From positions 1 to 30,865 of IMG/VR virus record IMGVR_UViG_3300047481_000781: a stretch of 30,865 nt of DNA; one strand, 5' to 3'. This stretch comes from a virus. The notes under the pieces were generated by a model, which ran no database searches, was not told where the DNA came from, and saw only the letters and a list, made by a program, of their open reading frames with translations. This document shows, piece after piece, positions 1 to 30,865 of this stretch. Numbering within the stretch: position 1 is the first letter of the stretch; every line of letters begins with the position of its first letter. Position numbers and translations under genes: made by a program.

Positions 1-2
1 GT

Positions 3-857
3 TCTTGTGAGCGACTGCAGGATCAAAATTTAGATCTAGTGGCGGGCAGACCCATCATAGTGTTTGGCAATGTGTGGTGTCACAAGGATCCACAGGAAGC
101 ACAGAGATTTCGTCACCCCAGTGAATACATCCAAAGACGCATACGCTGGTTCTATTGGGACAATCCAGTGCCACATCTTCTTTACAAAGGTGCATGGAAC
201 CCACACGGATATAAAAATTTCTTGAGACTGGTGGAAGGGGACACCATGAGAACACCCAGCACCCCCCGCAGACCAGGACAATCCATCGATCGCATCAACC
301 ATCAACTGCGAGAACTCACTGCAGGCACAATCACTCATTGGAGTGACATCATGGGACCATCACGTCCAGTGCTGCCCCGCAGCAAAACTGTGCTGCTGTG
401 TCCGTCAGGTGGTGTGGTGTTTGAAAAGTATTACAATCTCAACAAGACCAACTGGATCAATCAAGTCACACAGCGCTGTCGCGCAATGGGGTTGGAAGTG
501 GAGTTGCGAGACAAACCCGGACGCAATCAGAGAGAGATTGGTGACAATAGATTGTATCAGCGATTGATGCAAAAAAATTATATGTGCACCATCAGCAATC
601 ACAGCATGGTGCCCATTGAAAGTTTGTGGGCAGGTGTGCCTGCAGTGGCCGTGGGTGCTCATGCAGCACAGGGCGGTGGTTTCAATCAGCAAGGAGAAAT
701 GACTGCTGCCATGACCACCACACTGGAAGAATTTTATCAGGATGGTGGCGCAGTTAAATGTCCAGATCAATCTCAAGTCGCCCATTGGGTGCAGCAATTG
801 TTGTTGGACTGCTATCACAAGAGAGACATCTACTCAGGAGCATGGTATCACACATGA
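3..857 (+). CDS. Glycosyltransferase-like protein (GT-B type), 5' end cut by the window
   Basis: The reading frame is open to the left edge, so the first possible start seen (GTG at 39) is probably internal and the gene begins outside the window. At least 284 residues are visible. The C-terminal third carries a stretch reading ISNHSMVPIESLWAGVPAVAV, which resembles the nucleotide-sugar-binding end of GT-B glycosyltransferases (a serine/glutamate element followed by a G-P-A-V strand). A preceding VLLCPSGGV strand fits the start of the second Rossmann domain. By family knowledge such phage proteins may glycosylate virion proteins, DNA or host surface sugar. The substrate cannot be told. The stop overlaps the next gene's start (ATGA), so the two are co-translated. 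A polysaccharide-processing protein of another type is possible. Confidence 0.6.
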   Translation, partial: SCERLQDQNLDLVAGRPIIVFGNVWCHKDPQEAQRFRHPSEYIQRRIRWFYWDNPVPHLLYKGAWNPHGYKNFLRLVEGDTMRTPSTPRRPGQSIDRINHQLRELTAGTITHWSDIMGPSRPVLPRSKTVLLCPSGGVVFEKYYNLNKTNWINQVTQRCRAMGLEVELRDKPGRNQREIGDNRLYQRLMQKNYMCTISNHSMVPIESLWAGVPAVAVGAHAAQGGGFNQQGEMTAAMTTTLEEFYQDGGAVKCPDQSQVAHWVQQLLLDCYHKRDIYSGAWYHT

Positions 858-1213
858 AAGGCGTCCGGATCACAAAGAAATACATGATTCCATCACCGTG
901 GAACATCTACTATGCCAGAGCAAGATGTCAGGCCCTGTTTAGAAATGCCTTTTGGGCATTCACACCAGAGAGTTGGTATCAGCTGTGGGTGGATTCAGGA
1001 GTGATGCAGCACAGAGGCAGACGCATTCATCAGTATCGCATGGTGAGAATGGATCCCATAGAAGCATATGGACCACACAACTGCATCATTGTGACCAATC
1101 GCATGGCCTATCGCAAGGCCATGTATGAATGCAGGCGCGCAGTGCCACGCACCAATTGGCAACCCCAACACGCAGTTAATTACAGGAGGAAAAATGAAGA
1201 AAAAAAAGTATAG
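854..1213 (+). CDS. HNH-like protein, divergent (119 aa)
   Basis: It starts at the ATG that overlaps the stop of the preceding gene by four bases (ATGA). The core RMDPIEAYGPHNCIIVTNR matches the pattern of phage HNH-type proteins, in which an R-hydrophobic-D turn is followed by a tyrosine and N-C/L-x-x-V-T. The neighbouring gene has the same core (DRINVYGHYEPGNLRWVTR), so the two look like diverged paralogues. No zinc-binding cysteine pairs are present. Nuclease function is an inference; the catalytic residues look less complete than in the downstream copy, so this one may be inactive or only DNA-binding. Confidence 0.5.
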   Translation: MKGVRITKKYMIPSPWNIYYARARCQALFRNAFWAFTPESWYQLWVDSGVMQHRGRRIHQYRMVRMDPIEAYGPHNCIIVTNRMAYRKAMYECRRAVPRTNWQPQHAVNYRRKNEEKKV

Positions 1214-1649
1214 CAGCGTGCCCATGTTCACACATTTGAGACGCAAACACAAGAGTCTCTACAACAGATGGTCACAGATGCAACGCCGAGCAGGCACACT
1301 GAAGGCCTATCGTCATGTGCGAGTGTCACCAGAATTCAAAGGTCATCAAGGATTTGTGAACTTTTATGATCACATGGGTTTGCCACCCACACCTGAACAT
1401 CAGATGGATCGCATCAATGTGTACGGACACTATGAACCCGGAAACCTGCGTTGGGTCACCAGAGATGAAAACATGAACAATATGAAAGTGCATGCCCGAG
1501 GCAATGGTCGTCTCAAAAAATTGGCCATCAAGAATGGCATCAGCACACGCACCTATTACAAACGTGTGTGGCAGGGTTGGGACATGCTGCACGCTGCCAC
1601 TTGGCCACCCGGCAGAGGTTTTTATCGCAACAGGGTCAAACGCATATGA
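1194..1649 (+). CDS. HNH endonuclease-like protein (151 aa)
   Basis: A strong ribosome binding site, AGGAGGA at 1184-1190, sets the ATG at 1194. The start lies inside the end of the previous gene. The N-terminus is lysine-rich. Residues about 20-60 contain the W..M..R...A element and a FVNFYDHMGLPP segment. Residues about 70-95 contain MDRINVYGHYEPGNLRWVTR, the signature of the phage HNH-like family whose members often read DRID..G.Y.P.N.RW.T..E. The C-terminus has a short basic helix-turn-helix-like stretch (AIKNGISTRTYYKRVWQGW) that probably binds DNA. Free-standing genes of this type are often homing endonucleases in phages. The MCP intron in the same genome lacks its own endonuclease, so a link in trans is possible but unproven. 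Confidence 0.7.
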   Translation: MKKKKYSSVPMFTHLRRKHKSLYNRWSQMQRRAGTLKAYRHVRVSPEFKGHQGFVNFYDHMGLPPTPEHQMDRINVYGHYEPGNLRWVTRDENMNNMKVHARGNGRLKKLAIKNGISTRTYYKRVWQGWDMLHAATWPPGRGFYRNRVKRI

Positions 1650-1831
1650 GCATGCAGCAGTGGGATCCTTATGAATTCTTGTGCCGTATCACAGAGTTGT
1701 GTGAAAATCTCAACAAGAGAATTGCTCAGCAAGAAAAACAAATTGCTGCACTCAATACCTGTGTGGATGCCATAGCAAGACAGATATTGGCAGATCACAA
1801 TTACAAATCCAAACACAATAAACTCAAATGA
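1646..1831 (+). CDS. Small coiled-coil protein of unknown function (61 aa)
   Basis: The start at 1646 overlaps the previous stop (ATGA), and the gene's own stop overlaps the next start in the same way, so it sits inside a translationally coupled run. The protein is almost wholly helical: residues about 10-50 show heptad spacing of L, I and A (LCRITELCENLNKRIAQQEK and onward). The C-terminus is basic. There is no recognisable domain. It could be an assembly or regulatory factor. The reading-frame evidence comes from the overlaps and codon style rather than from homology. Confidence 0.55.
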   Translation: MSMQQWDPYEFLCRITELCENLNKRIAQQEKQIAALNTCVDAIARQILADHNYKSKHNKLK

Positions 1832-2409
1832 CTGGCACAGCACACGTGATCGGCAATGGCGCCAGCAATCACATGGTGCACATACCTGTGCATTTCACGG
1901 TGAGCTGCAACATACCCACACATAGAGTGCCATTTGATGTGACCACCATCATAGACACCCGTGTGATTGATGTGATGCTGGAAAGAAAAGTGCATTTCAC
2001 TCAGACCATATGGTGCACACAGGTGGTGCGTGATTATGCTCGTAAAAAATCTGTGGAAGGAGATTTTGTGGCACTGCTGGAACCACAGCACAGAAAAAGT
2101 TCAGGACATCAAGCAGCGGATCAATGTGCAAAAATGGGTTATGCTCAGGTACATCTGTGGGGCATGGACAGCATGTATAGATCGGATCTCAGCAGTCAGA
2201 TGGATGTGATCATACCCAGACCAGGCCGTGCCAACATGACAGTGGAGTGGCGTGATCATTGGCGCCGAATATTTGACACACATATCAAGACCAAATTTTA
2301 TGTGCATACTCAAGGCGTAAATACCCTACACAAGGATTATGGTGAAAACTATCAAATCATCTCACATGAAACAGGAGATAATGCATCGCCTGCAGATTCA
2401 CAAGCATGA
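1828..2409 (+). CDS. Unknown protein with an N-terminal nucleotide-binding-like motif (193 aa)
   Basis: It begins at an ATGA overlap with the preceding gene. The N-terminus reads AHVIGNGASNHM. A VIGNGxS turn is typical of Rossmann-like proteins of the DUF115/sugar-transfer type. A second motif, VHLWGMDSMY at about residues 108-118, is of the kind seen after a beta strand in those folds. Because it sits next to a glycosyltransferase-like gene, a role in sugar transfer or modification is a reasonable guess but is inference. The C-terminal end overlaps the next gene in another frame. Confidence 0.5.
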   Translation: MTGTAHVIGNGASNHMVHIPVHFTVSCNIPTHRVPFDVTTIIDTRVIDVMLERKVHFTQTIWCTQVVRDYARKKSVEGDFVALLEPQHRKSSGHQAADQCAKMGYAQVHLWGMDSMYRSDLSSQMDVIIPRPGRANMTVEWRDHWRRIFDTHIKTKFYVHTQGVNTLHKDYGENYQIISHETGDNASPADSQA

Positions 2410-2671
2410 TCGCACTCATGTGGTGATCACCAGAGATCCTCGCACCAGCATACACAATTTTGTGCATCTGCATCGTCAGTTTAATCTGCGTGCTGTGGTT
2501 GTCACAGGATTTGCATGGAGTAGGAGCATGACACATCAACAGATCAAATGGATGAATCAGCAGTATCGCTCTCAAGGTTGTGTGTGCGTGCCCATATTGA
2601 GCACACAGGTGGGTTTTAAAGGCGCAGCATTCTACCTTATACACGCTCAAATTAATCACAACGATAAATAA
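2366..2671 (+). CDS. Unknown protein (about 101 aa, start uncertain)
   Basis: The frame is open from 2339. The ATG at 2366 is favoured, but ATG 2381 has a close AGGAG at 2373-2377 (only 3 bases away) and ATG 2339 is also possible. Any of them overlaps the end of the preceding gene by about 30-70 bases. The sequence shows alternating beta and alpha elements (HVVITRDPRTS; RAVVVTGFAW; CVCVPIL), suggesting a small alpha/beta fold. I do not recognise the family. The stop codon lies inside the promoter motif at 2663-2670. Confidence 0.5.
   Translation: MKQEIMHRLQIHKHDRTHVVITRDPRTSIHNFVHLHRQFNLRAVVVTGFAWSRSMTHQQIKWMNQQYRSQGCVCVPILSTQVGFKGAAFYLIHAQINHNDK
2663..2670 (+). promoter_or_regulatory. T4-type late promoter core (GATAAATA)
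   Basis: It matches the T4 late-promoter core TATAAATA at seven of eight positions and belongs to a set of identical ATAAATA motifs at operon boundaries in this window. By analogy with T4, transcription would start about six bases after the motif, near 2676. That leaves only about five bases before the ATG at 2681, so the fibre operon mRNA may be almost leaderless. Confidence 0.5.
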
Positions 2672-2680
2672 CACAACGCA

Positions 2681-2863
2681 ATGCAAACCATAAAAACATT
2701 TAGGGTTGATTTTGATGACTGGTATACGGCCAATTATCCCAGTGCAAAAAAAAACGATAAAAAATTAAAAAAAAGTTTGGCAGATGAATATCAACGCAGT
2801 GTGGCCACAGCAGAGTTTACCAAACTGATAAATTATTTAATGCACGTAGGAGCAATCAAATGA
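2681..2863 (+). CDS. Small basic hypothetical protein (60 aa)
   Basis: This is the first gene after the late-promoter motif, and its stop overlaps the start of the long fibre gene (ATGA). It is lysine-rich in the middle (SAKKNDKKLKKS) and predicted mostly helical. No ribosome binding site is visible just upstream. No family is recognised. Its place at the head of the fibre operon suggests a small structural or chaperone role, by inference only. Confidence 0.5.
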   Translation: MQTIKTFRVDFDDWYTANYPSAKKNDKKLKKSLADEYQRSVATAEFTKLINYLMHVGAIK

Positions 2864-4920
2864 CCATCACACTAAGAACGCAGAGTCAAACAGGAACTAC
2901 CACCAAAGGCAGCTCACTCACTCATGCTGAGCTGGATGACAATTTTATAGATCTTTTAACCAACAAAATTAACCCCATAGATGTGCGTGGTGACTCCGGC
3001 ACACAATTGGTGGGACAATCACTCACCAACGAAATACTACAAGTGGTGGGCGGCACAGGCATCAGCACTGAAGTGACATCAGATTCAGCAGGTCAGGCCA
3101 AAGTTATTATCACCAACACCAGTGCAGGTGCCACCATCACTGATGACACTGCTACCAATGCTACCAGATACATCCTATTTGAAGATGTGACCACAGGCAA
3201 TCTTACTTCTGTGAATGTAAGTTCCAGCAAATTAACATTCAATCCTAGCTCAGGACAGATGCAGGTCACTGAACTCAGCACTGACAGCATCACCAGCAAA
3301 AGTGCCAACAGTGCCATAGTGATTGCACCAGATGGCACAGGCGACGTGCATCTCAACGCAGACTCAGTGCGTATTGGTGACAACAATACAGATGCCACTT
3401 TAGTAACTCGTGGCACAGGTGATTTGATTTTAACCACCAACGAAGGCAGTGGCACCGAAGGTGTCATACGCATCTATGATGGCGTAAATGGCAACATTGA
3501 ACTCACACCCAATGGCACAGGTCAGGTCAAAATAGATTACAGTTTGTGGCCAGTGTCAGATGGCACTGCCAGTCAAGTGCTCAGCACCAATGGATCAGGT
3601 GTGTTGAGTTGGACCACTTTGAGTGGTGATGTTACGGGTCCAGGATCCAGCACAGACAATGCCATCACAAGATTTGATGCCACCACAGGTAAAATTATAC
3701 AGAACAGTCAGGTCACTGTGGCAGATGATGGTGCCATCACAGCACCTCAAGTGGGCAGTGTGATTCCTTTCTATTTTGCCAACCAAGCAGCATTTCCTTC
3801 AGCGGCCACCTATCATGGCGCCATAGCACACAGTCATTCAGATGGCAAGATGTATTTTGCACACAGCAGTGTGTGGAATGCACTGGCCAATGCTGCAGAT
3901 GCTTTTGTGCCAGCGTCACCAGGTGAGATAGGCGCTACCACTCCAGATGTGGGTAATTTTACAGATCTTAAAGTTAAATCTGCTTCCAGCACAGTGAAAG
4001 AATTGCAACTGCACGATCAAGACAACAGCAATTATGTGGGTTTCAAAGCACCCACCACTGTATCTAGCAACAAGGTTTGGGTATTGCCCGCCACAGATGG
4101 CACCAATGGTCAGATGCTGACCACAGATGGTTCTGCCACATTGAGTTGGACCACTGCCAGCACAGAACTCCTCACAGACACCACACCACAACTGGGTGGT
4201 GATTTGGATGTGAACACCAGAAAGATTGTGAGCACTGCCAGCGGCAACATAGAATTGCAACCAGACGGCGGCGGAGATGTGTATCTTACGGCAGACACCA
4301 TTAGAGTGGGCGACAACAACGCCAATGTGACCATTACCACCAACGGCACAGGTGATTTGATCCTTAACACCAACGCTGGTTCAAGTTCAGGTTCCATAAC
4401 CATTGAAGATGGCAGCAACGGTGACATCACACTGGCACCCAACGGCACAGGTCGTGTGGAAATATTGGGCACTGCCAATCAGCAGGCCGGCATCAGATTG
4501 TTTGAAGAACTCAGCAGCGCAGGCAACACTCAAAGCACACTGTTGCAAGCAAGCAAATTCATATCTGCAGACATTACACTTACTCTGCCCAACACCACCA
4601 GCACCTTGGGTTATCAGAATTTACCAGCAGTGGGCACTAAGACAGGTTCTTACACATTGGCCACAGGCGATGTGGGCAAGTATGTGCAAGTGGGATCAGG
4701 CGGTTCAATCACCATACCCAATGCCACATTTGCAGAAGGCGATGTGATAGTGATTGTGAACAATCACACAGCGGCCATCACCATCACCTGCACCATCACT
4801 GATGCCTACATAGGCGGTACCAACACAGACAAGGCCACTGTGAGTTTGGCAACTCGCGGTGTGTGCAACATTTTATTCTTGAGTGGCACTGCTTGTATCA
4901 TCACTGGAAATGTGAGCTAA
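2860..4920 (+). CDS. Tail-fibre/adhesin protein with repeated beta modules (686 aa)
   Basis: The N-terminus reads MTITLRTQSQTGTTTKGSSL followed by LTHAELDDNFIDL, the typical attachment end of marine-phage tail fibres. The body repeats a glycine/asparagine-rich beta module: blocks around residues 150-225 and 465-540 both run from an IELQPDGGGDV- or IVIAPDGTGDV-type strand through RVGDNN and NGTGDLIL to a PNGTGxVxI end. Two further elements of the type LSTNGSGVLSWTT and LTTDGSATLSWTT repeat between them. The C-terminus contains a GDVGKYVQVGSGGSITIPN module. Such repeats form trimeric beta-structured fibres. The start is fixed by the ATGA overlap with the upstream small gene. The receptor is unknown. 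Confidence 0.85.
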   Translation: MTITLRTQSQTGTTTKGSSLTHAELDDNFIDLLTNKINPIDVRGDSGTQLVGQSLTNEILQVVGGTGISTEVTSDSAGQAKVIITNTSAGATITDDTATNATRYILFEDVTTGNLTSVNVSSSKLTFNPSSGQMQVTELSTDSITSKSANSAIVIAPDGTGDVHLNADSVRIGDNNTDATLVTRGTGDLILTTNEGSGTEGVIRIYDGVNGNIELTPNGTGQVKIDYSLWPVSDGTASQVLSTNGSGVLSWTTLSGDVTGPGSSTDNAITRFDATTGKIIQNSQVTVADDGAITAPQVGSVIPFYFANQAAFPSAATYHGAIAHSHSDGKMYFAHSSVWNALANAADAFVPASPGEIGATTPDVGNFTDLKVKSASSTVKELQLHDQDNSNYVGFKAPTTVSSNKVWVLPATDGTNGQMLTTDGSATLSWTTASTELLTDTTPQLGGDLDVNTRKIVSTASGNIELQPDGGGDVYLTADTIRVGDNNANVTITTNGTGDLILNTNAGSSSGSITIEDGSNGDITLAPNGTGRVEILGTANQQAGIRLFEELSSAGNTQSTLLQASKFISADITLTLPNTTSTLGYQNLPAVGTKTGSYTLATGDVGKYVQVGSGGSITIPNATFAEGDVIVIVNNHTAAITITCTITDAYIGGTNTDKATVSLATRGVCNILFLSGTACIITGNVS

Positions 4921-4923
4921 ACC

Positions 4924-5658
4924 ATGACTGGTATTCTGTGTTCAATCGCTGGAGCAACCTACGCCGCCGCTGGTAGAACTGCCAAGACTGTCACTGCCAA
5001 TGGCACAGCAAAAATTAGCACCTCACAAAGCAAGTTTGGTGGAGCAAGTGGATCTATAGGAGCAGATGGCACCAATGGTGAACATATCAGTATTGCAGCA
5101 GCAAATTGTGAGGATATAAGAAATTGGGCAACATATGATGGATTCACTGCTGAAACTTTTGTAAGACACACCGGACTAACTGAAATTGATGATGGAGGAC
5201 CCAGTTTGATGGGAGTGATGGAAGCTGTAGATAATCCATATGAATGGAGTTTTGGCACTGAAAGAAATGGCAATGTAAGATTTGCTTATTTTAAAACTGA
5301 TAATTCTCTTGTGAGTTCATTGAATACTGCCAACAGTCTCATAGCAATAAACACCTGGTATCATATAGCATTTGTAAAAAATGGAACCAGTCTTAAGATT
5401 TATATTGATGGCGTAGAAAAAGCAAGTCAAACAATATCCAACACTCCAAGAACTTTAGCAAGAGATTTTGTTATGGGCAGTTTATATCGTGTGGGAGCAA
5501 GAGCTTTTGTGGATGAAGTGCGTATCAGTAAAATTGCTCGTTATACCGCAGGTTTCACACCAACAACCTCAGCATTCACCAATGATGCCAACACTCTATT
5601 GCTGTTGCACTGTGATGGCGCCAATAATTCAACCACATTCACAGATGACAACGCATAA
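4924..5658 (+). CDS. LamG/concanavalin A-like lectin-fold adhesin (244 aa)
   Basis: The protein carries a laminin-G/concanavalin-like jelly-roll. Characteristic elements are the AETFVRHTG strand, WYHIAFVKNGTSLKIYIDG (the family's W-H-x-A-x-V...G...L...Y-V/I-D-G core) and VDEVRISKIARYTAGFTP, the usual closing strand of phage LamG adhesins, with NTLLLLHCDGANN at the end. Its function is likely carbohydrate binding at the fibre tip. It follows the long fibre gene by three bases and shares its operon. The DNA is richer in A and T, with fewer of the CACAG-type codons of its neighbours, which suggests acquisition from another source. Confidence 0.8.
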   Translation: MTGILCSIAGATYAAAGRTAKTVTANGTAKISTSQSKFGGASGSIGADGTNGEHISIAAANCEDIRNWATYDGFTAETFVRHTGLTEIDDGGPSLMGVMEAVDNPYEWSFGTERNGNVRFAYFKTDNSLVSSLNTANSLIAINTWYHIAFVKNGTSLKIYIDGVEKASQTISNTPRTLARDFVMGSLYRVGARAFVDEVRISKIARYTAGFTPTTSAFTNDANTLLLLHCDGANNSTTFTDDNA

Positions 5659-5660
5659 AC

Positions 5661-5668
5661 CATAAATA
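5661..5668 (+). promoter_or_regulatory. T4-type late promoter core (CATAAATA)
   Basis: An exact ATAAATA core lies in the 26-base gap between two fibre genes. The predicted start of transcription, near 5674, leaves a leader of about 10 bases. The ribosome binding site GAAGGAG at 5670-5676 lies at or across that start, so a downstream shift of the start would remove it. Confidence 0.6.
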
Positions 5669-5684
5669 TTGAAGGAGAACACAC

Positions 5685-6782
5685 ATGCCCACATGGCCAT
5701 CAGCAACCAAAGCAAGCACCGCAAACGTGGATGCTGGCACAGATCAGATCAGTCTGGCCCGAGCAGACATCAAACAGAACATAGACAATGTGAATGACAT
5801 CATTGACACGTTGAACATTGGGTCACCCACCAACGGTGATCTCATGCAATACAGCAGCAGCACCTCCAAGTGGGAAAAGGTCAGTGCCACTTCTGTGGGA
5901 CAAACTGCACAATTGATTATTCCATTCACGGGTTGGGTTGTATCAGAAGCAGCAGCGGACAGCAACACCAGTTCAGCAGGTGCAGAAGCAAGAAAATTTA
6001 GACAGGCGTTGTTGGGTGGAGCATATTATTTGAGAGGTCCCAGCACAGCACCCGCACTCACAGCAGCAGCAGACACCTATGGCACCATCACAGGTGCTTC
6101 AGTCACACGTGCCACACCCACACTGGTGGAACCCACAGGATATTCATTTAGTATTTCTGGTGGCAACTATGCAGGCAACATTACCAATGGTGTGCTTAAC
6201 AGCACAGGGCCATTTTCATTCACCACCAATGTGGGATCAGGCAGCGGTTCTAGTTCAGGTCGTTGTTGGTACGCCACAGGATATGACAACTATGTGACCT
6301 TGCCCACAGGCACCTACACTGTGGAAATACGCACTGCCAACACCAGCAGCAGTGCTTGGACCAACACCCACACATACCATTCTGGTTTGAATTCCGACAA
6401 TGACACCATTGACAATATGAGTGTGTACAATCGCACAGACAATGTGATGATCACACCTCAAAATGAAGCAGGTTTCACACCCAGTGACACACAGTTGAAT
6501 CCTGCAGCATGGCCAGTCAACAGCATGGCAGTGTTCACACTGAGTGGCACTAAAAATATACAATTTGTTAACAGAGTGAATCCCAACACCATTGACACTG
6601 CCACAGATGATGCTTTAGGCATAAAAACTATTAATCTTGAAAATTTTACTTCTGGTGATCTCACACCACAAAGCAGTGGCAGCACATGGCATTTTTTCAA
6701 AAACAGCGCTTATATTCCTGCCAAATTGGGATGGGTCACACTGGTGCCCAACACTTGGATTGTGATCACAAAATTAAGCTAA
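5685..6782 (+). CDS. Tail-fibre protein (365 aa)
   Basis: The start ATG follows the strong site GAAGGAG. The N-terminus (MPTWPSATKASTANVDAGTD, then an ARADIKQNIDNVNDII helix) matches the N-termini of the fibre genes at 23233 and 24949, so it is probably a shared virion-attachment module. The middle is beta-rich with serine/threonine/glycine stretches (residues about 170-230, including GSGSGSSSGRCWYATGY). The C-terminus ends in a KLGWVTLVPNTWIVITKLS segment. No enzymatic motif is seen. Role: receptor binding or fibre, by analogy. Confidence 0.75.
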   Translation: MPTWPSATKASTANVDAGTDQISLARADIKQNIDNVNDIIDTLNIGSPTNGDLMQYSSSTSKWEKVSATSVGQTAQLIIPFTGWVVSEAAADSNTSSAGAEARKFRQALLGGAYYLRGPSTAPALTAAADTYGTITGASVTRATPTLVEPTGYSFSISGGNYAGNITNGVLNSTGPFSFTTNVGSGSGSSSGRCWYATGYDNYVTLPTGTYTVEIRTANTSSSAWTNTHTYHSGLNSDNDTIDNMSVYNRTDNVMITPQNEAGFTPSDTQLNPAAWPVNSMAVFTLSGTKNIQFVNRVNPNTIDTATDDALGIKTINLENFTSGDLTPQSSGSTWHFFKNSAYIPAKLGWVTLVPNTWIVITKLS

Positions 6783-6804
6783 ACACAATGAAACACACAA
6801 CAAC

Positions 6805-6812
6805 CATAAATA
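6805..6812 (+). promoter_or_regulatory. T4-type late promoter core (CATAAATA)
   Basis: It lies in the 74-base gap before the gene at 6857. The predicted start near 6818 falls inside a perfect ten-base palindrome, TGTTCGAACA (6817-6826). The leader is about 40 bases and has AAGGAGA (6843-6849) before the ATG. Confidence 0.6.
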
Positions 6813-6856
6813 AGCATGTTCGAACACAACAACACAACCTTATAAGGAGAAATTAA

Positions 6857-7276
6857 ATGTCAAGTTTTGCAGACTACACAGAAAACCGCACATTAGACTT
6901 TTGGTTCAAGGCCAATTCATTATCCACCACAGCACCTGCCACAGTGTATGTGGGTTTGGCCACCAGCACAGATTCAGCTGGTGACACACTGGCAGATTTG
7001 GAGGCCAACACACAGGATGACGAAGTGAGCGGCAACGGATACAGCAGACAATCAGTAACTTTTGCGTCAGCATCAGGCGGATCAATCAGCACCAATGCCA
7101 CAGTGACTTTCACAGCATCAGGTGGCAACTGGGGCACAATCACCCACGTGGCCATATTTGATTCCGCAACCAGCGGCCAAGTGCTTGCGGCAGGCGCTTT
7201 GACCAGCTCTAAAGTGATCTCTAATGGAGACTCACTACAAATAGCATCGGGCAATCTCACAGTAACCCTAGCATAA
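6857..7276 (+). CDS. Phage tail-fibre family protein (139 aa)
   Basis: The sequence follows a common phage family. An N-terminal W-containing helix is followed by PATVYVGLATS, then EVSGNGYSRQSVTF, a NATVTFTASGGNWGTITHVA core, a FDSATSGQVLAAGAL turn and a GDSLQIASGNLTVTL end. Members are small beta-sandwich proteins found beside fibre genes and annotated as tail-fibre or receptor-binding components. It begins after AAGGAGA, is the first gene of its transcript, and is followed by a serine/threonine-rich fibre and the fibre-tail adaptor. Confidence 0.75.
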   Translation: MSSFADYTENRTLDFWFKANSLSTTAPATVYVGLATSTDSAGDTLADLEANTQDDEVSGNGYSRQSVTFASASGGSISTNATVTFTASGGNWGTITHVAIFDSATSGQVLAAGALTSSKVISNGDSLQIASGNLTVTLA

Positions 7277-7289
7277 TCGGAGCACGTGA

Positions 7290-8219
7290 GTGGCCGACAT
7301 ACTGTACGTCATTGACGGATATGTAGATCCAGGATATGTGGTGGCCACCAGAGATGCCTCTGCCACATTCATCAGCAACAGCACAGGTCAATGGCAGGAC
7401 ATGGGCACCTGGCAAGAACCAGGTCAAGAAGTTTGGCAACCATTCATTGCCACTGCTATCACACAGCAAGGATTTGAACCTGTCACCCTATCTGCCACCA
7501 GCACAATCTCATCCACTGCCACAGTGACCGTCACGGTCACTTTTGCCGCGCAGAGCACCATGGATGTCACTGCCAATTTGGTGGGCGATGGCGCCACCAT
7601 CAAAGTAAGTTCAGGCACACTCATAGCGTTGGGCACACTGCAGAGCACAGGTGCCAGCACCATTAACAGTGTCACTCAGATGCAGACTGAGGAAAATCAT
7701 ATCGAACGCAGCAGCAGCACCATTCAAAGCACCACCACACACATCACCACTGCCACACTGAACGCTGCAGGTGAAAGCAGCATGGTCAGCACAGCACAAG
7801 TGATCAGTGCCATCACCGTGGGAATACAGTTGCAATTTCAAGCTCAAACCACAATCACTTCGGTATTGGGTTTGACTGCCAGTGCTCAATTAGACAGCAC
7901 CAGCAGCACCACTGCCTCTGCCACAAGAATCAGAAACGCTCAAACCATATTCACCGCAATCAGCACAGTGAGCAGCACAGGTGGCACACTCCAGCAAGTC
8001 ACGGTGAGTTTGCCTGCAGTGACCAGCAGTTTGGCCACATTGATTGCCTACAGTGTGGATCCTGAACGCATATTGCGCATCTTGAGTGAAAGTCGTATAA
8101 ATATGATTACTGAAGAAACCAGAGCACAACAAATCTTAAGCGAGACACGCAACCTGGTGGTACAGCACACCCAACTAGTGGATATTGCTGGCACACCCAT
8201 AGACAGGAGAGAAGGATAG
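7290..8219 (+). CDS. Ser/Thr-rich fibre protein with a C-terminal attachment segment (309 aa)
   Basis: It starts at a GTG (7290) spaced seven bases from CGGAG. The N-terminus reads DGYVDPGYV, a short element also seen in the 36-aa product at 24735 (STGYVSADYV). Residues about 70-250 are a low-complexity beta repeat rich in S, T, A and I, likely a fibrous shaft. The last 45 residues form a helical, charged tail with two related units (ERILRILSESR and QQILSETRNL), a pattern typical of the adaptor-facing end of such phage proteins. It abuts the fibre-tail adaptor gene with no gap. Confidence 0.65.
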   Translation: MADILYVIDGYVDPGYVVATRDASATFISNSTGQWQDMGTWQEPGQEVWQPFIATAITQQGFEPVTLSATSTISSTATVTVTVTFAAQSTMDVTANLVGDGATIKVSSGTLIALGTLQSTGASTINSVTQMQTEENHIERSSSTIQSTTTHITTATLNAAGESSMVSTAQVISAITVGIQLQFQAQTTITSVLGLTASAQLDSTSSTTASATRIRNAQTIFTAISTVSSTGGTLQQVTVSLPAVTSSLATLIAYSVDPERILRILSESRINMITEETRAQQILSETRNLVVQHTQLVDIAGTPIDRREG

Positions 8220-8549
8220 ATGGCCACACTTACAGGATTCAAAACAGACAACGTGGGCACCTACATCGAAAAGGATCCCTATGCCATATTGGATTACAGT
8301 TTGGATTTTGAAAACTGGATGCCAGCAAACGACACCATCAGCAGCATTCAGGTCACAGCACAAAGCATCACAGGTGATGCCACACCATTGACCATCAACA
8401 GCAGCACCAACACCAGCTATGTGGTCACAGCAATCATAGGGGGTGGCACAGCGGGCAAGATTTACAATGTGGAATACAGAATAATCACTGCCAACGCCAA
8501 ACGCGACAGCAGAAACATCAGAATCAAAGTGATAGAAAGATCAGCATAA
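8220..8549 (+). CDS. Fibre-tail adaptor-like protein (109 aa)
   Basis: The protein matches a widespread small phage family: a KDPYAILDYSLDFENWMPAND start (the D-P-x-A-x-L-D-Y...W...D-T-I element) followed by an Ig-like sandwich with VTAIIGGGTAGKIYNVEYRI and a closing DSRNIRIKVIE strand. Members are annotated as fibre-tail adaptor proteins that join receptor-binding fibres to the tail. The start is directly at the previous stop, and the sites before it (AGGAGAGAAGG at 8206-8216) support strong coupling. Confidence 0.7.
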   Translation: MATLTGFKTDNVGTYIEKDPYAILDYSLDFENWMPANDTISSIQVTAQSITGDATPLTINSSTNTSYVVTAIIGGGTAGKIYNVEYRIITANAKRDSRNIRIKVIERSA

Positions 8550-8550
8550 C

Positions 8551-8877
8551 ATGAGCGAAGACACACCCGTACAACCCAAAAAAGGCAAAGTGGACAAAGA
8601 GCTGGTTTACAAATTGGCCTGCATTCAATGCACTCCAGAAGAAATTGCTGAAGTGGTGGGTATGAAAACATCTGCTCTCAAAAGAAAATTCAAATACATC
8701 TTGGCCAAAGGCAAAGAAGCTGGCAAGAAATCTTTGCGTAGGGCCATGTGGGAGAAGGCCATCAATGGTGACACTCGTGTGCAAATCTTTTTGAGCAAAC
8801 AATATTTGGGCATGAAAGAAGTGCCAGAAGACACAGCAAACAAAGCACCGTTGCCGTGGACCGATGAAAAGATATAA
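8551..8877 (+). CDS. Small terminase-like DNA-binding protein (108 aa)
   Basis: It sits just before the large terminase. It has a helix-turn-helix-like region (TPEEIAEVVGMKTSALKRKF) and a C-terminal segment reading VQIFLSKQYLGMKE, which is typical of phage small-terminase or packaging-associated DNA-binding proteins. Such proteins recognise the packaging site and recruit the large subunit. The length is short but within the usual range. The assignment rests on position and these motifs. Confidence 0.65.
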   Translation: MSEDTPVQPKKGKVDKELVYKLACIQCTPEEIAEVVGMKTSALKRKFKYILAKGKEAGKKSLRRAMWEKAINGDTRVQIFLSKQYLGMKEVPEDTANKAPLPWTDEKI

Positions 8878-8880
8878 CAT

Positions 8881-10131
8881 ATGGCATTAAGCAAACCTCA
8901 AGACACTATCTGCAGCAGCGACGCAAGGTTTAGAGTGGCGGTGACTGGCAGAAGATTTGGCAAAACCTATGTGGCCATTAGAGAACTGTCACGTGCAGCA
9001 GCACTGCCAGATCAAGAATGTCTATTTTTGGCACCCTCATACAGAATGGCCAAAAATTTAGTTTGGGATCAGCTCAAAGACAAATTAAAAAGTTTGCGTT
9101 GGGTGGATCAAACCAACGAAGCAGAATTGACCATCAGATTGAAATCAGGATCTAAAATCTATTTGAAAGGTGCTGAAAACAAAGATTCATTGAGGGGCGC
9201 AGGTTATGATTTTGTGGCCTTAGATGAGTTTCAAGACATGGATCCCACTGTGTGGACAGAAGTGCTGAGACCCACACTGTCTGACAAACAAGGCAAAGCA
9301 CTGTTCACAGGCACACCCAGAGGTGTGGGTTCATTCAGTTATGAAATGTACACCATGGCACAGAGCACCAAAGATTGGGCCAGTTTCAAATTCACCACAG
9401 CAGAAGGTGGCAATGTGAGTTTGGATGAAATTGAACAAGCACGCAGAGATTTGGATCTCAAAACATTTGAACAAGAGTATCACGCCACATTCAACACCTA
9501 TTCAGGCATGGTGTATTACAATTTCAGCAGAGAAGAAACCATCAAAAAAATTGATGTGAGTCACACACCAGAAATACATTGTGGCATTGACTTCAACGTG
9601 GATCCATTGAGTGTGGCAATCGCTGTGATTCAAAATCACAATATTTTATTCATAGATGAATTGGTAATGAAAGGCAGCAACACAGATGATGTGTGCGATG
9701 AATTAAAAAGACGTTATCCCACTGCAAGAATCATCATGTATCCAGATCCTGCCGGCAAGGCCAAACACACCGCATCAGGTGGAAGATCGGATCACAGCAT
9801 TTTGAGAAATGCAGGATTTCAAGTGAATGTGCGTCACGTTCACACTCCAGTGAGAGACCGAGTAAATTCTGTAAATAGTAAATTAAAGAACGCCAAAGGA
9901 ATACGCAGCATGTTCATTGATCCCAAGTGTCGTCAAATTATCAAAAGTTTAGAAAGACTCACATACAAAGAAGGCACATCAGTGATTCACAAGGATGGCG
10001 AACATGATCACATGGCAGATGCTGTGGGTTATCTCACAGATTTCATATATCCAATCAAACCAGAAATTAACACCAATCAACCCATGCGTTGGGCATTTGG
10101 TGGCACCACATCAACAGGGAGATCACAATAA
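8881..10131 (+). CDS. terL: Terminase large subunit (416 aa)
   Basis: This is the packaging motor ATPase and nuclease. The Walker A motif is VTGRRFGKT at about residues 22-30. Walker B is FVALDEFQDM at about 111-120, with the catalytic glutamate. The coupling motif is LFTGTPRG. The nuclease half starts with HCGIDFNVDPLSVAI (first metal-binding aspartate) and has later acidic sites, including MYPDPAGKAK and HDHMADAVGY near the C-terminus. The 416-aa length is normal for a compact terminase. The stop overlaps the portal start (TAATG), so the two genes are coupled. Confidence 0.93.
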   Translation: MALSKPQDTICSSDARFRVAVTGRRFGKTYVAIRELSRAAALPDQECLFLAPSYRMAKNLVWDQLKDKLKSLRWVDQTNEAELTIRLKSGSKIYLKGAENKDSLRGAGYDFVALDEFQDMDPTVWTEVLRPTLSDKQGKALFTGTPRGVGSFSYEMYTMAQSTKDWASFKFTTAEGGNVSLDEIEQARRDLDLKTFEQEYHATFNTYSGMVYYNFSREETIKKIDVSHTPEIHCGIDFNVDPLSVAIAVIQNHNILFIDELVMKGSNTDDVCDELKRRYPTARIIMYPDPAGKAKHTASGGRSDHSILRNAGFQVNVRHVHTPVRDRVNSVNSKLKNAKGIRSMFIDPKCRQIIKSLERLTYKEGTSVIHKDGEHDHMADAVGYLTDFIYPIKPEINTNQPMRWAFGGTTSTGRSQ

Positions 10132-11591
10132 TGGCCATAATCAGAGACAGAATAATCAAAGGCAACAACGAGAATCTCAGTGTGGATTACATTTTGGCAT
10201 CACACCCTGCGTTCAAAAGATATCTCAACAGATGGATGTTTCTCAGTGATTCGTATGTGGGCGGGTATGAGTATTTTTTGGGCAAATATCTAGAACCCTA
10301 CAATTACGAGAGTAGATCAGATTACGAAAAAAGATTGAGACAGATTGGATTGGACAATCATGTGAAAAGTGTAGTGAATATATACAACAGTTTCCTATTG
10401 AGAAAAGAAGTCAAGAGAAACTACGGCAGCATTGAAACTGATCCGCAACTGCCTTATTTTTTAGAAGACACAGATTTGGATGGCAGAAACTTCACAGCGT
10501 TCATGAGAGATGTCAGTGCTCACGCCATGGTGTATGGCAATGTGTGGGTGATTGTGGACAAACCCACCACAGAGGCCTACACAAGAGCAGATGAATTGAA
10601 TCAAGGCATACGTCCATATCTCAGTTTGTTCACGCCAGAAAATGTGCTGGATTGGAAGTATGAACGTCAACCCAATGGTTACTATCAATTGACCTATCTC
10701 AAAGTCAAAGAAGAAGTGGTTAATCGCACTCAATATGTGAGAGAATACACTCCCACAGAAATCAGTGTGTACAAAATAACCGGCGATGATCGCAAAGGCA
10801 AGTATGAATACAGTATACAGAATCAATTGGGGCAAATACCTGCAGTGTGTGTGTATAACCAGCGCAGCAACATCAGAGGTATTGGTGTGAGTGCTGTGGG
10901 AGATATCGCAGACGTGCAAAAAGAAATATTTGAATTTTCATCAGAGATTGAACAAATCATACGATTGACCAATCACCCATCACTGGTCAAAACTGCAGAT
11001 GTGGAAGCAGCAGCAGGTGCTGGTGCCATTATCCAAATGCCACAAGGCATGGATCCCAATCTAAAACCTTATTTGCTACAACCCAACGGCAGCAGCATAG
11101 AGAGTGTGTTAAATGCCATACAGAAAAAAGTGGACAGCATTGACAGAATGGCATCACTAGGCGGTATTAGAAGCATTGAGTCTCGCAGAATGAGCGGCAT
11201 AGGATTGCAAACTGAATTTCAATTGTTGAATGCTAAACTTTCTGATCTTGCAATGAATTTGGAATTTGCAGAAGAACAAATTTGGAGATTGTTTGCTCGC
11301 TATCAAGGCAAAGTGTGGGATGGAGAAATTGAATACAGCAGAACATTCTCAGTGCAGGACAAGAACAATGATATTGCCATGCTGAAGATGGCCAAAGACA
11401 GCAACATCGAAAATCCTGCAATCAAAGCAGAAATTGACCGCATGATCTACGAAGTTATCAAGGGCGAACCCTATGAAGATGCATTGGAATTGCCAGAAGC
11501 AGAAGAATCCACAGAAGAAATTGCTGAACTATCTGCACCTATTGCTGACAACAGCACAGAATCTGATTCTGAAGACGAAACTATCAGTTAA
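10131..11591 (+). CDS. Portal protein (486 aa)
   Basis: It directly follows the large terminase with a one-base overlap. The N-terminal region (residues about 20-60) has the HPAFKRYLNRWMFLSDSYVG type of segment and an EKRLRQIGLDNHVKSVVNIY helix common in portals of this class. The central part carries a wing/crown beta domain, a long clip/stem region (EFSSEIEQIIRLTNHPSLVK) and RRMSGIGLQTEF. The C-terminus is acidic (EESTEEIAELSAPI...). As the dodecameric head vertex it forms the DNA channel. The start at 10131 follows AGGGAG at 10115-10120. Confidence 0.85.
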   Translation: MAIIRDRIIKGNNENLSVDYILASHPAFKRYLNRWMFLSDSYVGGYEYFLGKYLEPYNYESRSDYEKRLRQIGLDNHVKSVVNIYNSFLLRKEVKRNYGSIETDPQLPYFLEDTDLDGRNFTAFMRDVSAHAMVYGNVWVIVDKPTTEAYTRADELNQGIRPYLSLFTPENVLDWKYERQPNGYYQLTYLKVKEEVVNRTQYVREYTPTEISVYKITGDDRKGKYEYSIQNQLGQIPAVCVYNQRSNIRGIGVSAVGDIADVQKEIFEFSSEIEQIIRLTNHPSLVKTADVEAAAGAGAIIQMPQGMDPNLKPYLLQPNGSSIESVLNAIQKKVDSIDRMASLGGIRSIESRRMSGIGLQTEFQLLNAKLSDLAMNLEFAEEQIWRLFARYQGKVWDGEIEYSRTFSVQDKNNDIAMLKMAKDSNIENPAIKAEIDRMIYEVIKGEPYEDALELPEAEESTEEIAELSAPIADNSTESDSEDETIS

Positions 11592-11593
11592 AG

Positions 11594-11827
11594 ATGGCCT
11601 ACCTTAAAAAAATTGACAGAATCAGTACTCACGAAAAAGTTTGTGCAGAACGCATGAAAACTTTAATCAAGACCATAGACGAAATCAAATCGGAACTCAA
11701 AGACATGCGTGTGGAGATCAAAGATCTGCGTGTGGACATGAGCAAAGGCAAAGGCGCCATCATGCTGTTGATTGTGCTGGGTGGTATCATAGGCACCATC
11801 ATCAGCATTGTGAAATTTTGGCGTTAA
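11594..11827 (+). CDS. Small coiled-coil protein with one C-terminal membrane segment, holin-like (77 aa)
   Basis: Residues 1-50 form a charged coiled coil (KSELKDMRVEIKDLRVDM). Residues about 54-72 are a single hydrophobic span (AIMLLIVLGGIIGTIISIV), followed by a short KFWR tail. This layout resembles XhlA-type holin accessory proteins. No endolysin is recognised nearby, so a lysis role is inferred only from topology. It is packed between the portal and the scaffold genes, two bases after the portal stop. Confidence 0.55.
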   Translation: MAYLKKIDRISTHEKVCAERMKTLIKTIDEIKSELKDMRVEIKDLRVDMSKGKGAIMLLIVLGGIIGTIISIVKFWR

Positions 11828-12097
11828 ATGGTTAAAAAAATATATCAAAATCCTCGAGGTGGTCTCAATCAGCGAGGCAGAAATTATTTCAAACGCACCA
11901 CAGGCAGCAATTTACGCACTCCATTGCGCAAAGGCACATCACCACGCAGAATCAGTTTTGCAGCAAGATTTGGTGGCATGAGAGGCGGCATGGGCACACG
12001 CAGCAAACCCAGCAGATTGAAATTGGCATTGCAAAGATGGGGTTTCAGCAGCAAGGCAGCAGCAAGAGCATTTGCCAACAGACACAAAAAATCATGA
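11828..12097 (+). CDS. Small basic protein, DUF6321-like (89 aa)
   Basis: The sequence is rich in arginine and glycine: GGLNQRGRNYFKRTTGSNL, then a PRRISFAARFGGMRG core and an ALQRWGFSSKAAARAFANRH end. This pattern, a G-G-L-N...G...T-G..L..P start and an S-F-A-A-R-F...W-G-F-x-S-K-x-A-A motif, is that of the DUF6321 family found in marine phages. The function of that family is unknown to me. It probably binds nucleic acid. It starts immediately at the previous stop and overlaps the next gene. Confidence 0.65.
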   Translation: MVKKIYQNPRGGLNQRGRNYFKRTTGSNLRTPLRKGTSPRRISFAARFGGMRGGMGTRSKPSRLKLALQRWGFSSKAAARAFANRHKKS

Positions 12098-12264
12098 TAG
12101 ACATTTGTGCACGTTGTGCATTGCCCAATCACACTTTGCACTGGCACGAAACTGCCCAAGGGTTTGTGTGTGTAGGTTGCTACTACAATCGCAGAGCAGA
12201 ACAAACCAAAATAGAATTGAAATATCCCAAAACACCCATCACAGATACCATTTGTGCTAAATAA
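12094..12264 (+). CDS. Small zinc-ribbon-like protein (56 aa)
   Basis: The start at 12094 overlaps the previous stop (ATGA). Two C-x2-C pairs (ICARCA and VCVGCY), about 21 residues apart, with an intervening HWHE, predict a zinc knuckle. The rest is basic and short. The function is unknown; it may bind DNA or act as a small regulator. The stop codon lies in the weak promoter motif at 12256-12263. Confidence 0.55.
   Translation: MIDICARCALPNHTLHWHETAQGFVCVGCYYNRRAEQTKIELKYPKTPITDTICAK
12256..12263 (+). promoter_or_regulatory. Weak T4-type late promoter motif (GCTAAATA)
   Basis: It matches the shared motif except at two positions (GCTAAATA for CATAAATA) and precedes the scaffold-capsid transcription unit by about 55 bases, a sensible leader length. 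It overlaps the stop of the gene before it. It is less certain than the exact copies. Confidence 0.35.
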
Positions 12265-12318
12265 GCACATCACTGCACAAGCAGGGAGTAGACTCAACTC
12301 AAACCAAGAGGTAACACA

Positions 12319-13023
12319 ATGAACGCAGAAAACGCGGTAAAAGACTCTCAGAAAACTGTTCAATCTGAACCTACCAAGGTGCAACAACAGGCGGACAACC
12401 CAGACACAAATTCTAAAATGTTGACACAAGAAGAAGTCAACAAGATTGTGGCAGAACGTGTAGAAAGAGAAAGATCCAAGTTCGAGAAGAAATTCGGAAA
12501 CATAGATCCAGATCACTACAAACAACTGGTGGAAGAAGCTGAACAAAAACGTCAAGCTGAATTACAAAAGCGAGGCGAGTTTGAAAAACTGTTGAAGGAA
12601 CAAGCGGATAAGTTTTCCAACAAGATCCGACAATACGAATCAGAACTTACCACTATCAAAGTTGATGGCACATTGCTGTCGGCAGCGTCTGAAAACAAAG
12701 CAATCAATCCACAACAAGTGGTGAGATTGCTCAAAGATCAGATCAAGCTGAACGAAGCAGGTGCAGTGGACGTTCTCGACAGTCAAGGCAAGGTGCGATA
12801 TGACGACAGGGGCAACCCTATCAAAGTGTCACAGCTTGTGTCAGAATTTCTGGATGCCAATCCACATTTCCGAGCAGCTGGACCACAAGGTTCTGGCACT
12901 GGCAATGCGGTGGGCAAACAGACGTCGGTGGTTGAAACAGACATAACCAAACTAAACATGAACAACCCTGCCGACCGAGAACAATACAAACAAATTCTCA
13001 AAAGCAAGGGCGTTCGCATTTAA
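12319..13023 (+). CDS. Capsid scaffolding protein (234 aa)
   Basis: It lies directly before the major capsid gene, the usual place for a scaffold. Residues about 10-45 are disordered and polar. About 45-125 form a long charged coiled coil (EVNKIVAERVERERSKFEKK and onward). The C-terminal half has a segment ending in AAGPQGSGTGN, the kind of glycine-rich linker seen before the capsid-binding end. The ribosome binding site is AGAGG at 12308-12312. The scaffold assignment rests on composition and position. Confidence 0.75.
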   Translation: MNAENAVKDSQKTVQSEPTKVQQQADNPDTNSKMLTQEEVNKIVAERVERERSKFEKKFGNIDPDHYKQLVEEAEQKRQAELQKRGEFEKLLKEQADKFSNKIRQYESELTTIKVDGTLLSAASENKAINPQQVVRLLKDQIKLNEAGAVDVLDSQGKVRYDDRGNPIKVSQLVSEFLDANPHFRAAGPQGSGTGNAVGKQTSVVETDITKLNMNNPADREQYKQILKSKGVRI

Positions 13024-13037
13024 CTTAAGGAGTTAAA

Positions 13038-14148
13038 ATGGCAGATGAAGCAACAGCGACGATTCTATCGGAATTGTACGCAAATATTGTGCAGTCAGCA
13101 ATCTACACGCTGTCTGAACAAACAGTAATAAGACCCCTTGTGGCCAATTATGATTTAAGCGGCACACCAGGATTAACAGCACAGATACCAATCTTCCCAG
13201 CGGTTTCTGCAATACCATTGACTGATGGCACTGATATCCCTTCGAACACAGCGTTCAACACCACAAAAGTTGACGTGACTTGTTCTGAAATCGGTGCCAT
13301 GATCAAATTGACTGACCTAGGCAGAGAATCAGCAGCACAAGATGTTGCGGTTGCTATCGGCAGACAATTGGGTGATGCAATGGCCAAAAAAGTTGACACT
13401 GATTTGGCAAATTTGTTCACTGGTTTCTCACAAACAGTGGGATCAGGCAACAATGAATTAACAGCAGACTTGTTCTTCAAAGCAGGTGCACTATTAAGAA
13501 ATGCACAAGCTCCTGGACCATATGTTGCTGTGATTCACCCCTACCAAGCGTATCAATTACGTAAGGTATTGACCAACGCAGGCAACAACGTGATTAACCA
13601 CAATCTATCAGATGTGGGCAATGAAGCGTTAAGATCTGGGTTCATTTCTACCATCAATGGAATCAGCATATTTGAATCCACTGTGGTGTCAGGCACTTCA
13701 GCTGGTGCATTTGTGGGAGCAGTAATGAGCTCACAAGCACTTGCTTATGTGTTGAAACGTTCTATGAGAATAGAAGAGCAAAGAGATGCGTTAAGAATCG
13801 TACGCAAAGGCGCATCTAAAAAATTCGGTGAATTGCTGGAACTCCCTTTTAGGGCAATCAGCAGCTTAATTTCAAACGTAGTTGGAGAAATCCAATCAGG
13901 GTTGAAAAAAGTTCAGAGACTAATCCTTGAGGAAACAATAATAGGAACACGAGCGCCGAACTACGCAACTGCGTAGATGATATAGTCCGACCTGTATGGT
14001 AACATACAGAAGTCAATTTTAAATGAATTGACGGTAACAAAATGCTTTAAGATCTACAGAATATGTGGGTTCTATGGCGTACGGTGTATCAGAATTGATC
14101 GACTCTTACGGAGTTAGATTGATTGCTGACGCAGCAGTGACCAACTAA
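13038..14148 (+). CDS. Major capsid protein, gene split by a group I intron (spliced 298 aa)
   Basis: Proposed coding join: 13038-13837 and 14052-14148, giving 298 residues. Exon 1 encodes the HK97-fold capsid body (MADEATATILSELYANIVQS at the start, LTDLGRESAAQDVAVAIGRQ, and HPYQAYQLRKVL in the middle). Exon 2 begins in the next codon position and encodes STEYVGSMAYGVSELIDSYG and onward, ending VTN. That is the standard closing strand of this capsid class (T-E-x-V-x-x-x-x-Y-G-V-x-E-L), which supports the splice. Without splicing the frame would run into intron sequence and stop at 13974-13976 after 46 foreign residues. The ribosome binding site is AAGGAG at 13026-13031. Confidence 0.85.
13838..14051 (+). 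ncRNA. Group I self-splicing intron (about 214 nt, no open reading frame)
   Basis: Visible secondary structure: P1 pairs exon end ATTGCT (13832-13837) with internal guide GGCAAT (13853-13858), with the terminal U-G pair at the 5' splice site. P5-like hairpin: 13882-13886 with 13891-13895 and a GAAA loop. P7: GACTA (13918-13922, in the R-type element GTTCAGAGACTA) with TAGTC (13983-13987, in a GATATAGTCC S-type element). P8: 13961-13966 with 13971-13976. P9: 13994-13998 with 14003-14007 and a GTAA loop. A further seven-pair hairpin at 14012-14018/14026-14032. The terminal G is 14051. P3 and P4 could not be assigned by eye. There is no endonuclease gene inside it. Confidence 0.88.
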
Positions 14149-14170
14149 TTAGTCACTGAACACAATGAGA

Positions 14171-14198
14171 GAGGGCCTGCAAGGGCCCTTTCTTGTTT
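14171..14198 (+). terminator. Rho-independent terminator after the capsid gene
   Basis: Stem arms AGGGCC (14172-14177) and GGCCCT (14184-14189) flank a six-base loop, with a G-U pair possible at the base, followed by a T-rich tract (TTTCTTGTTT). It lies 23 bases after the MCP stop and just before a new promoter motif, marking the end of the head operon. Confidence 0.75.
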
Positions 14199-14213
14199 AT
14201 AAAATGTCAGATA

Positions 14214-14221
14214 GATAAATA
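14214..14221 (+). promoter_or_regulatory. T4-type late promoter core (GATAAATA)
   Basis: An exact ATAAATA core about 16 bases after the terminator. The predicted start near 14227 gives a leader of about 50 bases. It would drive the connector and tail genes separately from the capsid gene. Confidence 0.6.
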
Positions 14222-14233
14222 ACATTCACAAAC

Positions 14234-14257
14234 GGTTCACAGGCAGTACCTGTAACC
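14234..14257 (+). promoter_or_regulatory. 5' leader hairpin before the connector gene
   Basis: Arms GGTT and AACC enclose ACAGG/CCTGT with a five-base loop and one bulged C, making nine pairs. It lies between the promoter and the ribosome binding site AAGGAAG (14264-14270) and could stabilise the late mRNA or control access to it. Function is inferred. Confidence 0.4.
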
Positions 14258-14277
14258 CTACACAAGGAAGTACCTTT

Positions 14278-14733
14278 ATGGGGATAACCCTCGCGACTAT
14301 AGACCATGTCAAGGAATACGAACCTGACATTTTAAATTATGGCATAGCTGACTTCACAGCTGAATTATCCAAAGCACAATCAGACGTATTGAGAGATCTG
14401 CGCATCAGATGGTGGCCCACACAACAAATAGGCCTATTTGATGTGAAGGTTTTGGGCACTGGACAGCAAGAACCCGACGAAGACCTATACAACACTGCAC
14501 AATTCACACGTGCCACTGTGTATCAGGCATTGGGTTTTCACATCTATCCCAAACTGGCAAAATTTGAACCAGATCTGGATTTATTTGAACGCAAAATGGA
14601 ATTCTATCGCAAAGAGTACGAGAGAGAATTTGATCTTGTGTTGAGAGACGGAGTAGAGTATGATTTGGACAGTTCGGGCACCGTGACAGATTCCGAAAAA
14701 CAACCTGAATCATTCCTACGCCTCAAAAGGTAA
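14278..14733 (+). CDS. Head-tail connector/adaptor protein (151 aa)
   Basis: First gene after the capsid unit, where head-completion adaptors normally lie. The protein is helix-rich (DFTAELSKAQSDVLRDLRIR; FTRATVYQALGFHIYPKL; FERKMEFYRKEYEREFDLVL), matching the helical fold of portal-docking adaptors. The closing region, DLDSSGTVTDSEKQ, is typical of these proteins. The start follows AAGGAAG. Function is from position and fold pattern. Confidence 0.65.
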   Translation: MGITLATIDHVKEYEPDILNYGIADFTAELSKAQSDVLRDLRIRWWPTQQIGLFDVKVLGTGQQEPDEDLYNTAQFTRATVYQALGFHIYPKLAKFEPDLDLFERKMEFYRKEYEREFDLVLRDGVEYDLDSSGTVTDSEKQPESFLRLKR

Positions 14734-14736
14734 GGG

Positions 14737-15186
14737 ATGAGCAACAGAGAAGACATCACAGTCAATATCATACAGGTTTTGTCAGACATGACACCACCCA
14801 GACCCGCATTCATCACACGCGAACCATTTGACGTGAACAAATTGGCCATCACACAGTTTCCAGCACTGCTGATCACCACTGGCAATGAAACACGCACGGA
14901 TATCAGCATGGGCGGAGCAAGACGTGGTGTGATAGAAGTGAATATCAGAGGTTTTGTGAGATCCGACGGCAGAGTAGGGCAAATACAGACCGTGGATCAA
15001 AAACGCAATGAGATGATAGAACGCATAGAAGAGACTCTCAACACTCAAAGAAACAGAGAATTGGGAGCAACCAGAGCAGCAACCACACTGGTGCGTTCAG
15101 TAGAAATTATAGAAAGGACTCCACCGTTGGGTGAGTTTTTGATGATTGCAGAAGTGCAATACTCATTCACCATCAGTGCAGTGTAA
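14737..15186 (+). CDS. Tail terminator/neck-like protein (149 aa)
   Basis: It follows the connector by three bases. The sequence alternates helices and strands (EDITVNIIQVLSDM; PALLITTGNETRTDI; GVIEVNIRGFVRSDG; EFLMIAEVQYSFTI), the pattern of alpha/beta tail-terminator or minor tail proteins that close the tail end at the head. No catalytic motif is seen. It was assigned by size, order and fold pattern. Confidence 0.55.
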   Translation: MSNREDITVNIIQVLSDMTPPRPAFITREPFDVNKLAITQFPALLITTGNETRTDISMGGARRGVIEVNIRGFVRSDGRVGQIQTVDQKRNEMIERIEETLNTQRNRELGATRAATTLVRSVEIIERTPPLGEFLMIAEVQYSFTISAV

Positions 15187-15189
15187 CAT

Positions 15190-15339
15190 ATGAAGATATT
15201 TTTTTCCCAACCAAAAGAAAAAAATTCAGTGCCCTCACGCCCGCGATTGCAATTGCAGGCCACAGGCACACTGATCAAGGATTGGCGCAATGTAGAACAG
15301 CGTCAAGTAAACAACAACAACATTAAAAAAAAGGAGTAA
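15190..15339 (+). CDS. Possible small protein (49 aa)
   Basis: A short open frame, ATG 15190 to TAA 15337-15339, fills the gap between the tail-terminator-like gene and the major tail protein. It begins MKIFFSQPKEKNSVPSRPRL and ends in a lysine- and asparagine-rich stretch. No ribosome binding site is evident. The AAGGAG that serves the next gene lies in its last codons. It may instead be an untranslated spacer. Confidence 0.35.
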   Translation: MKIFFSQPKEKNSVPSRPRLQLQATGTLIKDWRNVEQRQVNNNNIKKKE

Positions 15340-15343
15340 TAAC

Positions 15344-15757
15344 ATGGCAACATTAACAGGACAACTGGGCCAAGTAAAAATCGGCAACGATTCAGCAGGC
15401 GCAGAAACTGCCATAGCAGAAGTGAGATCATGGACAGTGGAACACACCAAAGAAGTGATCGAGAACACTGCAATGGGAGACACCAGCAGAACATATCTTA
15501 ACGGACTATTGGATTTCACAGGATCTATGGAAGTAATCTATGACACAGGTCATACAGCAGCTACCAAAGCATTTTCACCAGAAAGCAATGACGATTTGTT
15601 TGTGGACTTTATCACCAGCACAGCATCAGGCAGTCAAAAGTTTTCAGGACAAGTGATTGTGACATCAGTATCAAGAACAGCAAGTTATGATGACTTGATC
15701 ACTGCCACAGTGAACTTCCAAGGCACTGGCGGATTAACAGCAGGCACAATATCATAA
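15344..15757 (+). CDS. Major tail (tube) protein (137 aa)
   Basis: The product begins MATLTGQLGQVKIG and has GAETAIAEVRSWTVEHTKEV, then TSRTYLNGLLDFTGSMEVIYD, GQVIVTSVSRTAS and a closing TVNFQGTGGLT. This beta-sandwich pattern, including the V-x-S-W-x-x-x...G-S-M-E...G-T-G-x-L, is typical of siphovirus tail-tube proteins. It is expected to be abundant, in line with the strong AAGGAG site eight bases before the start. It precedes the chaperone and tape-measure genes as usual. Confidence 0.85.
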   Translation: MATLTGQLGQVKIGNDSAGAETAIAEVRSWTVEHTKEVIENTAMGDTSRTYLNGLLDFTGSMEVIYDTGHTAATKAFSPESNDDLFVDFITSTASGSQKFSGQVIVTSVSRTASYDDLITATVNFQGTGGLTAGTIS

Positions 15758-15777
15758 GGCACAGGGGCAAACAGAAT

Positions 15778-16068
15778 ATGTTAAGTGTTCAACTAACATC
15801 AAAAAACAGTATTCGTAATTTGAAAAAAAAACAAAAAGAACGAATGGATCTGTTTGCCCAAACATTCTATGAAGAGGTCAAAAGGGCCACACCCATAGAC
15901 AAAGGCAAAGCAAGACGCGGTTGGAACCTATACCGCAAAGACCGAGTGTGGCACGTGAACAATCGTGTGCCATATATCAATGTTCTTGAAGAAGGACACA
16001 GTAAACAAGCACCTAATGGCATGATACAACCTGCCATTAGACAAACCTTAAGGAGGATTAAAAAATGA
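15778..16068 (+). CDS. HK97 gp10-like head-tail joining protein (96 aa)
   Basis: The motif RATPIDKGKARRGWNLY, followed by NNRVPYINVLEEGHSKQAPNGMIQPA, is the signature of the HK97 gp10-like family (T-P-x-D-x-G-x-x-R-x-x-W ... N...P-Y...L-E-x-G-x-S-x-Q-A-P-x-G-M). Members help join head and tail. Position after the tail tube rather than before is a little unusual. Its stop overlaps the next gene's start by four bases. Confidence 0.8.
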   Translation: MLSVQLTSKNSIRNLKKKQKERMDLFAQTFYEEVKRATPIDKGKARRGWNLYRKDRVWHVNNRVPYINVLEEGHSKQAPNGMIQPAIRQTLRRIKK

Positions 16069-16406
16069 GTATATTAGAGAATGCCAAAGGGCATTTTAAA
16101 GAAAGATTAGCAGGCGGATTGAAAAAGATAACTGTGCCTGAGTGGAAGACAGATATCTATTACAAAACCGCTTATCCTTTTGCAGTGGAGAGCAGAATCA
16201 TTCAGTTGCAACAGGAAGGCAAAACTGTGGAAGCATTGGTGGAAACCATCATTGCCAAAGCATTGGATCCAGAAGGCAAACCCATGTTCAATAAATTTGA
16301 CAAGTTCACATTTATGAATGAGGTTGATCCTAATGTGATCTTGAGAGTGTGTGGCGCACTTAACGCTGCTCCGGAGTCGGTTGAGGCAATCTCAAAAAAC
16401 TCCTAG
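16065..16406 (+). CDS. Tail assembly chaperone, short product (gpG-like, 113 aa)
   Basis: Between the tail tube and the tape measure, the place of lambda G. The sequence KITVPEWKTDIYYKTAYPFA, LQQEGKTVEALVETIIAKAL and NEVDPNVILRVCGALNAAP matches tail assembly chaperones of this type. The gene ends TCA AAA AAC TCC TAG, with the slippery heptamer at the last sense codons. This form is made when no frameshift occurs and is normally more abundant. It should bind the tape measure during tail assembly. Confidence 0.85.
   Translation: MSILENAKGHFKERLAGGLKKITVPEWKTDIYYKTAYPFAVESRIIQLQQEGKTVEALVETIIAKALDPEGKPMFNKFDKFTFMNEVDPNVILRVCGALNAAPESVEAISKNS
16394..16400 (+). promoter_or_regulatory. Programmed -1 frameshift site (A AAA AAC)
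   Basis: The heptamer A AAA AAC is in the correct phase of the zero frame (xxA AAA AAC) two codons before the stop. A -1 shift joins the chaperone to the frame that runs from 16400 to 16582. This is the same logic as the lambda G-GT system. No clear downstream stimulator was resolved. Confidence 0.85.
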
Positions 16407-16582
16407 AGGACACTGAATTGCTCCTGATCTGCAGAATTGCAGACAGATTGGGCAAAAGCATTGAAGAGGTTATGAACTTCAGTGTCCTAGAATTGAGCAC
16501 GTGGAGCGCCTATTATAAATGGGAGTATGATCTGGAGAAAAAAAGATCAGACTCCATGGGTGTAAAAAAGAAGAGACGATAG
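16400..16582 (+). CDS. gpT-like extension of the tail chaperone, reached by -1 frameshift
   Basis: Expressed only as a fusion with the upstream chaperone, giving a product of about 172 residues (join 16065-16400 and 16400-16582). It has no start codon near its beginning. The frame encodes LLEDTELLLICRIADRLGKS, followed by IEEVMNFSVLELSTWSAYYK, and ends in a basic KKKRR tail. The A-x-x-L-G-K-S-I-E-E-V...S..E-L..W..Y pattern is that of lambda T-type C-terminal extensions. The stop is immediately followed by the tape-measure ATG, so all three are coupled. Confidence 0.85.
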   Translation, partial: LLEDTELLLICRIADRLGKSIEEVMNFSVLELSTWSAYYKWEYDLEKKRSDSMGVKKKRR

Positions 16583-18649
16583 ATGGCACAACCAGAATAT
16601 CTTGATATAATAGGTAGAGATAAAGCATCACCTATCATAGACAAAATCGGCCGAAGTTTAGGAACTTTAGCAAAAATTGCAGGAGTTGCATTTGGAACTA
16701 GAGAAATATTTCAGGCCGTGGGCGCCTATCAAGATTTCAGCAACAAAATAAAAAATGCCACCAATGCATCTCAAGATTTTGCTAAAGTGCAAAATGAAGT
16801 GTTTCAAATTGCCACACAGAATGGCAGATCATTGGCAGAAACTGCCAGCTTGTACAGTTCATTACAATTGGTCACTCAAGAGGCAGGATTCAGCGGTCAA
16901 GAGTTTAACAACTTAATCAAAACCATCAACAACAGTTTAAAAATTAACAACACCACCACACAAGACGCTGCCGCACTCACAGACAATTTGAGCAAAGCAT
17001 TTGTGAAAGGCAGCATTGATGGCAGAGATTTTACACAATTATTAAATGCCAACAGAAATGTGGTGGAAAGACTTGCTGCGGCCACAGGCAAAAGTATTCC
17101 TGAATTGGCCAAAATTGCTAGAGACACTGGCATTCCTGTGCAAGCACTCACACTGGCATTGCAGGCCACAGAACAAAGTGCTGAAAAATTAGCACAGACC
17201 ACAGATTTAAAATTAAACAGTGCATTGACCATTGCAGGCAACAATGCCAGCAAATTCTTTGGAGAATTGGACAAGGCCACAGGTGCCAGCACACTGATGG
17301 GTAAATCCATTATTTTAGCAAGCGAAAATTTAGGTGTGTTAATAGTGGGATTTGGAACTTTCTTTGCACTGGTCACTGTGGCAAGATTGTCAGCAATAAC
17401 TGCTGCAATGAATGCGTTCATGGCATCACTGATACCTGGTGGTCCAATTATCAGAGGCGTGATTGTTGCTGTGAGTGCATTGGCAGCTGGTCTCACAGCG
17501 CTGATGCCAAAATTAAAAGGTGTTGCTGAAGGTGCAGTGGATGCAGCAGACGGATTCATGAGTGCTGACGACTCCATGAATGGTTATGGTGAAACTTTAC
17601 AGTTAGTTGCTGAGAAACAAAAAGAATTAAATCGCGTTAATGATGAAGACAAAGCAGCTCAGGCCAAAGCAGCATTAGAAACACAAAGATATAAAAAATT
17701 TGAAGAATTCTACAGCAAACAACTGCAAAGTGTAGAAGTGGATGAACGTGGCAAATTACTTGCTGAAGCAAGATTGGCCTTGGGTCAAGGTGAAGTTTTA
17801 AACGCAGAACAATTGTTGAGATTAAAAACTTTACAAGATAAAATTGATGCTAAAGCAGCAGAACGTGCATTGCCAAGCATTATTAGTGAAACAGGTGGAG
17901 CATTTGGAGAAGGCAGCGCAGAACAAAAAGCATTAGAACAAAAACAAAAAGATCTACAAAAAGCAAGAGATACAAATCTTATTAATGAAGAAACATATCT
18001 TAGAAATATGCAGATCCTGCAGGAAGATTATGATCGTAAAAAATTAGAAGCAAATAAAAACAGTATTGATCAGATGGTCAAACAGATTCTTGCAGGCAAT
18101 GCCAGTGCTTTAAAAATTCAAGCGTTAAGCGATCAAGACAAAATTAAATTAGCAGTCAGCACAGGTTTAGAATTGTTGAATGAAGCAGGCAAATACAACA
18201 AAACAGCTTTCAATGCTGCCAAAGCACTGGCCATATCAATGGCCATTATCAATGGTATAGATGCCACCATCAGTTCTTACAGAACAGGCAGTCAATTGGG
18301 AGGACCTATATTAGGAGCAGTGTTTGCAGCGGTCACTGCTGCAACCATAGCAGCTCAAGTGTCTAAAATAAGAAGCACACAATACACAGGTGCCAGACGT
18401 CAAGGTGGATTGGTGGGTGAAAATCAATCATACTTGGTGGGAGAAGATGGACCAGAGATGTTCACACCCAGCTCATCAGGCAGAATCACACCCAATGATC
18501 AGATCAGTCAAGGTGTCACTGTGAACTTCAACATCAGCACAGTGGATGCAGACGGTTTTGATGAAATTCTTATCAATCGCAGAAGCACCATAGTGGGCAT
18601 AATTAATGAAGCAACCAACAAACGCGGCAGAGTAGGAGTCACACAATAA
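16583..18649 (+). CDS. Tape measure protein (688 aa)
   Basis: Long helical protein after the tail chaperone pair. The N-terminal third carries the tape-measure N-terminal domain pattern (LIKTINNSLKINN; ALTDNLSKAFVKGSIDGRDF; RNVVERLAAATGKSIPELAK). About residues 240-320 are hydrophobic with likely membrane spans (GVLIVGFGTFFALVTVARL; a further GGPIIRGVIVAVSAL). Coiled-coil stretches fill residues about 340-500, and a second hydrophobic patch is near 550-600. At the usual 0.15 nm per residue this predicts a tail of about 100 nm. The stop overlaps the next start. Confidence 0.9.
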   Translation: MAQPEYLDIIGRDKASPIIDKIGRSLGTLAKIAGVAFGTREIFQAVGAYQDFSNKIKNATNASQDFAKVQNEVFQIATQNGRSLAETASLYSSLQLVTQEAGFSGQEFNNLIKTINNSLKINNTTTQDAAALTDNLSKAFVKGSIDGRDFTQLLNANRNVVERLAAATGKSIPELAKIARDTGIPVQALTLALQATEQSAEKLAQTTDLKLNSALTIAGNNASKFFGELDKATGASTLMGKSIILASENLGVLIVGFGTFFALVTVARLSAITAAMNAFMASLIPGGPIIRGVIVAVSALAAGLTALMPKLKGVAEGAVDAADGFMSADDSMNGYGETLQLVAEKQKELNRVNDEDKAAQAKAALETQRYKKFEEFYSKQLQSVEVDERGKLLAEARLALGQGEVLNAEQLLRLKTLQDKIDAKAAERALPSIISETGGAFGEGSAEQKALEQKQKDLQKARDTNLINEETYLRNMQILQEDYDRKKLEANKNSIDQMVKQILAGNASALKIQALSDQDKIKLAVSTGLELLNEAGKYNKTAFNAAKALAISMAIINGIDATISSYRTGSQLGGPILGAVFAAVTAATIAAQVSKIRSTQYTGARRQGGLVGENQSYLVGEDGPEMFTPSSSGRITPNDQISQGVTVNFNISTVDADGFDEILINRRSTIVGIINEATNKRGRVGVTQ

Positions 18650-19278
18650 TGGCCAACATTGGATATCTTAACGGAGCATCAGCTACTAATCCCAGCACAG
18701 ACATAGGATTCACAGCAGTGAATTTTCAACAGAGAAATATTACCAAGATCACACAGACTGCCAGTGGCAGATCAGTGCGTGTCAGCAATGCCACCACATT
18801 GTGGGCAGGCACACTGCAATTCGTGCCAGGCACTCAAGCACAATACAGACCCATACAAGCATTCTTTGCCAAAGCACGCGGACCTCTCAATGATTTCTAT
18901 GTGCAGATACCAGGTATCAGCAATTTTATTGGCACAGATGGACCCAGCACACTGCAATTGAACACTTTGGCCACAGTGGGTGCCACTTCTATCAGTGTGA
19001 ACAACATTAGTGGTCCAGCTTCTGTAATCAAAGCAGGCAATGTGATTCAACTTGCTGGTCACGACAAAGTATACATGGTGGTGGCAGATGTCACAGCTAA
19101 TCCAGGTGCAAACACATTCACCATAGAACCGCCCATTGTGACACAAACTTCTCCAGGTGCCACCATCACCTACAAAGATGTGTATTTTAAAATGTTTGCC
19201 ACCAACGATTTACAAGAATATCAATACACCAATGATGGATTGGTAGCATACAGGGTGGATGTACAGGAGACTATCTAA
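18649..19278 (+). CDS. Distal tail/minor tail protein (209 aa)
   Basis: First gene after the tape measure, where distal tail proteins sit. The N-terminal part (SGRSVRVSNATTLWAGTLQF; YRPIQAFFAKARGPLNDFYV) is beta-rich and resembles the domain that docks the tail tube. Both ends are coupled to neighbours by TAATG overlaps. No enzymatic motif was seen. Homology is by pattern and order. Confidence 0.65.
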   Translation: MANIGYLNGASATNPSTDIGFTAVNFQQRNITKITQTASGRSVRVSNATTLWAGTLQFVPGTQAQYRPIQAFFAKARGPLNDFYVQIPGISNFIGTDGPSTLQLNTLATVGATSISVNNISGPASVIKAGNVIQLAGHDKVYMVVADVTANPGANTFTIEPPIVTQTSPGATITYKDVYFKMFATNDLQEYQYTNDGLVAYRVDVQETI

Positions 19279-19856
19279 TGGTGAGGAATCTTACCACAGA
19301 TCAAAATGTTTATCTTGCTGGCAACAGCATTATCAGCATACTGTTAATAGACATAGGCATGGCCAATGGTAGCACCACTAGATACACTGACGCTCCTTAC
19401 AATATTTCTTTCGATTCTAACACTTATACTGCTCAAGGAGTTTTTTTAGGAGTCAGCGAAACTGAAGAAAATGCTGATGTGCAAATTGTCAGTGCCACCA
19501 TCACACTGAGTGCGCTGGACACCAGTTATGTGACTGCATTTGCCACCAGTGCTCAAATTAATCAATTGGTAACCATTCGCAGAGCATTCATAAATTTTAC
19601 AACCAATCAGTTGATAGGTGATTCAGCAGGTGAAAATGCAATCATTATATTTAGAGGTAGAATCAGCGGTTACAGTGTGAACAACAATCTAAACACAGCA
19701 GAAATAACTCTACAGGTCAGCAGTCAGTTTATCAACTTTGACAAACGATCAGGTCGCAGAACCAATCTAGGCAATTTTCAAGTGGAACACCCACAGGACA
19801 ACAGCATGGAATTCAGTGCTGTCAGTCTCAAAGATATAAGATGGGGTAGAGTATAA
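19278..19856 (+). CDS. Minor tail protein, DUF2163/DUF1833-like (192 aa)
   Basis: Beta-rich with the arrangement of tail-hub proteins: LLIDIGMANGSTTRYTDAPY and SFDSNTYTAQGVFLGVSETE, then a VSATITLSALDTSYV strand, a FRGRISGYSVN segment and KDIRWGRV at the end. This order (polar linking loop, substrate-like grooves, F-x-G-R-I strand) recalls the hub proteins before lambda J in many siphophages. Start and stop overlap neighbours. Confidence 0.6.
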   Translation: MVRNLTTDQNVYLAGNSIISILLIDIGMANGSTTRYTDAPYNISFDSNTYTAQGVFLGVSETEENADVQIVSATITLSALDTSYVTAFATSAQINQLVTIRRAFINFTTNQLIGDSAGENAIIIFRGRISGYSVNNNLNTAEITLQVSSQFINFDKRSGRRTNLGNFQVEHPQDNSMEFSAVSLKDIRWGRV

Positions 19857-20341
19857 TGATACACGACATCAGAGTATTACAACCCAAAGAAATCAACCGA
19901 TTGATGCCGTTGATTCACGAGCATGGTAAGAGTGCTGAATTGGCAGCACATGATCCATTGGATGAAAAAGTTTGTTTTGATAGACTGAGAGAAGCAATGA
20001 TTGATCCCAATTTTAAAATATTTGTGTGCGAACAAGAAGAACAAATTGTGGCCTATGCTGTGGCACAAGTGAGTAAAAAATTATACAACGATACTATTAT
20101 TGGCAACATTGTAATGTTTTTTGTGCTGCCAAATGTGCGCAGCAAAACACTTTCAGATCAATTATGGAATGCTTGTGAAGATTGGTTTTATCAAGCAGGA
20201 GCAACGGTGTTGGAAGCAATGTGTATTGCTCACACAGCAGAATTCAAACCCACTGTGAGATTTTTGGACAGAGCACAATCATTCTATCGCAGCAAAGGTG
20301 CTGATTGTGTGGGTTACATTCATATGAAAGGTTTAGAATAA
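19856..20341 (+). CDS. GNAT-family acetyltransferase-like protein (161 aa)
   Basis: The alpha/beta pattern of GNAT proteins is visible: an N-terminal helix pair, the FKIFVCEQEEQIVAYAVAQV strands, a central NIVMFFVLPNVRSKTLSDQL segment equivalent to motif A, then a WNACEDWFYQAGATVLEAMC helix and a C-terminal FYRSKGADCVGYIHMKG end typical of the family. The usual acetyl-CoA loop (Q/R-x-x-G-x-G/A) reads VRSKTLSDQL and lacks its glycines, so catalysis is doubtful. It sits between tail genes, where many siphophages carry an NlpC/P60 peptidase. Confidence 0.7.
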   Translation: MIHDIRVLQPKEINRLMPLIHEHGKSAELAAHDPLDEKVCFDRLREAMIDPNFKIFVCEQEEQIVAYAVAQVSKKLYNDTIIGNIVMFFVLPNVRSKTLSDQLWNACEDWFYQAGATVLEAMCIAHTAEFKPTVRFLDRAQSFYRSKGADCVGYIHMKGLE

Positions 20342-22500
20342 TGGGTGGTGTTGTAAGACGTATTGTAAATCCTATTGTGAGAGTTTTTAAAAAAGTGGTT
20401 TCATTCGTGGGAGACTTTTTTGGATTCAATATTAAACCCATGGGAGCACCTGATGTGGGCGGTGCTGAGCAAGAGCAAGGAGTTTTATTAAACAAATCTG
20501 GCACCAATGAACAGATACCTGTAATCTATGGTTTTAGAAGAGTGGGAGGCACAGTGATATTTGTGGAGACCAATGGCACCAACAACACCTATCTTTATGT
20601 GTGCTATGTGGTGTGTGAAGGAGAAATTGCTGGCATAAAAAAAATATTAGTAGATGATGAAGCACTGCCACAACCTGCCGCAGGCACTTATGCAGTGGGC
20701 ACCATCATTGATGTAACCGAAGGCAAATATGCAGGACGTTGTCAGTTGCAGGTGTTCTCAGGCACAGAAAATCAAAGTCAAAGTTCATTGCTGAATCAAA
20801 CACCCAGTTGGCCCATTAAATCACGCACATTGCCAGGTGTGGCCTATGTGGCCATGCGTTTTGAATGGCGCACTATCACCAACCAAGCAGAAGCAGATGC
20901 TAATCCTTATCAAGGTGGCGTGCCCACTGTGCAATTTGATGTGTGTGGCCGAAAAGTTTATGATGTGACCACTCACACCACAGGCGCTCAACTCAGCGCA
21001 GTGTATGCCAATCTTACCAAGACTTACACTGGTGTGGAAGGCACCAATCCTGCCAATTGTTTGTTGGACTACATGATGAATCCTAGATACGGTTGCGGCA
21101 TCAGCAGAGATGAAATTGATGCCGACAGTTTCAAAGTGGCAGCAACAAAATTTAATCAAACAGTGACCTATTTTGCAACCACCACTGGACAGGCCATGAC
21201 CTGTTGTGCTGTGATAGACACCAGACAAAAATTAATTGACAATGTGAAAGTGCTGGTAGGCGGATGTCGCGGCATGATGCCATATGTGCAGGGCAGATAC
21301 AAACTGATTGTGGAAGATGGTGGCAATGCCACAGATATCACCAGTGCCACCATTAACATAGCTTATGATGTGGACAAATCAGAAATTGTGGGAGGCATCA
21401 CACTCACAGGAGAAACCAAAGGTACCAAATACAATCAAGTGATTGTGAATTATGTGGATCCCAACATAGACTTCACTGTGCAACAAGCTGTGCATCGTGT
21501 GTCAGGAGATTTGACCGTGGATCAAGATGAAGAACTCACAGGTGAATTCACATTTGGCACCATCAGCAGTCCTTACATTGCAAAATTTATGGCCGAAAGT
21601 ATCTATAAGAAAAGTAGAAATCAATCTGGTATTGAATTAACTGTCACACAAGAATTGATGGATGTAATACCAGGTGATATCATTCGTATCACAGATTCTG
21701 TGCTGAATCTGAGCAACAAAACATTCAGAGTGATTAATATGAAATTGAACATAGATGGCACCATTTCTTTAAGTTGCACAGAACACGTGGCCACCAATTA
21801 TCCCTATGTGCCCGGGCCGCAGATAGACATACCACCGCCAATTTTTTTACCAGAAAATCCGCCACCACCCACACCCACTCCTATCATTGTGCCACCCACA
21901 CCAATCGCACCACCAGGACCACCACCACCGCCACCTATTAGATACATTCAGGGTTGGGTAATTAGAAAATTTGGCGATGCTGGCGGTTTGTTTGAACAAA
22001 CTGCTTTGAATCCTACTTTTCGAAGAAAAAGTCCAGGTAGTGATTGGTTGAGTCAATATTCCCAAGGGACATTTACATTTGTAAAAAATGGAGATGGCAC
22101 CAGTGCAGGATACCCTTTTTATGGAGCACGAACCACAGCATTGCAATTTAGACAACCCATATCCACATTGGTAAACACCCTCACTATTGATGTGTACCAA
22201 GGCAACACATTATTAGTAAAAAAAACTTTGCCTTTTAATTATTTTCCTGAAGGCACTCCCATACAAGAACTTATGGTGTTGGCCAAAGGTATGAGATACA
22301 AAATAAGATACCTAGGAGACACAGAATTTAGAATTGGTGGAGATTTAAGTCTTGCACCAATTAATTTTTCCGGTTACACCTACAGTATTGCTGGAAGTCC
22401 CCCTATCACCGATTACAGCATTGAAGGTTATATCAATTACATTGTGGACACCAATCCTAATGTGCCCGCTACAGGTGGCAGTCAAAATTTAGGAGGTTAA
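20341..22500 (+). CDS. Tail tip/host-specificity protein, gpJ-like (719 aa)
   Basis: Longest tail-tip gene, after the hub proteins, in the position of lambda J. The N-terminus (residues 1-40) is a basic amphipathic segment. The J-like domain starts near GAEQEQGVLLNKSGTNEQIP and includes IPVIYGFRRVGGTVIF, NPANCLLDYMMNPRYGCGIS and GYEITGTI-like strands. Residues about 495-535 are an extreme proline-rich linker (FLPENPPPPTPTPIIVPPTP and onward). The C-terminal 180 residues form a separate domain with no recognised family. It is expected to set host attachment and DNA ejection. The start is chosen at 20341, overlapping the previous stop (TAATG). Confidence 0.85.
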   Translation: MGGVVRRIVNPIVRVFKKVVSFVGDFFGFNIKPMGAPDVGGAEQEQGVLLNKSGTNEQIPVIYGFRRVGGTVIFVETNGTNNTYLYVCYVVCEGEIAGIKKILVDDEALPQPAAGTYAVGTIIDVTEGKYAGRCQLQVFSGTENQSQSSLLNQTPSWPIKSRTLPGVAYVAMRFEWRTITNQAEADANPYQGGVPTVQFDVCGRKVYDVTTHTTGAQLSAVYANLTKTYTGVEGTNPANCLLDYMMNPRYGCGISRDEIDADSFKVAATKFNQTVTYFATTTGQAMTCCAVIDTRQKLIDNVKVLVGGCRGMMPYVQGRYKLIVEDGGNATDITSATINIAYDVDKSEIVGGITLTGETKGTKYNQVIVNYVDPNIDFTVQQAVHRVSGDLTVDQDEELTGEFTFGTISSPYIAKFMAESIYKKSRNQSGIELTVTQELMDVIPGDIIRITDSVLNLSNKTFRVINMKLNIDGTISLSCTEHVATNYPYVPGPQIDIPPPIFLPENPPPPTPTPIIVPPTPIAPPGPPPPPPIRYIQGWVIRKFGDAGGLFEQTALNPTFRRKSPGSDWLSQYSQGTFTFVKNGDGTSAGYPFYGARTTALQFRQPISTLVNTLTIDVYQGNTLLVKKTLPFNYFPEGTPIQELMVLAKGMRYKIRYLGDTEFRIGGDLSLAPINFSGYTYSIAGSPPITDYSIEGYINYIVDTNPNVPATGGSQNLGG

Positions 22501-22502
22501 CG

Positions 22503-23231
22503 ATGCCAGGCACAGGATATTACGACAAATACAGCAACAGCTACAACAGTTTGGGCACTCAAACTTGGAGCAGTTATGCCACATGGAGTGCATTCACCAG
22601 TTGGCAGGGCACACCCAGCAGCACACTCACCTACACCACCATTGTGCAGGACACAGGCACAGTGGATTGGTTTAATTTGCTCACTGAAGTGCAGGCCAGT
22701 CTTCCTGTGATCACAGTGATTCGTGCAGGCACTGCTGTGGACAGTGCAGGAGCAATTGTGTCTCCAACCGCTACCACCATCTACCCTAACACCGCTACTG
22801 TATCTTCTGTGTATGGCAGATATTTTGAAGTGGATATCACTCTTACACAAGACAGTGCAGGTGAAGCAGCACCCGTTATTGAATCTGTAAATTTGCGTTT
22901 CAACAATCGTGCAGAAACGATTAGCAGAGCAGACATCGACACCAGCACACTGACAGGGTCAGTAGGACTGCGCAATCTAACATTTGACATTAATGTGGGC
23001 AAGATCAAAAACATACTCACACAAGCACACACTCAAAATTTGGGGGATTCAGCACAGGATTCAGAAGTGCCCATAGTGCTGGTGGACAAGAGCAGCACAC
23101 CTGTGGTGTTGAATATATATGATGCTGACAGTTATGGCAAAAGACGTAGAATAGACTGCAGATTGGATGTGCAGGCACAATACTTGCCGCTGGTCAGCAG
23201 TGATATTAACGGCAACATAAGGGAGATATAA
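22503..23231 (+). CDS. Tail-associated structural protein (242 aa)
   Basis: First gene after the tip protein. It opens with MPGTGYYDKYSNSYNSLGTQ and an aromatic-rich TWSSYATWSAFTSW segment, then beta strands; the C-terminal half (ISRADIDTSTLTGSVGLRNL; KSSTPVVLNIYDADSYGKRR) resembles a structural baseplate or fibre part. No specific family recognised. It starts two bases after the previous stop, with AGGAGG overlapping the tip gene's end (22491-22496). Confidence 0.6.
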   Translation: MPGTGYYDKYSNSYNSLGTQTWSSYATWSAFTSWQGTPSSTLTYTTIVQDTGTVDWFNLLTEVQASLPVITVIRAGTAVDSAGAIVSPTATTIYPNTATVSSVYGRYFEVDITLTQDSAGEAAPVIESVNLRFNNRAETISRADIDTSTLTGSVGLRNLTFDINVGKIKNILTQAHTQNLGDSAQDSEVPIVLVDKSSTPVVLNIYDADSYGKRRRIDCRLDVQAQYLPLVSSDINGNIREI

Positions 23232-23232
23232 C

Positions 23233-24735
23233 ATGACTTGGCCTAGCACATTACCCAACAGTGCTGCATTTGATGCAGATGCAGATTCAGTAGCTGCCAG
23301 CAGACCTGAATTAAAGAAAATGTCAGATGCTGTGAACACCATGGCCAGCAATGTGTTCACTGGTGGATCCACCACAGGCACCATCACACCAGATGTGGCC
23401 AATGGAGAAATACAGCGCATCACACTCACAGGCAACATCACCATGAATGCTTTTGCCAATCCTGTGGCAGGTCAGCGTCTCACCATGATATTTCAACAAC
23501 CAGCAGCAGGCAGCACATTTGATCTCACCAGCAACATGCTGTGGGAGAATGGTTTGGAAAGTCTCACACAGATCAACGGCGCTGTGGACACAGCAGATAT
23601 TTTTTATGACGGCACCAATTACTATGCCCGAATGAATTTGGCACATGGTTCTGTGGAAGTTTATGATTTGACCATCAATCCTCTTGGTGAAGATTTGGAT
23701 GTGAATAATTTTAAGATTGTGAACAATGTGACCAATGGTCATATTGTGTTGGAACCCAATGGCGCAGGTAATGTGCAATTAAAAACCGATGAAGTAGAAT
23801 TGGGAGAAGCAGGTGCTCTGTTTACTTTATCACATGCTGCTGGTGGCAGCATAACATTTGATAATTCATTTACAAGAGACGTTGCAATTCAAACTTCAGG
23901 CACTGGTTCTATATCTATACGTGGTGTTAAATGGCCTAATTCTGGAACTGTTGGACAATATCTTAAACTTACTGCCAGCAATCAATCTACTTGGAGCACA
24001 ATTGATATATCTGATGACACGTCACCATCTTTGAGTGCAAATTTAAATCTAAATGGCAACGATATTTTAAGCACTGTGGGTGCTGCATATCAATATACCA
24101 GTTTGAGTGTGGAACAACTGGATCTTTATACCACAAACGGTTTGTTTGTGTTGCGCAAAATGAGTAGTGATGATCCTGTTTTTATTACCACAGGAAACAC
24201 TTCTAATCCAGACAGCGCGGGTGGAGATTTAAATCATGATTTGTGTTTGCAAACCACAGGCAGCAACACTGTGGGAGGCACATCTGGCACCAGTGTAGGT
24301 TACATACTTTTGGAATCAGGCAACAACAATAACATCCGCATTGTGCCACATGGCACTGGTGCCATTGTGTGCAGTGACAAAATTCTGCGTCAGGTGGAAT
24401 TCAAAGACTATGCAGAAACTGTGTACAATCAAGGCAATGTCACAGGATCATTCTCCATCACTGTGGCCAATGGCAACACTCAGCGCATGAGATTGACCGG
24501 CAATGTCACATTCACAGGATTTGTGGATGCACGGGAAGGTCAGACTGTGACCTTGCTGATCACACAGGATGGCACAGGCAATAGAACATTTACAGAAGGA
24601 TTGGACTCGGCCAACCGCATGCTGTTTGCAGGTGGTGTCAGCACACTCAGCACTGGTGCAAATGCCATTGACATCATGACCATCAGTTACATTGCGGGCA
24701 CCTATTTTGCCAGCATCAACAAAGGATATGTGTAA
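23233..24735 (+). CDS. Tail-fibre protein (500 aa)
   Basis: Residues 1-40 (MTWPSTLPNSAAFDADADSV and a following RPELKKMSDAVNTM helix) repeat the N-terminal module of the genes at 5685 and 24949. The body has fibre strands such as FVDAREGQTVTLLITQDGTG and a DLDVNNFKIVNNVTNGHIVL block related to the fibre at 2860. A stretch at about residues 185-330 (bases 23790-24230) is more A/T-rich than the flanks and may be a swapped module. Likely a receptor-binding or side fibre. Confidence 0.75.
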   Translation: MTWPSTLPNSAAFDADADSVAASRPELKKMSDAVNTMASNVFTGGSTTGTITPDVANGEIQRITLTGNITMNAFANPVAGQRLTMIFQQPAAGSTFDLTSNMLWENGLESLTQINGAVDTADIFYDGTNYYARMNLAHGSVEVYDLTINPLGEDLDVNNFKIVNNVTNGHIVLEPNGAGNVQLKTDEVELGEAGALFTLSHAAGGSITFDNSFTRDVAIQTSGTGSISIRGVKWPNSGTVGQYLKLTASNQSTWSTIDISDDTSPSLSANLNLNGNDILSTVGAAYQYTSLSVEQLDLYTTNGLFVLRKMSSDDPVFITTGNTSNPDSAGGDLNHDLCLQTTGSNTVGGTSGTSVGYILLESGNNNNIRIVPHGTGAIVCSDKILRQVEFKDYAETVYNQGNVTGSFSITVANGNTQRMRLTGNVTFTGFVDAREGQTVTLLITQDGTGNRTFTEGLDSANRMLFAGGVSTLSTGANAIDIMTISYIAGTYFASINKGYV

Positions 24736-24845
24736 TGCTGGGCGCTACCAAACAAACCTCCTTGGGTCGAGTGCAAACCGAAATTAATCCTGCCTATGTG
24801 AGCACAGGATATGTGTCAGCGGACTATGTTCAAGATACTGATTAA
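24735..24845 (+). CDS. Short fibre-linked protein (36 aa)
   Basis: ATG at 24735 overlaps the stop of the fibre gene (TAATG). It encodes a polar segment ending NPAYVSTGYVSADYVQDTD. The G-Y-V repeat is similar to the N-terminus of the fibre at 7290 (DGYVDPGYV). Very short, but the coupling and the shared motif support it being a real or remnant gene. Confidence 0.4.
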   Translation: MLGATKQTSLGRVQTEINPAYVSTGYVSADYVQDTD

Positions 24846-24920
24846 TATGTGGTTTAAAGCTGTAAAATCGCCTTTTTTTAGGGCAAAATTATCACAACAC
24901 GGCACTTGTGTATCAAGCGC

Positions 24921-24928
24921 CATAAATA
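24921..24928 (+). promoter_or_regulatory. T4-type late promoter core (CATAAATA)
   Basis: It lies 20 bases before the ATG at 24949, with AGAAGGAG (24935-24942) between. The predicted start near 24934 leaves a leader of about 15 bases. A T-rich run at 24873-24879 further upstream looks too poorly paired to be a terminator. Confidence 0.6.
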
Positions 24929-24948
24929 TCAAACAGAAGGAGTAAAAT

Positions 24949-25404
24949 ATGGCCTGGGCCACAGCAGCAAACGTTATCACTACTAATTTGGATTCGGACA
25001 CAGATTCACCTGCAGCAGCACGTGTGGACATCAAAGCAGCACTGGATGAACTGATCATTGTGATCAACGGCAGAGGTCAAAGTTTGGGTGTGACACCGCT
25101 CAACAGCAGCACCAAAATTGATGCCACTTACTTGCCAGACGAAATCAACAGCAGCAGCAGCACAGCACTCACACTGGATCCTGCCACAGGCAAAGTGAAA
25201 TTGGAAGAAATATTGAATCTCAAACCACAAACAGTGGCACAACTGAATGCACGCACTGACATTGTGCAAGGAGATGTGGCATTCTGTTCAGATGGTGACA
25301 CAGGTGCTGAATGTCTTGCTGTGGCAGTGATCGAAGATTCGTCAGCAGGTGGCACTCCTGTGTGGAAACGCATTGCTATCACCACTGCAATATCTGCCAC
25401 ATAA
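24949..25404 (+). CDS. Short fibre protein with shared N-terminal module (151 aa)
   Basis: Starts after AGAAGGAG. The N-terminus (MAWATAANVITTNLDSDTDS, then ARVDIKAALDELIIV) is homologous to the modules at 5685 and 23233. A middle stretch, SSSTALTLDPATGKVKLEEIL and onward, resembles fibre connecting strands and ends with GDVAFCSDGDTGAECLAVAV, a strand-rich tip. The whole could be a small fibre or a cap. Confidence 0.65.
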   Translation: MAWATAANVITTNLDSDTDSPAAARVDIKAALDELIIVINGRGQSLGVTPLNSSTKIDATYLPDEINSSSSTALTLDPATGKVKLEEILNLKPQTVAQLNARTDIVQGDVAFCSDGDTGAECLAVAVIEDSSAGGTPVWKRIAITTAISAT

Positions 25405-25408
25405 TCCA

Positions 25409-25687
25409 ATGCCCATCAAAAAATTCTGTGAGAGGACACGCCGCCGAGGTGGCATCAAACGTCGTGGTTTAAAAAGCAAATACCTGCCAGACATCATCAC
25501 TCTGCAGCAGGCACACGAATGGCCCTGCTGTGCCAATTGCGACAACACCGAATACAGATTTAGAATGATCAAACCCAATGATCGTTACATGAATCTGCTC
25601 ACAGACGATTGGGCCTATGTGATGAATTGTGCTGTGTGCGGTTATGTGATCGGTCGCATCATGAAACCAGACACAGCAGTCGAATAA
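25409..25687 (+). CDS. Small zinc-ribbon-like protein (92 aa)
   Basis: The ATG at 25409 follows the fibre stop by four bases. Two cysteine pairs, CANC and CAVC, about 35 residues apart, suggest a zinc ribbon. The N-terminal part is very basic (ERTRRRGGIKRRGLKSK). No RBS is evident. Function unknown; nucleic-acid binding is plausible. Confidence 0.55.
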   Translation: MPIKKFCERTRRRGGIKRRGLKSKYLPDIITLQQAHEWPCCANCDNTEYRFRMIKPNDRYMNLLTDDWAYVMNCAVCGYVIGRIMKPDTAVE

Positions 25688-25695
25688 ACAATCAC

Positions 25696-25703
25696 CATAA
25701 ATA
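25696..25703 (+). promoter_or_regulatory. T4-type late promoter core (CATAAATA)
   Basis: No protein gene follows. The predicted start of transcription, six bases on (about 25709), falls at the first bases of a seven-pair stem. This strongly suggests that it transcribes a structured RNA. Confidence 0.6.
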
Positions 25704-25707
25704 TCGT

Positions 25708-25764
25708 GGGGCATCTTGGTTAGTAGGATAAGCTGTCACACGTCTCCCTGATGCCCTCTTTTTT
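25708..25764 (+). ncRNA. Candidate small structured RNA with a terminator-like end
   Basis: GGGCATC (25709-25715) pairs perfectly with GATGCCC (25750-25756), enclosing 34 bases. A run of six T (25759-25764) follows, like a rho-independent terminator. The 5' strand sits where the promoter at 25696 is predicted to start. The resulting RNA would be about 55 nt. The enclosed sequence begins TTGGTTAGTAGGATAAG and contains CTGTCAC, both faintly reminiscent of a tRNA D-arm and anticodon loop, but no T-arm exists. The fold is seen in the sequence; transcription is inference. Confidence 0.5.
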
Positions 25765-25765
25765 G

Positions 25766-26350
25766 GCAAACCTACCCGTTGCTCACAATCAAAAAATCTT
25801 ATAGTGTGTAATTGATTTGTTTTGGATCAACAAGTCATATGATGCTGAACAGCAGTGGGTTATACCAAGGTAGAAGAACATTGCTGTTCACAAATCACAC
25901 AGCATTGATCACATTCACATATATACACAGTAGGCAATAGTAGGCAAATCATACATTCTGACAACCAAACACACAAAGAGTTTAGATCACCCTCTAATTG
26001 ATCAGCTATGGTTGTGACGCGACACAGTTGGGCCAGGACTGTTGAAACAAATGGGCAGTGATGCAGAACGATTTTGGAAACTTTTGTCGTTCTGGTTTGC
26101 ACACCCAAATGGCAACTCACCTGCCGGTGTGTGAATGGAAGTGGTCTTCCTTGACAGGTTGGTAGGATATGCAAACCCTCTACCATAATAGATTGATGTT
26201 GTGAGTCTCTGCAGAGAATTCGAGCATTACGGTGCTAAAAGTTCTCTTGTTTCAAGGGCGAGGGAGGAGGGAGAAAGAAAACACGAACTTCTTGTAAAGA
26301 AGTGAGTAATACGAGCGTGAGCTCGTATTCAATGTGATCGCTCAGAATAA
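25766..26350 (+). ncRNA. Hairpin-rich region with no convincing protein gene, candidate large structured RNA
   Basis: Stems seen: 25846-25856 with 25880-25890 (11 pairs, one G-U); 26064-26071 with 26087-26094 (8 pairs); 26100-26105 with 26126-26131, stacked on 26111-26114 with 26122-26125; 26137-26141 with 26146-26150; 26160-26165 with 26180-26185; 26213-26218 with 26242-26247; 26287-26292 with 26298-26303; and 26308-26316 with 26321-26329 (9 perfect pairs, GTGA loop). No long open frame with the codon style of neighbouring genes is present on either strand. Large ornate phage RNAs such as GOLLD and ROOL are the known type of precedent. No family match was made. The boundaries are approximate. 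Confidence 0.45.
25929..25947 (+). repeat. Direct repeat of AGTAGGCAA
   Basis: Two copies of AGTAGGCAA (25929-25937 and 25939-25947) separated by one T, inside the hairpin-rich region. It may be an unpaired protein-binding segment or part of the RNA fold. Too short to interpret alone. Confidence 0.4.
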
Positions 26351-26356
26351 TCTCAC

Positions 26357-26386
26357 TTGACATCGGGGTCACAGTGATTGTATAAT
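26357..26386 (+). promoter_or_regulatory. Consensus sigma70-type promoter
   Basis: TTGACA (26357-26362) and TATAAT (26381-26386) match the bacterial housekeeping consensus at all twelve positions, with an 18-base spacer. Start of transcription is expected about 26392-26394, which is the A of the ATG at 26393. It is the only perfect host-like promoter I saw. An inverted repeat, TGATT (26375-26379) with AATCA (26384-26388), straddles the -10 element and could be an operator. Confidence 0.75.
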
Positions 26387-26392
26387 CAATAC

Positions 26393-26590
26393 ATGAGTAA
26401 AAAAATTCTGGATCACTCCGATTGTGAAATGATACTGCTGGAAAGAACCTACAACCCGCAAAATCGTTGGGACTTGAGATGTCGCACACATGGTGCCCAC
26501 ATCAAATGGTTGTCAGATCACACAGCACAGATCATTTGGGATCAGGTGGCACACTATCAGTTGCAAACCAAAAAAACTCGCTGGAGATAA
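26393..26590 (+). CDS. Small phage protein, probably leaderless early gene (65 aa)
   Basis: The start ATG at 26393 coincides with the predicted start of transcription of the consensus promoter. There is no ribosome binding site, so it would be translated as a leaderless mRNA. The sequence (MSKKILDHSDCEMILLERTY, then RWDLRCRTHGAHIKWLSDHT) has a C-x2-H turn and a W-L-S segment found in small phage proteins of unknown function. The frame could open 15 bases earlier at TTG, but that would lie within the promoter. Confidence 0.6.
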   Translation: MSKKILDHSDCEMILLERTYNPQNRWDLRCRTHGAHIKWLSDHTAQIIWDQVAHYQLQTKKTRWR

Positions 26591-26596
26591 TAAATA
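26589..26596 (+). promoter_or_regulatory. T4-type late promoter core (AATAAATA)
   Basis: It overlaps the stop of the 65-aa gene. The predicted start of transcription (about 26602) lies at the first bases of the hairpin at 26601-26633, the same arrangement as at 25696. No + strand protein gene follows. It may drive a small RNA antisense to the end of the - strand gene at 26628. Confidence 0.45.
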
Positions 26597-26600
26597 CGCA

Positions 26601-26633
26601 GTGTGAGTTCCTCCACTGGCATACTGCTCACAC
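26601..26633 (+). ncRNA. Stem-loop at the convergent junction, possible small RNA or terminator
   Basis: GTGTGAG (26601-26607) pairs perfectly with CTCACAC (26627-26633), leaving a 19-base loop. There is no T-run immediately after it on the + strand. On the - strand it lies just past the stop of the zinc-ribbon gene (26628), so it could also act as a 3'-end structure for that transcript. Confidence 0.35.
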
Positions 26634-26957
26634 ACGCTTAAGAGTAAAATTTTTGATCACACAATCCACACAATAGTCGCCGTTGCGCTGGGATTCTGGC
26701 AGAGCATATCTTGCACAGGATCTGCAGTGCCAATATCCTTCTCTGGGTCTATCTTCAGAATAGTCTGTGGTGTGAAACTCACTCAGTGCTATGTGCAATA
26801 TCAACTCTTTATGTTCAGGTATCAGATAGATCTCATCACCCTCTGTATCGTCCTCCCAATCATATTCTTTATGATCATAGTAGGGTGCCAGCTGCGGATA
26901 GCAAGAGATCCACTGCTGACTCTGTGCCTCAGTCAATCTGTAAAATCTACCACTCAT
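26628..26957 (-). CDS. Zinc-ribbon protein of unknown function (109 aa)
   Basis: The ATG at 26957 starts MSGRFYRLTEAQSQQW and overlaps the end of the upstream GT gene by 11 bases. The middle is acidic. The C-terminus has CRSC and CVDC pairs around YALPESQRNGDY, a C-x2-C...C-x2-C zinc ribbon. A longer version beginning at 26990 is possible. It belongs to the - strand cluster of surface or DNA-modifying genes. Confidence 0.6.
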   Translation of the reverse strand: MSGRFYRLTEAQSQQWISCYPQLAPYYDHKEYDWEDDTEGDEIYLIPEHKELILHIALSEFHTTDYSEDRPREGYWHCRSCARYALPESQRNGDYCVDCVIKNFTLKRV

Positions 26958-27744
26958 GACGTCGAATTTTTTGGATGTCCAAGGTGTCAATTACCTGTTG
27001 TGGTGTGATGGCAGTTTTCAATTGTGCGCAGTGAGCACACTCCGTTTTTTCAGTGTAGCAGGGTGTGCGCGGATCCAGCGCAATCAAATTCTTCTGTCCA
27101 TCATAACCCAATGCTCCACGAGTATCAGTGGCGTGTGGTGAAGTGCAGGTGCCCCAAATCACTGTGCAAGGAGTGTGCCAAGCAGCGGCAATGTGATGCT
27201 GGGCGCCATCTGTGGTGATCACCCAAGCAGCATGACGGATCACTGCCATGACCTTTCTGATGGAATCTGTCACAATGTTCACAGCAGGATGGAATGTGTT
27301 GTGCTGAGCAGGCGGTTGCAATCTCACTGTCACAATGCCCTGCAGTGACAGCAGCAGTGCCAACTCTTGCCAATAGGGTGTGTGCCAATGCTTGTTCACA
27401 TGATGTATGCCACCCAGTTTGGCATCAGGATTGATGATCACCCAAGGACCCCTGGGCATATTGTCTCGCACCCATTGTGTTTCGGTTTCTGATAAAACGA
27501 TTTCTGCTGGTTGAGGTCGATATGTGGGGTCATACTGATAGGGCCTTTTGCCCATGGGTTTTTCTTCCAAATTCACACCCTGTTTGGGATCTATGTAGGG
27601 CACATTCTGATAGGCCTCTCGCAACCACAATCTACGGCCAAATGCGTGGGTGCTGCCCAGGTGTGTGGGTCTCACTTTTCGACCAGTGCGCTGATATTCT
27701 GCACGAGCATGGGCCAACCACATGAGATCATCACCTATGCCCAT
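26947..27744 (-). CDS. Glycosyltransferase family 9-like (heptosyltransferase fold, 265 aa)
   Basis: The N-terminus MGIGDDLMWLAHARAEYQRT matches the G-x-G-D-x-L-M start of phage GT9-like proteins. PWVIINPDAKLGGIHHVNKH, together with WVITTDGAQHHIAAAWHTPC followed by VIWGTCTSP, corresponds to the sugar-nucleotide motifs of ADP-heptose:LPS heptosyltransferases (D-G/T-x-x-H-x-A-A-A...G-P-x-x-P). The C-terminal end has paired cysteines (CAHC). It could modify virion or host sugar. The start is fixed by a 14-base overlap with the upstream methyltransferase. Confidence 0.75.
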   Translation of the reverse strand: MGIGDDLMWLAHARAEYQRTGRKVRPTHLGSTHAFGRRLWLREAYQNVPYIDPKQGVNLEEKPMGKRPYQYDPTYRPQPAEIVLSETETQWVRDNMPRGPWVIINPDAKLGGIHHVNKHWHTPYWQELALLLSLQGIVTVRLQPPAQHNTFHPAVNIVTDSIRKVMAVIRHAAWVITTDGAQHHIAAAWHTPCTVIWGTCTSPHATDTRGALGYDGQKNLIALDPRTPCYTEKTECAHCAQLKTAITPQQVIDTLDIQKIRRHEW

Positions 27745-28318
27745 TGGATTTCTCCCGGTGCCAACGTCGCACTCCCTGCAGCATCACTCTCACTCTCACT
27801 CCAAAATTTTCATCAGGTTCTCTCAAGGTCTGTGTGCATTGCACATCCAACCAACCCTGAAACAGCTCCTGCCATTCGTGTGGTTTCAGCAGTGTCACAT
27901 GAGCATTTTCACCTGTGCTGAGCGTTTTTTTGGCAGGTGTGCAGTCTATGATGTGACAGTGGCGTGTGGGTCTGTCTCTGCGACTGTATCCATCTATCTC
28001 TTGCCAATGAGTGGCAATATCCTCAAGAGGTATGTGTTCCCACACATCTGATGTGTAGATGCCCAAATACATTTGAGATTGCGGCAGTGTTTGATGTGCG
28101 GGGTGTGATGGATCATAACAATCTATGTGTAAGCTGGTGTAGTCTCTCAACCATGCAGCGGTGCCGCCCGCACCTGCACCCCAATCCAATATGCGTGTGC
28201 GTGGTGGCAGCGCCGAGATCCAAGGCAGCATGCATGGCCATGCTTTGCCTAGGCCTGCGCCAGGAAACTGCTGATGAAAATTATTGTTTTGCTTGGGTGT
28301 CACGGTATTCATATGCAT
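27731..28318 (-). CDS. Class I SAM-dependent methyltransferase (about 195 aa)
   Basis: Motif I is RILDWGAGAGGTAAWL. The acidic loop after strand 2 is HIDCYDPSHPAHQ. A later SDVWEHIPLEDIATHW corresponds to the usual D-V-x-E-H-I/V catalytic-side helix. The start is uncertain: 28318 (MHMNTV) is preferred, 28312 is possible, and an upstream 28369 would overlap the previous gene deeply. As drawn, it overlaps that gene by 38 bases. The substrate is unknown; with a GT9-like neighbour, sugar or lipid modification is one option. Confidence 0.7.
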   Translation of the reverse strand: MHMNTVTPKQNNNFHQQFPGAGLGKAWPCMLPWISALPPRTRILDWGAGAGGTAAWLRDYTSLHIDCYDPSHPAHQTLPQSQMYLGIYTSDVWEHIPLEDIATHWQEIDGYSRRDRPTRHCHIIDCTPAKKTLSTGENAHVTLLKPHEWQELFQGWLDVQCTQTLREPDENFGVRVRVMLQGVRRWHREKSNGHR

Positions 28319-28934
28319 ACTGACCCACTTCCGTTTCCGTGGTGGTCCAGCGGGGTTCGTCCTCCACACTCCAGGTGTGAGTGTTGACCAATCGGTTGAT
28401 CACGGGTGGTTTGCTCCAATCCACTCCCATATTTGAATCAAAGAATCTTGTGCGATTGTTGGGTTGAATGGCATAGTTGCCGTTGTCCAATGCCAGCACG
28501 TGACCGCATTTGTGCTGGTCTGGTCGGTTGGCATAACCATAGTGCAACTCATTGAAGTCACCTTCTGACCAATCCAATGTGAATAGATATCTGCCTGTTT
28601 GCTGCTGTTTGTTGCGTTGTGTGTATTGCACACGAGCACCTGCCAACTGATGAAAGGTTGTGACTGAAATATTGTATGAAAATGAATCCCACAGCACCAG
28701 ATCGCCCAAGGGTTGCTCTTTTACCCCTTCTGATTGACAGAATGCACTGATAGGTGCTCGCCAAAAAACTGCCCCATCATCTTGCATGAAATGGAACAAG
28801 GGCACCTGCTTGGGCACACTCTGCACACCAAACACCACACACCAGAAATACTGATCATGTGAATCCTGTTGATCACGCAGATAGTTGCCCCTCACATAGC
28901 ATTCTATCAGAGGTATATTGGCGTTGAGATACAT
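28281..28934 (-). CDS. Conserved phage protein of unknown function (217 aa)
   Basis: It begins MYLNANIPLIECYVRGNYLR, followed by DQYFWCVVFGVQSVP and ending in TTETEVGQYAYEYR. The P-L-I-E-x-Y-V-R-x-x-Y-L start, then V-V-F-G-V, F-W-R-x-P-I-x-A-x-C, W-D-S-F-S-Y and Y-L-F-T-L-D-W, is a recognisable conserved pattern of marine phage proteins, but I know of no function. The first gene of a late - strand unit. Confidence 0.6.
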   Translation of the reverse strand: MYLNANIPLIECYVRGNYLRDQQDSHDQYFWCVVFGVQSVPKQVPLFHFMQDDGAVFWRAPISAFCQSEGVKEQPLGDLVLWDSFSYNISVTTFHQLAGARVQYTQRNKQQQTGRYLFTLDWSEGDFNELHYGYANRPDQHKCGHVLALDNGNYAIQPNNRTRFFDSNMGVDWSKPPVINRLVNTHTWSVEDEPRWTTTETEVGQYAYEYRDTQAKQ

Positions 28935-29006
28935 AGGAAGACCGGTTGCGTGACAGTGATAGGAAACAAGCTATGGCAATAGTTGAATGGCACCATCACG
29001 CACAAT

Positions 29007-29014
29007 TATTTATC
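29007..29014 (-). promoter_or_regulatory. T4-type late promoter core on the - strand (GATAAATA)
   Basis: On the - strand it reads GATAAATA followed by ATTG. The predicted start near 29001 gives a leader of about 66 bases before the ATG at 28934. It would serve the unit of four - strand genes from 28934 to 26628. Confidence 0.6.
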
Positions 29015-29045
29015 TGGATCACTCAATTAGTGTGTGAAATAGGAT

Positions 29046-30296
29046 CTATTCAAACAGATCGTCCCATAGGTCAGTGGATTTGGAGTCATTGACGGTTTTG
29101 ATAGTGTGATCTTTGGGTTTGACCCAACCCATTATTCTCTTGTGAGCAATTTCCACATAGCGGGGATCCAAATCTATGCCCACAAAGGTGTGCCCCAATT
29201 CACGTGCGGCCATACCCGTAGAACCTGATCCCATGAAAGGATCCAGTACCTTACTACGGGCAGGTGTGACCAGTTGTATCAAGTATCGCATCAGTGCCAC
29301 TGGTTTCACTGTGGGATGATTGTTGCCCACCTGAGTGGTTTGGTTATGCGTTTGACACCAATCCTCATAAATTTTAGTGAGTCCGTGCACATACACCATG
29401 CCAGTTTCAGGTGTCCAGATGTTTTTACCTGCAGTTTCAGTGCGATTGCCCGCTGCATCCACATAATATCCGCCCATGGCAGCGAGCATACTGGATTCAG
29501 TGGGTAAATGATTTAATAAATTGCTGCCAGATTGTTCAAATCCCACGTGTCGTTCCCTGCGTGAAACCTTAGGGCAGTAGAAATACTTCTGATAATTTGC
29601 AATTTCACCCAACACATTTGAAGGATAACGACCAAGCACATTGCCCTGCACCACAGTCGTTTTGGTTGGGTCCAATGTGCCTGTGGGTTCACAATAACTC
29701 GCCATGCCAGTGGTTCTAGTGCCTGTGAACACGTGTGCTGATCGCATATCTGCCTGATCCTCAAATGGTATGCGTGTGGCATCTATGTTCAATGCTCCCA
29801 CACCCAGCTGAATCACATTATCAATGGCAGAACCTTTGAATGGTTTGCGTGCCATCACAATGGGTTCGTGGCCTGGTTTCAGTGCAGTCTTCCACCCGTG
29901 TGATTGATTACGGATGCCTCTTTTGTCCAATGACTTGCCCACATCCTGTGCTTTGGGGAATCCACTGCTGTAGATCCACATCAATTGATCACGGATTTCA
30001 AAACCTGTGGATTCAATGTTGGTGGCGAGATGGTGATAGGTGCGTGCGGCACTGAATGCCAACAAATAACCACCTGGTTTAAGCACTCTTAAACACTGCT
30101 GCCAAGTTTCCATGGCACCTGTGTGATTGTCCCATGCTTTGCCCAAAAACTCAATGCCATAAGGCGGATCAGTCACAATAGCATCAAAGTGACAGTCTGG
30201 GTAAGATCGCAACACATCCACGTTGTTACCACAGTGTAAATGTATGGATTCGGTCAGCAGTTGTGGGGTGTTTGAATTGATTTGAGGCGCTGTCAT
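29046..30296 (-). CDS. DNA methyltransferase, beta class (416 aa)
   Basis: The catalytic motif IV, DAIVTDPPYGIEFLGKAWDN, is near residues 37-55, followed by GGYLLAFSAARTYHHLA. The SAM-binding motif I, DPFMGSGSTGMAARELG, followed by GIDLDPRYVEIAHKR, is near the C-terminus (residues about 345-380). The order catalytic motif then SAM motif defines the beta class (N6-adenine or N4-cytosine). The D-P-P-Y form favours adenine. There is no restriction enzyme beside it, so it probably protects phage DNA against host restriction or modulates expression. The long middle insert (residues about 100-270) may be the target recognition domain. Confidence 0.88.
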   Translation of the reverse strand: MTAPQINSNTPQLLTESIHLHCGNNVDVLRSYPDCHFDAIVTDPPYGIEFLGKAWDNHTGAMETWQQCLRVLKPGGYLLAFSAARTYHHLATNIESTGFEIRDQLMWIYSSGFPKAQDVGKSLDKRGIRNQSHGWKTALKPGHEPIVMARKPFKGSAIDNVIQLGVGALNIDATRIPFEDQADMRSAHVFTGTRTTGMASYCEPTGTLDPTKTTVVQGNVLGRYPSNVLGEIANYQKYFYCPKVSRRERHVGFEQSGSNLLNHLPTESSMLAAMGGYYVDAAGNRTETAGKNIWTPETGMVYVHGLTKIYEDWCQTHNQTTQVGNNHPTVKPVALMRYLIQLVTPARSKVLDPFMGSGSTGMAARELGHTFVGIDLDPRYVEIAHKRIMGWVKPKDHTIKTVNDSKSTDLWDDLFE

Positions 30297-30302
30297 CTAG
30301 AA

Positions 30303-30310
30303 TATTTATG
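30303..30310 (-). promoter_or_regulatory. T4-type late promoter core on the - strand, proximal copy (CATAAATA)
   Basis: On the - strand, CATAAATA is followed by TTCTAGATG. The predicted start of transcription, six bases on, is the base before the methyltransferase ATG (30296), so a transcript from here would be almost leaderless. Confidence 0.55.
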
Positions 30311-30341
30311 TGGTATTCTGTGGCACAGTGCGGAAGTGGCA

Positions 30342-30349
30342 TATTTATG
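30342..30349 (-). promoter_or_regulatory. T4-type late promoter core on the - strand, distal copy (CATAAATA)
   Basis: A second exact copy 39 bases upstream of the first in the direction of transcription. It would give a leader of about 40 bases. Two tandem copies before one gene is unique in this window. Confidence 0.5.
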
Positions 30350-30539
30350 TTTGAAAGGTTTTGGTTCTAAAAGTGTCAAAACCACTGCCCCACCCTGTGT
30401 CAACCGCCCTCGCACGGTGTCTCTAAGGGTAAGATCACCCTGTCTGATTCAGATTCAACCCCCCTCAACCATATGAAATCACCCTCTGATGATGAGCAAT
30501 GGTGTGGAATGGTGACCGCTCAGTGTGTGTGATGGTGAG
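30350..30539. other. Intergenic region, no gene seen
   Basis: About 190 bases before the possible gene at 30540. The + strand has repeats of TCACCCT/TGATG character (30431-30439, 30477-30486) and no long open frame on either strand with the codon style of the neighbours. It may carry operators. I see nothing definite. Confidence 0.3.
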
Positions 30540-30863
30540 CTATGGTGTGGTGTATATCCTATCACCCACAATTCTGTACTGTGCCCCATGTGTTTTGAGA
30601 AATTGATCTGGGTAGTTCGAACTCAATGGGTTAGTGCTGCACTGTGTGATCAGCGTGAATGTGATGATGCCAAGGATGTGGTGCTTCATGTGTGTATGAA
30701 TTATAACATCTGTGCGATGGAATGTCAACCTCTGTGTGGTTTGGATTGAATACAACCATAGGCAGTATATGTGTGTGTCAATGGGGCATCCTTGGGGGCC
30801 ACAGTGGGCACCAATCCCGGCGGGTGTTGACTGTGGGGGCAGGGTGGGGGCATCGGTTGACAT
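30540..30863 (-). CDS. Possible small protein (about 107 aa, may continue past the window)
   Basis: A - strand frame runs from near the right edge (ATG at 30863, which may be internal) to a stop at 30540. The N-terminal 30 residues are Pro/Cys-rich (MSTDAPTLPPQSTPAGIGAH). The final part, KTHGAQYRIVGDRIYTTP, has the codon style of real - strand genes. The middle is less convincing. The + strand frame over the same bases is Cys-rich only because of TGTG repeats. No family recognised. Confidence 0.3.
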   Translation of the reverse strand: MSTDAPTLPPQSTPAGIGAHCGPQGCPIDTHIYCLWLYSIQTTQRLTFHRTDVIIHTHMKHHILGIITFTLITQCSTNPLSSNYPDQFLKTHGAQYRIVGDRIYTTP

Positions 30864-30865
30864 GG

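Follow-up and report, generated by a model that had tools for sequence, protein, structure and literature searches.

How does a phage make its major capsid protein (MCP) from a gene whose reading frame breaks near the C-terminus? The window (the whole stretch of DNA analysed, 30,865 bases) encodes a tailed-phage head and tail module. Read without splicing, its MCP frame extends from 13038 to 13976 and specifies 312 aa, and exon 1 codes for part of a capsid protein with the HK97 fold (Pfam Phage_capsid_4, E 8e-11). The first-pass annotation had reported that this frame is interrupted and that the conserved capsid end resumes downstream, which alignment with homologues bears out. It had explained the interruption by a group I intron within the MCP gene. 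This explanation holds, on the strength of the Rfam match, the helices, their covariation and 80 intron-free homologues, but the borders, and with them the protein, had to be revised.

Protein homology fixes the borders. Close relatives are uninterrupted across the site (...EEQRDAS(L/F/R/A)R(S/A/L)TEYVG...), and only one join restores the serine at position 252 that is conserved among homologues: GATGCG-T, ending at 13791, with CT-TTA-AGA, beginning at 14045. Exon 1 therefore ends in GATGCGT^, the last intron base is G14044, exon 2 opens with CTTTAAGATCT..., and the intron interrupts codon 252 (Ser). The RNA agrees independently, through guide pairing and the terminal G. Correctly joined, the MCP has 285 aa and aligns end to end with the 80 uninterrupted relatives, the best of which is 92% identical. 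The 312-aa length given earlier for the unspliced product was right, but the wrong tail is the last 61 residues and not 46. We also considered an intein, which is ruled out by in-frame stops at 13974 and 13983 and by a length of 253 nt, not divisible by 3.

The covariance search suggested in the first-pass annotation returned a group I intron. Scanning the window against 4227 Rfam families (cmscan) gave RF00028 (group I catalytic intron) as the sole match, on the plus strand, at 87 bits (E 4.1e-21; gathering score 50 bits), spanning the full model from 1 to 253. The fold energy was lower than that of 200 of 200 shuffles (z -3.84). The group I features seen here are a model score above threshold, the core helices, a U·G pair at the 5' site, the terminal G with P10, and empty sites in relatives. 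Coordinates are collected in Table 1.

Table 1. Features of the window, the MCP exons and the intron (positions in the window).
Feature	Position	Strand	Remarks
Window	30,865-base linear record		single metagenomic virus contig (IMGVR_UViG_3300047481_000781)
TerL	8881-10131		
Portal	10134-11591		
Scaffold	12319-13023		
MCP exon 1	13038-13791	+	251 codons + 1 base; residues 1-251; colinear with intron-free relatives
Group I intron, 253 nt, ORF-less	13792-14044	+	RF00028; borders from guide sequence and homologues
P1, exon side GATGCGT	13785-13791	+	7/7 pairs with 13810-13816
Internal guide AAAG/GCGCATC	13806-13816	+	P1 with exon 1, 7/7; P10 with exon 2 CTTT 14045-14048, 4/4
P3	13824-13830 / 13954-13960	+	two-sided changes in 5/7 pairs, 15 introns
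P4	13833-13838 / 13859-13864	+	Rfam alignment and pairing
P5	13844-13847 / 13851-13854	+	Rfam alignment and pairing
P6	13870-13875 / 13902-13907	+	pairing
P6a	13881-13886 / 13891-13896	+	GAAA loop
P7, guanosine-binding helix	13918-13922 / 13983-13987	+	invariant, 15 introns
P7-P3' extra segment, P7.1-like	13923-13951	+	29 nt, 3-bp stem 13924-13926 / 13931-13933
P8	13961-13966 / 13971-13976	+	two-sided changes in 5/6 pairs, 15 introns
P9	13992-13998 / 14003-14009	+	GUAA loop; two-sided changes in 5/7 pairs
P9.1	14012-14018 / 14026-14032	+	7/7 pairs
MCP exon 2 (SLRSTEYVGSMAYGVSELIDSYGVRLIADAAVTN, then stop)	14045-14148	+	stop 14146-14148
Tape measure	16583-18649		

The structure was compared across 15 related introns with a common P7/P8 core; these are kin sequences, one of which supplied the structure. 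Its named helices are paired in 91.3% of cells, compared to 76.1% when shuffled and 27-43% when slid, and the covariation score is 0.420 compared to 0.144 (shuffled) and at most 0.097 (slid). The 15 doubly changed pairs lie within P3, P8 and P9, while P7 and all of P4 except its terminal pair are invariant. Rfam's independent model yields the same core as the structure read here.

The first-pass annotation had described a 214-nt intron (13838-14051), with its 5' border at 13837, and a spliced MCP of 298 aa. In the Rfam alignment P3 and P4 occupy 13824-13864, a segment that begins ahead of this border and runs across it. The join so proposed is in frame and position 14051 is a G. However, the insert it defines starts inside P4 and cuts away half of it, while P1 and the first strand of P3 stay behind in the exon (guide pairing puts the real P1 upstream of that border, not where it had been drawn), and no guide-sequence pairing was found at its borders. 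The protein would also carry 13 surplus residues that homologues lack, reading LRIVRKGASKKFGELL where they have SLR or alike. We therefore give the shorter intron next to no credence.

With the borders of Table 1, the anatomy suggests a conventional route to the capsid mRNA. The transcript would fold into a P3-P9 ribozyme core, and the guide sequence AAAGGCGCAUC would hold both exons, forming P1 with the end of exon 1 (splice-site U13791 in a U·G pair with G13810) and P10 with the first bases of exon 2. P7 would bind an external guanosine, which would then attack after U13791, and the freed exon 1 would attack after G14044, so that the ligated mRNA encodes the 285-aa MCP. Guanosine-dependent splicing of this intron is what we infer from its strong anatomy. 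The exon frame continues without a stop into the ribozyme core, and it could be argued from this that the intron is degenerate and splicing lost, the gene being dead or rescued in some other way. We consider this highly unlikely, since all core helices are intact, the guide matches both exons exactly, and the two divergent phages that hold the near-identical copies have each kept their MCP frame intact. Very probably, then, the gene carries a compact, ORF-less group I intron at codon 252 that splices by the guanosine-dependent route and has recently moved between phages.

The evidence for movement comes from a second copy. A contig of 10,969 bases (IMGVR_UViG_3300017788_000480, L118) carries an intron at the same base that is identical at 249 of 253 positions. 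The MCP exons of the two phages share only 70.8% of nucleotides (48% of third positions and 50% of four-fold sites), and their TerL and portal proteins are about 71% identical. The MCP frames are intact in both. The four intron differences fall in joints, one loop and the weak U·G end of P4. The site is empty elsewhere: 80 IMG/VR relatives (about 60-92% aa identity), some of them closer to either phage, are uninterrupted, as are the MCP genes of DSL-LC06 and of a phage-like contig of a Porticoccaceae MAG. When the contigs of 20 relatives were searched with RF00028, L118 alone matched, and an intron-specific 20-mer was found among viral contigs only in L118 and was absent from 84,980 prokaryote genomes. 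Comparison of the intron with named phages gave nothing beyond short core matches.

A near-identical copy in diverged exons indicates recent horizontal movement. Vertical descent at an ordinary rate fails to account for an intron that matches at 249/253 positions beside exons that match at about 71%. An old shared intron might instead have been kept alike by constraint on its RNA, with no recent transfer, and the covariation does show structural constraint on the core. We judge this very unlikely: identity between the two phages is as high in loops and peripheral stems as in the core (98.4% overall, against 50% at exon four-fold sites), and the intron is missing from the 80 other relatives, some nearer to either phage. 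An assembly or chimera artefact might be suspected as the window is one metagenomic contig, but this has a probability close to nil given two separate contigs with different exons, the same insertion base and complete splicing logic.

The route of movement can be addressed from the flanks. Both intron-bearing genes have GATGCGT^CTTTAAGA at the site, and a full guide match on both sides was found in none of the intron-free relatives. This shared sequence may reflect co-conversion over a short tract, or the choice of target. A long co-converted exon tract was not seen; identity is exact for 24 nt upstream and 8 nt downstream, and the other flanks are at background. In neither the window nor L118 is there an endonuclease ORF inside the intron or an endonuclease beside the MCP gene, and the gaps between the MCP gene and its neighbours are ordinary. 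The window does encode an HNH ORF 12 kb from the intron. Since the intron carries no endonuclease, we think it most likely that it moved by homing or recombination aided by an endonuclease acting in trans. The case for homing is circumstantial because of the missing adjacent endonuclease and long tract.

HNH genes were seen at several places in related phages. The HNH endonuclease-like ORF of the window (1125-1649) adjoins an ORF of unknown PHROG family (758-1213), and relatives of both (about 35%) occur in the same order in DSL-LC06. In two relatives without the intron (DSL-LC06, L218, 15921-16340, minus strand; L028, 4510-4935, minus strand), an HNH_3 gene is inserted directly after the MCP gene; these two HNH_3 genes are 66% identical to one another. 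Homologues of these genes also lie 3' of SU10-type MCP genes interrupted by related introns (L096 and L139). This placement is consistent with collaborative homing, in which an ORF-less intron relies on a free-standing endonuclease to cut its site (PMC3984707, PMC10448857). The present case resembles that system in that an ORF-less intron has apparently moved between phages, and differs in that the window and L118 have no endonuclease beside the intron. It should also be noted that a PHROG 3704 ('ferredoxin', moron) gene is located at the far end of the window (28281-28934, minus strand), whereas in L118 a gene similar to it by eye (4576-5292) is apparently within the head operon, so the position of this gene shifts between related phages.

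A predicted model (pLDDT 76) of the closely related L002 MCP (92% identical) was compared with the PDB and resembles capsids of the HK97 fold as well as encapsulins (best E 3.5e-14). In this model the insertion site is the turn between strands 235-249 and 256-268, and exon 2 is predicted to supply the last two strands, 256-268 and 274-280. An unspliced product would lose both and gain 61 intron-encoded residues.

Those 61 codons raise a further question. The MCP frame is open from 13792 to 13976, beyond the first strand of P7 and as far as P8, while the other two frames contain 6-11 stops over the same stretch. Such an opening arose in about 1% of mononucleotide shuffles, uncorrected. The frame is likewise open in the L118 intron, but in the other readable introns of the lineage a stop precedes P7, and many group I introns stop the ribosome early (PMC3984707). 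These observations are what favours a functional use of intron retention, with a 312-aa isoform bearing the 61 intron-encoded residues made beside the 285-aa form. We think this improbable in the extreme, since two of the four differences between the copies change amino acids in the stretch, with no sign of constraint at the protein level, the isoform would lack the two final strands of the HK97 fold, and the codon content is biased by constraints on the RNA core. Slightly less likely still is partial splicing by design, whereby ribosomes reading into the intron would make capsid protein with an altered C-terminus and unfold the ribozyme, with the rate of translation setting the ratio. Given that there are two near-identical copies, the opening may be due to chance, and ordinary splicing to the 285-aa MCP remains our preferred reading.

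We then asked how common capsid introns are, as the first-pass annotation had called them unusual and replication genes the usual hosts. This view is unsupported in environmental virus contigs, where capsid genes lead two samples of introns. The first sample comprised virus contigs with a 17-base P7/P8 string of the window intron (L082-L143). An MCP exon was found at the intron in 30 of these 62 contigs and in 15 of 36 sequence clusters, with capsids of the SU10, HK97-type, Phage_capsid_4 and Mu gpT-like families; RNR, tail lectin-like and terminase genes were the next hosts. The second sample was found by a different core string (L220-L299); overlaps are possible and contigs were not deduplicated. 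The ORFs downstream in 77 contigs included Phage_capsid_4 (9), Gp10A (5), Phage_capsid_2 (4), Phage_capsid (3) and Gp13 (3), and no terminase family was among the 25 families listed for this sample. IMG/VR contigs are recognised partly via hallmark genes, e.g. MCP, and the capsid share is inflated for this reason, but so few terminases speak against this bias as the sole cause. Together, the samples suggest that capsid genes, of at least four families, are among the leading hosts of such introns in environmental phages, contrary to the usual view of phage introns as residents of replication genes. Two contigs with a divergent HK97-type MCP (L126 and L137) carry another intron of this lineage, again in the C-terminal region and, by eye, a few codons away from the site in the window.

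As the MCP is a marker in viral ecology, introns of this kind have practical consequences: left unrecognised, they truncate or corrupt automatic MCP annotation. The pair formed by the window and L118 is also a clear example from nature of how a small intron with no ORF can pass between phages of about 71% identity, to one exact base of an essential gene.

The intron belongs to a known type of element. It has the P3-P9 core, 5' U·G, terminal G and P10 of RF00028 and phage IA-type introns, and its extra segment may correspond to the P7.1 of the latter, although here the intron is compact and has neither an endonuclease gene nor an in-frame stop before P7; among viral group I introns, subgroup IA2 accounts for more than half (PMC11835236). 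Capsid-gene precedents already exist. In the cluster J mycobacteriophage LittleE, splicing of a capsid intron was proven by RT-PCR and protein sequencing (PMC3706429). LittleE resembles the window in that a probable group I intron, with a preceding U and a final G, lies in the gene for its major capsid protein and is missing from relatives, but its intron is 819 bp long with a LAGLIDADG-like ORF and resides in another host and another capsid gene, compared to 253 nt and no ORF here. Lactococcus phage Tuc2009 (AF109874.2) likewise has an annotated group I intron in its major head protein gene, of about 1.3 kb and with an ORF. The major head protein of TP901-1, a relative of Tuc2009, is a remote relative of the window MCP (~30% identity). 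We considered whether the Tuc2009 intron occupies the homologous site and rejected this, as it is inserted after about codon 56. LittleE and Tuc2009 are thus precedents for a group I intron in a capsid gene, and the intron of the window is a compact, ORF-less member of the same known type.

Follow-up and report, generated by a model that had tools for sequence, protein, structure and literature searches.

What does a small phage encode in an interval of some 700 bases that holds no protein gene? The window considered here, meaning the whole stretch of DNA analyzed and the frame for all coordinates, is an IMG/VR virus record of 30,865 bases from an uncultured aquatic phage, tailed and lambda-like in its tail, which carries genes for TerL (8881-10131), the portal, the major capsid protein, the tape measure and a J-type tail protein. 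The named phage closest to it is DSL-LC06, from Dishui Lake (62% in TerL), followed by the Pelagibacter phages HTVC111P/112P/202P/026P (46-47% in TerL). An earlier, sequence-only reading of this DNA had proposed that the interval lacks a protein gene and contains a large, ornate RNA, and we indeed see no convincing gene between the stop of a zinc-ribbon gene at 25,687 and a 65-aa gene at 26,393. The analysis below leaves us nearly certain that 25,708-26,331 on the plus strand, about 620 nt, is a structured noncoding RNA.

A protein-coding reading is excluded by stops in every sense frame of the core in all 13 homologues, together with indels among them whose lengths are not multiples of three. 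A 108-aa antisense frame (25860-26186) was also considered and rejected, as it is not preserved among the homologues. The stems, the direct repeat and the purine-rich stretch that had first drawn attention to the interval are all present in the sequence, with stems of 12, 9 and 8 pairs (Table 1), and the region folds strongly on the RNA strand (z -5.3, with 0 of 20 shuffles as strong) and more weakly on the opposite strand (z -3.6). Taken alone, the conserved core has a folding z near 0 in most homologues, with a minimum free energy no lower than that of shuffles. The density of hairpins is thus a weak argument, whereas the covariation that the same reading had suggested looking for is strong across the 13 sequences; because the folding energy of the core matches that of shuffles, it is by covariation and not by hairpin stability that the RNA is recognized. 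The GNRA loop noted on the 9-pair stem does exist in the window as GUGA, but it varies among homologues (UUUA, GCGA, UCUA and others), and it is another GNRA loop, inside GGAAAC at 26076-26081, that is conserved.

Homologues were collected in two ways. Protein searches with the neighboring genes turned up the same locus in two contigs, where the DNA is about 80-82% identical, and exact DNA patterns taken from the best-conserved stretches gave the others, with GTTTAGATCACCCTCTNATTGATCAGC leading to L016 and L017, TAGATTGATGNNGTGAGTCTC to L018 and L019, and AGGTTGNNNNNATATGCAAACCC to L020-L025. On inspection, 12 of 12 viral matches to AGGTTGNNNNNATATGCAAACCC were genuine; four matches in bacterial genomes were not and were discarded. 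The final set is the window plus 12 IMG/VR contigs (L014-L025), 13 sequences in all, most of the records being fragments. Scans of genome contigs returned nothing or chance matches only (L026-L029), and blastn against 50,697 phage records of GenBank gave no real match.

The core shared by all 13 sequences (window 25,983-26,189) was aligned, a covariance model (R1) was built and the sequences were realigned, with all members recovered at E<=1e-52. In the covariance-model alignment 96.2% of cells hold standard pairs, a figure that is inflated by the fitting of this alignment (A2) to the tested structure, and 25 of 35 pairs have changed on both sides. The covariation score was 0.599, compared with 0.181 for shuffles (0 of 500) and at most 0.098 when pairing partners were slid by one to three columns. 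When all column pairs were scanned in an alignment made from sequence without structure, exactly two covarying stacks emerged, P6 and P2, with zero false ones. Because gaps shift P4 and P5 out of place in the plain alignment of the 13 sequences, RNAalifold gave a poor fold there, and the covariance-model alignment was used instead. Overall, the conserved 3' domain lies at window ∼25,961-26,250 and comprises eight or more helices and a loop-junction pseudoknot, which compensatory change has preserved across the 13 contigs.

Table 1. Features of the RNA and of the promoter-like motif before it, in window coordinates
Feature	Position	Strand	Arms and elements	Support
ATAAATA, late-promoter-like	25697-25703	+	just 5' of the RNA; expected transcript start roughly 25,708-25,710	
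Variable 5' domain	25708-25930	+	8-pair stem 25708-25715/25750-25757 around GGUUAGUAGGAUAAGCUGUCAC; hairpin 25811-25830; 12-pair stem 25846-25857/25879-25890	
A-rich linker, AGGCA repeats	25931-25960	+	TAGGCAA at 25931 and 25941; joins 5' and 3' domains	
P1, encloses P2	25961-26015	+	25961-25966/26010-26015	open flank search, 12/12 homologues with sequence there
P2, conserved loop CCCUCnnAU	25985-26003	+	25985-25989/25999-26003	3/5 pairs changed on both sides; unbiased scan
P3	26024-26042	+	26024-26028/26038-26042	middle pair A-U, U-A or C-G; 13/13 paired
P4, cap UUUG-GAAA-CUUU (GNRA within 26076-26081)	26065-26093	+	26065-26071/26087-26093	6/7 pairs changed on both sides; pairing in 100% of cells
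P5 with inner P5a	26097-26135	+	P5 about 26097-26105/26126-26135; P5a 26111-26113/26123-26125	changed on both sides: P5 8/9, P5a 3/3
PK1, pseudoknot	26115-26206	+	P5a loop ACUCAC 26115-26120 with junction GUGAGU 26201-26206 (after P6)	covariation
P6, conserved AUAUGCAAACCC strand	26161-26184	+	26161-26165/26180-26184	4/6 pairs changed on both sides; unbiased scan
P7, then variable purine-rich tract 26259-26280	26213-26247	+	26213-26218/26242-26247	13/13
P8, hairpin	26287-26303	+	26287-26293/26297-26303	present in L014-L019; rebuilt in L019 as AAAACUUC/GAAGUUUU
P9, terminal hairpin AAUACGAGC-GUGA-GCUCGUAUU	26308-26329	+	9-pair stem 26308-26316/26321-26329	GAGC/GCUC becomes GAAC/GUUC in L014, L015, L018

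In the outer helices the sequence changes while the pairing is kept. The arms of P1 occur in five versions (ACAACC/GGUUGU, GUAUC/GAUAC, GUUAC/GUAAC, GCAAC/GUUGC and GUAAC/GUUAC), and those of P7 include GAGAACU/AGUUCUC, AGAAGAUU/AGUCUUCU and GAAGGCU/AGUCUUC. The same holds for the pseudoknot PK1, which reads ACUCAC/GUGAGU in the window, AUUCAC/GUGAAU in L022, GCACAC/GUGUGC in L023, GUCCAC/GUGGAC in L024, ACAACG/CGUUGU in both L021 and L025, and CAAGAG/UUCUUG in L020. With seven representatives held in register, 42 of 42 positions are paired, which is equaled by 2 of 5040 permutations, one of these being a swap of identical entries; the result is weaker (127 of 5040) when the arms are freely searched for each swap. 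The PK1 contact could lie within one chain. At the far end, P9 is a stable hairpin whose sequence varies between members and is likely the 3' end of the RNA; it lacks a U-run and so is no standard terminator.

Upstream of this constant domain the picture changes, and between phages the 5' domain is either exchanged for unrelated sequence or missing. The type found in the window recurs in L014 and L015 (∼77% identity); L016 and L017/L019, alike over their first 75 nt, and L020/L025 represent further types, as do others, and all are unrelated to that of the window save for a short 5' motif in L016/L017/L019. With only three related sequences of the window's type, the structure of its 5' domain is weakly tested. 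In the linker, which holds the direct repeat, two to three AGGC copies lie upstream of P2 in 12 of 12 homologues with sequence there, against a mean of 0.1-0.3 in mono-shuffles (for each homologue, 0-9 of 500 shuffles attain the count), and their spacing is exactly 10 nt in the window, L014, L015, L017, L019 and L021.

At the left end of the interval, where a late-promoter motif had been proposed, we find ATAAATA. There are 11 copies of this motif in the window compared with 2.74 expected, a fourfold excess reached in 0 of 100 shuffles, and they lie mostly in gaps before genes; the sites include 5662, 6806, 14215, 24922, 25697, 26590, 29007(-) and 30303(-). Such a motif is the late promoter of T4-type phages, and its placement here, in a small phage whose tail is lambda-like, resembles that arrangement. 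ATAAATA is also found upstream of the RNA in L014, L015, L016, L017, L019, L020, L023, L024 and L025. It is therefore plausible that the RNA stands behind a late promoter, and its position and the motif make expression late in infection probable. An extra copy lies directly before the linker in L016, L017 and L019, and the sole upstream copy in L023 is 258 nt before the anchor; given these placements the 3' domain could also be made alone and, should that single L023 copy be the promoter, there is possibly a short form of the RNA of about 430 nt.

The gene neighborhood bears on whether the RNA belongs to an adjacent message. No protein gene consistently adjoins it across the carriers: the flanking genes are both on the opposite strand in L020, L023, L024 and L025, as is the downstream one in L021. 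Because the neighbors differ and are often on the opposite strand, the RNA most likely has its own promoter, and we consider it very probable that it is an independent transcription unit. A cis-acting leader, or a 3' UTR of an adjacent mRNA, would accord with the 65-aa gene that follows on the same strand in the window, but a constant same-strand downstream gene of the kind expected for a leader is not found, the 65-aa gene is missing from L015, and in the window it has a promoter of its own downstream of the RNA; gene order thus largely refutes this reading, which we rate as highly improbable. The promoter in question (TTGACA-18-TATAAT, 26357-26386, plus strand) is a perfect sigma-70 site directly before the 65-aa gene, and similar sigma-70-like sites occur in L014 and L019. 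On the other side of the RNA, zinc-ribbon-like small genes lie directly upstream in the window (25412-25687), L016, L017 and L019, all siphovirus-type carriers; the window copy has no Pfam or PHROG match.

The carriers themselves fall into two lineages with unrelated portals, phrog_145 in six records (the window, G001, G010, G012, G048 and G049) and phrog_332 in four (G013, G050, G051 and G053), and the genomic position and neighbors of the RNA differ between them. Model R1 gave no match in any of 13 named phage genomes, among them DSL-LC06, Pelagibacter phages, Methylophilales phage MEP301, ICP1 and phage K. Of 46 further records surveyed, most of them relatives by terminase, 41 were without a match, and as nearly all of these records are fragments we make no claim of absence from the survey.

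Two further explanations were weighed. The packaging RNA of phi29 is a 174-nt, portal-bound RNA that, as a phage RNA forming homo-oligomers, offers a parallel, but no link to it in sequence, position or portal was seen for the new RNA. A similar packaging role at the portal/terminase would suit a promoter of the late type, and a conserved ∼150-aa gene of unassigned function downstream of the RNA in L016, L017 and L019 could encode a small terminase; against this, the RNA lies far from the packaging genes in the window and in other members, its carriers use two unrelated portals, and DSL-LC06, the HTVC phages and other phages close to it by TerL are without the RNA, so that we judge this role very unlikely. 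Still harder to credit is a self-splicing intron or other mobile ribozyme. The differing genome positions of the RNA, and a group I intron elsewhere in the same window, might suggest one, but the region has no Rfam group I/II match and interrupts no gene, and the scan does detect the real intron (RF00028, 87 bits, 13744-14009, plus strand), which overlaps the 3' end of the major capsid frame (13038-13976).

At roughly the same syntenic position, DSL-LC06 (L074, OR003941) has an unannotated gap of ∼720 nt (580-1300) that folds far beyond shuffles (z -5.75), with AGGCA occurring several times close to its beginning. It has no model match, a 9-bit R1 hit obtained with filters off having been dismissed because it extends into a coding gene, and the gap may hold a second large RNA family.

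We compared the RNA with catalogued families. An Rfam 15 search gave no match in the region, searching all of Rfam at gathering cut-offs gave nothing at 11 homologue loci, and a permissive search (E<=10) of four loci gave no GOLLD and no ROOL. At E<=10 the GOLLD model (RF02032) had no match in the 13 virus records or DSL-LC06, and the ROOL model (RF03087) had none in the records, in a search whose positive controls gave no match either. A kinship with GOLLD or ROOL, one of the options of the sequence-only reading, is hence unsupported, whereas its other suggestions, a large ornate RNA and a new class, gain support from the covariation and the Rfam result, respectively. A GOLLD or ROOL too diverged for the Rfam models to catch would account for an overall plan shared with GOLLD, of 3' and 5' domains, linker and loop-junction pairing (PMC12286853), but in view of the searches above it is improbable. 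As its pairing is conserved across 13 phages, which belong to two or more unrelated types, and it matches no catalogued family, this is probably a new class of large phage RNA, although a description outside the open-access literature could exist.

Other large RNAs offer looser parallels. ROOL is likewise a large structured noncoding phage RNA, without a model match here; OLE and raiA-type RNAs are also large, multi-helix and noncoding, but they are cellular and not phage-borne, and again gave no Rfam match. The ∼800-nt noncoding RNA of ICP1 and the long noncoding RNAs of phage K were compared by their finders to GOLLD/ROOL (PMC7567579, PMC9241854). They too are long phage transcripts, but model R1 gave no significant hit in either genome, with none in ICP1 and a best E of 2.25 in phage K.

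The closest overall plan is that of GOLLD, whose 3' region is universally conserved and whose 5' region is less so, and whose linker is unresolved or disordered inside the cage (PMC12286853). The new RNA matches it as a large phage RNA with a constant 3' region, conserved in 13 sequences, and a 5' region that is of several unrelated types or missing, with a loop-junction pairing supported by covariation (PK1) and with a linker between the domains, the AGGC linker here being likely unpaired. In GOLLD the loop-junction kissing contact turned out to be between chains (PMC12286853). The two also differ, in that the GOLLD model gives no match and that GOLLD often lies near tRNAs, whereas the window has no tRNA genes. 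GOLLD is a closed homo-14-mer cage and is expressed during lysis; for the new RNA, the ATAAATA motif is the sign that may point to late expression.

Because its plan is closest to that of GOLLD, GOLLD-like working is our leading mechanism. Late in infection, the RNA's own ATAAATA promoter would drive its transcription; the 3' domain would fold as a rigid module that contacts other copies, as in GOLLD and ROOL; the A-rich AGGCA linker would stay unpaired; the exchangeable 5' domain would contribute a phage-specific part; and several copies would assemble an RNA scaffold. Self-assembly of this kind, drawn by analogy, is tentative and somewhat less likely than not. No conserved self-complementary loop was identified among the 13 sequences, which counts against multimers. 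Nearly as likely is an RNA that acts in trans as a single chain, whether as part of a protein-RNA particle or as a decoy, binding a phage or host protein (for instance via the AGGCA repeats) or soaking up a defense or regulatory factor. Repeats ∼10 nt apart in a probably unpaired linker resemble repeated binding sites, unrelated carriers and changing 5' domains suit an accessory function, and raiA is a precedent for an RNA that is large yet monomeric (PMC12286853); on the other hand, no protein gene is consistently beside the RNA and it has no known partner, and we regard this alternative as possible but doubtful. On balance, the explanation we favor, with some reserve, is a stand-alone large structured noncoding RNA, probably made late and perhaps GOLLD/ROOL-like in its working. 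Speculatively, it might represent a third natural kind of RNA-only particle, a giant phage RNA of a new class unrelated to GOLLD/ROOL, made late, passing from one phage type to another unrelated one and exchanging the 5' domain while the 3' assembly module stays constant.

To our knowledge, very few structured RNAs of such great size have been described from phages. The hosts of the carriers may be identifiable, since the nearest named relatives of these phages infect abundant aquatic bacteria (Pelagibacter, Methylophilales), and the small carrier genomes, the two lineages and the possible short forms (∼430 nt) make this a compact system for studying such RNAs. If another family, independent of those known, shares the plan of constant 3' domain, swappable 5' domain and unpaired linker, this would suggest that such a plan has arisen repeatedly and is useful to phages.
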